This document shows positions 1 to 64,000 of a DNA stretch of 64,000 bases, piece by piece. Every line of letters begins with the position of its first letter. The stretch's first letter is position 1. Both the position numbers and the translations under genes were made by a program. The notes under the pieces were generated by a model that was given only the letters and a program-made list of their open reading frames with translations, did no database searches and was not told where the DNA came from. This DNA comes from Eutypa lata (lineage: Eukaryota; Ascomycota; Sordariomycetes; Xylariales; Diatrypaceae): positions 4,335,001-4,399,000 of the forward strand of contig JAKULF010000006.1 of NCBI GenBank assembly GCA_022661535.1. The letters run 5' to 3'.

Positions 1-3000
1 TTCTCGATGAACATCTGGGGGAAGCTGTAAATCTCTGATCGATGGGGTACACCTTGCGGGTAGTTTTGGATTTATATAGCAAGAATTTGCACTAAAGATG
101 GATTTGTTGAAAATGAATTACACCGAGGTACCAAACCACATTGCGATGGTAAGAGAGCATGACTATTAATAAACATTTCGATATAAATAGGTCCAAGGAA
201 GTAAGGGGTTATAGCCTTGTGCAACTTTATTTATGCGTTAGCCAATTTTGCTTCATCTCTAAGTAGTATTGCAATGCTTTAATGTGCTCGAGGAGAGTTT
301 GGAGTATTGAACAAATTCCAGATTTTTCTAAGGCCATAGATAAAAGAAAGGGGTTGGGACTATAGCTGGCAGTTACTCCGTTGCTAAATGAAAGGGTTAA
401 TTCCCGATACTCGAATTATTTTCGTTCATAATGGACTCTTAATAGGCAGAGCAGAACGTGAACATTACGTCACAATGTCATTGATAATACATCGAGACGT
501 GATGTACGGCAGTTCAGGGCAGAAACTGCCAATGACTGTACTCAGGCAGACTTGGACTGCATTCAGAGGCGAACTACAAAGTTACATATCCTCGCTGAAG
601 TTACTAGATACCAGACGCGGCGGTGAGAATGGATCCTTAACTATCCTGCTTTCTGAAACTCTTTCAAAGCTTTCATTCCGATGCGGGTCATGCCATCGTT
701 AGACAGCGTGTCTTGTTCGAAACTGCTAATGGCCTGGCCTAGCACTACCGCTGCGATCTACTAGAACTCGATTTTGAGAAGATCGGGGAAATTCGACAGG
801 ACTTGAATAGGGGTTGCGATTGTTCCAGGCTTGGTGATGGAGGGCTTGGTCCTGTCACGAGGCTCCCCTGCGTACGTAAGGACTTATCCCTTAAGTTCAC
901 CTTGTTTTCATTGACATCTTTTTACTCTGTCTCAGCGGCAGAGGGGTAAATTTTAAGGTTGCCCCAAACGACTGGCTTCAACTTGGCTACCTAGTCGACA
1001 TAGAGGCTCCGGCTGGAGGGGTGATCTCGCGCCGGCTGAGACCGACGATAGATGCTATGGTAGGATTGTATGGGACTCGGCAGACATGAAGCTTGGAGTA
1101 AACGTTCCGTATTGACGAAACCAGTCGTGCCGCCGAGTACCGGCCTCATGGTTATTAAAGGAGCTTCCGTACGTAGAATTGGATTCAAACCAGGCTTGTG
1201 GCGAGAAGTGAGAACCTGGACCTTCCTCATTGACGTCCTAACCCAACCCAACGGAACAACTATTGGAACGGTCGGGTCCGTCTTCCAACTTGACTCCGTT
1301 CTGTCTTGCAGTCTAAGCCATGAACTAAGGTCGTGAAACAGGTTCAACAAGTAGCTCTTGAGGCTCAAACGTAAGACTAGACCCTCTAATCCGACCACTC
1401 CTTATGCCCCCTGACTTTCTTCCGCGAGCAGTGGGTCAAAATTTCCGACGATCCTAGCCAGAAGCACTCACATTTGCCCAAAAGAAGTTTGTGTTACTTG
1501 TGCCCTATGTGATTCCCGGGGCCAGTTATAAAAGGGGCTAAAACCGTTTGCACATCTTCACCGAAGAAAACATCATACTGCAGATTTGCAGTCATCCAGA
1601 ATTTTCTCGGTTGAAAGACTTACCGCTCGACCTACGGTTAAGGAACCCTTTGGGTATCTATAACTTAGTACCGATCATACCTAAGTACTTATGAAATACT
1701 CTTCTCGTATTGACGATTATGTATTAAAGCATATGTAAAGGAGTAACCCTGATGTCAGCCTTTACGAAGTTATACGCCAGCTTTCAGTCGAGTTATACAC
1801 AAATACTTCTTAGGGTTCTTTATTTCAGAACTTTATCTGTAATCTCCGGGGAACCCTGTCACGTATAGACATAAGTTGCCACTACATTACAGTATAAGGT
1901 CGAGATAATTATGGCTCATTAATTATAAGCTTCTATCTGGTTGGAAGTGAAGAGTAGCTAGGATGTAAGTATATCATAAAAAAATGTCGAAACTTTGCTT
2001 TAATAATATGAGATTAAGCCCCGTATTAACAAAAGAATAGAATCATGTCTACTTGGCTTCAACTACGGGCTTCTAGATAGCTAGTATTTGTCACACAGCC
2101 ACGGATCTGATTGCTAGCCAAGTTACCGGCTCTATATAGCTTCTACTTATGGGTTTTAGCAAACAACTCGACTAGTCAAGGGCTTTCAGATGACCTCTTG
2201 GTTCCCTCATACGACAAACTTTCGGTCAACCTATTGCATGATTGTTGTATTGTAGGTTTCTGACTGTTAAACAAGGAGATCCCTTCAATGCCTTCAACAA
2301 AATACGAGTTTTAATCCCCTGTAAAAATACTCATTATAAGCATTGATGCGTTTAGTTTGGAAGGTGGTGGAAGTCCGGTGGTTACACAAAGAACAGTACA
2401 GATAATGAGGCTGATTCGGTGTGTATCTGTCCATCATCAATCACGCCTGACTTGACGCCAAGCATAGTCATCCAATGTAGATGGTTGTAATAAGACTCAA
2501 TAGATCCTAAGTGTAGTAATTATTATTGTGTATAACCCCTTTCTCATCCAAGTGTTCCCGAGAACCGACTCGGCGTGAACTAGGATTATTTATACGAAGT
2601 ACGAGTAAGAAAGATGATGTAGGATTCTGCATCTGACCTCCAACGTCAGCATTTTTCTTCTTACTCACTTTTTTAATTAACTTAAACCGTTCTTCTAGGT
2701 GAATAGTGATGCATATGTAACGTATTATAGCCTAACGGGACCAATCAACTACGCCTCGGTCAGCACATAGTCACAATTATGGCGAAACGTAAGACATACC
2801 TGATTCCTCGCAGAACCGGAGCGCTGGGGTGGAATTACTGGCATCATGCCCGCGTCGCATCATGATATGTTCCGAGTTGGACCGGCGAGCTACTATGCAT
2901 CATACGGAGTTAGTCCTATGGCTGAAAAGGGCTTAACTAACCTCCTGCACTAGTGATTACAAGTTCGTGTCCGGGGGGTTGACCGGGGTGTAAATCTAAG

Positions 3001-3644
3001 GTAGTCGGTCGGCTCGTCGCGAAAAGCCAGCCATGGTTCCACCGCTAAGCCGAACGTGGCATGAAAAAAAATGAAGCCCATGACAGCATTATTGGGGCCT
3101 GCCTCTCGTATTGGGATTCCCCCCTGCTTGACTTCCATGCGAAAATCTGCAGTTCCAGCAGTTCCAGGCTTCCAGATCTTTTCAGCCCTAAGCCTCATTT
3201 GCTGGATTTGGGAGGGCGCATTGTCCTTCGCACCGGAACTATGGGTTAGGCTTGAGACGCTGCAAGGGTCCTCGCCAAATCCAATCTCCGTTCCAACGCC
3301 CAATTCGGAACAGCCAAGTATCGCTTGTCGTGGATTCATGGCAGCATCTCGCTTTTCTCGGTTCGGGGGGGCTGTGGTAACTACATACATAGATCGAAGC
3401 TGACGCTAACGAACTTCACGAGCAAGCCACATGGGTCCAGGCTAGACGGCGGGCTAGATGGGCTGGGCGTGGTTCCCGGCTACGCTCCATCCGTCCCAAT
3501 GGAGAGGCTGTTTAAAAGCTGAAGCATCCGCTCCCCGATGGCCAATCCCTTCTTTTTCTAGATCACCGTCACTCAACGTCCCAAAGGTGCTTGTTAAAGA
3601 TCAAACCGACGCGGTTGATAGAAAAAGAAAAGAAACCGAAAAAG
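1..3644. other. Intergenic, no gene recognised
   Basis: No convincing gene is seen in this 3.6 kb. Open frames at 388-702, 991-1398 (minus) and 2950-3403 (both strands) show no recognisable motif and overlap one another on opposite strands. The part from about 1600 to 2750 is visibly AT-rich but keeps mixed sequence, unlike the mutated element further on. The last 250 bases before 3645 would hold the tyrosinase promoter. Confidence 0.5.
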
Positions 3645-5081
3645 ATGCGGTTCTCAACAGTCACCTTCCAGGTCCTCGGCGGCGCGGCCGCTCTGGCTTC
3701 TGCCGCGGCCGTCTCGAACAAGCGAGCCGCGGACTCCATCCTCGTCGGCCTGCCGCTCGCGGACTTCCCCTTGATGGACACGGTGTCGTTCGAAGAAGCA
3801 GAAGAGCAGCTCGCCAACCAGAACGCCACCGAGCCGTCGCCCACCGACGGCGCCAACGACGGGATGTCGTTCACCGACGCCGTCCTCCCCGGCGGGCCGT
3901 GCAAGAACCCTTCGATCCGCGTCGAATGGCGCAACATGAAGAACGCGGATAGACACGGCTTCCTCAACGGCGTCAAGTGCCTGATGGACAAGGCCCCGTC
4001 TGGGAAATTCCCTGCCGCGAAGAACCGGTACGAGGACATCGTCTCCGGTAAGCATTTTTCGAAGTGGTTTAGTTGCCTTTGTCGTAGCCAAATTCGGCAT
4101 CTCCAGTTTTAAGTACTTATAGGGGTTTGTTCAGGAGGATCTCTCCTGAATGGCTAACTTTCACACCTCGCTACTATATACCCGTAAAGACGCAATTGCT
4201 GACTTTAGACCTTGTAGTTCATCAGCAGATGGCGTCTAAGATCCATGGAAGCGGCCTGTTCCTGCCGTGGCACCGGTACTACGCCTGGGTATTCATGCGA
4301 ACCATGCGGCAGGAGTGCGGCTACCAGGGGCCTTACCCATGGTGGGACGAGACTAAGGACGCGGGTCATTTTGCCCAGTCGCCCCTGTTCACCTCCGAAT
4401 ATTTCGGCTCCCTTCCGGCGGCAACCAACGGACGGGCCACCTGTATTACCAACGGCGTGAGTACAGACAGAACACGACCCTGAGTGTATGCGCATGTATA
4501 TTTTGCTAATACATTGTTTTTTCCCCTTGGCGCAGGCTTTCGCTGGTCGGACTCTGCATATAGGACCCCAAACTTCCAACACGGCTCACTGCCTAGCACG
4601 GGCAGTGGACGAGAATTCGTCGGCCGGCGTCACCCAGGCCTATGCAGATAACTGCAACTCGCGTGGTACCTATACCGACATGGAGGGGTGCAACGAACTA
4701 GGGTAAGTTTGATGAACGGAACCAACCAACCAACCAACCACCCAAATGAATCGTCACACCATTGCTAACACGCGTACGCCCTACAGCCCTCACGGTCTCG
4801 GCCATAACGCCGTCGGCGCCGTAATGGGAGACGTCGCGTCGTCGCCCGGCGACCCCATCTTCTTCCTGCACCACGCCTTCGTCGACCGCATGTGGCGCAA
4901 GTGGCAGATCAAGCAAGATTCGCGGCTGCGGACGATCAGCGGGTGCGCGACGCCTGGGTCCAACTGCCAGCCCCTGACGCTCGATACTAAGCTGACCTCC
5001 ATGGGCATCAAGGAGGACAGGGTAGTGGGCGACATGATGGACATCTATAATAACGTGCTGTGCTATCTTTATGACTACTAA
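3645..5081 (+). CDS. Secreted tyrosinase (type-3 copper phenol oxidase)
   Basis: Predicted to oxidise mono- or diphenols to quinones outside the cell. Four exons join in phase: 3645-4047, 4218-4456, 4536-4702 and 4787-5081, giving 367 residues. The ATG at 3645 is preferred to the in-frame 3591 start because it begins directly with a signal peptide (MRFSTVTFQ followed by an Ala-rich stretch). CuA ligands read as His136, His144 and His153 (the last in FLPWHRYY); CuB ligands as His272, His276 and His298/299 in DPIFFLHHAFVDRMW. All introns are GT-AG. The length fits short secreted fungal tyrosinases that lack the long C-terminal latency domain. A role in pigment, lignin-phenol or secondary metabolism cannot be separated from sequence alone. 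Confidence 0.93.
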
Positions 5082-5593
5082 AATAATAGCGAGGGAAGAT
5101 ACAACTTTATAATATGGTTTGGGATTTCAATGTATATATTTACCCACCTGCTTATACCCCCAAACATAGTGGTATGTATTACGTTAATTATAATTGTTAA
5201 AATAGACATCATTCAAGGTAGTTTATCAACTTGGATATATAGACTCATCCTTGGATGTTGACTTCAGTTACTGAGCTGGGTGTCATCCAATATCATTTGA
5301 ACGTCTAGTTAGCTGGGAATCCCGGCATGAGCACAATATTTCCCTTAACTGCAGTCTATGTACAGGTGATGCAAACATTGCCGATAAGCATCTCAGCCGA
5401 AGCGAAGTGCTGGAGTTAGTGAAAAGGCCTGTAACGTTGCGGAATAAAAGACATTTATGGTGAATAGGGGTGCGCCTAGACAAGAGACAGATGAAGGAAG
5501 GAAATGATATCTAAGTGCAATGCATGTTGCAAGGCCATGGTCGCTCGCAGTTAGCATAATATTACAGTCTCATCAGCATACCAATCGGATGCC
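5082..5593. other. Intergenic
   Basis: The tyrosinase 3' region is AT-rich with no coding signal. It leads into a short tandem duplication and the 3' end of a gene relic on the other strand. Confidence 0.5.
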
Positions 5594-5657
5594 TACTAGT
5601 CTCCTCCCTTCATCCCTCCCAGGCTTACTAGTCTCCTCCCTTCATCCCTCCCAGGCT
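5594..5657. repeat. Perfect 32-base tandem duplication
   Basis: The unit beginning TACTAGTCTCCTCCCTTCAT is present twice back to back, at 5594-5625 and 5626-5657, with no difference. It sits at the 3' edge of the kinase/ankyrin relic. A perfect copy suggests a recent replication-slippage event. Confidence 0.95.
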
Positions 5658-7143
5658 ACCCGTATCACCGTTGTCCCCGTGCTCGCCGCATCCACAGCCT
5701 CAGCCTCGAGCCCAGCCGTGACCTCCAGATACACGGACCTCGACACCAACGGACGCGCATGACCGGGCAAATTCCAAATCGGATGGGGTCTCCAGACATC
5801 AGCGCCCCCACGACTATAAGCAAGCGAACAATGTCCTCGTATCCCATGTCCATAGCCAACTGGACGACCCTCCCGCACAAAAACCACGAACCTCGCATTG
5901 ACGTCTCCCCGTCATGCCCATATTGCTGTTGCTGTTGTTGTCTCCCACGGCGACCCGAGAGACCATGATATCCAACATTCGCATCGGCCCCCCCAAGAAG
6001 CAGCAACCGGGTCAGTTCCGGATTACCGAGCCTAACAGCCCAAACAAGAGGAGGTGGAAAATCCTCTACTTTGAGCCTGGGCGCCTCTCCAAGCGTGCAG
6101 ACATCGTAATATAGGGGATAAGACGGACGGGTTCCTTGAAATCGCAACACACGCCGTTGGCGAGCAGCATACGCATCATGGCGGAGTCCTGCAATTCCAC
6201 GGCGAGACCCAAGGCTCGGGTGAAATTGACGCGGTCGGTTCGTAGCGCGAGGATCTCCACGAGTGGGAGGTTCATTGTTCTTCGTACGGCTTTGAGGAGA
6301 GCGGGTCCTTGGACTTCGCGGAGGATGAAATTCGGGTCGGCGCCTTGGGAGAGGAAGAGCGTGATGAGATCTGCATAAACTAACATGGCCAAAATAATCT
6401 ACTAGGATGTTCTCCGGCTTCAGAGATGCAATTATAGGCCTGTAATGTAGACGTTCCAGCACACAAATAAGCTCAGCTGCGTAAAACCGCGCCCTCTACG
6501 CCGAAACGTCGTTCCCCTTACAGGTGTCCAAATAGGTGTCCGCCGCTCGCTAGGGGAGAGAGCAGGTGCAGCCCACCATTAGACGATTTTAATAAAAAGA
6601 TTGAGCGGTGCTATAAAGGGATGGTCGTATGACGCTATCTCAGACCGAGGAAGAAAATCGGATGTATGGACCGTCGTCATGGCATAGCTTCGATGGGAGT
6701 CCTTCTTTTCGACATACACGGGGTCACCGGAGTTAAACTCCTTGAGAATCCTCCACACCTGCCGATCCTCTAAGGGCGGTATCTTAGTCGGGGAGTAGGG
6801 GACATTAAGCGCGACGCTCCCGGTGCCGTTTTGCATATCTACGCACTGAGGCGGACTCCACGTTTTTATTGACAGGAACGGTGGATCCAACCTGATCGAC
6901 CCAAGAGGTATTACAGCCCGAGATGCTCCCCTCGCCTCCGCCTCCTCAACATCATCAGAGTTTCTGACGAACAGATGCACAGTCAAGCTGTTCAGAAGAC
7001 GTAGATGTATATGTAGATGCAGGTCCATTAAAACTAAACGGCCTACTTCCTGCTTCCCACACAACGCCCCCACGCCTAGTCCAACAGACAGCCTTGGCTG
7101 ATACCTGGAAGTTGTCGTATTCCACGATGGCGTAGCTCTCCAT
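5642..7143 (-). pseudogene. Broken AGC kinase (YPK1-like)/ankyrin gene
   Basis: Read on the minus strand, three frames carry consecutive parts of one protein. A start reading MESYAIVEYDNFQ at 7143 is followed by a C2-like stretch, then kinase subdomains I-IV near 6580-6760. Next come SGGHLFGHL, a TAA stop where a Gln is expected, GERRFGV, a frame change, RFYAAELICVLERLH and LKPENILVDYFGHVSLC (6370-6500). Ankyrin-like repeats such as LVWAVRLGNPELTRLLLLGG follow down to about 5650. The glycine loop reads EFNSGDPVYV, the VAIK lysine is replaced (YAMTTVH), the RD of the catalytic loop reads AS, and everything from DFG to the end of the kinase lobe is gone. At least one stop and two frame changes cannot be explained by introns. 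The C2-kinase-ankyrin order is inferred from fungal AGC/ankyrin proteins. Confidence 0.8.
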
Positions 7144-8076
7144 CGCTTGCGCACCTCCGGGTTGAGATAATGAGTTTCCTCGGGTTCTATGGTTGTGAAG
7201 ACATGTTAGTTGGTTTAGGGATATGGTGTTTTCACTAGGTAGGTAGGTAGGTAGGTAGGAGTGATAGCGGTGAGTGGGGAGAAACAATATGATTGATTGC
7301 CTTTCTCCAGGATGCCAGACATTGAGTTTTCATCGCGATTTCAGCAGAAAATAATAGCATGCAAGGGTAGGACAGGATATTTCGGACCAGGGATAACCGT
7401 TGGAAAGGAAGCTGAAATCCCATAGTTACGTGGGGCTCTTTAATATAGGAGGTTGAGGCTGTGATTTTAAATACCATCCGTTCGACATTGAAGTATTATA
7501 TATCATAATATGAGAATAGCTGTGTATATACGTTTAGTTAGAGTGGTCGGCATAGACTTTTACCAAAACGTAGTGTAATGCCCAACTTACGGAACGAGCT
7601 TCTAGCATTGTATATACTACCTGTATAATTAATAGTCGAGACCTATATATATGTTTCCGGGAAGCCGTGCTACTCTTGATACCTATAGGTGTGTAGAAGA
7701 GGATGTGGTATCACGCGGCTACATAGGTCAATACACCCATACTTAAGTACTTCCTCAAGATCATGACCTATAATCATAGCAGCGATGATTACAGCGTTGC
7801 GAGGGATATCTCCAAATATCCAAACCTGGATAAAAGGGCAAAACTCTCACGACGAACGAGGGCACAAAGATAGGTTGAATAGCAAGGTGGTCAGTTGCAC
7901 TGAGTGCTACGATGCCTCTTAGTATTACACAAGTGTTCCCCTTCCAACCACATCGAGTCTAGTTCATCATTCCCTCGCACGACTTCAACTCTTTTTTCTT
8001 CCCATCCCATTCGAAGCAAATAGGCTAGGCCTATATGCAACCAACCCCAGAAAAGACCGGTCGTGAAATAGAATAC
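7144..8076. other. Intergenic; GTAG microsatellite at about 7236-7260
   Basis: Upstream of the dead kinase gene and downstream of RPT5 there is no gene. About five to six copies of GTAG occur at 7236-7260. TA-rich stretches with TATATA occur around 7490-7660. Confidence 0.5.
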
Positions 8077-9780
8077 TTATGCGTAGAAATTGACCGTCTG
8101 CAGAACAAAAATACATTAGTCTCTTCTATATCAAGCAACAGGGGAAAACATAAACGACTTGACATGGCAATCAGCAGGACATTACTCACCTCCTTCTTCT
8201 TAGACTGGACCTCAGCAATAGCATCGACGTAATGCTCATGGCTGATCTTGTTCTTGCCGGAGCGCAGGGCAATCATACCAGCCTCGACGCAGACGGCCTT
8301 GAGCATGGCGCCGCCGAACTCGTCGGTGCTGCGGGCAAGCTCGCCCCAGTTGACGCCGGGGTCGACGCGCATCTTGCGGGAGTGGATCTTGAGGATCTGG
8401 GCGCGGGCCTCCTCGTTGGGGAGGGGGAACTCGATCTTGCGGTCGAGGCGGCCGGAGCGCAGCAGCGCCGGGTCCAGAACGTCGACGCGGTTCGTGGCTG
8501 CCAGCACCTTGATGCGGTCGTCCGACGCGAACCCGTCCAGCTGGTTCAGGAGCTCCAGCATCGTGCGCTGCACCTCGCGGTCGCCGCTCTTCTCGCTGTC
8601 GAACCGCTTCGTGCCCACGGCGTCCAGCTCGTCGATGAAGATGATCGCGGGGGCCTTCTCCTTGGCGAGCGCGAAGCAGTCCCGCACAAGCTTCGCTCCA
8701 TCGCCGATGAACATCTGCACGAGCTGGGGCCCGGCGAGTTTGAGGAACGTCGCGTCGGTTTGGGCGGCGCAGGCTCGTGCTAGGAGCGTCTTGCCTGTGC
8801 CGGGGGGGCCGTACATCAATGCACCTATATGTACACAGCAGGGTTTGGTCAGAAAATTCGGTCTTCTCGCATCTTGTAATGAGTAAGTAACTTCTTCTTA
8901 CCCTTGGGAGCCTTGATACCGATCTTCTTAAAACGCTCGGCCTCCTTCATGGGCCAGACGATAGCCTCGACAAGTTCTTCTATTTGCTTGTCTAGACCAC
9001 CGACGTCGCTGTACTTTTCTGTGGGCTTCTCGTCTACCTCCATAGCCTTGACTCTGCTGTCGTACTCGGCCGGTAGAGTGTCTAGGATTAGGTAGGAGTC
9101 TTTGTTCACGCCGATGAGATCGCCGGGCTTGAGGGTTTCGTGATCGACGAGACCGATCAGGGGTAGGAAGATGGTCTGTCGTGTAGATGTCTTGATGACG
9201 GCGGACTTGCCTACCCTCGTTGCGTCCAGGTCGATGTTGGCACCCTCTTCCGAGGATTCGGCTGTGGGGTCAAGATCGAGAAGTTCAACGACGTTTCCTA
9301 CTAGGTAGGGTAACTGTCTATAACAGAGATTTAGTCAGCGCGGCCATGGAAGATATGGTATATGTGTGGTGAATGGTTGGTACGAGACAGATAGTAGACG
9401 GTCGGTACTGGTGACCAATAGATAGGGGAGTAACGCCAGCTGATTACTGACCTGTTGTTTGCGATCTTCTCCATATTCTCCTTGATCTTCTCGCCCATAG
9501 TAGCCTTCTCGTGTGATAACCGTTGAAACTCGCTTTTCATGATTCTGGAATCATTCTCCAGCAGACGTTTCCGGGTTTGCAAATCTTGGGTGCTGAGGCT
9601 TAGGATTTCCTCGTCTAGAATCTCTTCCTCCTCGGGTTCGGCATCCTTCATCTCGGCATCACCATCCTTATTGCTGCTGCCGGCATTCTTGCCATCGTCG
9701 CCCCGACCGTTCTCCTTCTGGTCCTTGCCATCGTCGGAACCACGGCGTGCGACGTCTTCAACATCTTGCGTACTTGACAT
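8077..9780 (-). CDS. rpt5: 26S proteasome regulatory ATPase RPT5
   Basis: AAA+ subunit of the 19S base ring that unfolds substrates and opens the 20S gate. Four minus-strand exons (9452-9780, 8902-9317, 8190-8824, 8077-8097) join in phase to 466 residues; yeast Rpt5 has 434, the excess being an acidic N-terminal tail ([12 protein letters not shown]). Visible parts are an N-terminal coiled coil ending KIANNR, an OB segment starting [16 protein letters not shown], Walker A GPPGTGKT near residue 254, Walker [10 protein letters not shown], and the arginine-finger region [13 protein letters not shown]. The final exon encodes only TVNFYA and the stop, which supplies the C-terminal FYA (HbYX-type) anchor that docks into the 20S alpha ring. 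Reading through the last intron (8098-8189) instead gives an unrelated tail, so the spliced end is clearly right. Confidence 0.97.
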
Positions 9781-10232
9781 TGTGACGATAGCGAATAGTT
9801 CGTTTGCGTTGGGAAGAGGCGGGGAGATATTAAAGATGGAAGATAGCTGGCCGGTGGTCGTACAGCAGACGTTGCTGCTTCGAGTGATCCGTCGCCGAGG
9901 TTCTAATCTAATAAGTTATTGGCAACCCTGGTAATAAAAAGAACTAGGGTTGGTTCGGTAATCACGATAAATAGTGATTATGGTAGTTAGGGATTAAATG
10001 GGTGAGATGTGCAGAATGATGCAAGAATATAAAATGAATATGTTGGTATGATGAGGATAAGAATGACATACATACATACATGAGGTAGGTACCTTCCAAT
10101 CTATGGCAGCAGCAGCTTCTTAGACTAGTTATGGCTTGGCACAAGGATTATTGGTAAGGCAGGGCGGGCAGGCAGGCGTCAGGTCGCGTAATCCAGCCTC
10201 ATTCATCTAAGCGAGTAGCCAAGAGCAGTGTT
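9781..10232. other. RPT5 upstream region, up to the retroelement
   Basis: No gene seen. This segment holds the divergent promoter side of RPT5 and ends at the left LTR. CAGTGTT at 10226-10232 recurs at the far edge of the element (15988-15994) and is a candidate target-site duplication. Confidence 0.5.
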
Positions 10233-10233
10233 G

Positions 10234-10491
10234 TGGATCCTATAGGGAACGCTGACTAAGGAGTAAAAGGAACAACTAGAACACCACACAAAGGGTAAGA
10301 AACCTACAGATCACCTTAGGATTCCTTTAACCTTAGGAATCCCTTGTTATAATTACTATTTAAATAATTTATAAAAGGATTTTATTTTATCTTAATAATT
10401 AACAAAAATTAAAGTTTTACATTTTAAATAGTTTTAATAAATACATTACGTAAACATTAAAGCTTATAAAAAAATAAAATTAAAAAATATA
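10234..10491 (+). repeat. 5' LTR of the gypsy element
   Basis: It begins TGGATCCTATAGGG. It aligns without gaps to 15732-15989, and all differences I found are C/T or G/A transitions. The left 110 bases look unmutated; the right half is strongly A/T-converted. Confidence 0.9.
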
Positions 10492-13336
10492 AATAATTAT
10501 TTTTATAAATTTACGTTAATTATTAAATAAAATAATTTATAAATACTTTTATATTTATATATTTTTTTAAATCTTTTTATTATTAAATGCATTTAAAATA
10601 TTTAAACGAAATTTATTATATTAATAACGAAAAATTTAAGTTTTAACAATAACGATAATAAATTTATAAAAAAAAAAATTATAAATATTTTAAAAAAATA
10701 AAAAAATAACGTAAAAAAAGTTTATAATTAAATAAATAAAATAAATTAACGATTATTAAATATCTTTTAAAGTATTTTTAATTAATTCGTAATTTTTAAT
10801 AAAAAAATAAATAATTAATATAACTTAATAAAAAATAACTTTAAAATTATAATAAACTTTTTATAAAAAAAAATTCTTTAATAAAGTTTATTTTAAATAA
10901 TTCTTTTTTATTTTCGTTTACGAATAATTTATTATTTTTATTAAAAAATTCTTCGAAAACTTTTTTAAATAATTTTTATTTTTAATATAAATCGAATTTA
11001 ATCGAAAATTTTTTATTTTTTATTATATTATTAAATTATCGTTTAAATAATAAACGTATAAATAACGATTAATTAAATTTATAAAAACTTATTTTTATAA
11101 TTAAAGTTAAAAATCTTTAAAAAAAACGTTTTAAAATAATATAATTAAAAGTTATACTTTTAATAAAAATAAAAAAGTTTTCGAAATATAAAAAAAAAAA
11201 AAAAGTTATTATTTTTTTAAATTTACGATTTATTTAAATAAATAATATAATATTAAATAAGTTATATAAAATATAATATTAATTAAAATATACTTTAATA
11301 TTTTATAAATTATAAGCTTAATGCGTTTTTAAAAAGCTTTTAAATAATTTTTAATAAATTATTAATTTCGTTTAAATTTAAAATTTATTTTAAATAATAC
11401 TTTTAAAAGTTATTTTATAAATATTAAATAAATATTACGCGCTTTATAAAATAATAATAATGTTTATTATATTATTATTATATTAAAACGAAAATTTTAT
11501 TAATTTTATTTAATATATTCGTAAAATGTTTTATAAAATATTATAAAATTTTCGTAATAATTATTATAATAAAAAGTTATTAATTAACTTTTTTTATATA
11601 TATATATTAAATATATAACTTTTTATATACGATTACGTAAAGTAATAAAATATATAATAAATAATTAAAAAAGTTAATTAATAAATAACGATAATTATTC
11701 GTTAAGTTATTAAAAATAAAGTTTATAATACTTTATTAATAACGATATAATTATAAAACGTAACGATATTATTTTATACGTTACGAATTACGAATATTAC
11801 TTTTATAAAGCTAAGCGTAATATAACTTAAATAATTAAATATTATAATAATAATATTAAAAATAATTTAATTTAATAAAATTTTAAACTTATATATAAAT
11901 AATCGTAATATAAACGCCGTAAATAAGCTTAAATACGTAACGAAAATGAAAAAAATTCTTTATTTTATTTATAAAAAATCGAATTACTTTATTCGAAATT
12001 ATTTAAAAAAATATAATTATTTTTTAAAATAATAAAATAATAAAAAAGTTATTTTAAAAAAAACATTATACGATATTATTAATAAAAATAATAATAATAA
12101 TAAGCCGAAATTTTTTAAAATTCGATTAACGTTTAATAAATAAAAAAGTAAAATTAAGTTATAAATTTATTTAATTAAATTAAAAAAAAAATATAAAATT
12201 ATATAAACGTTATAAATAAACTTAAAAAAGTTAATTTTAATTAAAAGTTAATCGATTTATTTTAATCTTTAAATTTAAAAGATTAAAAAAGTCGCGTTTA
12301 TTTAATTAAAATAAACGTTAATAATAAATTAATATTATTTAAAAATAAACTTTTACGAAAAAATTACGAAAAATAATATAATTTATTCGTAATAATTACG
12401 ATTAATAATTAAAGCTTTATTATTATTTTTAATTATAATTATACCTTTTATTATACTTTTAAATTTTTAATAAAAACTTTATCGAAATATATTATAAAAA
12501 AGCTTTTAATAATAAAAAACATTAATAAAATTAAATTATAAATATAATAAAACGTATTAATTATAATTAATTTTTTAATAATAAAAAGTTATATATAAAA
12601 ATTTATTATATTAATTAAAATCGTTTTTAATCGTATTTTTTTAAATAACTTAATATTAAAAAAAAATATCTTTTATAAATTTAAAATTTTATATAAAAAG
12701 CGTTAAAAAAATAAAATAATTATTTTAAATAAAATCGTTAATAAATTAATACTTTATTTAATTAATTTAATTTTAAATAATTACGTTATAAAATTTATAT
12801 ATATATAATTAAAAAAGCATTAAATACGTTAAAATAAAAATATATTTATTAATAATTTTTAAATTAACGCTTTTTTATAATAATATATCGATTAATTTTT
12901 AAAGTTATTTAAATTCGTTAAAAAACGTATTTTAATAAAAATAAAAATTAAATATTATATTAATATAAATAATAACCTTTTAATTAAATTATTATTACGT
13001 AAATATAATTTATTATAAATATAAGTTATATATATTTTTATAAATAAATATAAAAATATAATAATACGTAAAAATTAAAGTTTTTAAAAAATATTAATTT
13101 TATTTATATTTAAAAAAGCATTAAATTAAATAATAAAACCTTTTAAAAATAACGAATATATTATTTAACGATTTTATTATAACTTTAAAAAACTTAATAA
13201 AAGAATTAAAAAAAATGCATATTTATTATTAAACGTAACGAATAAAATTTAATAAATAATAAAATATTTATAATATATATTTTTAAATTTTAAAAATAAG
13301 TTTTAATATATTAAAATATACGAGTTAAATATTAAA

Positions 13337-13831
13337 AAAACGATTTTCGTAACTTTATTTAAATTTTACGAATAAATAATAATATCGTTTAACTTTTATA
13401 ATGCATTAATAATCTTTTAAGTTTTTATAAAAGAAATTTTAATATTTTTTTAAAAATTTTTATTTAATTTATTTAATAATATTATAATATAAATAAATTT
13501 ATTAAAGTAATTTTATAAACGTTTACTTAAGTTATTTTAATAATTATTTAATTACAATATAATTTTAAATATTATTAAATTACGAATATTCGTAAAAAAA
13601 AAAATATTTTTTAAGTTTTTAATTTTTAATAAAAAAATTAAAATAAATTTAATAAAAATTATTATAATTAAAGAAAAACTTAAGTTAAAAATTATTATTT
13701 AAATATACGCATTTATTAACGTAATTAATTATTTTCGCTATTTAATAAAAAATTATTCGAAAATTACATCGTTATTAATAACTTTAATAAATAAATTAAA
13801 AAACGTAATAATTATATTAAATTTAAAAGTA
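13337..13831 (+). pseudogene. Reverse transcriptase relic (Ty3/gypsy pol)
   Basis: This is the best-preserved coding trace inside the A/T-converted element. One frame carries the palm region KTxFxTxF...YE followed by an NA motif, then the thumb-entry pattern FINVINYFRYLIKNYSKITS. A candidate YLDD-derived LFNNI stretch lies near 13470-13490, with Asp codons changed to Asn by G-to-A. Many TAA stops interrupt it. Gag, RNase H and integrase were not resolved. Confidence 0.75.
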
Positions 13832-15731
13832 AAAATTACTTAATAAATAATTCGCGATTTAATAATAATTATATTTATTATACGCAAATTTAATTAATAA
13901 TTATCGTTTATTATTAAAATAAATATTAATTAATATTACGTTAACGTAATACTTTTATAATTATATATATATATTAATAATAATTAATTTACGCTTTATT
14001 TAATTATTTACTTTTCGAAAAAACTTATTAATATATAATTACGATATTTAATATAAAAAAAAAACTTTTAAAAATAATATTCGTTATATAATATTAACGT
14101 TATTAAATTAAAAACGAAAACGTAATAATAATAATTAATTACGAATTTTTTAAAACTTTAAATATAAAAGTAAAATAATTAATGCGAATAATTTAATTTT
14201 TAAATTTAATTAAATATTATAAAATTAAAATATTATATTACGTTAATAAAGTTAATATATTAATAAATTATTTTTTTTAATCTTTTTATTTAATAAAAAA
14301 CTTAACTTTATTTTTCGAAAAAGCCTTTAAACGAAACCTTATTTAATATTTTTACGAGTTAAATAAAATTAATCTTTAAGTTATTTATAAATTCTTTTAT
14401 TATAACGTTTTATTTTTCGTTAAAATATAAATAAATTAAATAAAAAAACATTTTATTTTATATTAAAAAAAGTTATATAAAATAATAAAATATAAAAAAT
14501 TATTAAACGACTTGCTTTATATAATAAAAATAATTATAAATATTTAAACATTATAAAAAATAATTAATTATAAAAAATTATTAATAAAGTTAAAAAAAAT
14601 TCATTATAATTAAAAATATATTATTATAAAAATAATACTTTAAAATACTTTTAAATAATATTAATACTTTAAAATTACTTTTATAATATAATAAATTATA
14701 ATTAAATATTTTATTTATTAATTAATAAAAAAGTTAAATTAATTTTTCTTTAATTTTTATTTAATTTAATTATTTATATTATTTACGAAATAAATTATTA
14801 ATTATACGTTTTTAAATAAAATAATTATTTTAATTATTATTAAATACGTTATTAATTAAATAATAATTTAAATTATATTATTTATAAAATTCGAAAACAT
14901 TATTTTATTTTTTAATTAAATTAAAGATTTTTTTAAATATTTTAAAAAGTAAATTAATAATAACGTAAGCGCTTTTACGAATAAAATAACATTAAAATAA
15001 CATCGTTAATATAATTTCGTAATTAAATCGATAACATCGTTACGATTACGTAATAACGAAAAGATTAAAAAAATAAATAATAATATTAAAAAAATAATAT
15101 TATATAAATATTAATTTAACTTTATAATATAAAGCCTTTTTAAATTATTTTAATACGTTTTTATAATTTATAATAAAACATTTAAAATAAATAAATATAA
15201 TAATTTTTTATTATTATTTAATATTTAACTTTTATAAAAATAATACTTTACGAAATATATTAAATATATTTAAAACTTAATTAAAAAAAAAAAAATATTA
15301 TTCGTAAAGTAATTAATAAAATATTACGAAACGTTAATAATTAAAAATTATTATAATAAATTAAAAGCATTACGAAATTAAATATAAGCGTATTTATAAA
15401 AAAAAAAAATTAATTTATATTTTTATTATAAGTAATTAAGTTTTACGTATATATTAACGATAAAATAAATATAAACTTTATTATAATAATTTTTAAATAA
15501 TTATAAATTATTATTTAAAAAATACGTATAAATTACGAAGTTTTAAAAAAATTAATTTAAATATTAAATATAATAATATTAATTTATTTTCTTTATATAT
15601 AAAAAACGATTATTTTATATAAAGTTTTTAATATATTAATTAATAATTATTTAAAAAAAATCGTTAAAAACTTTAAAAAAAATACTTTTTTATAATAATT
15701 AAAATAATTATTTAAAATAAAAAAAATAATT

Positions 15732-15989
15732 TAAATCTTATAAAAAACGCTAATTAAAAAATAAAAGAAATAATTAAAACATTATATAAAAAATAAAAAA
15801 CTTATAAATTATTTTAAGATTTTTTTAACTTTAAAAATTCTTTATTATAATTATTATTTAAATAATTTATAAAAGAATTTTATCTTATCTTAATAATTAA
15901 TAAAAATTAAAGTTTTACATTTTAAATAATCTTAATGAATACATTACGTAAGCACCAAGGCCTATAAGGAAGTGGAACCAGGAAGCACA
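15732..15989 (+). repeat. 3' LTR of the gypsy element
   Basis: Direct repeat of 10234-10491 at a constant offset of 5498. It ends ...GGAAGCACA, so the LTR ends in CA. Here the left part is A/T-converted and the right 55 bases are intact, the reverse of the 5' copy. Confidence 0.9.
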
Positions 15990-16396
15990 GTGTTTGCAAG
16001 TGATTTATGACTTTAAACGTTGCTAAAAACTTAGGTGTGCATATGGATACATACATATCTTGAACTTCTGTATCTACATACCTAATTAGTACTTGCATTG
16101 CATGATCGGAAGCAAGCGAAGCTCTAGCCGTCATCGTTCGAAGCTTCGAGGCTTGATCTTCAATTTACTCGTCTTCATCTTTTACCCAGTCTCCTGTTTT
16201 CTTTTATTATATTAGCAAGAAAGTGAATACAGGAACACACCCTCATTCCAAATGCACCAAACACTCATGTTCAATTATATATAATTCTAATACTTTATAG
16301 ACGAAACGATCAGTCAAAGTGGCGGGCATTTTGTGGGCACGAGGACAAGCTGCAACGAAAACTGCCACTAGCGCTGGTGGTGGTGAGGGTGAGATC

Positions 16397-17094
16397 ATGG
16401 TCGTCGAGTCTTCCTTCGCACCTTCGCATTCGCAGCCCAAGTTGACACCGCAGTTCTGCTTCTCCTCAGTTGCCCTTAGAGGTGCGATCACCTAATTGTC
16501 TTAACCAAACATGTACATTCTTCCATCTTTCCACTCTCCCTGACTTTCTTTTCATCTCCAGATTTCCTCCGCCTATCCCGGAGTGCAGTCGACGACTCTA
16601 TCACCCAAAATCTCAATGCGCTCGTGACGCCTTCCAAGTCGGGTTTCGACCCTAACTCTACTTCGGTCCGTACGCCACGGTCTTCGAATAGACCTATCGA
16701 TCCTCAGTCATGCCAGACGTTCAAGGACAAGGTCTTGTTTCCCTCGTGGCAGTCGAGGTCTGATGTCCTAACGTACTGCGCTTTCGTGGCTACGAGTCCC
16801 GACCCGGATGATCCGGAGGTTTCTCTGCGGGAGGATGAGACGGAGAGGGATCGGGAAAGAGTGGTGAACGAGCGGTTAGATCCATATTCGTCACGCTACT
16901 TTCCGCGGGAACCACGCACGGAGCGGCTCGCTATGCTCTTGAGACAAGAGCGAGGTGTGGAAGGTATTGTTCGATCACGGACATGGGGGGTTGTCCGGGA
17001 ACGCTGCGATGATAATACTGAGGATGCCGAAGAAGCTTTGAATCGTTGGCGGTCTCGTAGGGAGCGCCAGGGTCTAGTGCCCCGTAGGCAGTAG
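16397..17094 (+). CDS. mix23: MIX23 / caffeine-induced death protein 2 homologue
   Basis: Small conserved protein; MIX23 homologues (yeast Mix23, human CCDC58) act in the mitochondrial intermembrane space and affect protein import, and the S. pombe member is Cid2. Two exons, 16397-16481 and 16562-17094, join in phase to 205 residues, with the junction reading VALRDFLRLSRSAVDD. Family blocks visible are FKDKVLFPSWQSRSDVL, CAFVATSPDPDDPE, RVVNERLDPYSSRYFPRE and RTERLAMLLRQERGVE. Conserved cysteines include those in LTPQFCF, DPQSCQT and LTYC. The start is the only ATG giving the family N-terminus LTPQFCFSSVALR. The gene lies only about 400 bases from the dead retroelement and is itself unaffected by the mutation. 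Confidence 0.88.
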
Positions 17095-18059
17095 ATGGGC
17101 TCTGGGATTGATGATCTGTGTAACATATACTGTAAATTTAGCGGTAATATATACCTACCTGCCTCCCCAGTATGTAGATACTCCTAACACATACATCAGG
17201 ATAAGGTAGATGCGAGTTGAACCCCAACTGTACATTGATACAAAGCCTCTGACACATGAATGATATCTGCTATGAGATCTACGAACATATAATAATCCTA
17301 CTGGGGATTATGTACTTGAAATTGTATCATTGGTGTATTTTGCCCGCCTGTGACAAATCCCAGACTTGTTGGATAGTTCTTAAGAAGAGGTTCAAATGTT
17401 ATATACTTTGTTCGTAGATAACCTTCGGTTAGTAGAATATTTCAGTTAAGCACTAACTATGGATGACCCCAAATTTTCACCTTTCGGGATTTGATAACCC
17501 CATGGATCCCTGCAATCGACAGGTACAGAAGGTACATTCTAGTAAGTACCGCCGTTTTGGGGCCGTAATATTCTAATGTTAGGCGTATTTTGAACAAAAT
17601 TGATTGTCTGGGAATCGTGACTTCCAACATATGATTTAATTTGGCTCTCCGTCATATGTCATATGCCTTACACTGTCTATTAGCCTATCCACAGCTATAC
17701 TCAACTTCTGAATAGTTGCGGCACTGTTTTGACAAACTCCTCTTCCCTATTGCGAGGTTTTATTGTCCTATTGTGTACTGTCACTTTAGTAGTATTCAAT
17801 TATAGCAACGTATGTAAAGAAACTATCAAGGGTGTATTGTGCTTTCTACGAACTACCTACCCCTCTAACGTTTAACTACCTAGTGAGCTGTATAGCATCC
17901 CCAGCGGCCATATATACTCGAATTCCCTGTTCACCATACCGTCTATCTACTTAACATTATAGCCGTCGAGAATATCACCTTGAACGTGAACGAAAACCCT
18001 GTGGCGTCCGAGGCGCAACGACCCCCCCTCCCTCCCTCCACTTCCACCCCTCCTCGAAC
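17095..18059. other. Intergenic (MIX23 3' / NAT1 promoter)
   Basis: No gene seen. A C/T-rich stretch (CCCCCCCTCCCTCCCTCC) lies directly before the ATG at 18060, as is common just upstream of fungal housekeeping start codons. Confidence 0.5.
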
Positions 18060-20686
18060 ATGCCTCAACCACTCAGCGCGAAAGAGAACTCTCTCTTTCG
18101 CCAAGTCATTCGCAACTATGAGGACAAGCAGTACAAGAGGGGCTTAAAGGCCGCCGAACAGATTCTCAAGAAAAACCCGAAGCATGGAGATACAATGGCA
18201 ATGAAGGCCCTGATTATGAACCAGCAAGGGAGGACCGAGGAGGCTTTCGCTTTAGGGAAGGAGGCCTTGACTGCCGACATGAAGTCCCATATCTGCTGGC
18301 ATGTCTACGGTCTACTCTACCGGCACCAAAAGAACTTCGAAGAGGCTATCAAGGCGTACAAGTTTGCTCTGAAGCTAGAACCCGAATCTCACCAGATTCA
18401 GAGAGATCTTGCTCTCCTCCAGGTTCAGATGCGCGACTACCAGGGCTATGTGCAGAGCAGGACTGCTATGCTGCAGGCCAGATCTCAAATGCGACAAAAC
18501 TGGACCGCTCTAGCCGTAGCTCATCACCTTGCCGGCGATCTTGTGCAAGCCGAGAAAGTTTTGACCACATATGAGGAGTCGCTTAAGACACCCCCTTCCA
18601 AGACCGACTTCGAGAATTCCGAGGCTGTGCTGTACAAGAACTCAATCATTGCCGAGACTGGCGATTACCAGAAAGCTCTAGACCACCTCGAGTCCATCGC
18701 CAAGTATAACCTTGATCGTCTAGCCATCCTGGAGCTTCGAGCTTTGTACCTATCCAAACTTGGCAGGAAGGAGGACGCTGCTGCGGCATATCGCGCACTT
18801 CTCGACCGGAACCCAGAGCATCCCGAATATTACGACAATCTTCTCGATGTTCTTGAGATTGATCCAACAGACCAGTCTTCTCGCAAAGCCATATATGACG
18901 AATATGCTAAGAAAAACCCTCGTTGTGACGCAGCAAAGCGTCTGCCTCTCGATCTCCTCGACGGTAAGCTATCGAAGCTTCTAATATTCGTATGACCACT
19001 ACTAACTTGCTCATTAGGCGATGCTTTCAAGGAAGCAGCCGAAAAGTACTTAACATACATGCTAGATCGAGGAGTGCCTTCGACGTTCGCAAATCTCAAG
19101 CACCTATACTCAGACCCATTCAAGAAGGAAACTCTTTGCGCCTTAGCTCAAGAGTACCTTCAACAAAAAGGACCGCTCTCCCCCGACGAGGTAACAGATC
19201 AAGAGTCGTTAAAAGGACAGCCGGCAGCACTATATTATCTTGCCCAGCATTATAACTACCACTTGTCTCGTGATCTCACAAAGGCCATGGAATTTGTAGA
19301 CGAGGGACTGAAGGTCGTACCCAAGAACGTCGAATTTAACATGACCAAAGCCAGGATATGGAAGCACCACGGCAACACCCAGAAAGCAGCTCAGACAATG
19401 GACGAAGCCCGCAACCTGGACCTAAAAGATAGGTATATCAACTCAAAAGCGGCCAAGTATCAATTAAGGGACAACCAGACAGCACAGGCCCTCGAAACCA
19501 TGGCATTGTTTACGAGAAACGACACACCAGGCGGCCCACTCCAAGACCTGTTAGACATGCAGTGCGTATGGTACTTAACAGAGGACGGCGAGGCCCAAGT
19601 GCGCGTTGGGAACGTTGGCTTGGCCCTGAAGAGATTTCATACCATCTACAACATCTTCGACGTGTGGCAAGAAGACCAGTTCGACTTCCATAGCTTTACG
19701 TTACGCAAGGGGCAGATAAGGGCCTATGTGGACATGATCCGGTGGGAGGACCGCCTGCGCGAACACCCCTTCTACACGCGTGCTGCGCTTGGAGCCATCG
19801 CCCTCTATATCGGCATGTACGATGCCAGGCGGATGGTCAACGGTGTTAACGGTTCTGGGAACACCGCCGAGGCTGATGCCGAGCAGAAGAAGGCCGCTAA
19901 GAAAGCCAGGAAAGAGGCACAGAAGGTGGAGCGGGAAGCTGTCGAGAGAGCTGCCAAGCAGGACCCCAACAAGGCCAAACCTGCTGCTGCTAGTGGCGAG
20001 CCGGTGAAGACGGATCCCGACCCTAGTGGATACAAGCTTGCCACAACGGAGGAGCCGCTGGCAGAGGCCACCAAGTTTTTGGGGCCGCTCTTACAATTCA
20101 GCCCGAAGCACATCGACGGCCAGATTGCTGGCTTCGAGGTCTATATCCGCAGAGGTAACGTCGTCCTCGTCTATTCCCAGTTCCCATTCCTCTACTTTCA
20201 TCAGTTCGCTAATCATTACGTTTACTCATAGAGAAATACCTCCTCGCCCTCCGGTGCCTGAACGCCGCATTGACCATCGACCCGGACAACGCCACCGTGC
20301 ACGAGCAAGTCGTGCGACTCCGACAAGCCCTCAACGCGAAGCTCGACTCGCTCCCGCCCAAGGCCATCGAAGTGCTGAAGTCCGAGTTCACGGCCGTGGA
20401 CGCGTCGACGGATCTCAAGACGTACAACGCGGACTTCCGAGCCAAGCATGCCACCAGCGCACCGCACGTCATCTCCGCGATTAAGACGTCTGCTCTTTTA
20501 GGAGGAGGCTCGGATCAAGCCCAGTGTGCTAAGGATCTAGTCAACGTACTGGAGGATATTCCCGATGTGCACCACGAGCAGGCGGAGGAGATCCTGGGTC
20601 TGCTGAGGCAGTGGCGCAGCGAGGAGGCTGAGCCCTTTAAGGTCAAGGCCCATGGGAAATGGCCTGAGGTCACGGCTTTCGCTTAG
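18060..20686 (+). CDS. nat1: NatA auxiliary subunit (NAA15/NAT1)
   Basis: Ribosome-anchoring, TPR-rich subunit of the N-terminal acetyltransferase NatA, which holds the catalytic subunit Naa10/Ard1. Three exons, 18060-18963, 19018-20154 and 20232-20686, join in phase to 831 residues, close to the usual length of about 850. The N-terminus MPQPLSAKENSLFRQVIRNY and the following block YKRGLKAAEQILKKNPKHGD are family signatures. TPR-like helices continue through the protein. A Lys/Ala-rich charged segment (KKAAKKARKEAQKVEREA) near residues 605-650 is the usual basic linker. The last splice, AGAG|GTAACG...CATAG|AG, restores YIRREKYLLALRCLNAAL. Confidence 0.96.
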
Positions 20687-21932
20687 AGTGGACTGTGGAA
20701 CTCAAACACAACGCATATATCCTATGCTAGTCCGCCGCTTAACCCGGGGTGAGTTGGTGGCGCTAGTTCTCGATGGCATCGATTATTGCGTTGCTGCTTG
20801 GTTTGTGGTTCGTACGGTTTAACCTCCGGGCGACATATTGGTGGGGAGGATCGAGGTGGCGGCTTTTAGAGCGGCGGTGAGGGTGATGGGTGGTGAAGAA
20901 GGGAGTGAAGGGAAGGGAAGAGGTGTCATCTTGTCTTTGGTGTCAGGATGGATGGATGGTTTCGCGGCGGTGGGCGGTGGGCGGTAGGCAGGGAGGGAGG
21001 CATTCTTTTTTTATTATATCTTACTTGCCTACTTGTTACTTTGATTGATTTCTTGCATTCAAAAGGAAGAAAGGCATGATATGATTATGGAAGGAAGAAA
21101 GGAAGGAAAGGAAAAATGAACAAAAGAGAAGAGAGGACAGCACAGGACAAGACAAAAGTAAATGGGTGGAAGACGCGAAACCTCACTCTAGTTATAAGTC
21201 ATTAGATGCGAAAGAGAAGAGAAGAGAAGAGAAATCAAAAGGGGAAATTTAAAAAGTGAGAGAGGAAATATTAAAAAAGGGCATGGTTCGGTTCGGTTCG
21301 GTTGAGCTTTGGTTTGGTTCTCAACACGTATAAGAGAATCGGCCAAGCCAATAGAATTCTCATAAAGTAGCGAACCAGGAGAAGGAAAAGAAGAAGAAGA
21401 AAGCTGAAAATTAACTACGTTGTCTTACTTCTTGTTGTTTCGCCCCTTTTCCCTTTCCCGTTGTTCCCATGGAGGGCCACACTTGGTACTCGGGACTCGG
21501 GTCGTTAGCATGTGTTATATGTGAAGTAATGGCGCCTTGTGTGGCATAATCACATCTTGTGCCAAGTAGTCAAATTCCATGATGGGGAAGTTCACAAGGT
21601 TACCTGAATTACTAACTAACTGACTAACATACATATGTAGGTATTACAAGATATTATTATTTTTATACACATGTTTTGGCCAGCGGGCAACGGGTACGGT
21701 GACTTGCGCAGCACCAGAAAACGCTTCCCCCTAGCTCTAGTGAACTGCATAGGTACCTAGGTACTTAGCGAAAGCTTTCAACCACGATAATAATGAGAAT
21801 GAGAATGGTGATGACCAAAGATACCGACTAACTGACTGACTAACCGACCAGTTAGCACCCACACGAACGCTCACCACACCACGCCACGCCATACCGTACC
21901 ATACCATATTCTACCAAGCATAATGACCAAAA
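20687..21932. other. Intergenic, simple-sequence rich
   Basis: The gap between convergent genes has no coding signal. It holds purine tracts (GGAAG/GAAAG runs, 21060-21250), a short GGTTC repeat near 21285-21305, and TGACTAACTGAC-type repeats around 21610-21630 and 21825-21855. Confidence 0.5.
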
Positions 21933-22951
21933 TTAATACGACTGGGACTGTTGCTCGCCCTCCGCATTAAACACCTTAAAATAGACGGTCTCACCGCCGT
22001 CGAAGTAATCACGCACTATGACCTCATGCTCCTCGACCCCCTTATTCTCGAGGTCGACAAGCAACCGAATGAGAGATCGCTTGCGGAAGAATAGGTCGCA
22101 GTACCAGTCTTCCAGGTAATGGCATGCGTTCCAGGAATCTGTGTATCATGTAAGGTAAGCTGAGATGAGCGGCACATTGGGGCCGTTTTAATTCAGAGAT
22201 ATGGGCTTGACGACGATAGGAGGGGGGGAGGAATGGTGATGGCGAGCAACGAAGCGCGAAAAGGGGGACAAGGGGGTAAAGGAGAGCAACAGACAAACCT
22301 ACTGAATACATGCCGAACAAACGCCCTCAACGTCTCATTCTCATTCTCATCCCGCCCCTTCACGGACCCGTAGCTCCCCTCGCGCACATTAACCCACAGA
22401 TCCCCACTATCGCGATACCCGCGCCGATGCCAGCCGGCGCCCCGTGCCTTACGGCTCGAATAGCTGACACGGCCCGTCCTGCGCGGCGCGTTCACGCGCG
22501 ACGGCAGCGGCGGCGGCGGCGACGGTCCCTGGATCCCGACTTCGGCTTCTGCTTCTACGCGATCCCGCATTCGCTCGAGAGCGCGCTCGAAACCTGTTGT
22601 GGTGGTGGTGGTGGTGGATTGCTGCCGTCTCACCGTCAACCACCCCGCCTGCATCCGCATCTGCTGCTCGCGCTGCTGCTGTTGCTGTTGCTGCTGCTGT
22701 AGGTAGGTCGCAAGTCGCTGCTGTTGCTGCTCTTGTTGTTCTCGTTGCTCTCGTTGCTGTTGCTCTCGGCGCTGGCGTTGAAGAAGAACACGATAATACT
22801 CATTCTCGCTATCCTGTTTATCCCTCTGCCGACGCCGGCGCCGCTGCGCTAACGCCGCCTCGAGGGCCGCGTGCTCCGCGGGCGTGCGGCCGATGGCGCG
22901 CTGTTCGCTGCGGAGGCGAGCTTCGTGTTCTTCTTCATCTTCTGAGTCCAT
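21933..22951 (-). CDS. Gln-rich coiled-coil protein, conserved C-terminus
   Basis: Function not recognised. Two minus-strand exons, 22303-22951 and 21933-22138, join in phase (donor GTAGGT, acceptor CACAG) to 284 residues. The N-terminal half is acidic (MDSEDEEEHE) and then a Gln/Arg-rich helix with a run of nine Gln and a run of seven Thr, so the DNA carries CAG/CTG and GTG simple repeats at about 22595-22740. The second exon encodes a compact stretch, NSWNACHYLEDWYCDLFF, followed by RKRSLIRLLVDLENKG and a hydrophilic end. It looks more conserved in character than the rest. Without the splice the frame runs on into low-quality sequence, so the intron is favoured. Confidence 0.72.
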
Positions 22952-25261
22952 GGTTACCTGACTAGGGATTGCTGGGGATGGTAGAAGATTGGAGAGACCG
23001 CCAGTTATAGGTGAATCTGTTAAGACATCTACATAGTGAGTGAGGTCTGAGATTGATTGTTGTGTTGATCTCGGATGTTTGATTAGATACTTGACTAGCG
23101 CTACCTAACTAGTTAGTGTCCAGCTTCGTGGGCGGATATATATAGATGCACAAGCGAAATGAATGGGTTATTGTACCACGAAGTGAAGAGGATTTTTCAA
23201 CTTCCCAATATTCGTCGAATTGGGATCGCTAAGCTACTAAATTACCGATCTTGAGTTACAGTGTTGGGGGTATAAGACGTTACCCTACACAGTACTTTTC
23301 GAGGGATCTGCCGTTCCGTGTCGGCTGCTTGCAATTATCGGCGTTGGTAGATACATAACTAACTGTAGACTCTTCGATGCAAGGGCTGTTTGTAAGATTA
23401 CTTCGGTATAACTTCACCTGACTTTATTTGCTTTTTCTTTTCTTTTAAATGTCTCGAAACATAAAGCAGAATTACAATGCAGAGGTACAGGATCGAATAT
23501 ACTGTATAGAGATTTACCTAATAAAAACCTGGGCAGTGTAATTACAAGAGAAGCTTGGTCTTCACCCCTCCTACGCCATCTTCGCGTCGTTCACCTGGTT
23601 ACATGCGATGTCCGGGTTCAGGGGCCGGGGATCTCATCGACTTATGTGGGTCCACTTGCCTTGATATCGACTATGTACCTAGATACTTAAATACCACAAC
23701 ATCTGTCACAGATAAATAACAAAATCTGTCCATGTCTATTGTTCACTTGTAAAATACCTGAAGAGACAGGACAAGATGGGAACATGTAGAAGGGGTGGTG
23801 ACATATATACCCTACATCCGATGTTTTTTCTACTCCGGAGAGAAAACATCATCGTCTACCTGTTCAGCGAATAAGTCGTAGGTTGATACAGTATTCCTAA
23901 CGAAAAGAAGTCGTCTCAGATTGCGTTAGTTATTTACAGCTATCTCAAATATGTCCAAGTTATATTTATAGGCATGTAGACATGGTTATACCTACAATAT
24001 AAACACATAGAACGGGATTCATTGCTCTCCTCCCCGTCTCAGTCCCCAGTTGTTCAGCTGATCTAGCATGGACCAGCCCTCTCACTAGGCCTATCATACA
24101 AATAGCAAGAAGTCTCAGCATCCATGCAGGTGTCGACGGGAGCAGCGTCATCGCCAGTCTCGATTAATACCAGCGACCTACGCCCTGGAGCTAGACGACA
24201 CATATACACACATCGCACTCAGCTAATCGCACTACTAGATATTTGTTAATTAGGTAACGATAGAAAGAGAAAAAAGAGTCTCTTAAAGAGAAGTTATTTA
24301 ACTTATAGTACTACACTCTCGGAAGATCTTTCCGTAGTCCTCAGCATAGAAGTTGTTGACTCGAAAAGCGGCGTTAAGCAACCTATATAAGGGTATCCGA
24401 AGCAGGAATCACGCTGACCTTATCAGATCCAGAATATACACTGCTACTAATGATCTGAACTCATCACTGGCGACATCTTATTTACATATGCCACAATAGC
24501 AGGACCAATAGGAGCTTGGTGGACCTACTCTCCCCTGAGCCCTATATAAAGGTCGGATCACCCCCCATAGTCCTGGGAACTTCTTTCCTCACTTTCTTCC
24601 TTACAGCTTCAGAACAGCAAATAAAAGAGGGGGTATGTTATAGATGCGATGTTACAGAAGTTCCATTATCCGGTTAGTAATCAACATTCACTTAAATACT
24701 CATATAGAGCATTCAAAAACACCAAGAGAGTACTTACGATAGAGATAGTATCCTCAGACGTCCTCGAACCAATCGTACTCCACGGTGCAAGGACCAGTAT
24801 ATATGTCTGTGTGACAGTTCCGCGAGCGGTCACCTCGCGGAATTATTCACGGAGATGTGCTCCCCCTGATTTCCCTTTCTAGTCCCTATTGACGTTGCCT
24901 ACCGATATATGGAAGAAAAACAATCATTAAGAGAAAGAACTGTCTGATTTAATAGGTTATGAGTGATTTTGTTACGAATTAAGAGGCAGCCAGTATGATA
25001 GTCCTGCGATGTCGAGTTGGATGGTCATGCATAAACATTGGAACCAGTTGTATCCCTTGCATACACCCAATGCGAGCATGGCTTGCTACACGGCACAGCC
25101 CACCACATCCGTTATACGAGCCAAGCAGTTAATGTTGTTTCTTTCTTCTTCGGTAAAGCTAGCTCATGTCAACATGATCTTTTCAATTGCCACTGCAACT
25201 AATACAATCAATCCTTTGACGTCGCCATGCGCCACACCCGGCGCTTTGATTATACTACCTG
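22952..25261. other. Long intergenic region
   Basis: No gene supported in 2.3 kb. A TATA-type sequence (CCTATATAAAGG) at about 24540, followed by a C/T-rich stretch and a short frame at 24649-24882, could mark a transcript, but the frame has no recognisable feature. Start codons upstream of the alcohol oxidase (for example 25009) open overlapping short frames. Confidence 0.4.
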
Positions 25262-27701
25262 ATGCATCAAGAAAATCACAACTCAATGATGGAATCAAGA
25301 TCAGTCTCGAAGATGGACAGTACGCTTACCGATTCTCAATGGCAAGTGTTGTTCGCATTGCTTGACGTGGTTGTCCCTTCAATTGAAGTAGGGGATTCCC
25401 CAGCTGGGAATGATAAAGATCACCTTCGAATTTCTCAACATCATTTCCACGACCTGTACGAGAGTGTCGCACGCGATATGCAGTACCCTCCAAGTGAGGA
25501 GGTCTTCCGTGCTTACATTACCAGACGACTATCAGATAGTCCGATCTTCGTAGATAGTGTTAAGAAAGTCATAAAGACACTAGGATCCACCCCAAGCAAG
25601 CAACTAGGCTTTGTTTTATGGTTTATGAGGTAATGTTAGTCTGTTCTACTACAATAAAAAAATTTCACTAACGGGGTTGCGCTCCTAGTACTAGGATTGG
25701 GAGTTTGATCAGCACTGGGTACTTGACACCCTTCAGTGAACAACCTCTGGATGTACGAGAAAGGATCTTACTATCTTGGCACAAATCCTGGTTGCCCCTA
25801 TGGCCCGTGCTAGCAAGGACATTCATTAATATGGGAAAGGCTTTTTGGAGCCGGACGGATACTATGCTCCAACAAATCAGCGGCTACCAAACTTCCAGGG
25901 AGAACCCTCGAGTGATACCTGGGCCCACCGTCAACTTCGACTTCATACAGCCAGATTCTGTAATCGAGACCGATATTGTCATTGTCGGTTCGGGTTGCGG
26001 AGGTGGCGTCTGTGCTAAAGTCCTTGCTGAAGCTGGACATCGTGTCCTTGTTGTCGATAAAGGTTACTATTTCTCCCCGAGCCAACTCCCACTGCCAATA
26101 GGCCAGCTGGATTCCATTTTACAAGGGGGTGGAATGATTACTACTGTAGATGGCTCCATCGCAGTTGTGGCAGGTTCGGCTTGGGGTGGAGGAGGCTCTG
26201 CAAATTACGGAGTCAGCCTGAAACTTCAAGATATCGTAAGGCAGGAATGGACAGAAAGAGGATTGAAGTTCTTCTCGAGCTCGGACTATCAAGACTCCCT
26301 TACCCGCGTTTGCAATTTCCTGGGCGTAAGTGATGCTCATGTACGACATAACCATGGTAATAGGGTCCTGTTTGAGGGAGCCCAGAAGCTTGGTTGGCGC
26401 ACAATAATTTGTCCCAGGAACAACAAAGGTGGAGAGCATAACTGCGGTAGTAGTTGTGCTCTTGGTTGCAGAGAAGGGAGAAAGCAAGGCCCAGCTGTAA
26501 GCTGGTTACCAACAGCGGCAAAATCTGGAGCACGTTTTATGGAAGGGTTCGAAGTTACCAAAGTTCTCCTAGAGGATAAGGATGGAGTGAAGAAGGCAAT
26601 TGGGGTAGAAGGAATGTGGACACCAAAGGAGGAAGCCACAGGGGTTAACCCCAAGAGTCGGCGTTTGGTACGAGTCAGTGCAAAGAAAGTAATCGTTGCG
26701 AGCGGCGCGCTGAACACTCCGCTCCTGTTGATGAAGAGTGGTCTTAAGGTAAGATTATACCCAGTTAACTAGCTATGATACAACTATTCAACTGATATGT
26801 GGCTAGAATCCTAATATAGGCAAGCACCTTTATCTACAGCCCGTTGCTAGTATCGCAGCCGTCTTCAAAGAAGATGTCCGGCCATGGGAAGGTAAGACAC
26901 CATACCAACACACCGCGCATAATAACCAAGCTAATATGTAACGTTCAAGGTGAGATAGCCACGAGTGGTGTCACTGAGTTTGACAATCTTGATGGGAAGG
27001 GCTATGGCACTAAGATAATGGGGGCGGCTATGTTTGTACGTTGTTCTTCTTTCTTCGTTACTTTTTTATTGATAAACCTAGTTAACGTGATAATGAACAA
27101 GCCACTCATGACTTTACTACAAATCCCGTGGCAAAGTGGACTGCAATTCAAGATGGACGCCCTTAAGTATCGTCACATGAATTGTTATTTGTCTATCATC
27201 AGGGATCGGGACGCGGGTAATGTCTCCCTGGACCCTGTTGATGGTTCCCCCGTTGTCGCCTACACCATGTCGCCATTCGACCGTAAACATGCGGTACTCG
27301 GGCTAGCTGCCACAGCTAAGCTCTGCTACATTCAAGGTGCCAGGGAAATCCTTCCCATGGTGCCCAACATACCCCGTTTTGAATGTCACAAATCCGACCG
27401 AGACCCTAGTGATGCAGAGTTCGCTGAGTGGCTCGAGAGGCTCGAGAGAGCGGACCTAAGCCCCTCGGCGGCTACACTGAATTCCGCTCATCAGATGGGC
27501 TCCTGTCGCATGAGTATAGACCAAGACAATGGCGTTGTGGACGAGACTGGCAAGGTATGGGGAACCAGTGGTTTGTACGTTGCGGATGCTAGTGTGTTGC
27601 CCTCGGCTAGCGGAGTCAACCCTATGATTACGGTGATGACCGTTTCAGACCATATTGCAAGGGGAATTGCCGCAAGCTTAAGTGAAGGCCCTTTGAGCTA
27701 A
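25262..27701 (+). CDS. Long-chain fatty alcohol oxidase (GMC family)
   Basis: FAD enzyme oxidising long-chain alcohols to aldehydes with release of H2O2, part of omega-oxidation and hydrocarbon or wax use; homologues are in peroxisomal or ER membranes. Exons 25262-25629, 25689-26748, 26807-26891, 26950-27035 and 27102-27701 give 732 residues, the usual FAO size. The Rossmann FAD motif VIVGSGCGGG lies near residue 220. The substrate-region signature AGSAWGGGGSANYGVSL and the C-terminal NSAHQMGSCRM (catalytic His) and VLPSASGVNPMIT are present. The fourth intron (27036-27101, GTACGT...AACAAG) is 66 bases and in frame; it is inferred because its translation breaks the family pattern. The start could also be the Met at 25286 or 25313. 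Confidence 0.92.
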
Positions 27702-28300
27702 TTGTACATTCCTATATCAGGTGTGGAGTTGATTTTGTTGGTGGGAATGGTTGAGGCTTCTAGCTGAACTCAGGAGTTCTGCTATTGCTTGTTGGCAATT
27801 GATTTAGCTTTGGTACAAGCTACTCAAACTATATCATGTTATTACTTAATATGTACACCCCTTTAGTTTGACCATGTATCAATTGGAACTGCCATGTTAT
27901 GCGGACTCAACTTGGAGTTTCTGCACTACATTCATCTAACAAAGCATTAACCACCAAAACACTAAGAGTAACGCGAATGTGTTCCCTAGCCTAGATTCTA
28001 GCTCGACTTTACCACGCCCGAGGTACCAGGGATACTTCCCCTTTTGAGCCCAGTTGATAATACGTAAAACCCGTGGACCATTAATGTCCAGTCAAGTCGT
28101 CACTTAGCTTCTAGAGCACTCATTAAACAATCATGGTTTATTTCTGATACATTTATAGAAGTTACATAAGCCAACACACCAAATACTCCTCCATGTTGAA
28201 ATAATATAGGCAGAATACATCTTGAACGCATAGTACCCTACACCTAGATATTAACTACCATACTGAGACCGCTCAACCAAATCCATTGTCCATGACCCGG
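27702..28300. other. Convergent intergenic region
   Basis: Shared 3' region of the alcohol oxidase and the LysM-like gene. AT-rich; no gene seen. Confidence 0.5.
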
Positions 28301-28918
28301 TCAAATACTATGCGCCTGTCCCAGCGAAGATATGAACGGCGCGTTAGTATAACACTGGCACAGCGAGCTCATATACAAATGTGCGTCCCCAGTGCATTCT
28401 GACGTGATGTGATCGGGCCACCAGTAAGGCGGATTGGGCTTCGGGACGTGCTCCAAAAGCTTGACGGGATCCTTTTCCTTGCTCTCCGTCTTCAGGTACT
28501 CGTCGCACATCGTAGTCACGCCCTTCGGGTCTTCCTTGGCGTTCATCTCGAACAGGTTGTAGCATTTGTTGTATTTGCACGTGACCGGACGTGGCGGCGC
28601 CGTAATTTGAGGAGCGACGGTGATTCTGGGCTTCGTGTGCGAGCTTCGTACGCAGTAGTAGTACTTCCACCACACATTGTTGCAGTCTCCCTTCAGCTGG
28701 GGGTTCAGGGCGAGGAAGCCGGCTACGTCCAGAGGTGGGCTGGCGGTTTTAGCGAACCTGGTGCATGAGTCTTCCATGTGCGCCTCGGCCCAGTGTGAGC
28801 AGAGGCTGGGATCACTGCCGGGCTGCACTTTTCCGGGAGGGGGGACTGCTAGCCCTGGAGTACTGAGGAGTAGGGTAATAAGAGAAAGTGTTAATGTCTT
28901 GAACATTGTGATTGCCAT
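28301..28918 (-). CDS. Secreted Cys-rich protein with LysM-like domain
   Basis: Single exon, 205 residues from the Met at 28918 (201 from the Met at 28906, MFKTLTLSLITLLLSTPGLA, a clear signal peptide). The mature N-terminal half, with SLCSHWAEAHMEDSCTRFA then FLALNPQLKGDCNNVWWKYY and YCV, matches the fungal LysM pattern (Cys, DSC, FLxxNPxxxxDCxxxWxxYYYCV). Such domains bind chitin oligomers and in secreted fungal effectors dampen chitin recognition. The usual YTVxxGDxC start is degenerate here. The C-terminal half has six further Cys (CKYNKCYNLF, TMCDEY, SECTGD, SLCQC) and no LysM. Extending the frame to 29011 would put 31 non-signal residues in front, so that start is rejected. Confidence 0.75.
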   Translation of the reverse strand: MAITMFKTLTLSLITLLLSTPGLAVPPPGKVQPGSDPSLCSHWAEAHMEDSCTRFAKTASPPLDVAGFLALNPQLKGDCNNVWWKYYYCVRSSHTKPRITVAPQITAPPRPVTCKYNKCYNLFEMNAKEDPKGVTTMCDEYLKTESKEKDPVKLLEHVPKPNPPYWWPDHITSECTGDAHLYMSSLCQCYTNAPFISSLGQAHSI

Positions 28919-30024
28919 TAGATTATAAGATTCTGTTGGTCTGTAAGGAAGAAAGGTTGGGGAAAGAAGGACAACAGAGTGTCTCCTGTTAAAATACTCA
29001 ACTTTGTGCACAACGACTGTGGCGTACGAGATTATTTCTTTGTTCTATCAAAAATCGAGATTATCAGTTCATTGACGTCTGACTTGGACATACACAAAGA
29101 ATAAGTGGGCAGTGCACAAAGCGTGCTTCAGCTCGCTTTAGGTATGAGCATCCCAACTTGAATCTCCGTGATCTTTTACGATACTAGGTTATTAAACTTG
29201 CGACATACGTCAAATGATAACTATTGTTTAGATGAAAAGGGTTGATTCCGTGGCCAAGAGCTTTTACTACGTGGGCTTGAAAGTTTGAACGTTTTAACGG
29301 ATGCAAGCTATTGGCAAGTCAGTACAATGAAATTGGGGGACATAGATCATATTTAGACTACTACTCATACAATCGCATCCAAGATGATTCCTACAAATAT
29401 CTGATCGAGCTTGCTCTAAACCCGCTTAATGATTTTCCGTAGTTAGTATCTTAGCTGCGAGACTGTAACACCGTGTATCCATTCCAAACATAGTCTCATC
29501 ACCAGGCACAAGATGTCACCCATTACTCGATGATACATCTTGTGATAAAAGCATAGAGCATGAGTCAGCGGCTGATAAGCGCTCACCTGTCATAGGACTT
29601 CCCCGGGCAGATCGGTGTGCCCAGGGAAACATTATAAACCTTCAACCCCATTAAATTCGAACTAGTTTGTTATTACTGCAATGAAACCAGGATGGGTTAC
29701 CTGGAAAAAAGCCTTGTAAGTAAAGAAGAGAAGGTATTTATACCTAGAGAAAATATAACATAATATTCACATAAAACCAATAAATACATGTAGAAGTGGC
29801 ATCGTGGCAGTGGGTAGATGAGGCCTGCGGATGATGGTTAAAAACTGACAGCTATGGCAGGTGGCGTTCAGCTGCATGGATGGAAGAAATACACGGGGAA
29901 TTCTCGGAAGACTAGTAAATAAATAAAACCACGCAGCCCATATAATTGTCAAAGAAAGCAAAATCTTCAACACAGTCAGCTTACGACGGCGTGTCACTAC
30001 TAGCAATGGTAGTGGCACTACGTG
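28919..30024. other. Intergenic
   Basis: No protein gene supported. An 83-residue minus frame at 29767-30018 has one hydrophobic stretch but no other support. GTGTCAC-type short repeats occur from 29990 to 30055, running into the tRNA. Confidence 0.45.
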
Positions 30025-30159
30025 TCACCTCTGGCGCAATGGCAGCGTGTCACTTTCCGGTGGTGAAGGCTCTCGGTTCGAGTAAGTTGAAACCAAATTA
30101 GGATTTCATCCCTCCAGCAAGCAGTTTAACTAACCAACTCATAGGTCCGGGGAGGTGAG
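30025..30159 (+). tRNA. tRNA-Arg(CCG) interrupted in the T-loop
   Basis: Exon 1 is 30025-30081 and exon 2 is 30145-30159. The acceptor stem pairs TCACCTC (30025-30031) with GAGGTGA (30152-30158), seven of seven. The D stem is GCGC/GCGT (30034-30037, 30045-30048) with loop AATGGCA. The anticodon stem is TCACT/GGTGA with loop TTCCGGT, so the anticodon CCG (30057-30059) reads codon CGG. The T stem is CTCGG (30072-30076) with CCGGG (30147-30151), and the loop TTCGA+GT closes only after removing 30082-30144. Invariant bases U8, A14, G18G19, A21, U33, U54U55C56, A58 and the G53-C61 pair are all present. The A box TGGCGCAATGG and the B-box core GGTTCGA are intact, and a T-run terminator follows. Mature length is 72 nt with discriminator G. 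A dead gene invaded by an insertion cannot be excluded, but no stem is damaged. Confidence 0.85.
30082..30144 (+). other. 63-base intron in tRNA T-loop (GT-AG type)
   Basis: It starts GTAAGT, has ACTAAC at 30129-30134 and ends CATAG, the same signals as the mRNA introns in this window. It lies between tRNA positions 58 and 59. Because G occurs at both 30082 and 30145, the cut could slide by one base. A five-pair helix AGTTG (30085-30089)/CAACT (30135-30139) exists, but the loops around it are 8 and 7 bases, not the 3-base bulges of an archaeal bulge-helix-bulge. Confidence 0.75.
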
Positions 30160-30174
30160 CTTCATCTAGCATTC

Positions 30175-30205
30175 TTTTTTTGTTTTTTTGTTTTCCCTTT
30201 TTCAT
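30175..30205 (+). terminator. RNA polymerase III poly-T terminator
   Basis: Runs of T (seven, then seven, then four or more) begin 16 bases after the tRNA 3' end. Four or more T are enough for Pol III in fungi. Confidence 0.75.
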
Positions 30206-31301
30206 TCTTTGTTTCTCTTTCTTTGTTAATAGGCTAGTGAAAAGTCTGCTGTTATTTTCACTGGATATGTGCCGTCTATGAAGAGGGGTAGATGAAATGT
30301 TGATGCCTCAGGCATCATTCTTAGTTTGAGTCTAGATGGGTTTCCACTTTAGCCATCCCCTGGACCCCTATCATATGTGGGGCCGCCGCAGACGCCCACG
30401 ATATCATGGAAACCCCTCATTTTTATGATATACGAATATATACGGCCTAACCCTCCGCTCATTGTGGTTTCTCTAGCAGCTAGGTGGTGATGGCAGCAGG
30501 TCAAATCGTCGAACAGACTAGAGCAATGTCTCGTCATCCAATAAGTCGCGAAACTACTGTTACCTTTGCCTAGCTGTCGTCGACCCTAGGAATTTCCTTT
30601 GACCAGGAAATCTTTTGACACAATAACCCTTCGTTTCACTCTAGTCGTGCCTCATATGTATCATTAGCACTCGAAAGTCAGGGCTAGAAAGTTGGAAGGG
30701 GCGGCTCTTAGTAACTGAGCTTACCTTGACTTCATTTGCGGGAAATACAGGGGTACCTACGTTCTGACCAATGCAGTGAGAGTGTTGTAGGCTGAATTCT
30801 AGGGGTTCAATAATACGATGTTACAGAGGTCGATCACACAAGGCCATTATAGTTCTGACAGTTGGAAAAGTTTAACTGGTTTCAATTTTTAGGTTTATAA
30901 GCTAATCTGGTGGTATTGGTAGGTCGAATGACGTGTTGGACTACATGAGGTAGCGAGAGTCTGACGACCTCATCCATCAAGATTCTCGTATTTAAAGATG
31001 TGTCCCAATTCTGCTTTGTAGTGGTGAGTAATATATAGCAAGAGGTGGACAGGAAGGGGTCATGCATATCATCGACCGATTTGCACGATTAACTAGTGTT
31101 TTCCTTCGCCTTGTGGTGTTGTAAGTTGATAGTGGTTGAGCCGTTGCCACTTGAATTGGCCTGGAAGTGAATAGGATCCTCCGGAAGAACCTTAGAGTCT
31201 AATAGGTTGCAAAATACCAATAGAGAAGCTCGAATGCGTATCGAGAGCGACTAACAAGTAGCTGCTATGTATACACGGAGTTGGAAAGTCTCCTGGGGAG
31301 T
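30206..31301. other. Intergenic
   Basis: No gene seen. It continues T-rich to about 30235 and then becomes mixed sequence up to the 3' end of the PHD gene. Confidence 0.5.
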
Positions 31302-32860
31302 TTAGACTGAGATAGCCTTCGCACCTGTGTTTTCGCTGACCTCCACAGGCATTCCATTCTCAATTGCTTTCTTTCCCTTGGGGTCATACGTCGTCACGCT
31401 GAAGGCCTCGAAATCGTTCTTGTCCTGTAAGTCGTCTTCCTTGATCTCAATGCCGGCTAAGCAACCTTGTCCAATCTTGGGCCAAGATGAGGGTATGGAG
31501 TCGACGGAGGATTCTCGAATCGACTGGTCTGGGTTCCCGACGGTAGCCACTGATACTGAACCTGCCTTTCCACCTGCTCGTTGGTTGTTCACAGGGATTG
31601 AGCCTGGGGTTGATACCTGGCGGGAATAGTGGATAGGACCGTTCGACCCCGCGTCTGTCTTGAGGAAGAGGCTATCTGCTGATGGTCCGGCGGGTAAACC
31701 TTGGGAACCGCGCTTTGCTGCTGGACCGGGCTCATTCGCCGGGAATATGGGAAGATCTGGATGAAGTTCGATGCTATACATCAAGATGTTGACTAACTGT
31801 TCCTGAGGAATAGTAGAAAGGTAGGCCCGTTTCTGGAATGTGTCAGTCACCTTTGCATAGACTTAGGATTAGGAAGTTTTACCTGTTCGGCGCTCTTAGC
31901 CGACCAACTCACGCCCTTGAAACCATCCAGAGATTTCTTCTTAGCGAGGTGTTTCTCCCGCTTAGCAAGACAGCGGCTGCAGAACCACGATCGCGTTTCG
32001 TTGCTAACGAAGTCGTCATCGATGTATGGGTCATGGCAAAGCTGATGCCAGCAGAAGTTACACCCGTCGCAGAAGACAATCTGGTTCTTCTGAGGGCTAA
32101 GGCCTCTGGTACACACTTTGCACAGTGCCTGCTCGGGTGTCCGTTTGCCATAGTTCTTCCGTTTCTGGGTGCTTGCGGGCGACGAGGGATTGTACGGGGC
32201 GGGTTTCTGGACTTGACGGCCGGACTTGGTCATAGTGGGTGCAACCTGATCTTTAGACGGATCCTCTACTTCGCTACGTGGGAGGTCGCTCAGGCTTGAC
32301 GAATCGTCTTGCTCATCCTTAGATCGCTTGCGCTTCGTGCCTTTGGGTGGCCTACCCCTCTTTGCCGGTACCTTGGCCGCTCCCTTGGAAACAACAGGTT
32401 TGGCGACCGACGGCGTCCGGAGTTGGAAAGCATCGTCAATTGGTAAACCAGTAGGTTGTACAGGATTCGATGGCACCCTTGGTGTCGGGAGCGGCATCGT
32501 AAGCGGCATCGTAAGCGAGGTGTTCATGTTCATAACCAAACGCCTCTTGGCATCCTCAAACGTAGACTGCTCAATGGTCCTAGCAACGGCGGAAGCCGAG
32601 GATAAAGCCGAACTAAGACTTCCTGATTTGCCATTAATACGCTGCAGGATCATCTGTGTCGCGGCAGAGAATTGGGGTATGTATGGGGGCCGGTTGCTTG
32701 AGCTGGGATCTCTCGGAGCCGCCTCGGCGGAAGCGGGGCCGGGAACAGACTGTCCAATTGATACGGGATCCATTTTGGTTGAATCTTGTTGTGAACCTGC
32801 AGTTCCTTCCTCCATCTTGACTTCAATTTGGTCTCTGCCCTCTTCTGGGATCGACGACAT
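31302..32860 (-). CDS. PHD-finger nuclear protein with AT-hook
   Basis: Probable chromatin reader. Two minus-strand exons, 31883-32860 and 31302-31832, join in phase 0 to 502 residues. From the N-terminus there are a low-complexity acidic/Ser region, an AT-hook-like KRGRPPKGTKRKR near residue 165, and one PHD finger of C4HC3 pattern at about residues 244-300 (CKVC, FCDGCNFCWHQLCH, WFCSRC). A charged helix KREKHLAKKKS and a long disordered Ser/Pro tail follow. PHD fingers bind histone H3 tails; which mark is read here cannot be told. It is co-oriented with the two accessory genes upstream (33.4-40.5 kb) but is ordinary in composition. Confidence 0.9.
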
Positions 32861-33396
32861 GGTTATGTCGCTGTCATCGGCCTAGTTTGGCTGGTCCTAA
32901 CCGTGGTGAATGTGGATCTTAAGGTCGAATTCGTGTACATGAACCACACCTGGGCAACAGGGTGGCTTCTATGGCAGTTCCGGGCAATTTGAATGTCTGC
33001 CGGGTGATATTATGCTAAAGTGAGGGTTTGGAACAGGAAGGTGATCAATTGAAGTGAATTAAGGCAAGGTTTTTGGAAGTTGGGACTACGCTCACGTGCT
33101 ACACACGTGACCTTTCGGAGGGTCAGAGTGGGGCAATATGTATCGCAGCGTACCTTCCCAAAGCTTTTTCTTCTTCTACATACATGTAGTATTATATGCC
33201 AGCCTATAAAGTCAAGTACCTAGTATAGCTCTGAGCTAGGAAATATATTTCTTTCGGAATACGATCATTCAGAAGTAATACACGAGGTTATCTTCGTCGA
33301 CACAGTTTCACATTCGTAACAGAAAACAAACGAATGAATTAGTTTTCTCCTTGACAGAATCCATTAGACTTCCCGATAAGAGGTCATATCCTTTCC
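32861..33396. other. Intergenic
   Basis: PHD gene promoter side and 3' end of the ankyrin gene. A CACGTG-containing stretch (CTCACGTGCTACACACGTGACC) lies at about 33091-33112, a possible bHLH (E-box) site pair. No gene. Confidence 0.5.
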
Positions 33397-36300
33397 TTAT
33401 TCCGTCGATATTATTTTCATCGCCTCACCAAGCCAGTGTTCGTAGGGTTTATACTTCCAGTATTCTTTTGTGACTGGATCTTCTGAATCATACTCCGAGC
33501 TCTCATCAGAGTATCCTTCCCCACAGCCGTCATACCACTCAACGCCGACGTCCTCCGCAGCCTGCCTAGCAGCTGTACCGATGGAATTGCCGCTGAGAGA
33601 TGCGCGTACCTCCAGCATGCGCCGAAGCCAGTAGCCGGTCCAGAATACCTTGGTCGAGTGCAAACTAAAAGGTTCCTCATCACTCACTTCAGTAGCAAAT
33701 TTATCCCCAAACTCGCTCAAAAGCTCCTCAAGAATGTCTTGCAACGGCTGATCTTCCTCCTGGATCTCCAGGATCTCCTCAAGACTGTGCCCATTCCTGT
33801 CAAGCGATGCGAAGTCACAACACGTGTGCCGCATTTCCAGTCCGTGAAACGTGAGAAACCTTATGATGGCCAGACAGTGGTCGGTTGTCAAAGATATCTT
33901 GACATGTTGAATGTAAGAGACAAGATATTCCAGTATCTCTTGGAACTCTCCCTGCTTATCACGACAGCCGTCTGATATTATTCCTTTCAGAAATGTGGTT
34001 AGAGGAGTACAGCCACCGGTTGAACATTCGCAGCGACAGTCATCCTGCACACCGACGGATAGCAGTCGATTGTGTAGGTCTTTGCAAGGCTCTCCGTAGT
34101 CCCATTTTCGGCTCTTAAGTCTTAGGGGATGCGTAAGTGACCACCATTCCAATCCCAGGGACTGCGATATATGATGCGCTGTGGTTACAGCCGAATTATA
34201 GATTTCGGAATGTCGCATGCCAAGATCTGATAAAGGGGACCATAAATCGGCACTATGGTTAAGGAACCATATGATGACATCCATTAACTCTGATTGAGAG
34301 AGATCAGGATCACTGTGGTAGATGTGTGAAAATAGTGGTGTCTGGCCTTGGTTGTCGATACTGTTTACGTCGCGAAATCCAAGGTCCCATAGCATTTGCA
34401 GACTTTGCTTCCAATGCTTGAGGGGATGGCAATGGAAGACTGAAGGAATCACCACATTTGAGTTATTGCAGTGACCGTGTATAGCCTGTAGGCCATTGGG
34501 TATTGAAATTCCATGCCTTGAGAGAGCTTCTACTACTTCACGGGCTCCCGTATCGAGTACAGCAGACTGGAATAGCCCTAGAGCTCTTGCTTCTTTTCCA
34601 GGTAGGTTTTTAAGTGCGAATTCTCTAAGATCTTTTCTTCGCTGTTTATAGTGAGTATAATACTGCGACTTGCAGTCCAGGCAAGAGTTACCGCCTATCT
34701 TCTCCATCACTATACTACACCCGCTATCGAGGAGGATCCTTAAAGACTCGTTTTGGCATTGAGCCCGTGCACAGCACTGCATCGTAGCATACAAAGGTGT
34801 ATGACTGTTATTGTCTCCTTTACAGAAAACATTTTCGTCTGCCGCGTCAACGAGCAGTTGCAAACATTGTGGCTGTCTGATCGCCATGTGTAGTGGTGTA
34901 TGACCAAACGCGTTCCTTTCACCAATGATTCGTGGATAGTGTCGCAAAAGGTACTCAACTCTTTGGACATCGCCATAATACGCTGCAAGACTCAAGGGGC
35001 CGAAGTCGAATACTATATTAAGTATCAGCCATTGATAGTTTAGCCTATAACTATCTCATGGCAACTAACTCTCAGTCAACACATGAGGTGGACAAGACCA
35101 CTTAAAAAGAGTGGGAAATTGATGTACGTCGCAAAATAATCCTTCTGGCGAACTCCAAGATGACGTTGTCGATTCTGTCGACATAATTGCATTTACCGAC
35201 TTTCCGAGTGTGGGATAATTGGAAAGGAACTTAATACTATCAACAATCACTTCGTCGATTGGTGTCCTTTGAGATCGTTAAATATCAAGGTTCAGAGCAG
35301 TCTCACATCCATATATATGGACTTACTTGCCGGAATTGTCACAGCTCATAGTTGGTACTCCAAGTTTGACGAGAGCGTCGACGATATATACAATATCCAC
35401 AGATAAAATATCAATATACTGGGCGTGAAAATGGTGCATCGCTTGTTCTAATGTGAACTACAAAATCATAGTGTCAGTTAACTATTAAAGATACCTGCTC
35501 CACAATTGCAGGGTACGAGATAGCAATCTTCTAGACCGCATGCGTTGGAACGGTTTATGAGGTCACTCACCAAAAGCGAAAAGATGAGGTGCATGATAGA
35601 CCGGCCATTGGAATCTATGTCCCTTGGTGAGGCCTTCTTTGTAAAATAAAGTTTCGGTATTTCTTTTAGACATAGTACTACAAGTTCCAAATCACGTTCT
35701 GCTCTTTGCCTGGATGCAATGCGCCACATATGTTGGTTAACACAATTTTCGGACAAATTCAACAAACGGAAAGCCGGAGCAGTGTTTTCGTCGACGGATG
35801 GGTAATAGTCAAAGAGCGGACTGATGCCAGAGCCCCCTGCCCCAGTTGTGAGAGTAAAGGAGATTCCGATGGCTGTGTTAATAAGCCTGCGAAGGCCTAG
35901 GAAACGAAGTCCCAGTCTCCTGGTCTCTTGTGGACAGTTTACCATAGCAAACTCGCAGTCTTCTCTATGGGTTTCGAGTATCTCATTCTCCCAAAATATA
36001 GACCAATTTCCCTTCGTGTTGGTACGGCGTGAGAATGACCGACGTGTACGGCAGGGACATGCAGCAGATAAACTCTGCCCTTTATTGATTGGAAAGAGCA
36101 GTCCAGGTCCTGGAGCCTCACGATTCAGTCCATCAGACATACACTGCAACGTTGCAGGTTTTTCCAGCAATTGCCTTAATGCTTGTGTCGAGTTGTTCTA
36201 TAGTCATGATTAGTCAATTTGTTCGTAATACTTCTAATATGAAATGGGGGGTTTACCGCCGTTGGCAAGTGGTCATGTAGAAGTCTCTCCATCCGTGATA

Positions 36301-37297
36301 CCTGAGCTAGAAGCATGGCATTTGTCTCCTGTTGCGTGTGAGAGAATTCTCTAAGCTCCTGGGTGATGTAACCATTGCCAATGGAAACCTGTTGAACCTG
36401 AGTATGAACTCCCTCAACTTTGCTTAGAATCTTGGACGTTCCGCTAGAAACCCCTTTTAATGTTTCTTCGGTGCCATTGGAGATTTCTCCTAGAATATGC
36501 CCTTTGCTCTCTAGCAGATGGCCGAGATGCTGTGCACTAGCGTCTGCTATTCGTTCGTCGATGCGTTCGCGTGTGCGAGACGCTTCGGCGGAGATATTCT
36601 GTCCTAATACGCTCATGGAAGGCTCAAGTTCCCTCACTGTTTCTTGTATTTGGGTAACTTGAGTGGCAGTCATCGATATAGGAGCCTGAAGGGATGCGAC
36701 ACTCGATTGTATGAGTGGTAGTTGAGCAGAATTACTCTGGGCTTTCGCATCGATACTAGACACCGTGTCTAGAATGCGTGAAGTAGCATTTCTTGATTCA
36801 AGTCAGATAAAAACGATGGAGAGAATTCCTCTATCGTAAAGTAACGTTACTTACAGCCCTAACACTTGCAACGCCCCCTGCAATGTGGAATGAACTCTTG
36901 CTAAGTGTTGCTCTAGGCGTTCTAACTCCTCCTTCTTGAAGGCATATGTGAACCTTTTCTTCTGCTCTTTGATCTTCAGGCGAATCGTTGTAGCAGGCAA
37001 AGTCGTCTTGCCTATCTCATCGACCAGTAAGTCGAGTGCCTTAACCTCAATCGTGCAGGTTTGTAGGCAGGCTCTTGCAGCATCTACTGAAGCTGTGTCA
37101 ATATAGTTTAGCTTCTCAATCGATTCATCGACAATAAATAACATGTTCCGTATTCCGTCTGCTTGTCGTCTCGCAGCATCGACATCTTCGGCCCTTGACC
37201 TTACAGCGTCCAAGTATGATGTAATGCCGCTGCATACTGTAAGACCAAGTGATATCAGACCCGCCGCCGAGGCGGCAATAGACAGCGGGTCCCCCAT
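33397..37297 (-). CDS. Fungal NLR-type N-domain/ankyrin repeat protein
   Basis: Six minus-strand exons (36855-37297, 36257-36791, 35495-36197, 35327-35447, 35070-35266, 33397-35012) join in phase to 1204 residues. The N-terminus MGDPLSIAASAAGLISLGL is the helical domain found at the start of many fungal NLR/STAND and ankyrin proteins (Fungal_N/Helo-like type). A Gln/Ser-rich coiled-coil region of about 180 residues and a Cys-containing middle segment follow. The ankyrin-like part includes GPLSLAAYYGDVQRVEYLL, GHTPLHMAIRQPQCLQLLV and GQTPLFSHIYHS. No NACHT or NB-ARC P-loop is seen. In fungi such proteins are linked to non-self recognition and regulated cell death; here that is inference from domains only. 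The C-terminal 100 residues are acidic. It lies directly downstream of the homeobox/C2H2 gene on the same strand. Confidence 0.85.
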
Positions 37298-37782
37298 CAG
37301 TTTGAAGATTCTCGGAGTTCGTTCGCCACCGACAAACACACAGAATAAAACCAATGGGCCAGGTTTTGGAATTGTGAGGAAAACAACTTAATCAGGCTGG
37401 GGAGGCATTGAACCTTCATTTATCGCAAAACTGACCACGGAAGCTTTAGTCCCCCACACCCCCCTTTCCCCCCAAAATCCATTATCATGATTTCAACGTT
37501 TCCTCAAACAATATATATAGCCCTGTACTAGCTGGACACTAGAGTTGTTACATTTAGATACATGATTTCATGGCATTGAGAAATTGAGGGTTTGACGGTT
37601 CCAGCAATCACCAATAACATCGCGTTGACTTTATTTGATTCAAGACTGAATGTGACGGTACAGAATGCAAGGACTATACCACTACACCACTACACCACCA
37701 AAAGTGGAACGTTGTTAGCTCGGGGGCTAACCGTCTTGCGTTGCCTTATATAGTCACTTGGTGCCGTGACACTGAATGTCAA

Positions 37783-40486
37783 CTATCCATTCGCAGCTGA
37801 AGCGTTTGAGGGACCCTTAGAGAATTCACGGCACTATGTCACGATCAGTCTCCAAATGAATAACCTTCTAAGCACCATCTTGACTACTTACGAGATTTAT
37901 ATGTCTAAACCAGAACTTCCCCCAGAAGGTATCGGATATGAGGGGAACCCATCTCCAGCAGAGATCGCATAGTCCCTCCCAAGCAACCGGGTTTACTTCA
38001 ATTCGCCTCGTGTCGAGGGGTCTTCGGGACAATTCATCTCTGTGACTCATGCCATGCGTAAAAGTCATATGAATCAAGAACTTCCCGGAGCTCGATGGCA
38101 CCCAGCGGCCGGGCCTGCAAAGTCCACACCAGCCTTCTTGCGTTATTCCAGCACCGCGAACCCACCAAGGTGTCGAGAAGTCGAGCTCATGCAGCAATGG
38201 CACCACGTAAGGTGTTAAGTTAGGGCCAGAATTATTTATATCTCCAATAGGTGGGGTCTCTAGTAGATACTGCGCGCATTCAGCCATTGATGGCAGGTCC
38301 CAAGGGTCATCGGCGCTGAAACCGAGATTATTTTCGGGTAGGGATATATGCTTCGTCGCGAAATCTCGGTCATGGACGAGCCTAATGTCGAGTAGTCCGA
38401 CAGAAAAGTCCTCCCAGGGAACATACGGCGCGCCTGGTCTCAACCATCTATCTATTGTGAATCCTCTTTCAAAATGGGTGACGATGTGCTTGGCCCGTTC
38501 ATCCCAGGAGCTGTTTACAAACCCGCAAAAATAGCAAGTTAGATCGCAGTCGTTAGCACTGATGTTTTCTGTCCAGTCGTCAAATCCGATAGTCTTCAGC
38601 AACTGACGCCAACGCGTTGGAGCCAAGCCTTTGCAATGTACCAAGCGGATGTGCTGTTTGAGGGCGTCCTTCCTAAAGAACCTTCGATGCTTCTTAGCCT
38701 TATTCCAACAGGCTTGGAACTTATGCGAGCATTCTGTTCTAGAGCACACTGTCGTGTCTTCGCAGAGTGGGCATTTATTGTCTGTGTTGTCAGATTCATG
38801 CCGCGCACAAACCCACACTTTCTGCGGGACGTGGACGGATTCTTCGTGCCGTTTCCATGCGTAAGCTGTCCCGAAAACCTGCTGACAAAAAGTGCAATAG
38901 AATTTTTTCCCTGCTTCAATATCCATAGATTGTTGCTGTCTTTGTGCAGAGCTGACACACGGACTTTCTCCTCTTCTTCTCTTCGAGGGTCGAGTGCCCA
39001 CTAATTCTAAAGGCTGTCCTCTATAGCCATACCCGCCTAGGCCATATTGTATTTCACTTTCTGTGTTTGGTGTATACATGTTATTGAAAGATGATCCTCG
39101 TCGGCTCTGTTGGGAATATGTAGGGTGGAAGGCTTGTCGCCTGCCTCTCCTGGAACCAAACGACATATAACTTCCCGCTGAAGAGACACTCTGACAATTT
39201 GATCCGGCAATTGATGAAGATTTAGGAGGAGTTGCGTTCATAAGCTTCGAGGTCGTATCCAGGAGCAGGTCTTCGCATTCCTCAGAATCTGGCAAGAGAG
39301 TTTCTTTCTGACCTCTAATTCCTTCATCATGTGAGGTGACAGGGGATAGAAGAGTTGTTTCATCGGTTCCTGGAGGGCAAAGTAAAGGTTCAGAGGAAGA
39401 TGATTCTTCTCCGTCCGATATCCCTTGAAGCCATTCAGTAACGAATGCAGCCTTGGGGAATTCTTTCCCGTAGAAGCACCCAGAAATTCCTTGGAGCCGT
39501 TTTCGAATAGGTTCAGTCCCTTCAAGGTTGATCGACGAGTCAATGCCCTCCTTAGCTGACGGGATGACATCCAACGATAGCTTGTCCTGGTCAAATACGT
39601 TGACTCCATGACATCTGTGTTGATATATGTTTCGGAGGGTGTAATGGAGCGGCAGCGATTGAGAGCTTTGATTACTTGAATAACTCTTAGGCGTGCTCTT
39701 CGGTTCAATGGGTAGGCTCGTGCTGCGTAACCACGATTCTTGGGAGATAACGTTATTGACCGGCAAAAGTGAAACCGCTTCAACTCTATTGATTTGCTGT
39801 GGACTTATCATGTCTGGACCAATTCTGCTATCAATACGTGGCAGCTTCCTTTGACGGGTCCTAGTGAACCACGAGCTGATCTGACCGAGGTCAAGGCCTG
39901 TCTGCTGCGAAAGTTGGACCTTGTCTTGTTTGGTAGGGTATGGGTTGTCATGGCTCGAGATCCACTGGACAAGAATACGTTTTTGGGAGTCACTGATCCT
40001 GATACGAGGGCGCCTTCTGTTATTTTGTAGAGACTTCTCACCTCCACCAACATTGGTGGTGATCGGCGGGTAGTTTACCCCTATAATATCATTGTCTCGA
40101 GGAAAGACATTCAGTGGCATGTCCACATCGAAATCCAGAGGAAGACCAATGAGGTCTGGATCAATGAAGTCTTCATTGCTATATATAGCCGGTTGATCCA
40201 AGACACAAGCTTGATCCGTGAGCATCCCTGGGATGTCACAAGATGGGGCCTGTGATTCCTCTAAAACAGCTGGATCTAGTATCAAGTGGTTATCAAAGAA
40301 GTCGTCAGTAAAGAAACTCCCAGCTGTAAAGGAATTGGGGTTGTTATATAGGGCCGTGCCTTCTCGAAAACCGATGTTGGAACTAGAACTTCCACTTCTA
40401 TTAGATAGTTGCCCTACAACGCCTTTTCCATTAATATCGTCATTCTCCATAACTAAATTAATTGGTGGATTTGAATTGGCTGGCAT
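37783..40486 (-). CDS. KN-homeobox and C2H2 zinc-finger transcription factor
   Basis: Probable nuclear DNA-binding regulator. The main exon 37892-40486 encodes 865 residues without interruption. A TALE/KN homeodomain lies at about residues 160-215, including HDNPYPTKQDKVQLSQQTGL and WFTRTRQRK. Near residue 525 a C2H2-type finger reads FYCTFCQQVFGTAYAWKRH...H; further Cys/His segments follow. The C-terminal pairs GWCGLCRPGRWVP...H and GLCDLCWRWVPLI...H resemble the Rua1-type C-terminal module. Read without splicing, the protein ends at 37868 (872 residues). A GTAAGT donor at 37891 and acceptor CATAG before 37833 would add a 17-codon exon starting with Cys, restoring an HxxxC that completes the last module. 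I prefer the spliced form with moderate confidence. Confidence 0.87.
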
Positions 40487-41366
40487 GACTCTAAGTAACT
40501 AGGAGAGTAAATTTAGTAAGAAGTAAGAGGTATGCCACCCCGGAGGGCAAGTCTTTCGAAGGGGGGGCTTCCCGTCTCGGAATCAATAGCCTGATATTCT
40601 CGTTGGTGTGGGGTTGCTGCAAGTATTCATGGTGCTGCGCATTTGAGCCAATAGGGGCCTTCTTGTGTATGACCGACCTCAGCACCATGAACATCTAGGT
40701 AACTTTCCATACGACGCCAGTGGCGAATGGCTTGCGCCCCAGTATCTAACAATGATAATTAACATGGTATAATAACTAGGACAACCTGAAGTACTGGAAT
40801 TTAAATAATACAAGCATCGCTAATATGGATCTTTATGAACCTCGTTATGCTAAACTAATTACGTTACTAATAGATTATTCCGAATAATTGCAAGTAGCAG
40901 ATGTACGGTTAGAGAGGTGATTTAATGGCCGATGCCGCTAGAGCCTGGTCCTGCTACAATATCACCTAAGGTTACCATCATTGGTTCCTAGAAGGAGGCT
41001 GAGAGGACACCATGAACATCTTATTAGAAACCTTCATCTTATATTAGCGTGAGAACGACTAATTTCACCTTAACCGGGCATTTTGAGAACACCATGTTTA
41101 TCAATCCTGGCACCGTGAATATCTTCCCAGCACCATCAATGTCTCCGCGGTGCTTCTACCACTCAAAAGCATGAATATACACACCATGAAAATCACCAAA
41201 GCATGCTGAGAATAGTACAAAAGACTGTTTGGGACAAGGTAAGGTGGTTTAGTTTAGGAGTACCCGCATCGGCACCTATCAAATCGTTCATTATAGTGCA
41301 ACTACACAGTGAACGACGTCTAAAATTATCCATTAACTAGTTACCCATTCTATATAAGCTTGCAAA
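40487..41366. other. Intergenic with scattered CACCATGAAxATC motif
   Basis: No gene supported. A degenerate phrase close to CACCATGAACATC recurs at about 40683, 41009, 41090, 41112, 41132 and 41180. The homeobox/C2H2 gene promoter and that of the small plus-strand gene must lie here. Confidence 0.45.
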
Positions 41367-41707
41367 ATGTCGGACGCAGTTCCTCTTTCCCTGGATGTTA
41401 CCGTAAACATTGTATTTGGCATAGTCGCGACGGCACTTGCGGTATGTGGAATCATTGCAACAGCACGTCTCGGGAGAAAAACATCACGGCTTGAATGTCC
41501 TCGCGAGAACATGCTACCGCGTTTTCAAGGTGCGTTCTGTTTTATATCTATATTAACAATCTATCGTGATCCACGCGAAAAATCTCTAATAGTGATCCTT
41601 CAGGTGGACGAAAACGCGTTCGCCGATTTCTACGGGTTGAGACGCTTCAGTACTCATATGATGACAAGCCAGATACGCTTCCAACGCATAACTCATTGTC
41701 AACCTAG
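41367..41707 (+). CDS. Small single-pass membrane protein
   Basis: Two exons, 41367-41529 and 41604-41707, join in phase to 88 residues. The N-terminus (MSDAVPLSLDVTVNIVFGIV) runs into a hydrophobic segment of about 22 residues, then a basic segment. After the intron comes GGRKRVRRFLRVETLQYSYD and a polar end. The unspliced frame (to 41780) inserts an unlikely hydrophobic and aromatic stretch, while the intron has GTGCGT and TTCAG ends. No family is recognised. A short membrane anchor with a basic cytosolic face is all the sequence shows. Confidence 0.5.
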
Positions 41708-42354
41708 ATTAGTGGTATGGTTGCGCCTAAGTATGGCTCACTGGGTTGATTACTCCTGTTGTCGCAGATGCTACAGTTAGTCAGTGGGAAAGGGGTGAAA
41801 CAGCGTACAACATCCTAGCTCAGTATAGGTATCGGAAGCTCTAGTGCACATCCAATAGAGTAGAGTAGTCATGGGTTCATTATATAGCCCTCCGAATATA
41901 TTCAGTCTCTTTTACTTAAAATTTTTTATACCTGAAGCCTTGTATAAAGAACCACCGTTTATCCTTTATTAACTTGGCCATATGGTGTCATTGCTTGATA
42001 GGCCGAAAAGCTTGGTATGGCATATTGCGCAAAGTAGGAGCCTTATTTAATTTAGAGCTTTGCTATTTGCGCAGTGCTTTCAAATCTAACTGCGCAGTAA
42101 CTTATCTACGGTTCTGCTGAAATTCCACGTAGTAGATCGAAAATCCGAGCTTCAGTGCTTCTGATAGTATGGGAAGGGTTCAAGCGCGGTCAATACGATA
42201 CCTTCCCCTAACAGCAGTAACCCTATATCTGATTCAACAATGTGTCTAAATAATGGCCATTGAAGATACACTCCCATATATGTCAAACTTGCGTAGTATT
42301 GAAACAATAGCGTCATATCATAACTCGAATAATTACAAGTAGTTTTGAAATATC
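41708..42354. other. Intergenic
   Basis: Convergent gap, AT-rich, no gene. TAGCTCAGTATAGG at 41816 resembles a tRNA A box, but no stem forms. Confidence 0.5.
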
Positions 42355-44194
42355 CTACCTAACAGCCCCTTTCTCCCTAAAAGCCGCTATCTCCCCCCTA
42401 CCATATCCTAGCACATCCGCGAGGACCTCATCCGTATGCTGGCCCAGCATCGGCGGCGCAGTCCTCACACTCGGCTTGCTCTCGCTGTACTTAACGGGCG
42501 TATTGACCAACCGAACGGTCCCACACCTCTCGTGCTCGACCTCCACGACCATATCCCGGGCCCTCGTGTGCTCGTGGTTCAGGGCGCCCTGGACGTCGTT
42601 GACGGCGGCGTAGGGCATGCCTTTCCCCTCGAAGACGTCGAGCCACTCGGCCGTCGTCTTCGTGACGCTGATGGCCTCGATCTCGGCCTCGAGCTCGTCC
42701 CGGTTCGCTACCCGCGCTGAGTTCACGCTGTACTTCGGGTCGGTTGCCCACTCCGGCCGGCCTAGGCCCGAGCAGAGGATCCCGAAGAGCCGGTCGTTGC
42801 CCCCGCCGAAGAGGATGTCGCCGTCTTGGGTCTTGAAGGACTTGTATGGGACGATAGATGCTGTGGATCGTGTTAGACATATGTGCTTGATCGTGGGTAT
42901 ATATATATATATATATATATGTGCATGTGTGTGTGTGTGTGTGTGTGCGCGCGCACGTCTACGCATTATATATAATGCTACGAGGCTTGACTTACGATGT
43001 GCTGTGCCCCATCGACCGGAATCCTTTTTGCCGCTGATTAGGCAGCTGCTCGCGATATTGGCCAATGTGGCGGTTTGACAATCACTCAATGCAACGTCAA
43101 TATGCTGGCCCCTACCTGTCCTTGCCCTTGAAAGCAGGGCAGCCATGATGCTGTTGCTAGTATATAGCCCGGTCGTCAGGTCCGTGACTGCCACGCCCAC
43201 CTTGGCTGGAGGTCCATCCCGATGGCCTGTGATATGCATCAACCCGAACTCAGCCTCGACCATGACATCATAGCCCGCCCTCTGCGAATAGGGGCCCGTC
43301 TGCCCGTAACCCGTGATAGAGGCATAGATAAGACCGGGATTGATCTTATGGATCGTATCAAAATCCATGCCGTATTTCTTCAAGGTCCCCGGGAGATAGT
43401 TTTCAACAAGAATATCACATTTTGCGGCTAGCTTGTGTAGTATCTCGACACCCTCAGCATGTTGAAACGATAAGCCCAAAGACTTCTTGTTGCGGTTGAC
43501 CTGCACGTGCAATCAATACCTTACCAAACTTTAAAAGGGGGTAAGGGGAGGCGACGGATTCGGTAACATACGGCGAGGAAGTATGCAGATTCTCCTGGGC
43601 CATCCTTATGCGATCCTTCACGGTACGTCGCATAGGGCGGTCCCCAAGCACGGGTATCGTCGCCACGAGTAGGATGCTCGATCTTGATCACCTCTGCACT
43701 TTTTTCGGGGCCCGACAGCCACGTTAGCTGGGTTCAGGGGTAGCTCATCATCTCATCTTATCTCATCTCATTTCAGCTGAACGTATTTTCGATGCAACGA
43801 AGTGAGGCAAAGGGGGAGGGGGAAGAGACATGGCGTAGATAAGGGGATTCACCCAAGGTCACCAAGGATCTGCGTGCAATATGGCTGAAACGAGCAGTTG
43901 AGTAAGCGATGGCACGTGGGAAAAACGAGAACGTGGGAAGGATTATTCGATGTGCCTCCCCCCTAATCCGGTTCAGGCACATCAAACACATATCAGATGG
44001 GACGGTGCAGCAACCAGACTCACCCCTGCAAGCACTCTTGTAAGATCAAGCACGCGGTACCCCGCCAATGGGAGAGCGGCCGAAGCATTGCCGGCCACCG
44101 GAGCGGAATAGTGACGTAGGGTCTTGGGCTGGCATTGAATGTTAAGAAGAGTGGATGTGCCGTATTTGGCACGTGTGATGGCTCGAGAAAACAT
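42355..44194 (-). CDS. Class III CoA-transferase (CaiB/BaiF), mitochondrial type
   Basis: Transfers CoA between carboxylic acids; the closest described eukaryotic group is succinate-hydroxymethylglutarate (glutarate) CoA-transferase, SUGCT. Five minus-strand exons (44024-44194, 43853-43884, 43572-43698, 42996-43500, 42355-42860) join to 446 residues. The N-terminus [18 protein letters not shown] is a likely mitochondrial presequence. Family blocks are [76 protein letters not shown] and [14 protein letters not shown], which holds the expected catalytic Asp. The start at 44194 follows from the presequence; the longer frame to 44350 has no homology-like content. One exon is only 32 bases. The last intron contains a large dinucleotide microsatellite. 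Confidence 0.93.
42899..42955. repeat. Composite (TA)n(TG)n(CG)n microsatellite in an intron
   Basis: About ten TA units, then about ten TG units with one break, then four GC units, all inside intron 42861-42995 of the CoA-transferase gene. Confidence 0.95.
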
Positions 44195-45650
44195 GATTGC
44201 GAATTGCTGGAGAGGTGCAAAAAAATGAAGAAGAAAAAGGGAATTCAACCAACAATGCATGTATGTCAATATAGAGGGGATAAAGAGAGGCTTTCCCACT
44301 TGCTCGCCGGCTAACTTCGAATGTGTGTCGGCAATGTGCGGTAACTCCAACTAAGCTTATGCGTTAGCGGGATAGCGGGAAAGCCTACTGTTGATCTCAG
44401 CTAAGAATATCCAAAAAGAGAGGATCCAAACCCGAACCTGACGTTTTTTTCTACCGACATCAGGCCCTACCTACATGTATCTAAATAACCAGTACTTACA
44501 TAACTGACTAACTTAACACCAGCATACCCTAGGACCGGTATCACCTAATCAATCCTTCGGGGGTTCCCTTTGAGAAGGAAGTTGGAAAACGGCCCCCAAG
44601 ACCTAACCAACCCACCAATAGGCGCCATGCAGATCCCCAGTTGTCTGTCTGTCTGCCTGCATGTCTGGAAGCGAGGTCCCCTGGTAAAATGAAATAACAA
44701 AAAAGGCCCTGGGTAAGGCAATTCGCACTTTTCAGCTCCATAGTAAGTTCGTTGGAAAGTGCGCCTCCCGCACGCAGGTTAAACTAGTCCCGAGCAAGAG
44801 GGACGGTTCCTGCTGTCGCTAGCGCTAGCAGCAGTTGACCCTGCCGGGCCCGTCCCTGAACAGACAAGCTGACGGGTTTCTAAGAATACCTCTATCGACC
44901 GATACTACCTACCTAGGGGGGTAATGTTACGCAGCGCTCGTTACAAATCAAGGACTTTTTCAACCTGGGCGTAACTTATGTAGAGATTGTCCATAGATTT
45001 CGTATTCCTATCAGAATCCCATCACAACGAGATGACGTTTTTTTCGTCACATGTACTTTTTGTGTCTCACCTTTTTATGTCATTGAAAAAGAGAGAATAC
45101 ATACAAGAAGCTGCAGCTAAAATACTTGTAGTTATAGACTATCGATGGCTAAACTCAAAAAGCGCGGTTGGGGAGTTGGAGCTAAGCCCAAACTATTCCG
45201 ATCAACTAACCGCGATGACAGCGGTAAGGGTAAGTGACACTTACCGATGGCATTCGGAGAGCTTACTGTCCATGGTTCAATTGTAAATAGTATTATAGTT
45301 AGGGTACCGATTGGAGCACTGTCGATCGTTGATAAGTGTGTTGCGTTGCTGGAAAGGGCATTGGCGTCTGTCCAAAAAAGTATTGTACTTTGCCGCATAC
45401 GTAAGTAGGTGGTAATGGTCATAGTAATACACTCCCAACTCCGTAGGCTCCGAAAAAGAAAGAAGAAAATCTTAAAAGAACCTTCCTTTGAAGCGCGTCG
45501 GTTTCGGGTCAAGACAAATGCCGTCGCCTGCCCACTCGTGCCTTCATGTTTTTGTGCAAGCTGAAGATTAAAATGCAAAGCCGGGAGCGCCCTGTCTCAT
45601 TACGTCGCTGCTACGGGCCTCGGCGACAGGCAGGCAGGTAGTTATGTATG
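44195..45650. other. Intergenic
   Basis: No gene supported. A perfect 12-base palindrome GCTAGCGCTAGC lies near 44818-44829. A minus-strand frame at 45132-45578 has no recognisable feature. Confidence 0.45.
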
Positions 45651-45982
45651 TACAGTTCGCAAGGGTAAATACCCTTAGTGGCTCCACTTAGGCCACAATA
45701 TACCATATTTGGCTAGTACATGTATACTGCTATATAATTTGTATGGGATGCGACATATCGCAAATGCTGATGCACCGCCAAATTTCTGTGGCTGCTATTA
45801 CAAGTGGTGGTATAGTGTGGCGAATGGTCGTGCACAGGGCGCAAAAATACGGACGATCATTAATGGTATGTAACACCTCATACAAATTGTATAGCAATAT
45901 ACTGCACATTTACATTTTAACCCGAAATGGTATATAGTGGCCTAAGTGGAGCCACTAAGGGTATTTACCCTTGCGAACTGTA
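45651..45982. mobile_element. Foldback MITE with TA target duplication
   Basis: A 328-base element (45653-45980) is flanked by TA on both sides. Its ends are inverted repeats starting CAGTTCGCAAGGGTAAATAC: 44 bases are identical, then similarity continues with one mismatch for about 10 more. Weaker inverted similarity (GCTATATAATTTGTATGGG against GCTATACAATTTGTATGAGG) extends to about 115 bases in each arm, so nearly the whole element can fold back. The TA duplication and CAGT ends point to mobilisation by a Tc1/mariner-type transposase. No transposase is encoded. Confidence 0.9.
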
Positions 45983-46641
45983 GCTCAGCCTTCTTTTCAA
46001 GTGGACTAAAAGGTCCCGAGAAAACCAGCCCAATACCTACCTACCGGCACCTATTTAGTTACCTATACTGAATGAAGAATGAGGAGGGCGGGTGTGAGAC
46101 TTTAGTGAGGCGGTGTGGTTCCAATGGAACTTGATGCCTGTTGGGCCAAGCCACTCCTCCATCCCAAATCGGTTCGCCTGTTATATGTGGATTATATGCA
46201 ACGTTCTGTGGGGGCTTCGTCCACCCTTTACCAGCTACCACCCTCCCGAGGGGAACCTTTTCTGGATGAACCACGCCTCAGGAACCAATTGACGTCGAAA
46301 GAACTGCCAAAAAAGAACGGTAAGCACCAATCATACGGTGAGAACTTTGCAACACGGTTCCGAAAGGGTATTATAGACTAGAGACATACATATAACTATG
46401 GAACGTGTGCATTTTCGTATAGGTGGGGTGGGGGGAGGGGAGCCTCCCATCATCCCAGAGGGAAACCCCCAAACCCCCATCAGCATCAGCCGAGTCGATA
46501 TACATATGAATGGTGATCCCCCCCTGACGGATGTCTACGAGTTTCATCCTCGAGGTTTTACCTATCCCAATTCTGTGCTACCTGCCCCCCCAAGTCGGAT
46601 TGGATTGTCATACCTTCAATCTTGGCAGGTGAAGTCGAGAT
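45983..46641. other. Upstream region of the membrane-protein gene
   Basis: Short frames at 46115-46381 and 46398-46676 lack recognisable features; the second overlaps the real gene start in another frame. Confidence 0.4.
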
Positions 46642-47439
46642 ATGGATTCAACATCTCTTCGAAGCCTTATTATTAATCGAGGATACGCCATCGCTAGAGA
46701 CGACGAAAAGGATGCGGGAACTCACATGACCAACATTTGGGTGACCTTGGGGGTTATCGTCGGGGTCGTGGCCGTGTGCTCCATCATTCTCTTCTTCGTA
46801 GTGGTAGCCCTGAACCGACGGCGAAAGAACAACAAGACAAAGCTACCATATGTCATCAAGAACCCGCGGGAGTGGTACCGGCGGCACAACAGCGTGAGAG
46901 AGATCCTGGAAGATGAGGAGCTGGCGAGGATCACCCAGATTCGGAAGTCGCTGCAAGGCCGCACTTCCTCCCGGAACTCGCAGAGCTCCCATACAACGAC
47001 GAATACAACAACAACCATGTCGACGACGACTGGGGAAAGTGCAGTGAGCGGCCCCTCGACCGCCGAGTACAGTATCTTAGAGGACGCGGAGGTGCTGAGG
47101 GAGGATTCGAAGGTTTGGGAACACCGGATGCAGTCGTCGCCTCCTACTTCTACTCGAGACCTAGAGGCACAAGGACATCCGGCTTTCTCCCCGCCACCAA
47201 CGACAGCGCTGCCGCTGCCGCCGCCACCGGGGGAGTCATCTAGAACCCCGACGGATGAGAATGGCCTTAGGTTGCCTGAAAGAAAACAATTACCGAGGCC
47301 CAGACGGAATACCGTGGGTACCCCACAGCCGCCGTCACCAGCTAGGATAGCCGGTAAGGAAGCGAGGCGAACGAGGAGTCGGCCGTCGGGTTCATTACCA
47401 CCACCGTACGAACCTCAAGAATGGCCATTGAAGAATTGA
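46642..47439 (+). CDS. Single-pass membrane protein with PPxY motif
   Basis: Single exon, 265 residues. A short N-terminal part is followed by one strong transmembrane helix at about residues 31-53 (IWVTLGVIVGVVAVCSIILF), then a basic stop-transfer sequence (LNRRRKNNKTK). The C-terminal 200 residues are disordered and rich in Ser, Thr and Pro, with a Thr run and Pro runs. Near the end SLPPPYEPQEW contains PPxY, the ligand for WW domains of Nedd4/Rsp5-type ubiquitin ligases and their adaptors. No family name can be given. The arrangement fits a plasma-membrane or endosomal protein whose tail is sorted by ubiquitination, which is inference. Confidence 0.75.
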   Translation: MDSTSLRSLIINRGYAIARDDEKDAGTHMTNIWVTLGVIVGVVAVCSIILFFVVVALNRRRKNNKTKLPYVIKNPREWYRRHNSVREILEDEELARITQIRKSLQGRTSSRNSQSSHTTTNTTTTMSTTTGESAVSGPSTAEYSILEDAEVLREDSKVWEHRMQSSPPTSTRDLEAQGHPAFSPPPTTALPLPPPPGESSRTPTDENGLRLPERKQLPRPRRNTVGTPQPPSPARIAGKEARRTRSRPSGSLPPPYEPQEWPLKN

Positions 47440-48508
47440 AGAAAAAAAAGAAGAAGAAAAACAGCATGCATAATTTCGGAGTATTGGTATTGAACAAAGG
47501 GAATGCATTTTCTGGGTTTGGTTCAAAGCGAGCATATTGCATACATAATTATGTAGCAAGGCGTTGGGAGATACCTACCTACATTCATCACTGGCGTTAT
47601 GGGTAAGGGTATTTATTAACTTAATGATGGGGATATAAGGAAAGCGGGATGAGGGACGATTGGGGGACGTTCTTGGTAGGGCAACCCCTCTTCCAGGTAC
47701 GAATGTTGGACGAGCAGATGAGATAATGAGGTTGGCTGCTACGATATACGATTCAGATTTACATGACACATTATCCAGGGTAGCATACTTAGGTGTGTAG
47801 GTTAGGTTAGGCTAGGTTTGGTTTGGTCAATCACAGGAAGGAAGTGCTCAGCAATCAGCTGTGAAGAGCCTTAAATTAACTTGGAACTCTCACAATGGGT
47901 TTCAATATCCAATCCCATTGTTCCATTATGCATAGATGTTTCTTCCTACATATTGTTACGAAAGTTACTTCGTACTTACAGCTAGATTCTTTCCTTTCCC
48001 CAATCCGATACATTCACCTTCACTTCATACAAAGCGTCATACATATCCCCGGACTGCACTGTCTGAAGCATCACCAACAGTCCCAGGCCAGGTTACAACC
48101 AAAGCTGGCAGTAGGTAACTATCCACGCAGCCCACGTAACCTAAATTCACAGCCACAATCTCTGACTCAGCCATTCGGTTGCCCCACCTGCCCACCTGCT
48201 GACTCTCGCAACCTCCGAGCTGGACTGGCTTGATTAGATAAGGGACCTAGCAAACTTTGTACCTTCGTACATTCCTTCCTGAGGCTGCAACTCTTTGATT
48301 CTGAACTTCTTTCAACTTCTTTGCCTGCTGCTGCCTCAATCTTCAGGTTGTAATTCAATCCTCACCTCAACAACGACAACAACCAGCACCGTCTTAATCA
48401 TCGCGACCATATTTCTACGGCAATCGATATCGACTTCGGCTTCGGCTTCGGCTTCGGGATCCCAGTACATTCCTTCGTTTAATATCGTATCATCATAAAA
48501 TAGCGACC
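47440..48508. other. Intergenic (TFIIB promoter)
   Basis: No gene. TCGGCT repeats occur at about 48436-48456 in the likely 5' untranslated region of TFIIB. Confidence 0.5.
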
Positions 48509-49757
48509 ATGGCATCTACTATTTCCGACATGTACGCTACGATGAATCCCCCTCCTCCGAAAGATGCCACCGCCGAGCAGAAGGAGGCCGAATACAAGCA
48601 GAACCTCAACACGCATTTGATGTAAGACTAATATCATCATTCTTTACTGATATTCCCTATTTTATTATCTACCTGAAGATCTTTTAAGTTAGGTTGAAAT
48701 TACTGACTGACTTTGGGTCTCATTTTTAGGTGCCCTGATTGCCGCGAAATGCCTCCGAATCTGGTCGAAGAGTTTTCATCAGGCGACATGGTCTGTGGTT
48801 CCTGCGGTCTCGTCCTGGGTGATCGTATTATTGATACGCGCTCGGAATGGAGAACTTTCGCCAACGACGACCAAGGAAATGATGATCCGTCTCGTGTCGG
48901 TGATTCCATCAACCCTCTATTGAATGGTTCTCAGCTCGAGACCAGCATCGGTTTTGGCGAGGGTATGCGCTCGAGAGAGTTGCATCGCGCCCAAAACCGC
49001 ACTCAGGTATATCGCACCGCAGTAGTTGTGATGGAACTTTGTTAGCATTTGATATTAACTGATTAAATAGAACGATAAAGCTACCAAGACTCTTCTTTCC
49101 GCTTATCGTGAAATCAGCCATCTCTGCGACGCTATCAACATCCCCAAGACCGTTCAGGATTCCGCCAAGCATATCTTCAAGATGACGGATGATGCCAAGT
49201 TCTTCAAGGGCAAGTCTCAGGATGCCGTTATTGCTGGATGCATCTTCATCGCATGCAGACAGGCCGAGGTTCCCCGCACATTCCGCGAGATCTATGCGTT
49301 GACGCATGTGTCTAAGAAGGAGATCGGTCGAACCTTCAAAGCACTCGAGAAGTTCTTGCAAGGCAACCGTGAGGCCAACACTAAGGGCTCCTTCATGCAC
49401 TCTCTCAACGCCTACGAGAACACCAACTCCACAAGCGCCCCTCAGCTTTGCGCTCGGTACTGCAGCAATCTCAACTTCATCAATGCCCACCAGATGGAGA
49501 AGGTTTCAAGAGCCTTGGCCGAGAAGAGCGCCGCCGTCAAGGATCTTGCTGGACGTTCTCCTTTGTCTGTTGCTGCTGCCTGTATCTACATGGCTTCCCA
49601 CTTGATGGGAGACTCACGGACTTCTAGAGACATTGCGGGCGTCGCGGGCGTTAGTGATGGTACCATTAAGACGGCTTACCGCTTCCTCTACCAGGCTCGT
49701 GAGAGACTGATTGAGAAGAGCTGGGGCGGCAACATGGAGCGACTGCCTGTTAACTAG
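48509..49757 (+). CDS. sua7: Transcription initiation factor TFIIB
   Basis: General RNA polymerase II factor that bridges TBP-bound promoters and the polymerase. Exons 48509-48621, 48730-49006 and 49071-49757 join in phase to 358 residues. The N-terminal zinc ribbon is CPDC (residues 39-42) paired with CGSC in [15 protein letters not shown]. The B-reader/linker region [10 protein letters not shown] is canonical. Two cyclin folds follow: [20 protein letters not shown] with [20 protein letters not shown], and [19 protein letters not shown] with [14 protein letters not shown]. The end ...ERLPVN is the usual family terminus. After the TAG the same frame stays open for 52 more codons (see findings). 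Confidence 0.97.
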
Positions 49758-49916
49758 AAGTTGACGGCGTTGAACCCTAAGGAAGAGTTGCCCTCACCCG
49801 ATGAGATGGGTATCAAATTGGGAGACAGTCGAGCTGTTGGCAAAAAGAAGACTCGGGCGCGTGTCCCGGTCCGCACCGTCTCCTATGTGGACCATCTCAA
49901 GCCTCAACTGATGTAG

Positions 49917-51577
49917 AAGGGTGATTCCAAGACGAGTTGATCTCGTCTCGTTACTTCTAGTTGCAGGCTCCTTCTCTCAGGGTACGACTAGTACCTTATC
50001 AACTTATCTCTTCTTCTAGGCCAGTTACCGACTTGGCTTGCATATCAACTTGCTGCAGGTTCAAGGCGAAGGGTTTCTTGGAGGGAGACCAACATACTCG
50101 CCACGCGGGTGATTCCGTCCGGGCTGGTTATATTTCCCTTCATGATTCTTTATTCCATGCTCTTGAAAGATAGAGATGTATATGCGGGTTTCTTTTCTGC
50201 TCGACGTCGCAGTATACCCCCGAGACTTTCGATACACTTATCCTAACGAAGGATCCGTATTGCGAGGGCTTGGATGGGACTCGAGTGGTCTTTTTTTCAG
50301 AACAGTTTTGCTATTGGCGAAAGCTAAGGTAGCAAGGCACGGCTGGGTGCAAAAGAATGAATGGTTCATACTCTAACAAGCAGAACGGTTTGATCTTTCA
50401 CGATACTGCTAGTATTAGGGGTCGTAGATGCAATTAGACGCATCTGCTGAAGCCTTTCGCTATTGTATCGCGCGTGATCATAATGTTTGTCGCTGTGACG
50501 GCATGGTTAAGTGACTTTGCTATTTTTGCGTCCTTTCCTGTTTTTAGGTAAGACAGTCCCCCCTTTATGGTGTCAGCTGGTTTGTTATGTTGTTGATATA
50601 TGGGACGAGTTGGTAAAATTTGCTTGAGATACCCCAGACATTATTATGATTGCCTCAGATTGACCTCACTATTCATAGACAGACTGCCTTGCTCTTCAAT
50701 CATACTCAAATTGATATTCCTGTTATGTCAAACTCGGATGCTGCTACTAATCTAGGTAATAGCTTTCTTCTTGGTTAGCCCCCTATGTACATGTCATGAT
50801 GTTATGAGCTAGTATATAATAATACTTCAATAATAAGTTACACATGATAACCAATTGATCTTACTCATGTGCCCCTGTCGATATCTGCTATTACGAGATA
50901 GCGTGAACCCCATATCGTGAAGTGGCAACCTCTAACTAACTAGAGCCTCTAGCATCTCCACAAACCCGGGGCTAAGGGGCTCTAGATATGGGCCGGGACC
51001 TCTGCAATTTGTAATTTGTTATACATAATGGTGCATCTTGGTCAGATCCGTGGTGATATCCCCAGACTACTTAGGTAACGAATTCGATTCCTGGAGTCCA
51101 AAGCTTGAAACTAGACCGAACGTCTTATCAACAGAAGAGTCTCCCCCGCAGTTTTCAATCGTCATGATCTGCAGTGTCTTCTCCAACAGTGACTACCTCT
51201 AACTACTGAGTACTGAGTAAGTAAAAGTAGCGTTATCAACCTTCCAGCCCACGCTAGCCCAGTCCGGGTGTCTATAGCCGACGCTGGCCTTTGCCTGCGT
51301 CGTTGCATTGTAGATAGATACCTACTTAAGTATGAGTATGCCGCAGCTGCTTGCATTCCGATAACCTACGTAGATATAATAAATACACACACAGCTTTCA
51401 TTCTCTCTCTCTCTTTTCGTCTTCTCTTCTCCCTTTTTATGGGGATTTTCTGAAACGTTCAATCGACGAGACGATGAACCTTTGCTGCTAGGCGAATATC
51501 AAAGAGGCAGCACCAGCACTAGCAACAGCATCAACATCGACAACAACAACGGAAGAAAAAGAAGACGACGCCAGAAA
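49917..51577. other. Intergenic
   Basis: No gene supported in 1.7 kb. An 8-base inverted repeat CTAGAGCC...GGCTCTAG at about 50940-50986 can form a hairpin. CA/CT simple sequence occurs at 51386-51440 before the permease start. Confidence 0.45.
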
Positions 51578-53643
51578 ATGGACGATGAAACATCACAGAT
51601 GAAGAAGACGCAAAGCGCCGCCGAAGCGCAGGTCCGCGACGACGTGAACAATGGCGAGATCTTGATCCTGTCGAACGGCGAGACGGTCAACGCCTCGGGC
51701 CACACGCAGGAGCTGGAGCGCAATTTTGTTAGTACATACTTGTGAAAAACGTTTGAACTTCCCGAATTTGGTAGCGCATCGATGCATAATAGATGGCTTC
51801 AAAAATTCACTACCATGGGAAATGAACTAAATCACTAATTGAGAATGTGTGTGTGTGTGTGTGAAGAGCTTGTTCAACATGTGCGCTGTCGCTATCACCA
51901 TTGGCAACTGCTGGGCTATCTCGGGGGCTACGATTGTAGGTTTTTCTCTCCTTCCGGGTTTTGAATGGAATGGAAAGGAAGGGAAAGAGGTGATGAATGT
52001 TAATGAATGGATGTGCAGATTCTATCCGTTTACAACGGCGGTGCGCCGGGCGTAATCTACGAATTGTAAGTTTCACCCCTGTCCCCCCTCTTCCTCAATC
52101 TCCCTCCCTACGTCCGTCCCTGTCTACTAGTCAGTAAGTCCACATACGGGTCACGGGACAAGCCATTCCCAACGTCACATCACATCATATCACAGCACGA
52201 CACGATACAGTGCAGTGCAGTGCAGTACAGTACAGCAGCAACATGAACCAACGACTGACAACGAAACCCCCCAAAAACAGCATAGCAGCCGGCCTCTTCT
52301 ACCTCCTCGTAACAGCCAGTCTCGCGGAGCTCGCCTCGGCGATCCCGTCCAGCGCCGGCATCTACCACTGGGCGACGCTGACGCCGGGCAGCCGGGGGCT
52401 GGGGCGGGTCGTCGGCTTCTTCGCGGGCTACTGGAACGCGCTGGCGTACGCGCTCGGCAGCGCGTCCCTGGCCGCCATCGGGGGCCAGGCCATCCTGCAG
52501 ATGTGGGCCCTGACCCACGAGGGCTTCGCCGTCGAGCGCTGGCACGTCTTCGTCGTGTACCTGCTCCTGACCTGGGCCAACGTCGCGGTCCTCCTGTTCG
52601 CGAACCGCGCCCTGCCCCAGATGAATAACATCTTCATGGCGCTGGGGTACGGCGGGTGGCTGGTATCGATCGTGGCTTTGGCTGTTTTGCCGACGCGGCG
52701 ACAGGGAGGAGTAGGAGCAGGAGCAGGAGTAGGAGTAGAAGGGGAGGTGGTGAAGAGACAGTGGGCTAGCTCGTCCTTCGTCTGGAGCGACTGGCAGAAC
52801 AACACGGGATACAGCAGCGACGGGCTCGTCTTCGTCCTGGGCATGCTCAACGGGGCCTTCAACATCGGGACGCCGGACTGCTCGACGCACATGGCGGAGG
52901 AGGTGCCCCGGCCCTCGGTCAACATCCCCATCGCCATGGGCGTGCAGATGGTCGCCAGCTTCCTCAGCACCATCGTCTACCTCGTCGCGCTCCTCTACGC
53001 CATCACGGACTGGGACGCCGTGCTCGAGAGCTCCGCCGCCTTCCCCCTCGCCGAGATCTACCACCAGGCGACGGGGTCGTCGGCGGGCGCCATCGGCCTG
53101 ACCATCGTGCTGCTGCTCCCGCTTCTCGGCTCCGCCCTCGGCGCCATGATGACGGCGTCCCGCGCCTTCTGGACCCTGGCCCGCGACGGCGCCGTCCCCT
53201 TCTCCGACGTCTTCGGGCGCGTGCACCCGCGCCACCGGACCCCCGTCGCCGCCATCCTGTTCGTCGGCTGCTTCTGCACCGCCATGGGGCTGATCTACCT
53301 CGGCAGCGACGTCGCCTTCCAGGCCATGGTGGGGTCGTTCGCCGTCCTGGTCGCCCTGTCCTACCTCGCCGCCCTGGTGCCGTACCTGCTGCGCGGGAAG
53401 GCCGGCATCAAGAAGGGGCCCTTCTCGCTGGGGGACGGGGTCTTCGGGTTCGCCGTCACGGCGGTCTCGTGCCTGTTCCTGAGCGTCTGGGTCGTCTTCT
53501 ACTGCTTCCCGTATGCGATGCCCGTTGCGGCCGCCGATATGAATTACTCTTCGGTTATTACGGCCGGGCTCACGGCGCTGGTGGGGTGCTGGTACTTGTA
53601 TGTGCGCAAGACGTACCAGGGGCCGCCGCTGCTGGAACCGTAA
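51578..53643 (+). CDS. APC-superfamily permease (choline/GABA transporter type)
   Basis: Plasma-membrane amine/amino-acid transporter of the fungal ACT group (Hnm1/Uga4/Bio5-like). Exons 51578-51727, 51867-51935, 52019-52065 and 52281-53643 join in phase to 542 residues, the usual size, with about 12 hydrophobic segments. Signature parts are SLFNMCAVAITIGNCWAISG (TM1), NGGAPGVIYEFIAAGLFYLL, ASLAELASAIPSSAGIYHW, NGAFNIGTPDCSTHMAEEVP (typical of the choline/GABA group) and TASRAFWTLARDGAVPFS. The Met at 51578 is chosen; an in-frame ATG at 51482 would add a low-complexity Asn/Arg-rich tail. A Gly/Val-rich insert (GGVGAGAGVGVEGEV) in a loop comes from GGAGTA/GGAGCA repeats. Substrate cannot be settled from sequence. 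Confidence 0.92.
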
Positions 53644-53835
53644 GTAAGGGATTTGTTTGTATATGCATCTACTACCTGGAGGAATATGATTTTCAATAAG
53701 CTGTTTTCTTGGAAACTTAGCGGCATATTTATTTATGTACTTTATGTTTGAACCTGAATAGTCCAGACTGGTCGACATGATCGATCTATCATTATCCTGG
53801 TTATATGTTCTCCAATCCCTCTGAGTCATCTGGTC

Positions 53836-54462
53836 CTATGTGAGATACTGGTCTAGCTCCTCCAAAAACAACTTCAACGTCGTACCTATCGAATGCCGCT
53901 CTAGGACTATCTTCTTGCTGTCTGGGCTATACTGCACGCTCAAGACATCGGACTGCAAACACAACCACGTAGCCAACAATAACCCCTCTAACACCCAGGC
54001 CTTCCTCTCTTCCATGTCCGGGAAAGGGTGTTTACCAGAACCGAGGTCAGCTTCCTGCTTCCTGAACGCCTGTGTATATTTCTCGACCCACGAGTCATAT
54101 GTTGTGTACCAGGAGTCTCCATAGTGTTCTGGTAGTTCTTCGCAGTCCACGGGGTACTCATCCACGGGATTCCCGGGCCAACTTGTATCATACCACAAGA
54201 AATCTGTCCCAAAGTCGGGGAATATTCTGTACTTGTATCTTGGTGTGCTGGTGTCTTGGTCTGATGTAGACACTGGGGATGTGTCGTTAGCGTCGACTCT
54301 GGAAGGCTCCTTGTCTGTGTCATTGTTGAGTTTTGCAGTGAGAGTGTTGTCCGGACTCCCTTCAATTGCTAGGCCGTACGGTGTCTCGAGAGTAACCTTG
54401 CATGTTCCGCCAAGTGCGGTGGAAAGCTGGGTTATGACTTGAGCTGAGTTGGCGCCGATCAT
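53836..54462 (-). CDS. Hypothetical protein, single exon
   Basis: A 208-residue protein whose function I do not recognise. It starts MIGANSAQVITQLSTALGG, has an acidic Ser/Thr/Asp stretch around residues 45-75, then a segment rich in aromatic residues (RIFPDFGTDFLWYDTSWPG, YGDSWYTTYDSWVEKYTQAF). It ends with amphipathic helices and SIGTTLKLFLEELDQYL. There is no signal peptide or membrane segment, so it is probably a soluble intracellular protein. It is convergent with the permease gene 190 bases away. The length, codon use and clean start and stop support a real gene. Confidence 0.7.
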   Translation of the reverse strand: MIGANSAQVITQLSTALGGTCKVTLETPYGLAIEGSPDNTLTAKLNNDTDKEPSRVDANDTSPVSTSDQDTSTPRYKYRIFPDFGTDFLWYDTSWPGNPVDEYPVDCEELPEHYGDSWYTTYDSWVEKYTQAFRKQEADLGSGKHPFPDMEERKAWVLEGLLLATWLCLQSDVLSVQYSPDSKKIVLERHSIGTTLKLFLEELDQYLT

Positions 54463-55377
54463 TTCGCAGACTTGGCAACTTGGATTTAATGTGGATAACC
54501 CTGAGGTGTAAGGTATTTAAAATGGAGAGAGGGAAATGATACTGAAATCAATTGTAAATGGTATTTTCTCTAACTAGAGATAAACATATGAATCTATTAT
54601 ACCTAGAGGTGCCGTGGGAGGCCTATGCAATCGAGGCAATGCTGGATTGTGATGAAGTGATGAAAGTGCTGCGCCTCATAACTATATCCTACGTCCATAG
54701 GTGGCGACCAGGGCTGGCGCGCGCTTATTGGCAGATCACCTAAGTAGGTAGTACGTTTTTCCTCACTTTCGGGCAGGGATTGTCTACCATCCTCTCACCA
54801 GAATCGCGACCAGAATACCCTGGCGAAATAGATACTAGTTATTCCAGGGATTCTACTTTCGCGCCTGTCTTTTAATATCCTAGACAATGCAGCATTTGGC
54901 CGCCGCCTCTGGGTGCGACTAAACGCCATCCCCAAGATCGTAGGTGACACACGTTTGCATTACACAAAATATAGCATTGCCGCTGACCCCGGCATCGTTG
55001 TTATATGAATGTCGGGAAAGACGTCTATAGCAATAACTATTTAGAGCCAACAACGGTTTGATTGGCAATAATCTCTTGGGATGTGGAAGACCTAGGAACT
55101 TGAAACATGATCAATTGATTCAACTGCATTCAAACACAAATATGATGTTTCGAACCCTGGATAGAATAGACAGATATGGGTAGTGCAGCAAGATGACTAC
55201 CCATAGGCGCTTGTTCCTCAAGTACATATAGTCTGTCTTCGCTCTCACATTCGAGACGTCAACTTTGTTTTCAGACGACTTATCAGATTCTCTATATATA
55301 CCTTGCCCTCAAAGAGCCTTACGGTAACATTGTTACCATCACATCGTATCTAATAATAATCCAAGCTAGCAATAACC
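54463..55377. other. Intergenic
   Basis: Shared upstream region of two divergent genes. No other coding signal seen. TATATATA at about 55293 is a possible TATA box for the 55378 gene. Confidence 0.45.
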
Positions 55378-56047
55378 ATGCTCAAATCGTGAGTTATTGC
55401 TACTTTAAACAGAAGAGCTGTATTATCGATCAACTACTAAAGGTGTATTTAGCCAAAACCATGACCAATACGTCGATAAGATCGAAGAGAACGGTCACAA
55501 GATCACAAAGGACAAAGTCATACATGCTTGGCATGTACACCCACACGGCACAAGCGAAGTCCCGGACCCCCCGGGTCGCCCCCGTCCGGCTTATATGTGG
55601 GTCGAAGAGGGAACCGAGACGGCAGGATACCAACATATCATGATAGAACATGGAAAAGACTACGAGAGGCAGGGCTTTCCCCCGGCCAAGCAAGCTGAAA
55701 GACTCCCTCAAATGATGGAGGCTGCAACAACAGTGGGGAGACATATTGGCTATGTCAGCAAAAGAAAAGATCGACCAGTGATGGCCACCTACATGAACGA
55801 TGAGCAGCGGATCGTCAGGAATGGTATGACAATTGGTAACAACGGATTCATAGTTGGTATGAACCCTTTGAGAAAAGAAAGGGTCAGAAGGAAGGCTGGG
55901 GACCCTGAGGAAGTCAGTGAGAGAACGATGGAGAAGTTATACTACTATCCGCCCAATGTTCCTGACAAGCGGAGCACATATGATGTACAGGCTTCCGAGC
56001 CCTCCGAGGCCCAGCCACCACTAAAACACTCAACCAACAAGTGGTGA
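55378..56047 (+). CDS. Protein resembling a bacterial polymorphic-toxin domain
   Basis: Exon 1 has only 11 coding bases (55378-55388, MLK plus two bases). The intron 55389-55452 has GTGAGT, CTACTAAAG and TTTAG, and exon 2 runs 55453-56047, giving 201 residues. After a polar start comes AWHVHPHGTSEVPDPPGRPR, then AGYQHIMIEHGKDYERQGFP, a helix, RHIGYVSKRKDRPV and MTIGNNGFIVGMNP. The order GxxHIxxxHGxxF, helix, GRPxYxxxx and VTxGxNGFIVGxNP recalls C-terminal nuclease-like domains of bacterial polymorphic toxins (BECR/EndoU-like fold). I base this on remembered patterns and no search was run. No signal peptide is seen. The C-terminus is polar and probably disordered. If the resemblance holds, an origin by transfer from bacteria is likely. 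Confidence 0.6.
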
Positions 56048-56287
56048 GCGGGAAATTTGAGACATTATATTGTTAAGGTGGTTCACGGGACTGAGGGTTC
56101 GTGCAATTAGGCGAGAGCTACTTTAATTACCCAGGAGGCAATTGGTCTTCAATGGTCGCCTGGCTGTGTCAGGATTTAGGTTTCAAAGTCAAACTATTCA
56201 CGTGATGGCAAACCACTAGCAACTTCTCTGTCTAACTCTCCGTTTATAACAAGATGTTCCTAGAAGTGTTGTTAAGGTAGCATGTCA

Positions 56288-57938
56288 CTATGAACTCTCC
56301 CTCATCCCACCACTCCCAATATTCATCGCGCTACCGCCACCAACCCCCAACTCACCATACGTAGCCACCAACCTCGGCAGATGCGCCTCATCATGTTCGA
56401 TATACCCAACATCCTCCAGAACCTCAAGCGAGATGCGCGCATGCTCGATTCCGAGCTCCTTGTCCCCAGCCGTCCAATACAGCCGTCCCAGCGCGTCGTG
56501 CTGCTCCGCAAGCAGCGACCGCATCTCCTCCTCGCGCACTAGCTGTAGCACCTCCTCGGACATCGCAATGGCGCCGTTCAGGTCCTTCTTATTCTTCTTC
56601 TCGGGGGACGGTGTCAGCGCCTTGATGATGTCACCTTTTAGGGTTCTGATCCGAGCCCGTCGCTCGTCCGATGCGGCGATGTCCGAGGTTGGCGCCGTGC
56701 ACATGTCGCAGTTGCAGGTGAAGCCCCATCGCTGGAGCGCGTGCTGTCGCTCCGAATGCGTCTTGCCGATGTCGATGTCTGGAGATTGGAAGGGAGGTGG
56801 GAGTTAGTGAGGAGCGTCTCTTCGGATATGCAGCAGTGTGCACAAAAAAGACGAAAATAGAAGTATGGTTAATGTAGATGCAACGTACAGCTAAGAGTGA
56901 TTTCCTCTCCGGGTTCGATGTCCCTGAAGGCGATGACTCGAGCTGCGAGACTGGATTGGGAACTCTGGAAGTATACGCTGTATTGAAGAAGATGATATTA
57001 GTTCTGGTCGGAGTGTTCGTTCGGAGGTACACATACTTCGGTCTACAAGCATGGTTGATCCTCTATCGAATTCTTTGTGTCAGCGATCAAGATGCTCTGA
57101 AGAAATAGGTATTACCCGGGGAACCAACTGCAATATCCGCAAATAACGCCATATGCTGCTTCCCATCTAGCTCGAAATGGAACGAATTCGTGCGCACCAC
57201 GTCCTCCACCACGTTCGGGGGATGTTCTTTCCTGCGTGCTAGATTGTGCACCCTCGGAGGGTCGGCAAGCTGGCGAGCCGCTTGATCTAAGAGGTTGTAT
57301 CCATCCAATTGGCGTACCGAACTAGGGAATGCTAAATCTATCACTATGGATGCGAAATCGACCATGACGACCTCGGCCCGCGAGATATGCCGTGTCGCGA
57401 TTAACCCCTTACCCTTGCCGGGCAAACCGACGAGCTCGTACGGGGGATCGTCTCCATCCGTGTAAGAACCCGCGCTGGCTCTAGCCCCATCAACCACGGT
57501 ACCGTTTTTCCGAGGCACGTTCACGTGCGAGCCCAGCGGGCGTAGGAAGTCCGGGTTGAAGTCGTCTAGCATCTCGACCGCGCTGGCTGCCGTCTCGGGC
57601 GTCGAGATGAGGCTGATGCCGCTGTGGCCGTGCGCCGAATTCGTGTAGAGGCAGTACTTCGTTGCGTTGCTGCGAGCAGTAGAAGTAGCAGCCAGACATT
57701 CGGGCGGATGCGTCCAGGGAGACCAATCCACGGGTTCCGGACCGACCGTCTCCTCGTCTAAGATCATGGGACAGCCGAAGCGCCCGTGAGGCTGGAGGGA
57801 CGGATGGATTTTGAGCGGACATTCTTTGGCTACTGCTGCTAGTTGGATTTCTGTTCCTCTCGTGGGATGTACCAGATGCGCTGTGAGAAGCAGTTGCGCA
57901 GCTTGGAATAGAGAGGTTGTGCCTATCCGGGAACCCAT
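56288..57938 (-). CDS. SET-domain protein (SMYD-like methyltransferase family)
   Basis: Four minus-strand exons (57129-57938, 57037-57062, 56889-56977, 56288-56778) join in phase to 471 residues. The SET domain begins near residue 165 (PPYELVGLPGKGKGLIATRH). It continues through RINHACRPNVYF (the NHxCxPN motif assembled from exons 1-3), AFRDIEPGEEITLSYIDIG, and the post-SET Cys cluster WGFTCNCDMC, with a helical TPR-like tail. Exon 2 is only 26 bases. The first intron uses GTTGGT; the closer GTAATA donor breaks the phase. The N-terminus MGSRIGTTSLFQAAQLLLTA resembles a signal or transit sequence, and the segment after it is Cys-containing. Substrate is unknown; fungal proteins of this type are common and mostly uncharacterised. 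Confidence 0.9.
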
Positions 57939-59119
57939 TGTGACGATGACGTTAGTGGAGTCTAGCTAACCGTAGTATTCCGTCCGAAGCGAATGCGAAG
58001 CGCCCCCTTCAAATATAGAACAAGAGCAGACTTACTTCAATTATATCAAAGAAACATCTCGATTAACCTACTCTATTCTAAACTCTCCTTCTCACAACGG
58101 ACCCATATCTTACTTCTTTTGCGCGCTCTCTATCTGTCTTGTATCGTGTCACGAAGAGCCGCCCAGCCGCCTACGTAGGGACGATATTGCACGGCATGCC
58201 GCCAAGGACGGGGCCAAGTAGGAGGGTTCTCACCCGAGGCCTTCCATTGGCAATGATCGGGGCTCGGCACCCGGCTAAATAGCCAGCGTCGTGAACAACA
58301 ACGTGCGCATAACGGAACATGCAGCGCAGATCTGCATGGCCCGGCGTCGATCATCGCCTGAGGCTCGTTGCAGATAGAAGGATAGCCGGCCCCCGACTCC
58401 GACGATAAGTTCTCGTGCTAGTCGGACCTACTGATTCGGGGTTCCCGTTGGATGGCATACCAATCACCAGTTCAAAGAACATGACAAGATCAGCCTTTAG
58501 CAGGTGAAAAATGGATAACTCTGACTTAACCTTAGTGCTTTTATAAGGTTTAATTAGTTTAAAACAGTAAGTTAATGATCCCTTGTAAAGTCAGGACATA
58601 TGAAGATACGGGTTAGGGGCACGATGATGTGTTCTTCTACTAGGTAGTTTGAATATGTATTGCTAAGGTCCTTGGCGTTCACTATTAATGTCCGTTCCTG
58701 TTCAAGAGACTCCCAATAGCTGTTTTGACTTCTTATGAATAGATATCTGGCAGTTAAAGTCTCCGTAAGACACCACATTGCTGTGCCTGTTTTTGTAATT
58801 ATTCTTTCTGCTACACATATTTCGGTCCCTCCCTCCCTCGCTGAAAGGAATATGAGGTTCTGAACATATGCCTCTAATTTCTTTCGAAATCAAGCAGATA
58901 ACATGTCTGGTTACTAGCCAACACTCAGCTGTCATATCATACCACCCATAAGGATCCTGTTAGGTTGAAAGACACAAGAGAAACAGGTTGAGAGATGAAA
59001 TGGCATTATCACATATTGGAAAGACGGTAGCGCCAAGTTCAATAAGTTCAGTGTTTACGGGTAATAATTATATATTTATGTCTTTACCAAGATCGTGAAA
59101 GTTTACTTCTGGCTACCTT
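57939..59119. other. Intergenic
   Basis: No gene supported. It contains the promoter of the SET gene and the 3' side of the esterase gene. Confidence 0.45.
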
Positions 59120-60280
59120 TCAAGATAGCTCCGGGGCAGTCCAGTCGATCCACCGTGCATTATCGAAGTCAAAATCCCTATCAGTCTTGAAGATATCGGT
59201 ATCCGCCTCCTGATCCAGAAGGAACCTATTGAAATACGCGGCGACGTCCGGGTTCTGACTCGACGGCATGGAACAATGCGAGGTTCCGTGCGCAACCTGC
59301 GAGAACCCAATCGAGTCCGCCGCACCCAGCGCCCCGTAGATCATCTTCGCCGCCGTGGCACCCCCAAAGGAGCCGATGGGGGCGAGGTAGTCGATACCGG
59401 AGTTCTCAACAACGAGCAGCGACCTCGGGGCGACGAGCCCGGCAAGCAAGTGGTGGTCTTCGGGCAGCGTGGCGATGTCGTCGACGTACTTCTCGAACTC
59501 GGTGGCGAACCAGCCATCGCCCGTCACGACCTGCGCGGCGTCCTCGACGTCCGTGCCGTTCTGTTTCATCTCCGCGGCGATGCGCCAGACGCTGATGCCG
59601 CCGGACCCGGCCTCCTGGGGAATGGTCAGCCGGATGCGGGTGTCGAAGGCGCCCGACATCATAGCGCCCTTGCCGTTGCGCGAGCAGCCCGTCACCGCGA
59701 CTCTCTCCGGGTTGATCTTGGTCGTGGTCGCGCCGAGCTGCTCCAGCGCGTCCACGATCCGGCTGACGCCCCAAGCCCAGGCGATCAGGCCGCCCGCCTG
59801 GTGGTCGCTGCCGTACAGGTCGTAGAACTTGCCCCTCCCCCGCGGGTTGGTGACTGCGATGTCCTCGTTGTTGTAGGTGATGACCGCTACGCCCGATGGG
59901 ACGGGGATGGAGGCGCCGCCCAGGGCGATGAGAGCCGGGAATGGCCCGTTTCCAGAGGGGAACCGGATGGAGGCCGAGAACGAGATGGACTTTCCTTCAC
60001 TCTGCACCGTGATCGATAGGGCGTTGTTCGTGAAGCTCGCTGTGACTTCCTCGGGCTCCGGCTTGGGACCCAGTTCGTAACGGTGGAATATCGCTTTGAT
60101 CTCTTCTTGGCGGCAGGCCCAGCCGTCTTTGGTGGCGACCGTAGAACCGTTCAGGAACGTGAAGGGATCTACGAGCTTGGGGTTGTTGAAGTCGGTGGCA
60201 TCGGGTATGTCCGCGCAAGGGCTCAGCTGCGAAGTCGCGAGTCCGGCCAGAAAAGACCAGAGCAGAACGTGACGGACCAT
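59120..60280 (-). CDS. Secreted 4-O-methyl-glucuronoyl methylesterase (CE15)
   Basis: Cleaves the ester linking lignin alcohols to 4-O-methyl-glucuronic acid on xylan, outside the cell. Single exon, 386 residues. The signal peptide is MVRHVLLWSFLAGLATSQ. The nucleophile Ser lies in VAVTGCSRNGKGAMM (the CE15 GCSRxGKGA motif, near residue 200). The acidic residue lies in IPQEAGSGG, and the His in AHGTSHCSMPSSQ near residue 335. Conserved Cys are at the start (LSPCADIPD), in WACRQEE, in GCS and in HCS. There is no cellulose-binding module, unlike some family members. High GC codon use contrasts with the AT-rich flanks but is typical of secreted enzymes. Confidence 0.96.
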   Translation of the reverse strand: MVRHVLLWSFLAGLATSQLSPCADIPDATDFNNPKLVDPFTFLNGSTVATKDGWACRQEEIKAIFHRYELGPKPEPEEVTASFTNNALSITVQSEGKSISFSASIRFPSGNGPFPALIALGGASIPVPSGVAVITYNNEDIAVTNPRGRGKFYDLYGSDHQAGGLIAWAWGVSRIVDALEQLGATTTKINPERVAVTGCSRNGKGAMMSGAFDTRIRLTIPQEAGSGGISVWRIAAEMKQNGTDVEDAAQVVTGDGWFATEFEKYVDDIATLPEDHHLLAGLVAPRSLLVVENSGIDYLAPIGSFGGATAAKMIYGALGAADSIGFSQVAHGTSHCSMPSSQNPDVAAYFNRFLLDQEADTDIFKTDRDFDFDNARWIDWTAPELS

Positions 60281-60849
60281 GGTTCAGGATATGTCTTTGG
60301 ACTTAAGTAGAGCAATCTTCGAAGAACAATTGAAAGAGTTATTGAAAGATGAGCTCCAATTGTGATGAACTTCTAGGTGATCTTCATTCACTGGCATCAT
60401 GGCGGCGATTCATGAAGTTATAGAAGCACGAAGGACTGTACGAATGGAGAAATCCATCCGCTCCATAGAGGTCATGTCAGAGGACCACGGCTTCGATATA
60501 TGTCAAGGTAATTATCAACTAATGGTAGGCTTTATCTCAACTTATTAATGAGGCTAAATGTATATATACCCGGTACAGCTAGGAGTCTATGCACTTAAAG
60601 GGTGATATTCCCTATATGAAGTATGCCGGAAAAGGGGCCTTGGGTGTATGCTGTTGTTATAACATGTCTATAATCCTTACTGCATAAAATTACCAACATT
60701 TTAAAATAAAATAAAATAACAATCCTATTATCTTTCCCCTCTCTCATCCCACCATCACACCCTACTATTCTATTCTAAAAACATTCGATTGAGACTTCGT
60801 TCTTTTCGCCATTCGAAATCTGCAATTCCCGTCACATTCTGCTACTGCA
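60281..60849. other. Intergenic
   Basis: Divergent upstream region of the esterase and the GNAT/ankyrin gene. AT-rich, with AAAATAAAATAAAATAA at about 60703-60720. Confidence 0.45.
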
Positions 60850-61010
60850 ATGGAATATAATACAGCAGAAACTCCTGGTAAGCGCAAGGCTGACCCGACT
60901 GCTCCAACACGAGAAGATGCTAGTCAATCAACGGCAATTTCCACCGGTCGCAAGCGACGTGGCGGTTTGAATTATGGCAAGTCACCAATTTGAAGGGCAC
61001 TTATAGCAAA

Positions 61011-62894
61011 ATGCTAATCGAGAAAGGTGAAAATGTGACATTTTCTGAGGAAGAAGACGAGCAAGACTCTCCCATCTCAAGCGAGGAAGAATACGAAGAC
61101 TATAACATCGAGGAAGACGAAGACTATAACATCGAGGAAGGTTCTGACGATGAGGAGTCTATAGACTCGGAGAGAGAAGTCGAGCAAAACGAACACTCCC
61201 TTGATGGTCGGAAGGTCACCTTTAAGATATTCCTGGCAAACAACGAGGATGGGGTTCTTACACGCTGGATACAAGGCGTATGTGTTCACTGCAGCTACGA
61301 AGGACAAGTGATTGGACAAGGTTCCGGTTGGTACGTGCAGAGAGATAGAATCCGTGACAGTTTCTGGAGAGATATGGATGGGCCTTCCCAGGGTCTTTCC
61401 GATGCTGCTTTCGATTTGTTCGACCGATATGGTCGTCTCAGGAAAGAATTGAAGGATCACCCAGTCCGGAAAGGGACCGGAGTCTGGGGCTCTGAGCTTG
61501 ACCTCAAATCCTTCTTTGCCATCGAGGAATTATTTGTTGATAAACAGTGGCGTCGGAAAGCAATCGGCACCATGATTGCAACCTATCTTATTGAGAAGTC
61601 TCGAGCAAGAAGCAGACGCCCGGAATTTTCCCTTGTGGCACCTGGCTGGCTCACCCGCGATATCGAGTCGGAAGTTACGGGCAAGACGAAAGAAGAAGAA
61701 CGAGAGATTAGAGCTCGTGCACGTGCTAGTGCAGTCTCGTTCTGGCGCTCACTCGGCTTTCGTCGGATTGGTGCATCTGACCACTTTGGCCTTGCCAAAT
61801 CTCCAAACCACCCAGCGCGTGCAATCCTGCCAACTGACGACTTCGATCCAGCCGCAGCAGAGCCGGATGTGGACGAAGGCCTAGAACATGAAATTTATGC
61901 GGATTTTTGTGCATTAGACGAGAATCGGAAGTCCTGGCGCCTGAGGCTATTAAAAGATAGACTTCCACTTCACCATGCTGCCATTACCCTTCCCGACAGC
62001 GAGTGTGTAGAATTCTTCAGGGCTTGGAAAACAACTGAGAAATCGGCCGACGAGTGGACAAAATTGGACCGACATTCTAAAAATGTCTTACACATTGCAG
62101 CTTGTGAACTCAAAGCCCAAACCGTCCGCTGGTTGATTGATGATTCAGGTGAGGGCCAGATCCTTAGCTTGGCTAGAAATGTGGAAGGGTACACTCCACT
62201 CGAGGAGCTCGAATCCAACCTGGAAACCAAGAGAACTGGACGAGACCGGAGAGTGATGGCACTTGAGACATCCGACAACTTCAATGGGTTCGCTCCAGAA
62301 GCTATCAGCTGTCTAGCAGCTCTGCGGGGCTTGGGCAATCCTTCTCAAGGTCAATATGCTCAACTTAAGTTTGGATGCACATGTGGCTCATGCATTGATG
62401 GGTTTCTATCACCGCGTATGAGGTTTGCACTATTGTGCAGAGCAGAACTTACATACGACATGCTGAACGAATACGTCGAAGATGGCGGGACGTGGTTGTT
62501 GATGCATGGTGACTTGATTACCCATGTAGCTCCGGACATTCAGCGAAATTTCGCCACGAACAAGTCATATCGACAAGGATTCGCCAATATCTTTGATCAT
62601 GTTGCCACTACCTTGCGTAATAACAAATCCCCAACTGTTCTCAACGTCTTGGATACAGGTATGAGTGCCGGCGAGTGGCCTCCTCATACCAAGAACTTCC
62701 TTCAAAGAGGCGGCGAGCCTGAGAGTGTGCTGAGAGTTCTGTTTGAGCACGTCCCAGATCAAGATGAGTGGGCTGGAGACGGCGAGCACATGGAGGTCTT
62801 CAGGGACGACATCGAGGCCTTGCCAGAGTGTCGGAATGACCATGAATTCGTATTCATGGCTTTGGCTTGCGGAATCCCAAATCTGAGATGTTAG
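61011..62894 (+). CDS. GNAT-like acetyltransferase/ankyrin protein
   Basis: Single open exon of 627 residues from the first ATG at 61011. The acidic N-terminus contains a direct repeat (DYNIEEDEDYNIEE; 24-base DNA repeat near 61095-61142). A GNAT-type fold is suggested by FFAIEELFVDKQWRRKAIGT (acetyl-CoA loop of R/QxxGxG/A type, here RRKAIG) and VSFWRSLGFRRIG. Ankyrin-like helices follow: LHHAAITLPDSECVEFF, NVLHIAACELKAQTVRWLI and GYTPLEELESNL, then a Cys-containing segment FGCTCGSCIDG. An ATG at 60850 opens a basic, nuclear-signal-like frame (TGRKRRGGLNYGK) that stops near 60990 in a different phase. It may be a missing first exon, but I found no splice that joins it in phase. Substrate unknown. 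Confidence 0.8.
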   Translation: MLIEKGENVTFSEEEDEQDSPISSEEEYEDYNIEEDEDYNIEEGSDDEESIDSEREVEQNEHSLDGRKVTFKIFLANNEDGVLTRWIQGVCVHCSYEGQVIGQGSGWYVQRDRIRDSFWRDMDGPSQGLSDAAFDLFDRYGRLRKELKDHPVRKGTGVWGSELDLKSFFAIEELFVDKQWRRKAIGTMIATYLIEKSRARSRRPEFSLVAPGWLTRDIESEVTGKTKEEEREIRARARASAVSFWRSLGFRRIGASDHFGLAKSPNHPARAILPTDDFDPAAAEPDVDEGLEHEIYADFCALDENRKSWRLRLLKDRLPLHHAAITLPDSECVEFFRAWKTTEKSADEWTKLDRHSKNVLHIAACELKAQTVRWLIDDSGEGQILSLARNVEGYTPLEELESNLETKRTGRDRRVMALETSDNFNGFAPEAISCLAALRGLGNPSQGQYAQLKFGCTCGSCIDGFLSPRMRFALLCRAELTYDMLNEYVEDGGTWLLMHGDLITHVAPDIQRNFATNKSYRQGFANIFDHVATTLRNNKSPTVLNVLDTGMSAGEWPPHTKNFLQRGGEPESVLRVLFEHVPDQDEWAGDGEHMEVFRDDIEALPECRNDHEFVFMALACGIPNLRC

Positions 62895-64000
62895 TATGGC
62901 TAGAGAAACGGGATGGATGACCTGTGAATGACGAGAGGGAGAGAATCATAACATCTCGTTATTGAATGTTCAGCTAGTGTTGCTGCTGGGATAGTTATCA
63001 ATCATTTGAAGTCAAGTTGCACCTCCTAGTTATTATGCGTCGAGGATCCGGATATGCTAAAAACGATCAAGTTCAAGATTACCACGAAGGCAGAGTATAC
63101 TTTGTGGTAGGAAGTCCTTGTTATAGTTGGAGTAGTTGAATAAATTTATGAAGCAGGATAAGCCTGTTTCCGATACTCATCCTGCATATAATATAGAACG
63201 TCCTAGCCACCTATTATCCCGAGTTCTAAAGCTGCTCAGACAATTATCATTATTCGCTATATGCCATGCATACCCTGTTCTTAGATGGGTTTGTACGTGA
63301 TAATTTTAATATAACCGACGGATCTATATTAAACGTTCCTTCAATAGCCCATCATAGAGTGCTGCACTGAAGATTGACTTGACCGGTTCTTTTACCTTTA
63401 AACTTTTCGACTCGTTTGAGCAATTCTTGCGATCTGTAGGCTCGTTCTTTCAGGCGTGGCCTACCTATGTCGCAACTCTTATGATAGCATGTCTATTCCG
63501 AAGCATACTGCTATGAAGATAGGGTAAGGCGATATTCCCATGGAACGAACTCCTTGGTATTACTGGCCCATGAATCTCAGTAGTCAATCCTCCCTCCCAA
63601 ACTCACTACCTAAGGACTTCCCCATAAAACAGCAAGGTACACTTGGTTTTTACTAGTCGAGTTGTTAAGAATAATAGCAAAAGACCTTACTATCGGGTTC
63701 CAATGCAATCTACCGACATGCACGAAGTAGAATATGAACGTATGGCCGAAGCAAAGGAGTCTTTGGTGCTATGGCGACCACAATCAGCCCCTTTTGAACA
63801 CTAGTCCTCGCATTGTAGCCCTTCTAAGCGCTGCTCTAAAGCAACCAGAAGTTTTGAGCTCAATGCCCGCCTAGACAAGATCATCGGTTCCCTGGGCGTC
63901 AATCCTGAACAAACCGTGGTGTCATTAGGTTTGGCCTGGTAATTCGGGTTTCTCTCTTCGTCTACTGTCGTAATCTCGACATATCCAGGCCTAGGAAGCT
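62895..64000. other. Intergenic to window end
   Basis: No gene supported in the last 1.1 kb. Only short frames occur, such as 33 codons from about 63704. Confidence 0.45.

Follow-up and report, generated by a model that had tools for sequence, protein, structure and literature searches.

A nuclear tRNA-Arg(CCG) gene of Eutypa lata interrupted in its T-loop by an insert with spliceosomal intron signals

Introns in eukaryotic nuclear tRNA genes canonically lie at positions 37/38, and T-arm introns of the bulge-helix-bulge type are known in archaeal tRNA genes. Introns of U6 genes are reportedly the subject of papers by Tani and Ohshima (1989, 1991) and Frendewey (1990), and those of Schizosaccharomyces are said, in the title of one study, to match the B-box consensus. 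Passages of PMC10484740 describe mRNA-type introns in the U6 snRNA genes of fission yeast, and passages of PMC8527467 describe spliceosomal introns in the rDNA of lichen fungi together with the removal of such an intron from Pol I rRNA by yeast. Ectopic tRNA introns of the red alga Cyanidioschyzon merolae are presented in parts of PMC9602550 and PMC3978253 as bulge-helix-bulge substrates of the tRNA endonuclease; they include a T-arm intron at 53/54, and GT-branch-AG signals are not among the features described in those parts. A passage of PMC9602550 adds that the U55 enzyme of C. merolae is inactive on precursors with a T-arm intron.

We identified in Eutypa lata a tRNA-Arg(CCG) gene whose T-loop is interrupted by an insert of 63 nt (Table 1). 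It lies within a stretch of 64,000 nucleotides, the whole of which is referred to here as the window. With the fission yeast U6 genes it shares the splitting of a Pol III gene by a short GT-AG intron with a branch site; here, however, the host RNA is a tRNA, and the insert abuts the internal B box whereas the U6 intron contains one. The lichen introns, as described in the passages of PMC8527467, resemble it in that the spliceosome acts on a non-Pol II RNA, although that RNA is Pol I rRNA there and a tRNA here. With the ectopic introns of C. merolae and of archaea the insert shares its place in a tRNA T-arm, and with the canonical 37/38 introns the interruption of a nuclear tRNA gene, although it differs from the latter in position, size and signals. 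We class as new here an mRNA-type intron in a tRNA, and as already known mRNA-type introns in Pol III genes and T-arm introns in tRNAs; a literature search, with most subscription journals outside it, found no case of a spliceosomal intron in a tRNA gene. The reading that we consider probable is a nuclear tRNA-Arg(CCG) gene, split in its T-loop at 58/59, for whose likely Pol III precursor we predict splicing by the spliceosome. We give roughly even chances to the further proposal that this is the first nuclear tRNA to need the spliceosome for its maturation, its 5′ splice-site GT serving at the same time as promoter positions 59-60; a GT-AG intron would then sit at the very edge of a B box, promoter and intron sharing letters.

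Table 1 Features of the split tRNA-Arg(CCG) locus (positions in the window)
Feature	Position	Strand	Remarks	Basis
tRNA-Arg(CCG) exon 1	30025..30081	+	57 nt; tRNA positions 1-58; acceptor 5′ strand, D-arm, anticodon arm, variable loop, T-stem 5′ strand, TTCGA of T-loop	ARAGORN on joined exons and pair-aware score
A box TGGCGCAATGG	30032..30042	+	positions 8-19	sequence
Anticodon CCG	30057..30059	+		ARAGORN
B box as in DNA GGTTCGAGTAA	30075..30085	+	intron GT fills positions 59-60	sequence
Insert with spliceosomal intron signals	30082..30144	+	63 nt; between positions 58 and 59	
5′ splice site GTAAGT	30082..30087	+		
Branch-site motif ACTAAC	30129..30134	+	presumed branch A 30133, 11 nt before insert end	
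3′ splice site TAG	30142..30144	+		
tRNA-Arg(CCG) exon 2	30145..30159	+	15 nt; positions 59-73; GT of T-loop, T-stem 3′ strand, acceptor 3′ strand, discriminator G	ARAGORN and pair-aware score
T7 run	30175..30181	+	likely Pol III terminator; second T7 at 30183-30189	

Joining the exons gives a tRNA-Arg(CCG) of 72 bases with discriminator G, in which the acceptor stem (7/7), D-stem (4/4), anticodon stem (5/5) and T-stem (5/5) are complete, giving 21/21 pairs. ARAGORN calls tRNA-Arg(CCG) on the joined form, makes no call on the genomic form and finds 0 tRNAs over the whole window as it stands, which bears out the cloverleaf that the initial annotation had proposed after removal of the insert. 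The three G-U pairs it had counted are present as well, although they are spread over the D-, anticodon and T-stem, one apiece, and are not confined to the T-stem as it had placed them. By eye the tertiary partners also fit (T8-A14, A15-T48, G18-T55, G19-C56, G26-A44 and T54-A58), and with the insert removed the locus has the complete cloverleaf and the invariant bases of a nuclear tRNA. The junction is A58|G59, and since GT stands at both edges of the cut, shifting it by 0-2 bases leaves the product unchanged. Three copies of the heptamer GTGTCAC lie within exon 1 or immediately ahead of it (at 29991, 30022 and 30047; region 29990-30053), with a small hairpin, CACTAC..GTAGTG, between the first two.

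To score these forms against genuine tRNAs we drew on a genome-wide tRNA search in which 63 of 1970 candidates were scored, the resulting list being incomplete. It gave 62 tRNA matches; 50 were fetched and typed, the 12 on contigs C3, C23 and C25 being left out, and 29 of the 50 were taken as nuclear, by contig. Eighteen of the 29 were used for a model, after dropping seven duplicates or near-duplicates, two class II Ser tRNAs, L022 and L023. The genomic form, for which a covariance-model check had been suggested, scores 17.6 bits with the Rfam tRNA model against a gathering score of 29, and 24.9 bits with the 18-tRNA model, with the acceptor and T-stem broken. A pair-aware score from the same 18 tRNAs is 70.2 for the joined form, 18.7 for the unspliced form and -5.8 for the best of 20,000 shuffles. 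The leave-one-out scores of the 18 range from 42.9 to 90.8 and the joined form, above only 2/18, sits toward the low end of genuine tRNA scores.

Cuts made elsewhere in the window served as controls. Among intron-like cuts with a branch-site motif one in 173 yields a tRNA, and that one is the cut at 30082-30144, while GT..AG cuts of 40-120 nt yield a tRNA call in two cases out of 34,732, the same cut and one that gives tRNA-Pro at 3756-3829. With the 5′ splice site fixed at 30082, ARAGORN makes a call for three of the 21 AG ends that lie 30-400 nt away; all stems are complete only with the 63-nt cut, the 395- and 398-nt cuts having mismatches in the acceptor and T-stem. The cut controls and the shuffles together rule out a chance alignment as the source of the cloverleaf.

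The insert, which reads GTAAGT...ACTAAC...CATAG, has the GT..AG ends, the branch site near the 3′ end and the local intron size of a spliceosomal (mRNA-type, U2) intron. For comparison we used two introns, of 54 and 77 nt, in a window gene (18060 onward) that was named Naa15-like after its relatives in a protein search and whose intron calls are backed by the 831-residue open frame that joining produces. These introns read GTAAGC..ACTAAC..TTAG and GTAACG..GCTAAT..ATAG, and the distance from branch to end is 12 and 19 nt in them, 11 nt in the insert and 11 nt in an intron of the U6 gene of this genome (see below). The likeness to nearby mRNA introns that had been noted initially extends to signals and size in the two introns compared. 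The sole genome match of the insert is its own locus, which rules out an introner-like copy, and the genome search found no donor copy. A group I or II self-splicing intron is likewise rejected, on the length of 63 nt and the lack of an Rfam match: catalytic intron families gave none in the window at gathering scores, nor in 29980-30220 at E up to 10. The junction at A58|G59 is also not that of a canonical eukaryotic tRNA intron (37/38).

We found no bulge-helix-bulge (3-nt bulge, 4-bp helix, 3-nt bulge) at the junction in 12 register and bulge settings, the central pairs reaching at most 3/4 in either geometry and the flanking helices at most 3/4 in the one geometry for which they were computed. 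The absence of the motif from the cut sites, already remarked on in the initial annotation, leads us to reject a bulge-helix-bulge tRNA intron within the settings tried. It also counts against removal of the insert by the tRNA splicing endonuclease, or by another nuclease together with a tRNA ligase, as for the ectopic introns of red algae and nucleomorphs. We know of no role for GT..ACTAAC..TAG signals with the tRNA splicing endonuclease, and the introns that ARAGORN reports in 15/29 nuclear tRNAs are all in the anticodon loop, the sole place where it looks for introns. Although the C. merolae T-arm intron at 53/54 (in parts of PMC9602550) and the many Guillardia nucleomorph ectopic introns without a defined bulge-helix-bulge (in parts of PMC3978253) lend it some precedent, we regard such a route as very improbable.

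The promoter elements considered are the A and B boxes of Table 1, compared with their consensus sequences. The A box and the T run are present, the distance from A to B box equals that of an intronless gene, and the B box GGTTCGAGTAA keeps 8/10 of the defined letters of GGTTCGANTCC, the last two differing, with the junction at its 3′ edge. A regex scan for the strict B box (GWTCRANNC) found none in 29900-30600 on either strand, compared with 28 in the whole window, again on both strands. Downstream, the poly-T reported in the initial annotation is confirmed as a run of T7, and no run of at least four T occurs from 30025 to 30174. Stretches of 150 nt free of T4 are frequent in the window (3823/6385) and their presence at the locus is therefore weak evidence, consistent with Pol III transcription without being telling. 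Because the last two letters of the B box are changed and the strict scan is empty, Pol III transcription may be weak or absent; from the elements that are kept, we infer that Pol III is still able to transcribe the split gene, if perhaps only at a low level. The interrupted B box and the mRNA-type splice signals would also suit a Pol II transcript spliced as ordinary RNA, its tRNA-like product then being released or serving as a structured element. With the A box, most of the B box and the T7 run at their expected places, and with no ORF of at least 150 amino acids (the lower limit of the ORFs listed) overlapping 30025-30189 on either strand, we hold this origin to be improbable.

A second split Pol III gene bears on the predicted splicing of the tRNA precursor by the spliceosome. 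A U6 search of the genome (54.5 Mb), in which 47 of 2960 candidates were scored, gave one match, and judged by its sequence this U6 gene (L053, G000:C1:1132945-1133057 and upstream, minus strand) is split by an mRNA-type intron of 55 nt. The intron reads GTTAGT..TCTAAC..ACAG and lies between GATACAG and AGAAGATTAGC, inside ACAG|AGA. The Rfam U6 alignment is good only from ACAGAGAAG / ACAGAGAAGATTAGC on, the match taking in intron sequence instead of the 5′ exon; immediately before the 55-nt stretch lies a 5′ exon with the ending TTGAAACGATACAG, which fits the consensus line of the alignment. The U6 intron holds CATTCGATTCT, a partial B-box match by eye (7/10 defined letters) that is not counted by the regex scan, which found no strict B box around the gene; a B-box match is likewise what the Schizosaccharomyces introns reportedly have. 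Of the other RNAs sought, SRP RNA, also a Pol III RNA and here matched as Fungi_SRP, is without an intron (296 nt matched for 293 positions; 26/288 candidates scored), which counts against the proposed reading, and RNase P RNA was not found among 15/2450 candidates scored. The mRNA-type intron of the U6 gene makes it likely that the spliceosome has access to Pol III precursors in this organism, and from the U6 and rDNA precedents spliceosomal action on a Pol III tRNA precursor would call only for a new substrate and no new machinery. The initial annotation had left open whether the spliceosome or another enzyme removes the segment or whether the gene has been silenced. The splice signals with the local intron size, the lack of a bulge-helix-bulge and the split U6 gene add weight to the spliceosome; silence is weakened by other features (see below).

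Whether the split gene is needed depends in part on the other tRNA-Arg genes. The joined sequence matches only its own locus in the genome, and an anticodon-to-B-box pattern gave 22 matches without an intronless tRNA (by ARAGORN). A strict pattern for the 5′ half of a CCG tRNA has 14 matches, two of them with a complete D-stem (the split gene and L094); none of the 14 is called by ARAGORN in unmodified form, and the model gives L094 only 11 bits. A looser pattern, whose backbone fits 18/18 tRNAs of the model set compared with 12/18 for the stricter one, gave 139 matches against 134 for its control; among the 100 of these 139 that were listed, the D-stem is complete in two, the split gene and G000:C5:2780916, and has 3/4 pairs in 12 further places. 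From the looser pattern came L108 (G000:C5:2780900-2781070), a tRNA-Arg with a 21-nt anticodon-loop intron that scores 42.4 bits with the model. Its anticodon is CCG if the canonical cut falls after 37, although ARAGORN prints CCT with the intron at 34/35, and we consider it a candidate second tRNA-Arg(CCG). The proposition that the split gene is the only CCG gene of the genome, at first supported, is rejected in view of the candidate L108. L064 is a weak third candidate, called Arg(ccg) by ARAGORN with a 102-nt insert at 33/34, and the tRNA-Arg(TCG) genes L032 and L033 are present, whose product could read CGG by wobble. Since L108, L064 and the tRNA-Arg(TCG) genes are present the split gene need not work, and it is probably not essential.

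Two further kinds of tRNA-like sequence were observed in these searches. L056 (G000:C2:2418961) and L064 (G000:C8:3783103) are homologous, with ends that pair, a 3-bp D-arm with a long loop, an intact T-arm and B box, a T-rich tail and anticodon-region inserts of 97 and 102 nt that have stretches in common. ARAGORN types them as Glu(ttc) and Arg(ccg), the model gives 14.3 and 19.7 bits, and no Rfam match overlaps either at E up to 0.5; we take them as another tRNA-like family, possibly an undescribed Pol III RNA or a tRNA-derived element. L063 (G000:C7:1603954-1604006) fits both the anticodon-to-B-box and the looser CCG patterns, is called by neither ARAGORN nor the model and is perhaps a decayed tRNA.

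A search for other tRNA genes split by GT-AG inserts used T-loop-plus-GTRNGT patterns, which can detect only 58/59 junctions followed by GTRNGT, and only where the variable loop is short. They gave 8 and 7 matches (controls 16 and 13), and 1/15 makes a tRNA, that at 30025-30159, so within the scope of this search the split gene is a single case. A lone case whose insert is unique in the genome would also be expected of a tRNA-Arg gene recently invaded by an intron-like segment and now silent, its stems intact as little time has passed. L108 could then carry the function, and the missing strict B box and the low-end tRNA score of the joined form point the same way. However, all 21 pairs and the tertiary bases are kept, the insert retains all of its splice signals at an exact junction and the T run is in place, and we consider a silent gene unlikely, while giving it appreciable weight. 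The argument made initially, that intact stems speak against long inactivity, holds to the extent that these features weaken silence; the lack of a strict B box and the existence of L108 pull the other way.

If the split gene is spliced by the spliceosome as we propose, TFIIIC would still bind it: the A box, the spacing of A and B box and 8/10 defined B-box letters all fall no further downstream than the junction, and the initial GT of the insert would take the place of positions 59-60. Pol III would read through the T4-free insert as far as the T7 run and the spliceosome would take out the insert as a lariat. Splicing would presumably precede T-loop modification and end trimming, an order that the behaviour of the C. 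merolae U55 enzyme, as given in the passage of PMC9602550, would fit. The intron may have arrived by reverse splicing into the tRNA, to name one example of a route. The splicing of tRNA and of mRNA are taught as separate pathways, and a spliceosome-dependent tRNA, if true, would join the two. Genes of this kind would escape tRNA finders, and the locus would serve as a natural test of the point at which Pol III transcripts encounter the spliceosome. With a split tRNA gene and a split U6 gene in one genome, it would become possible to test in a single organism how Pol III genes acquire introns.
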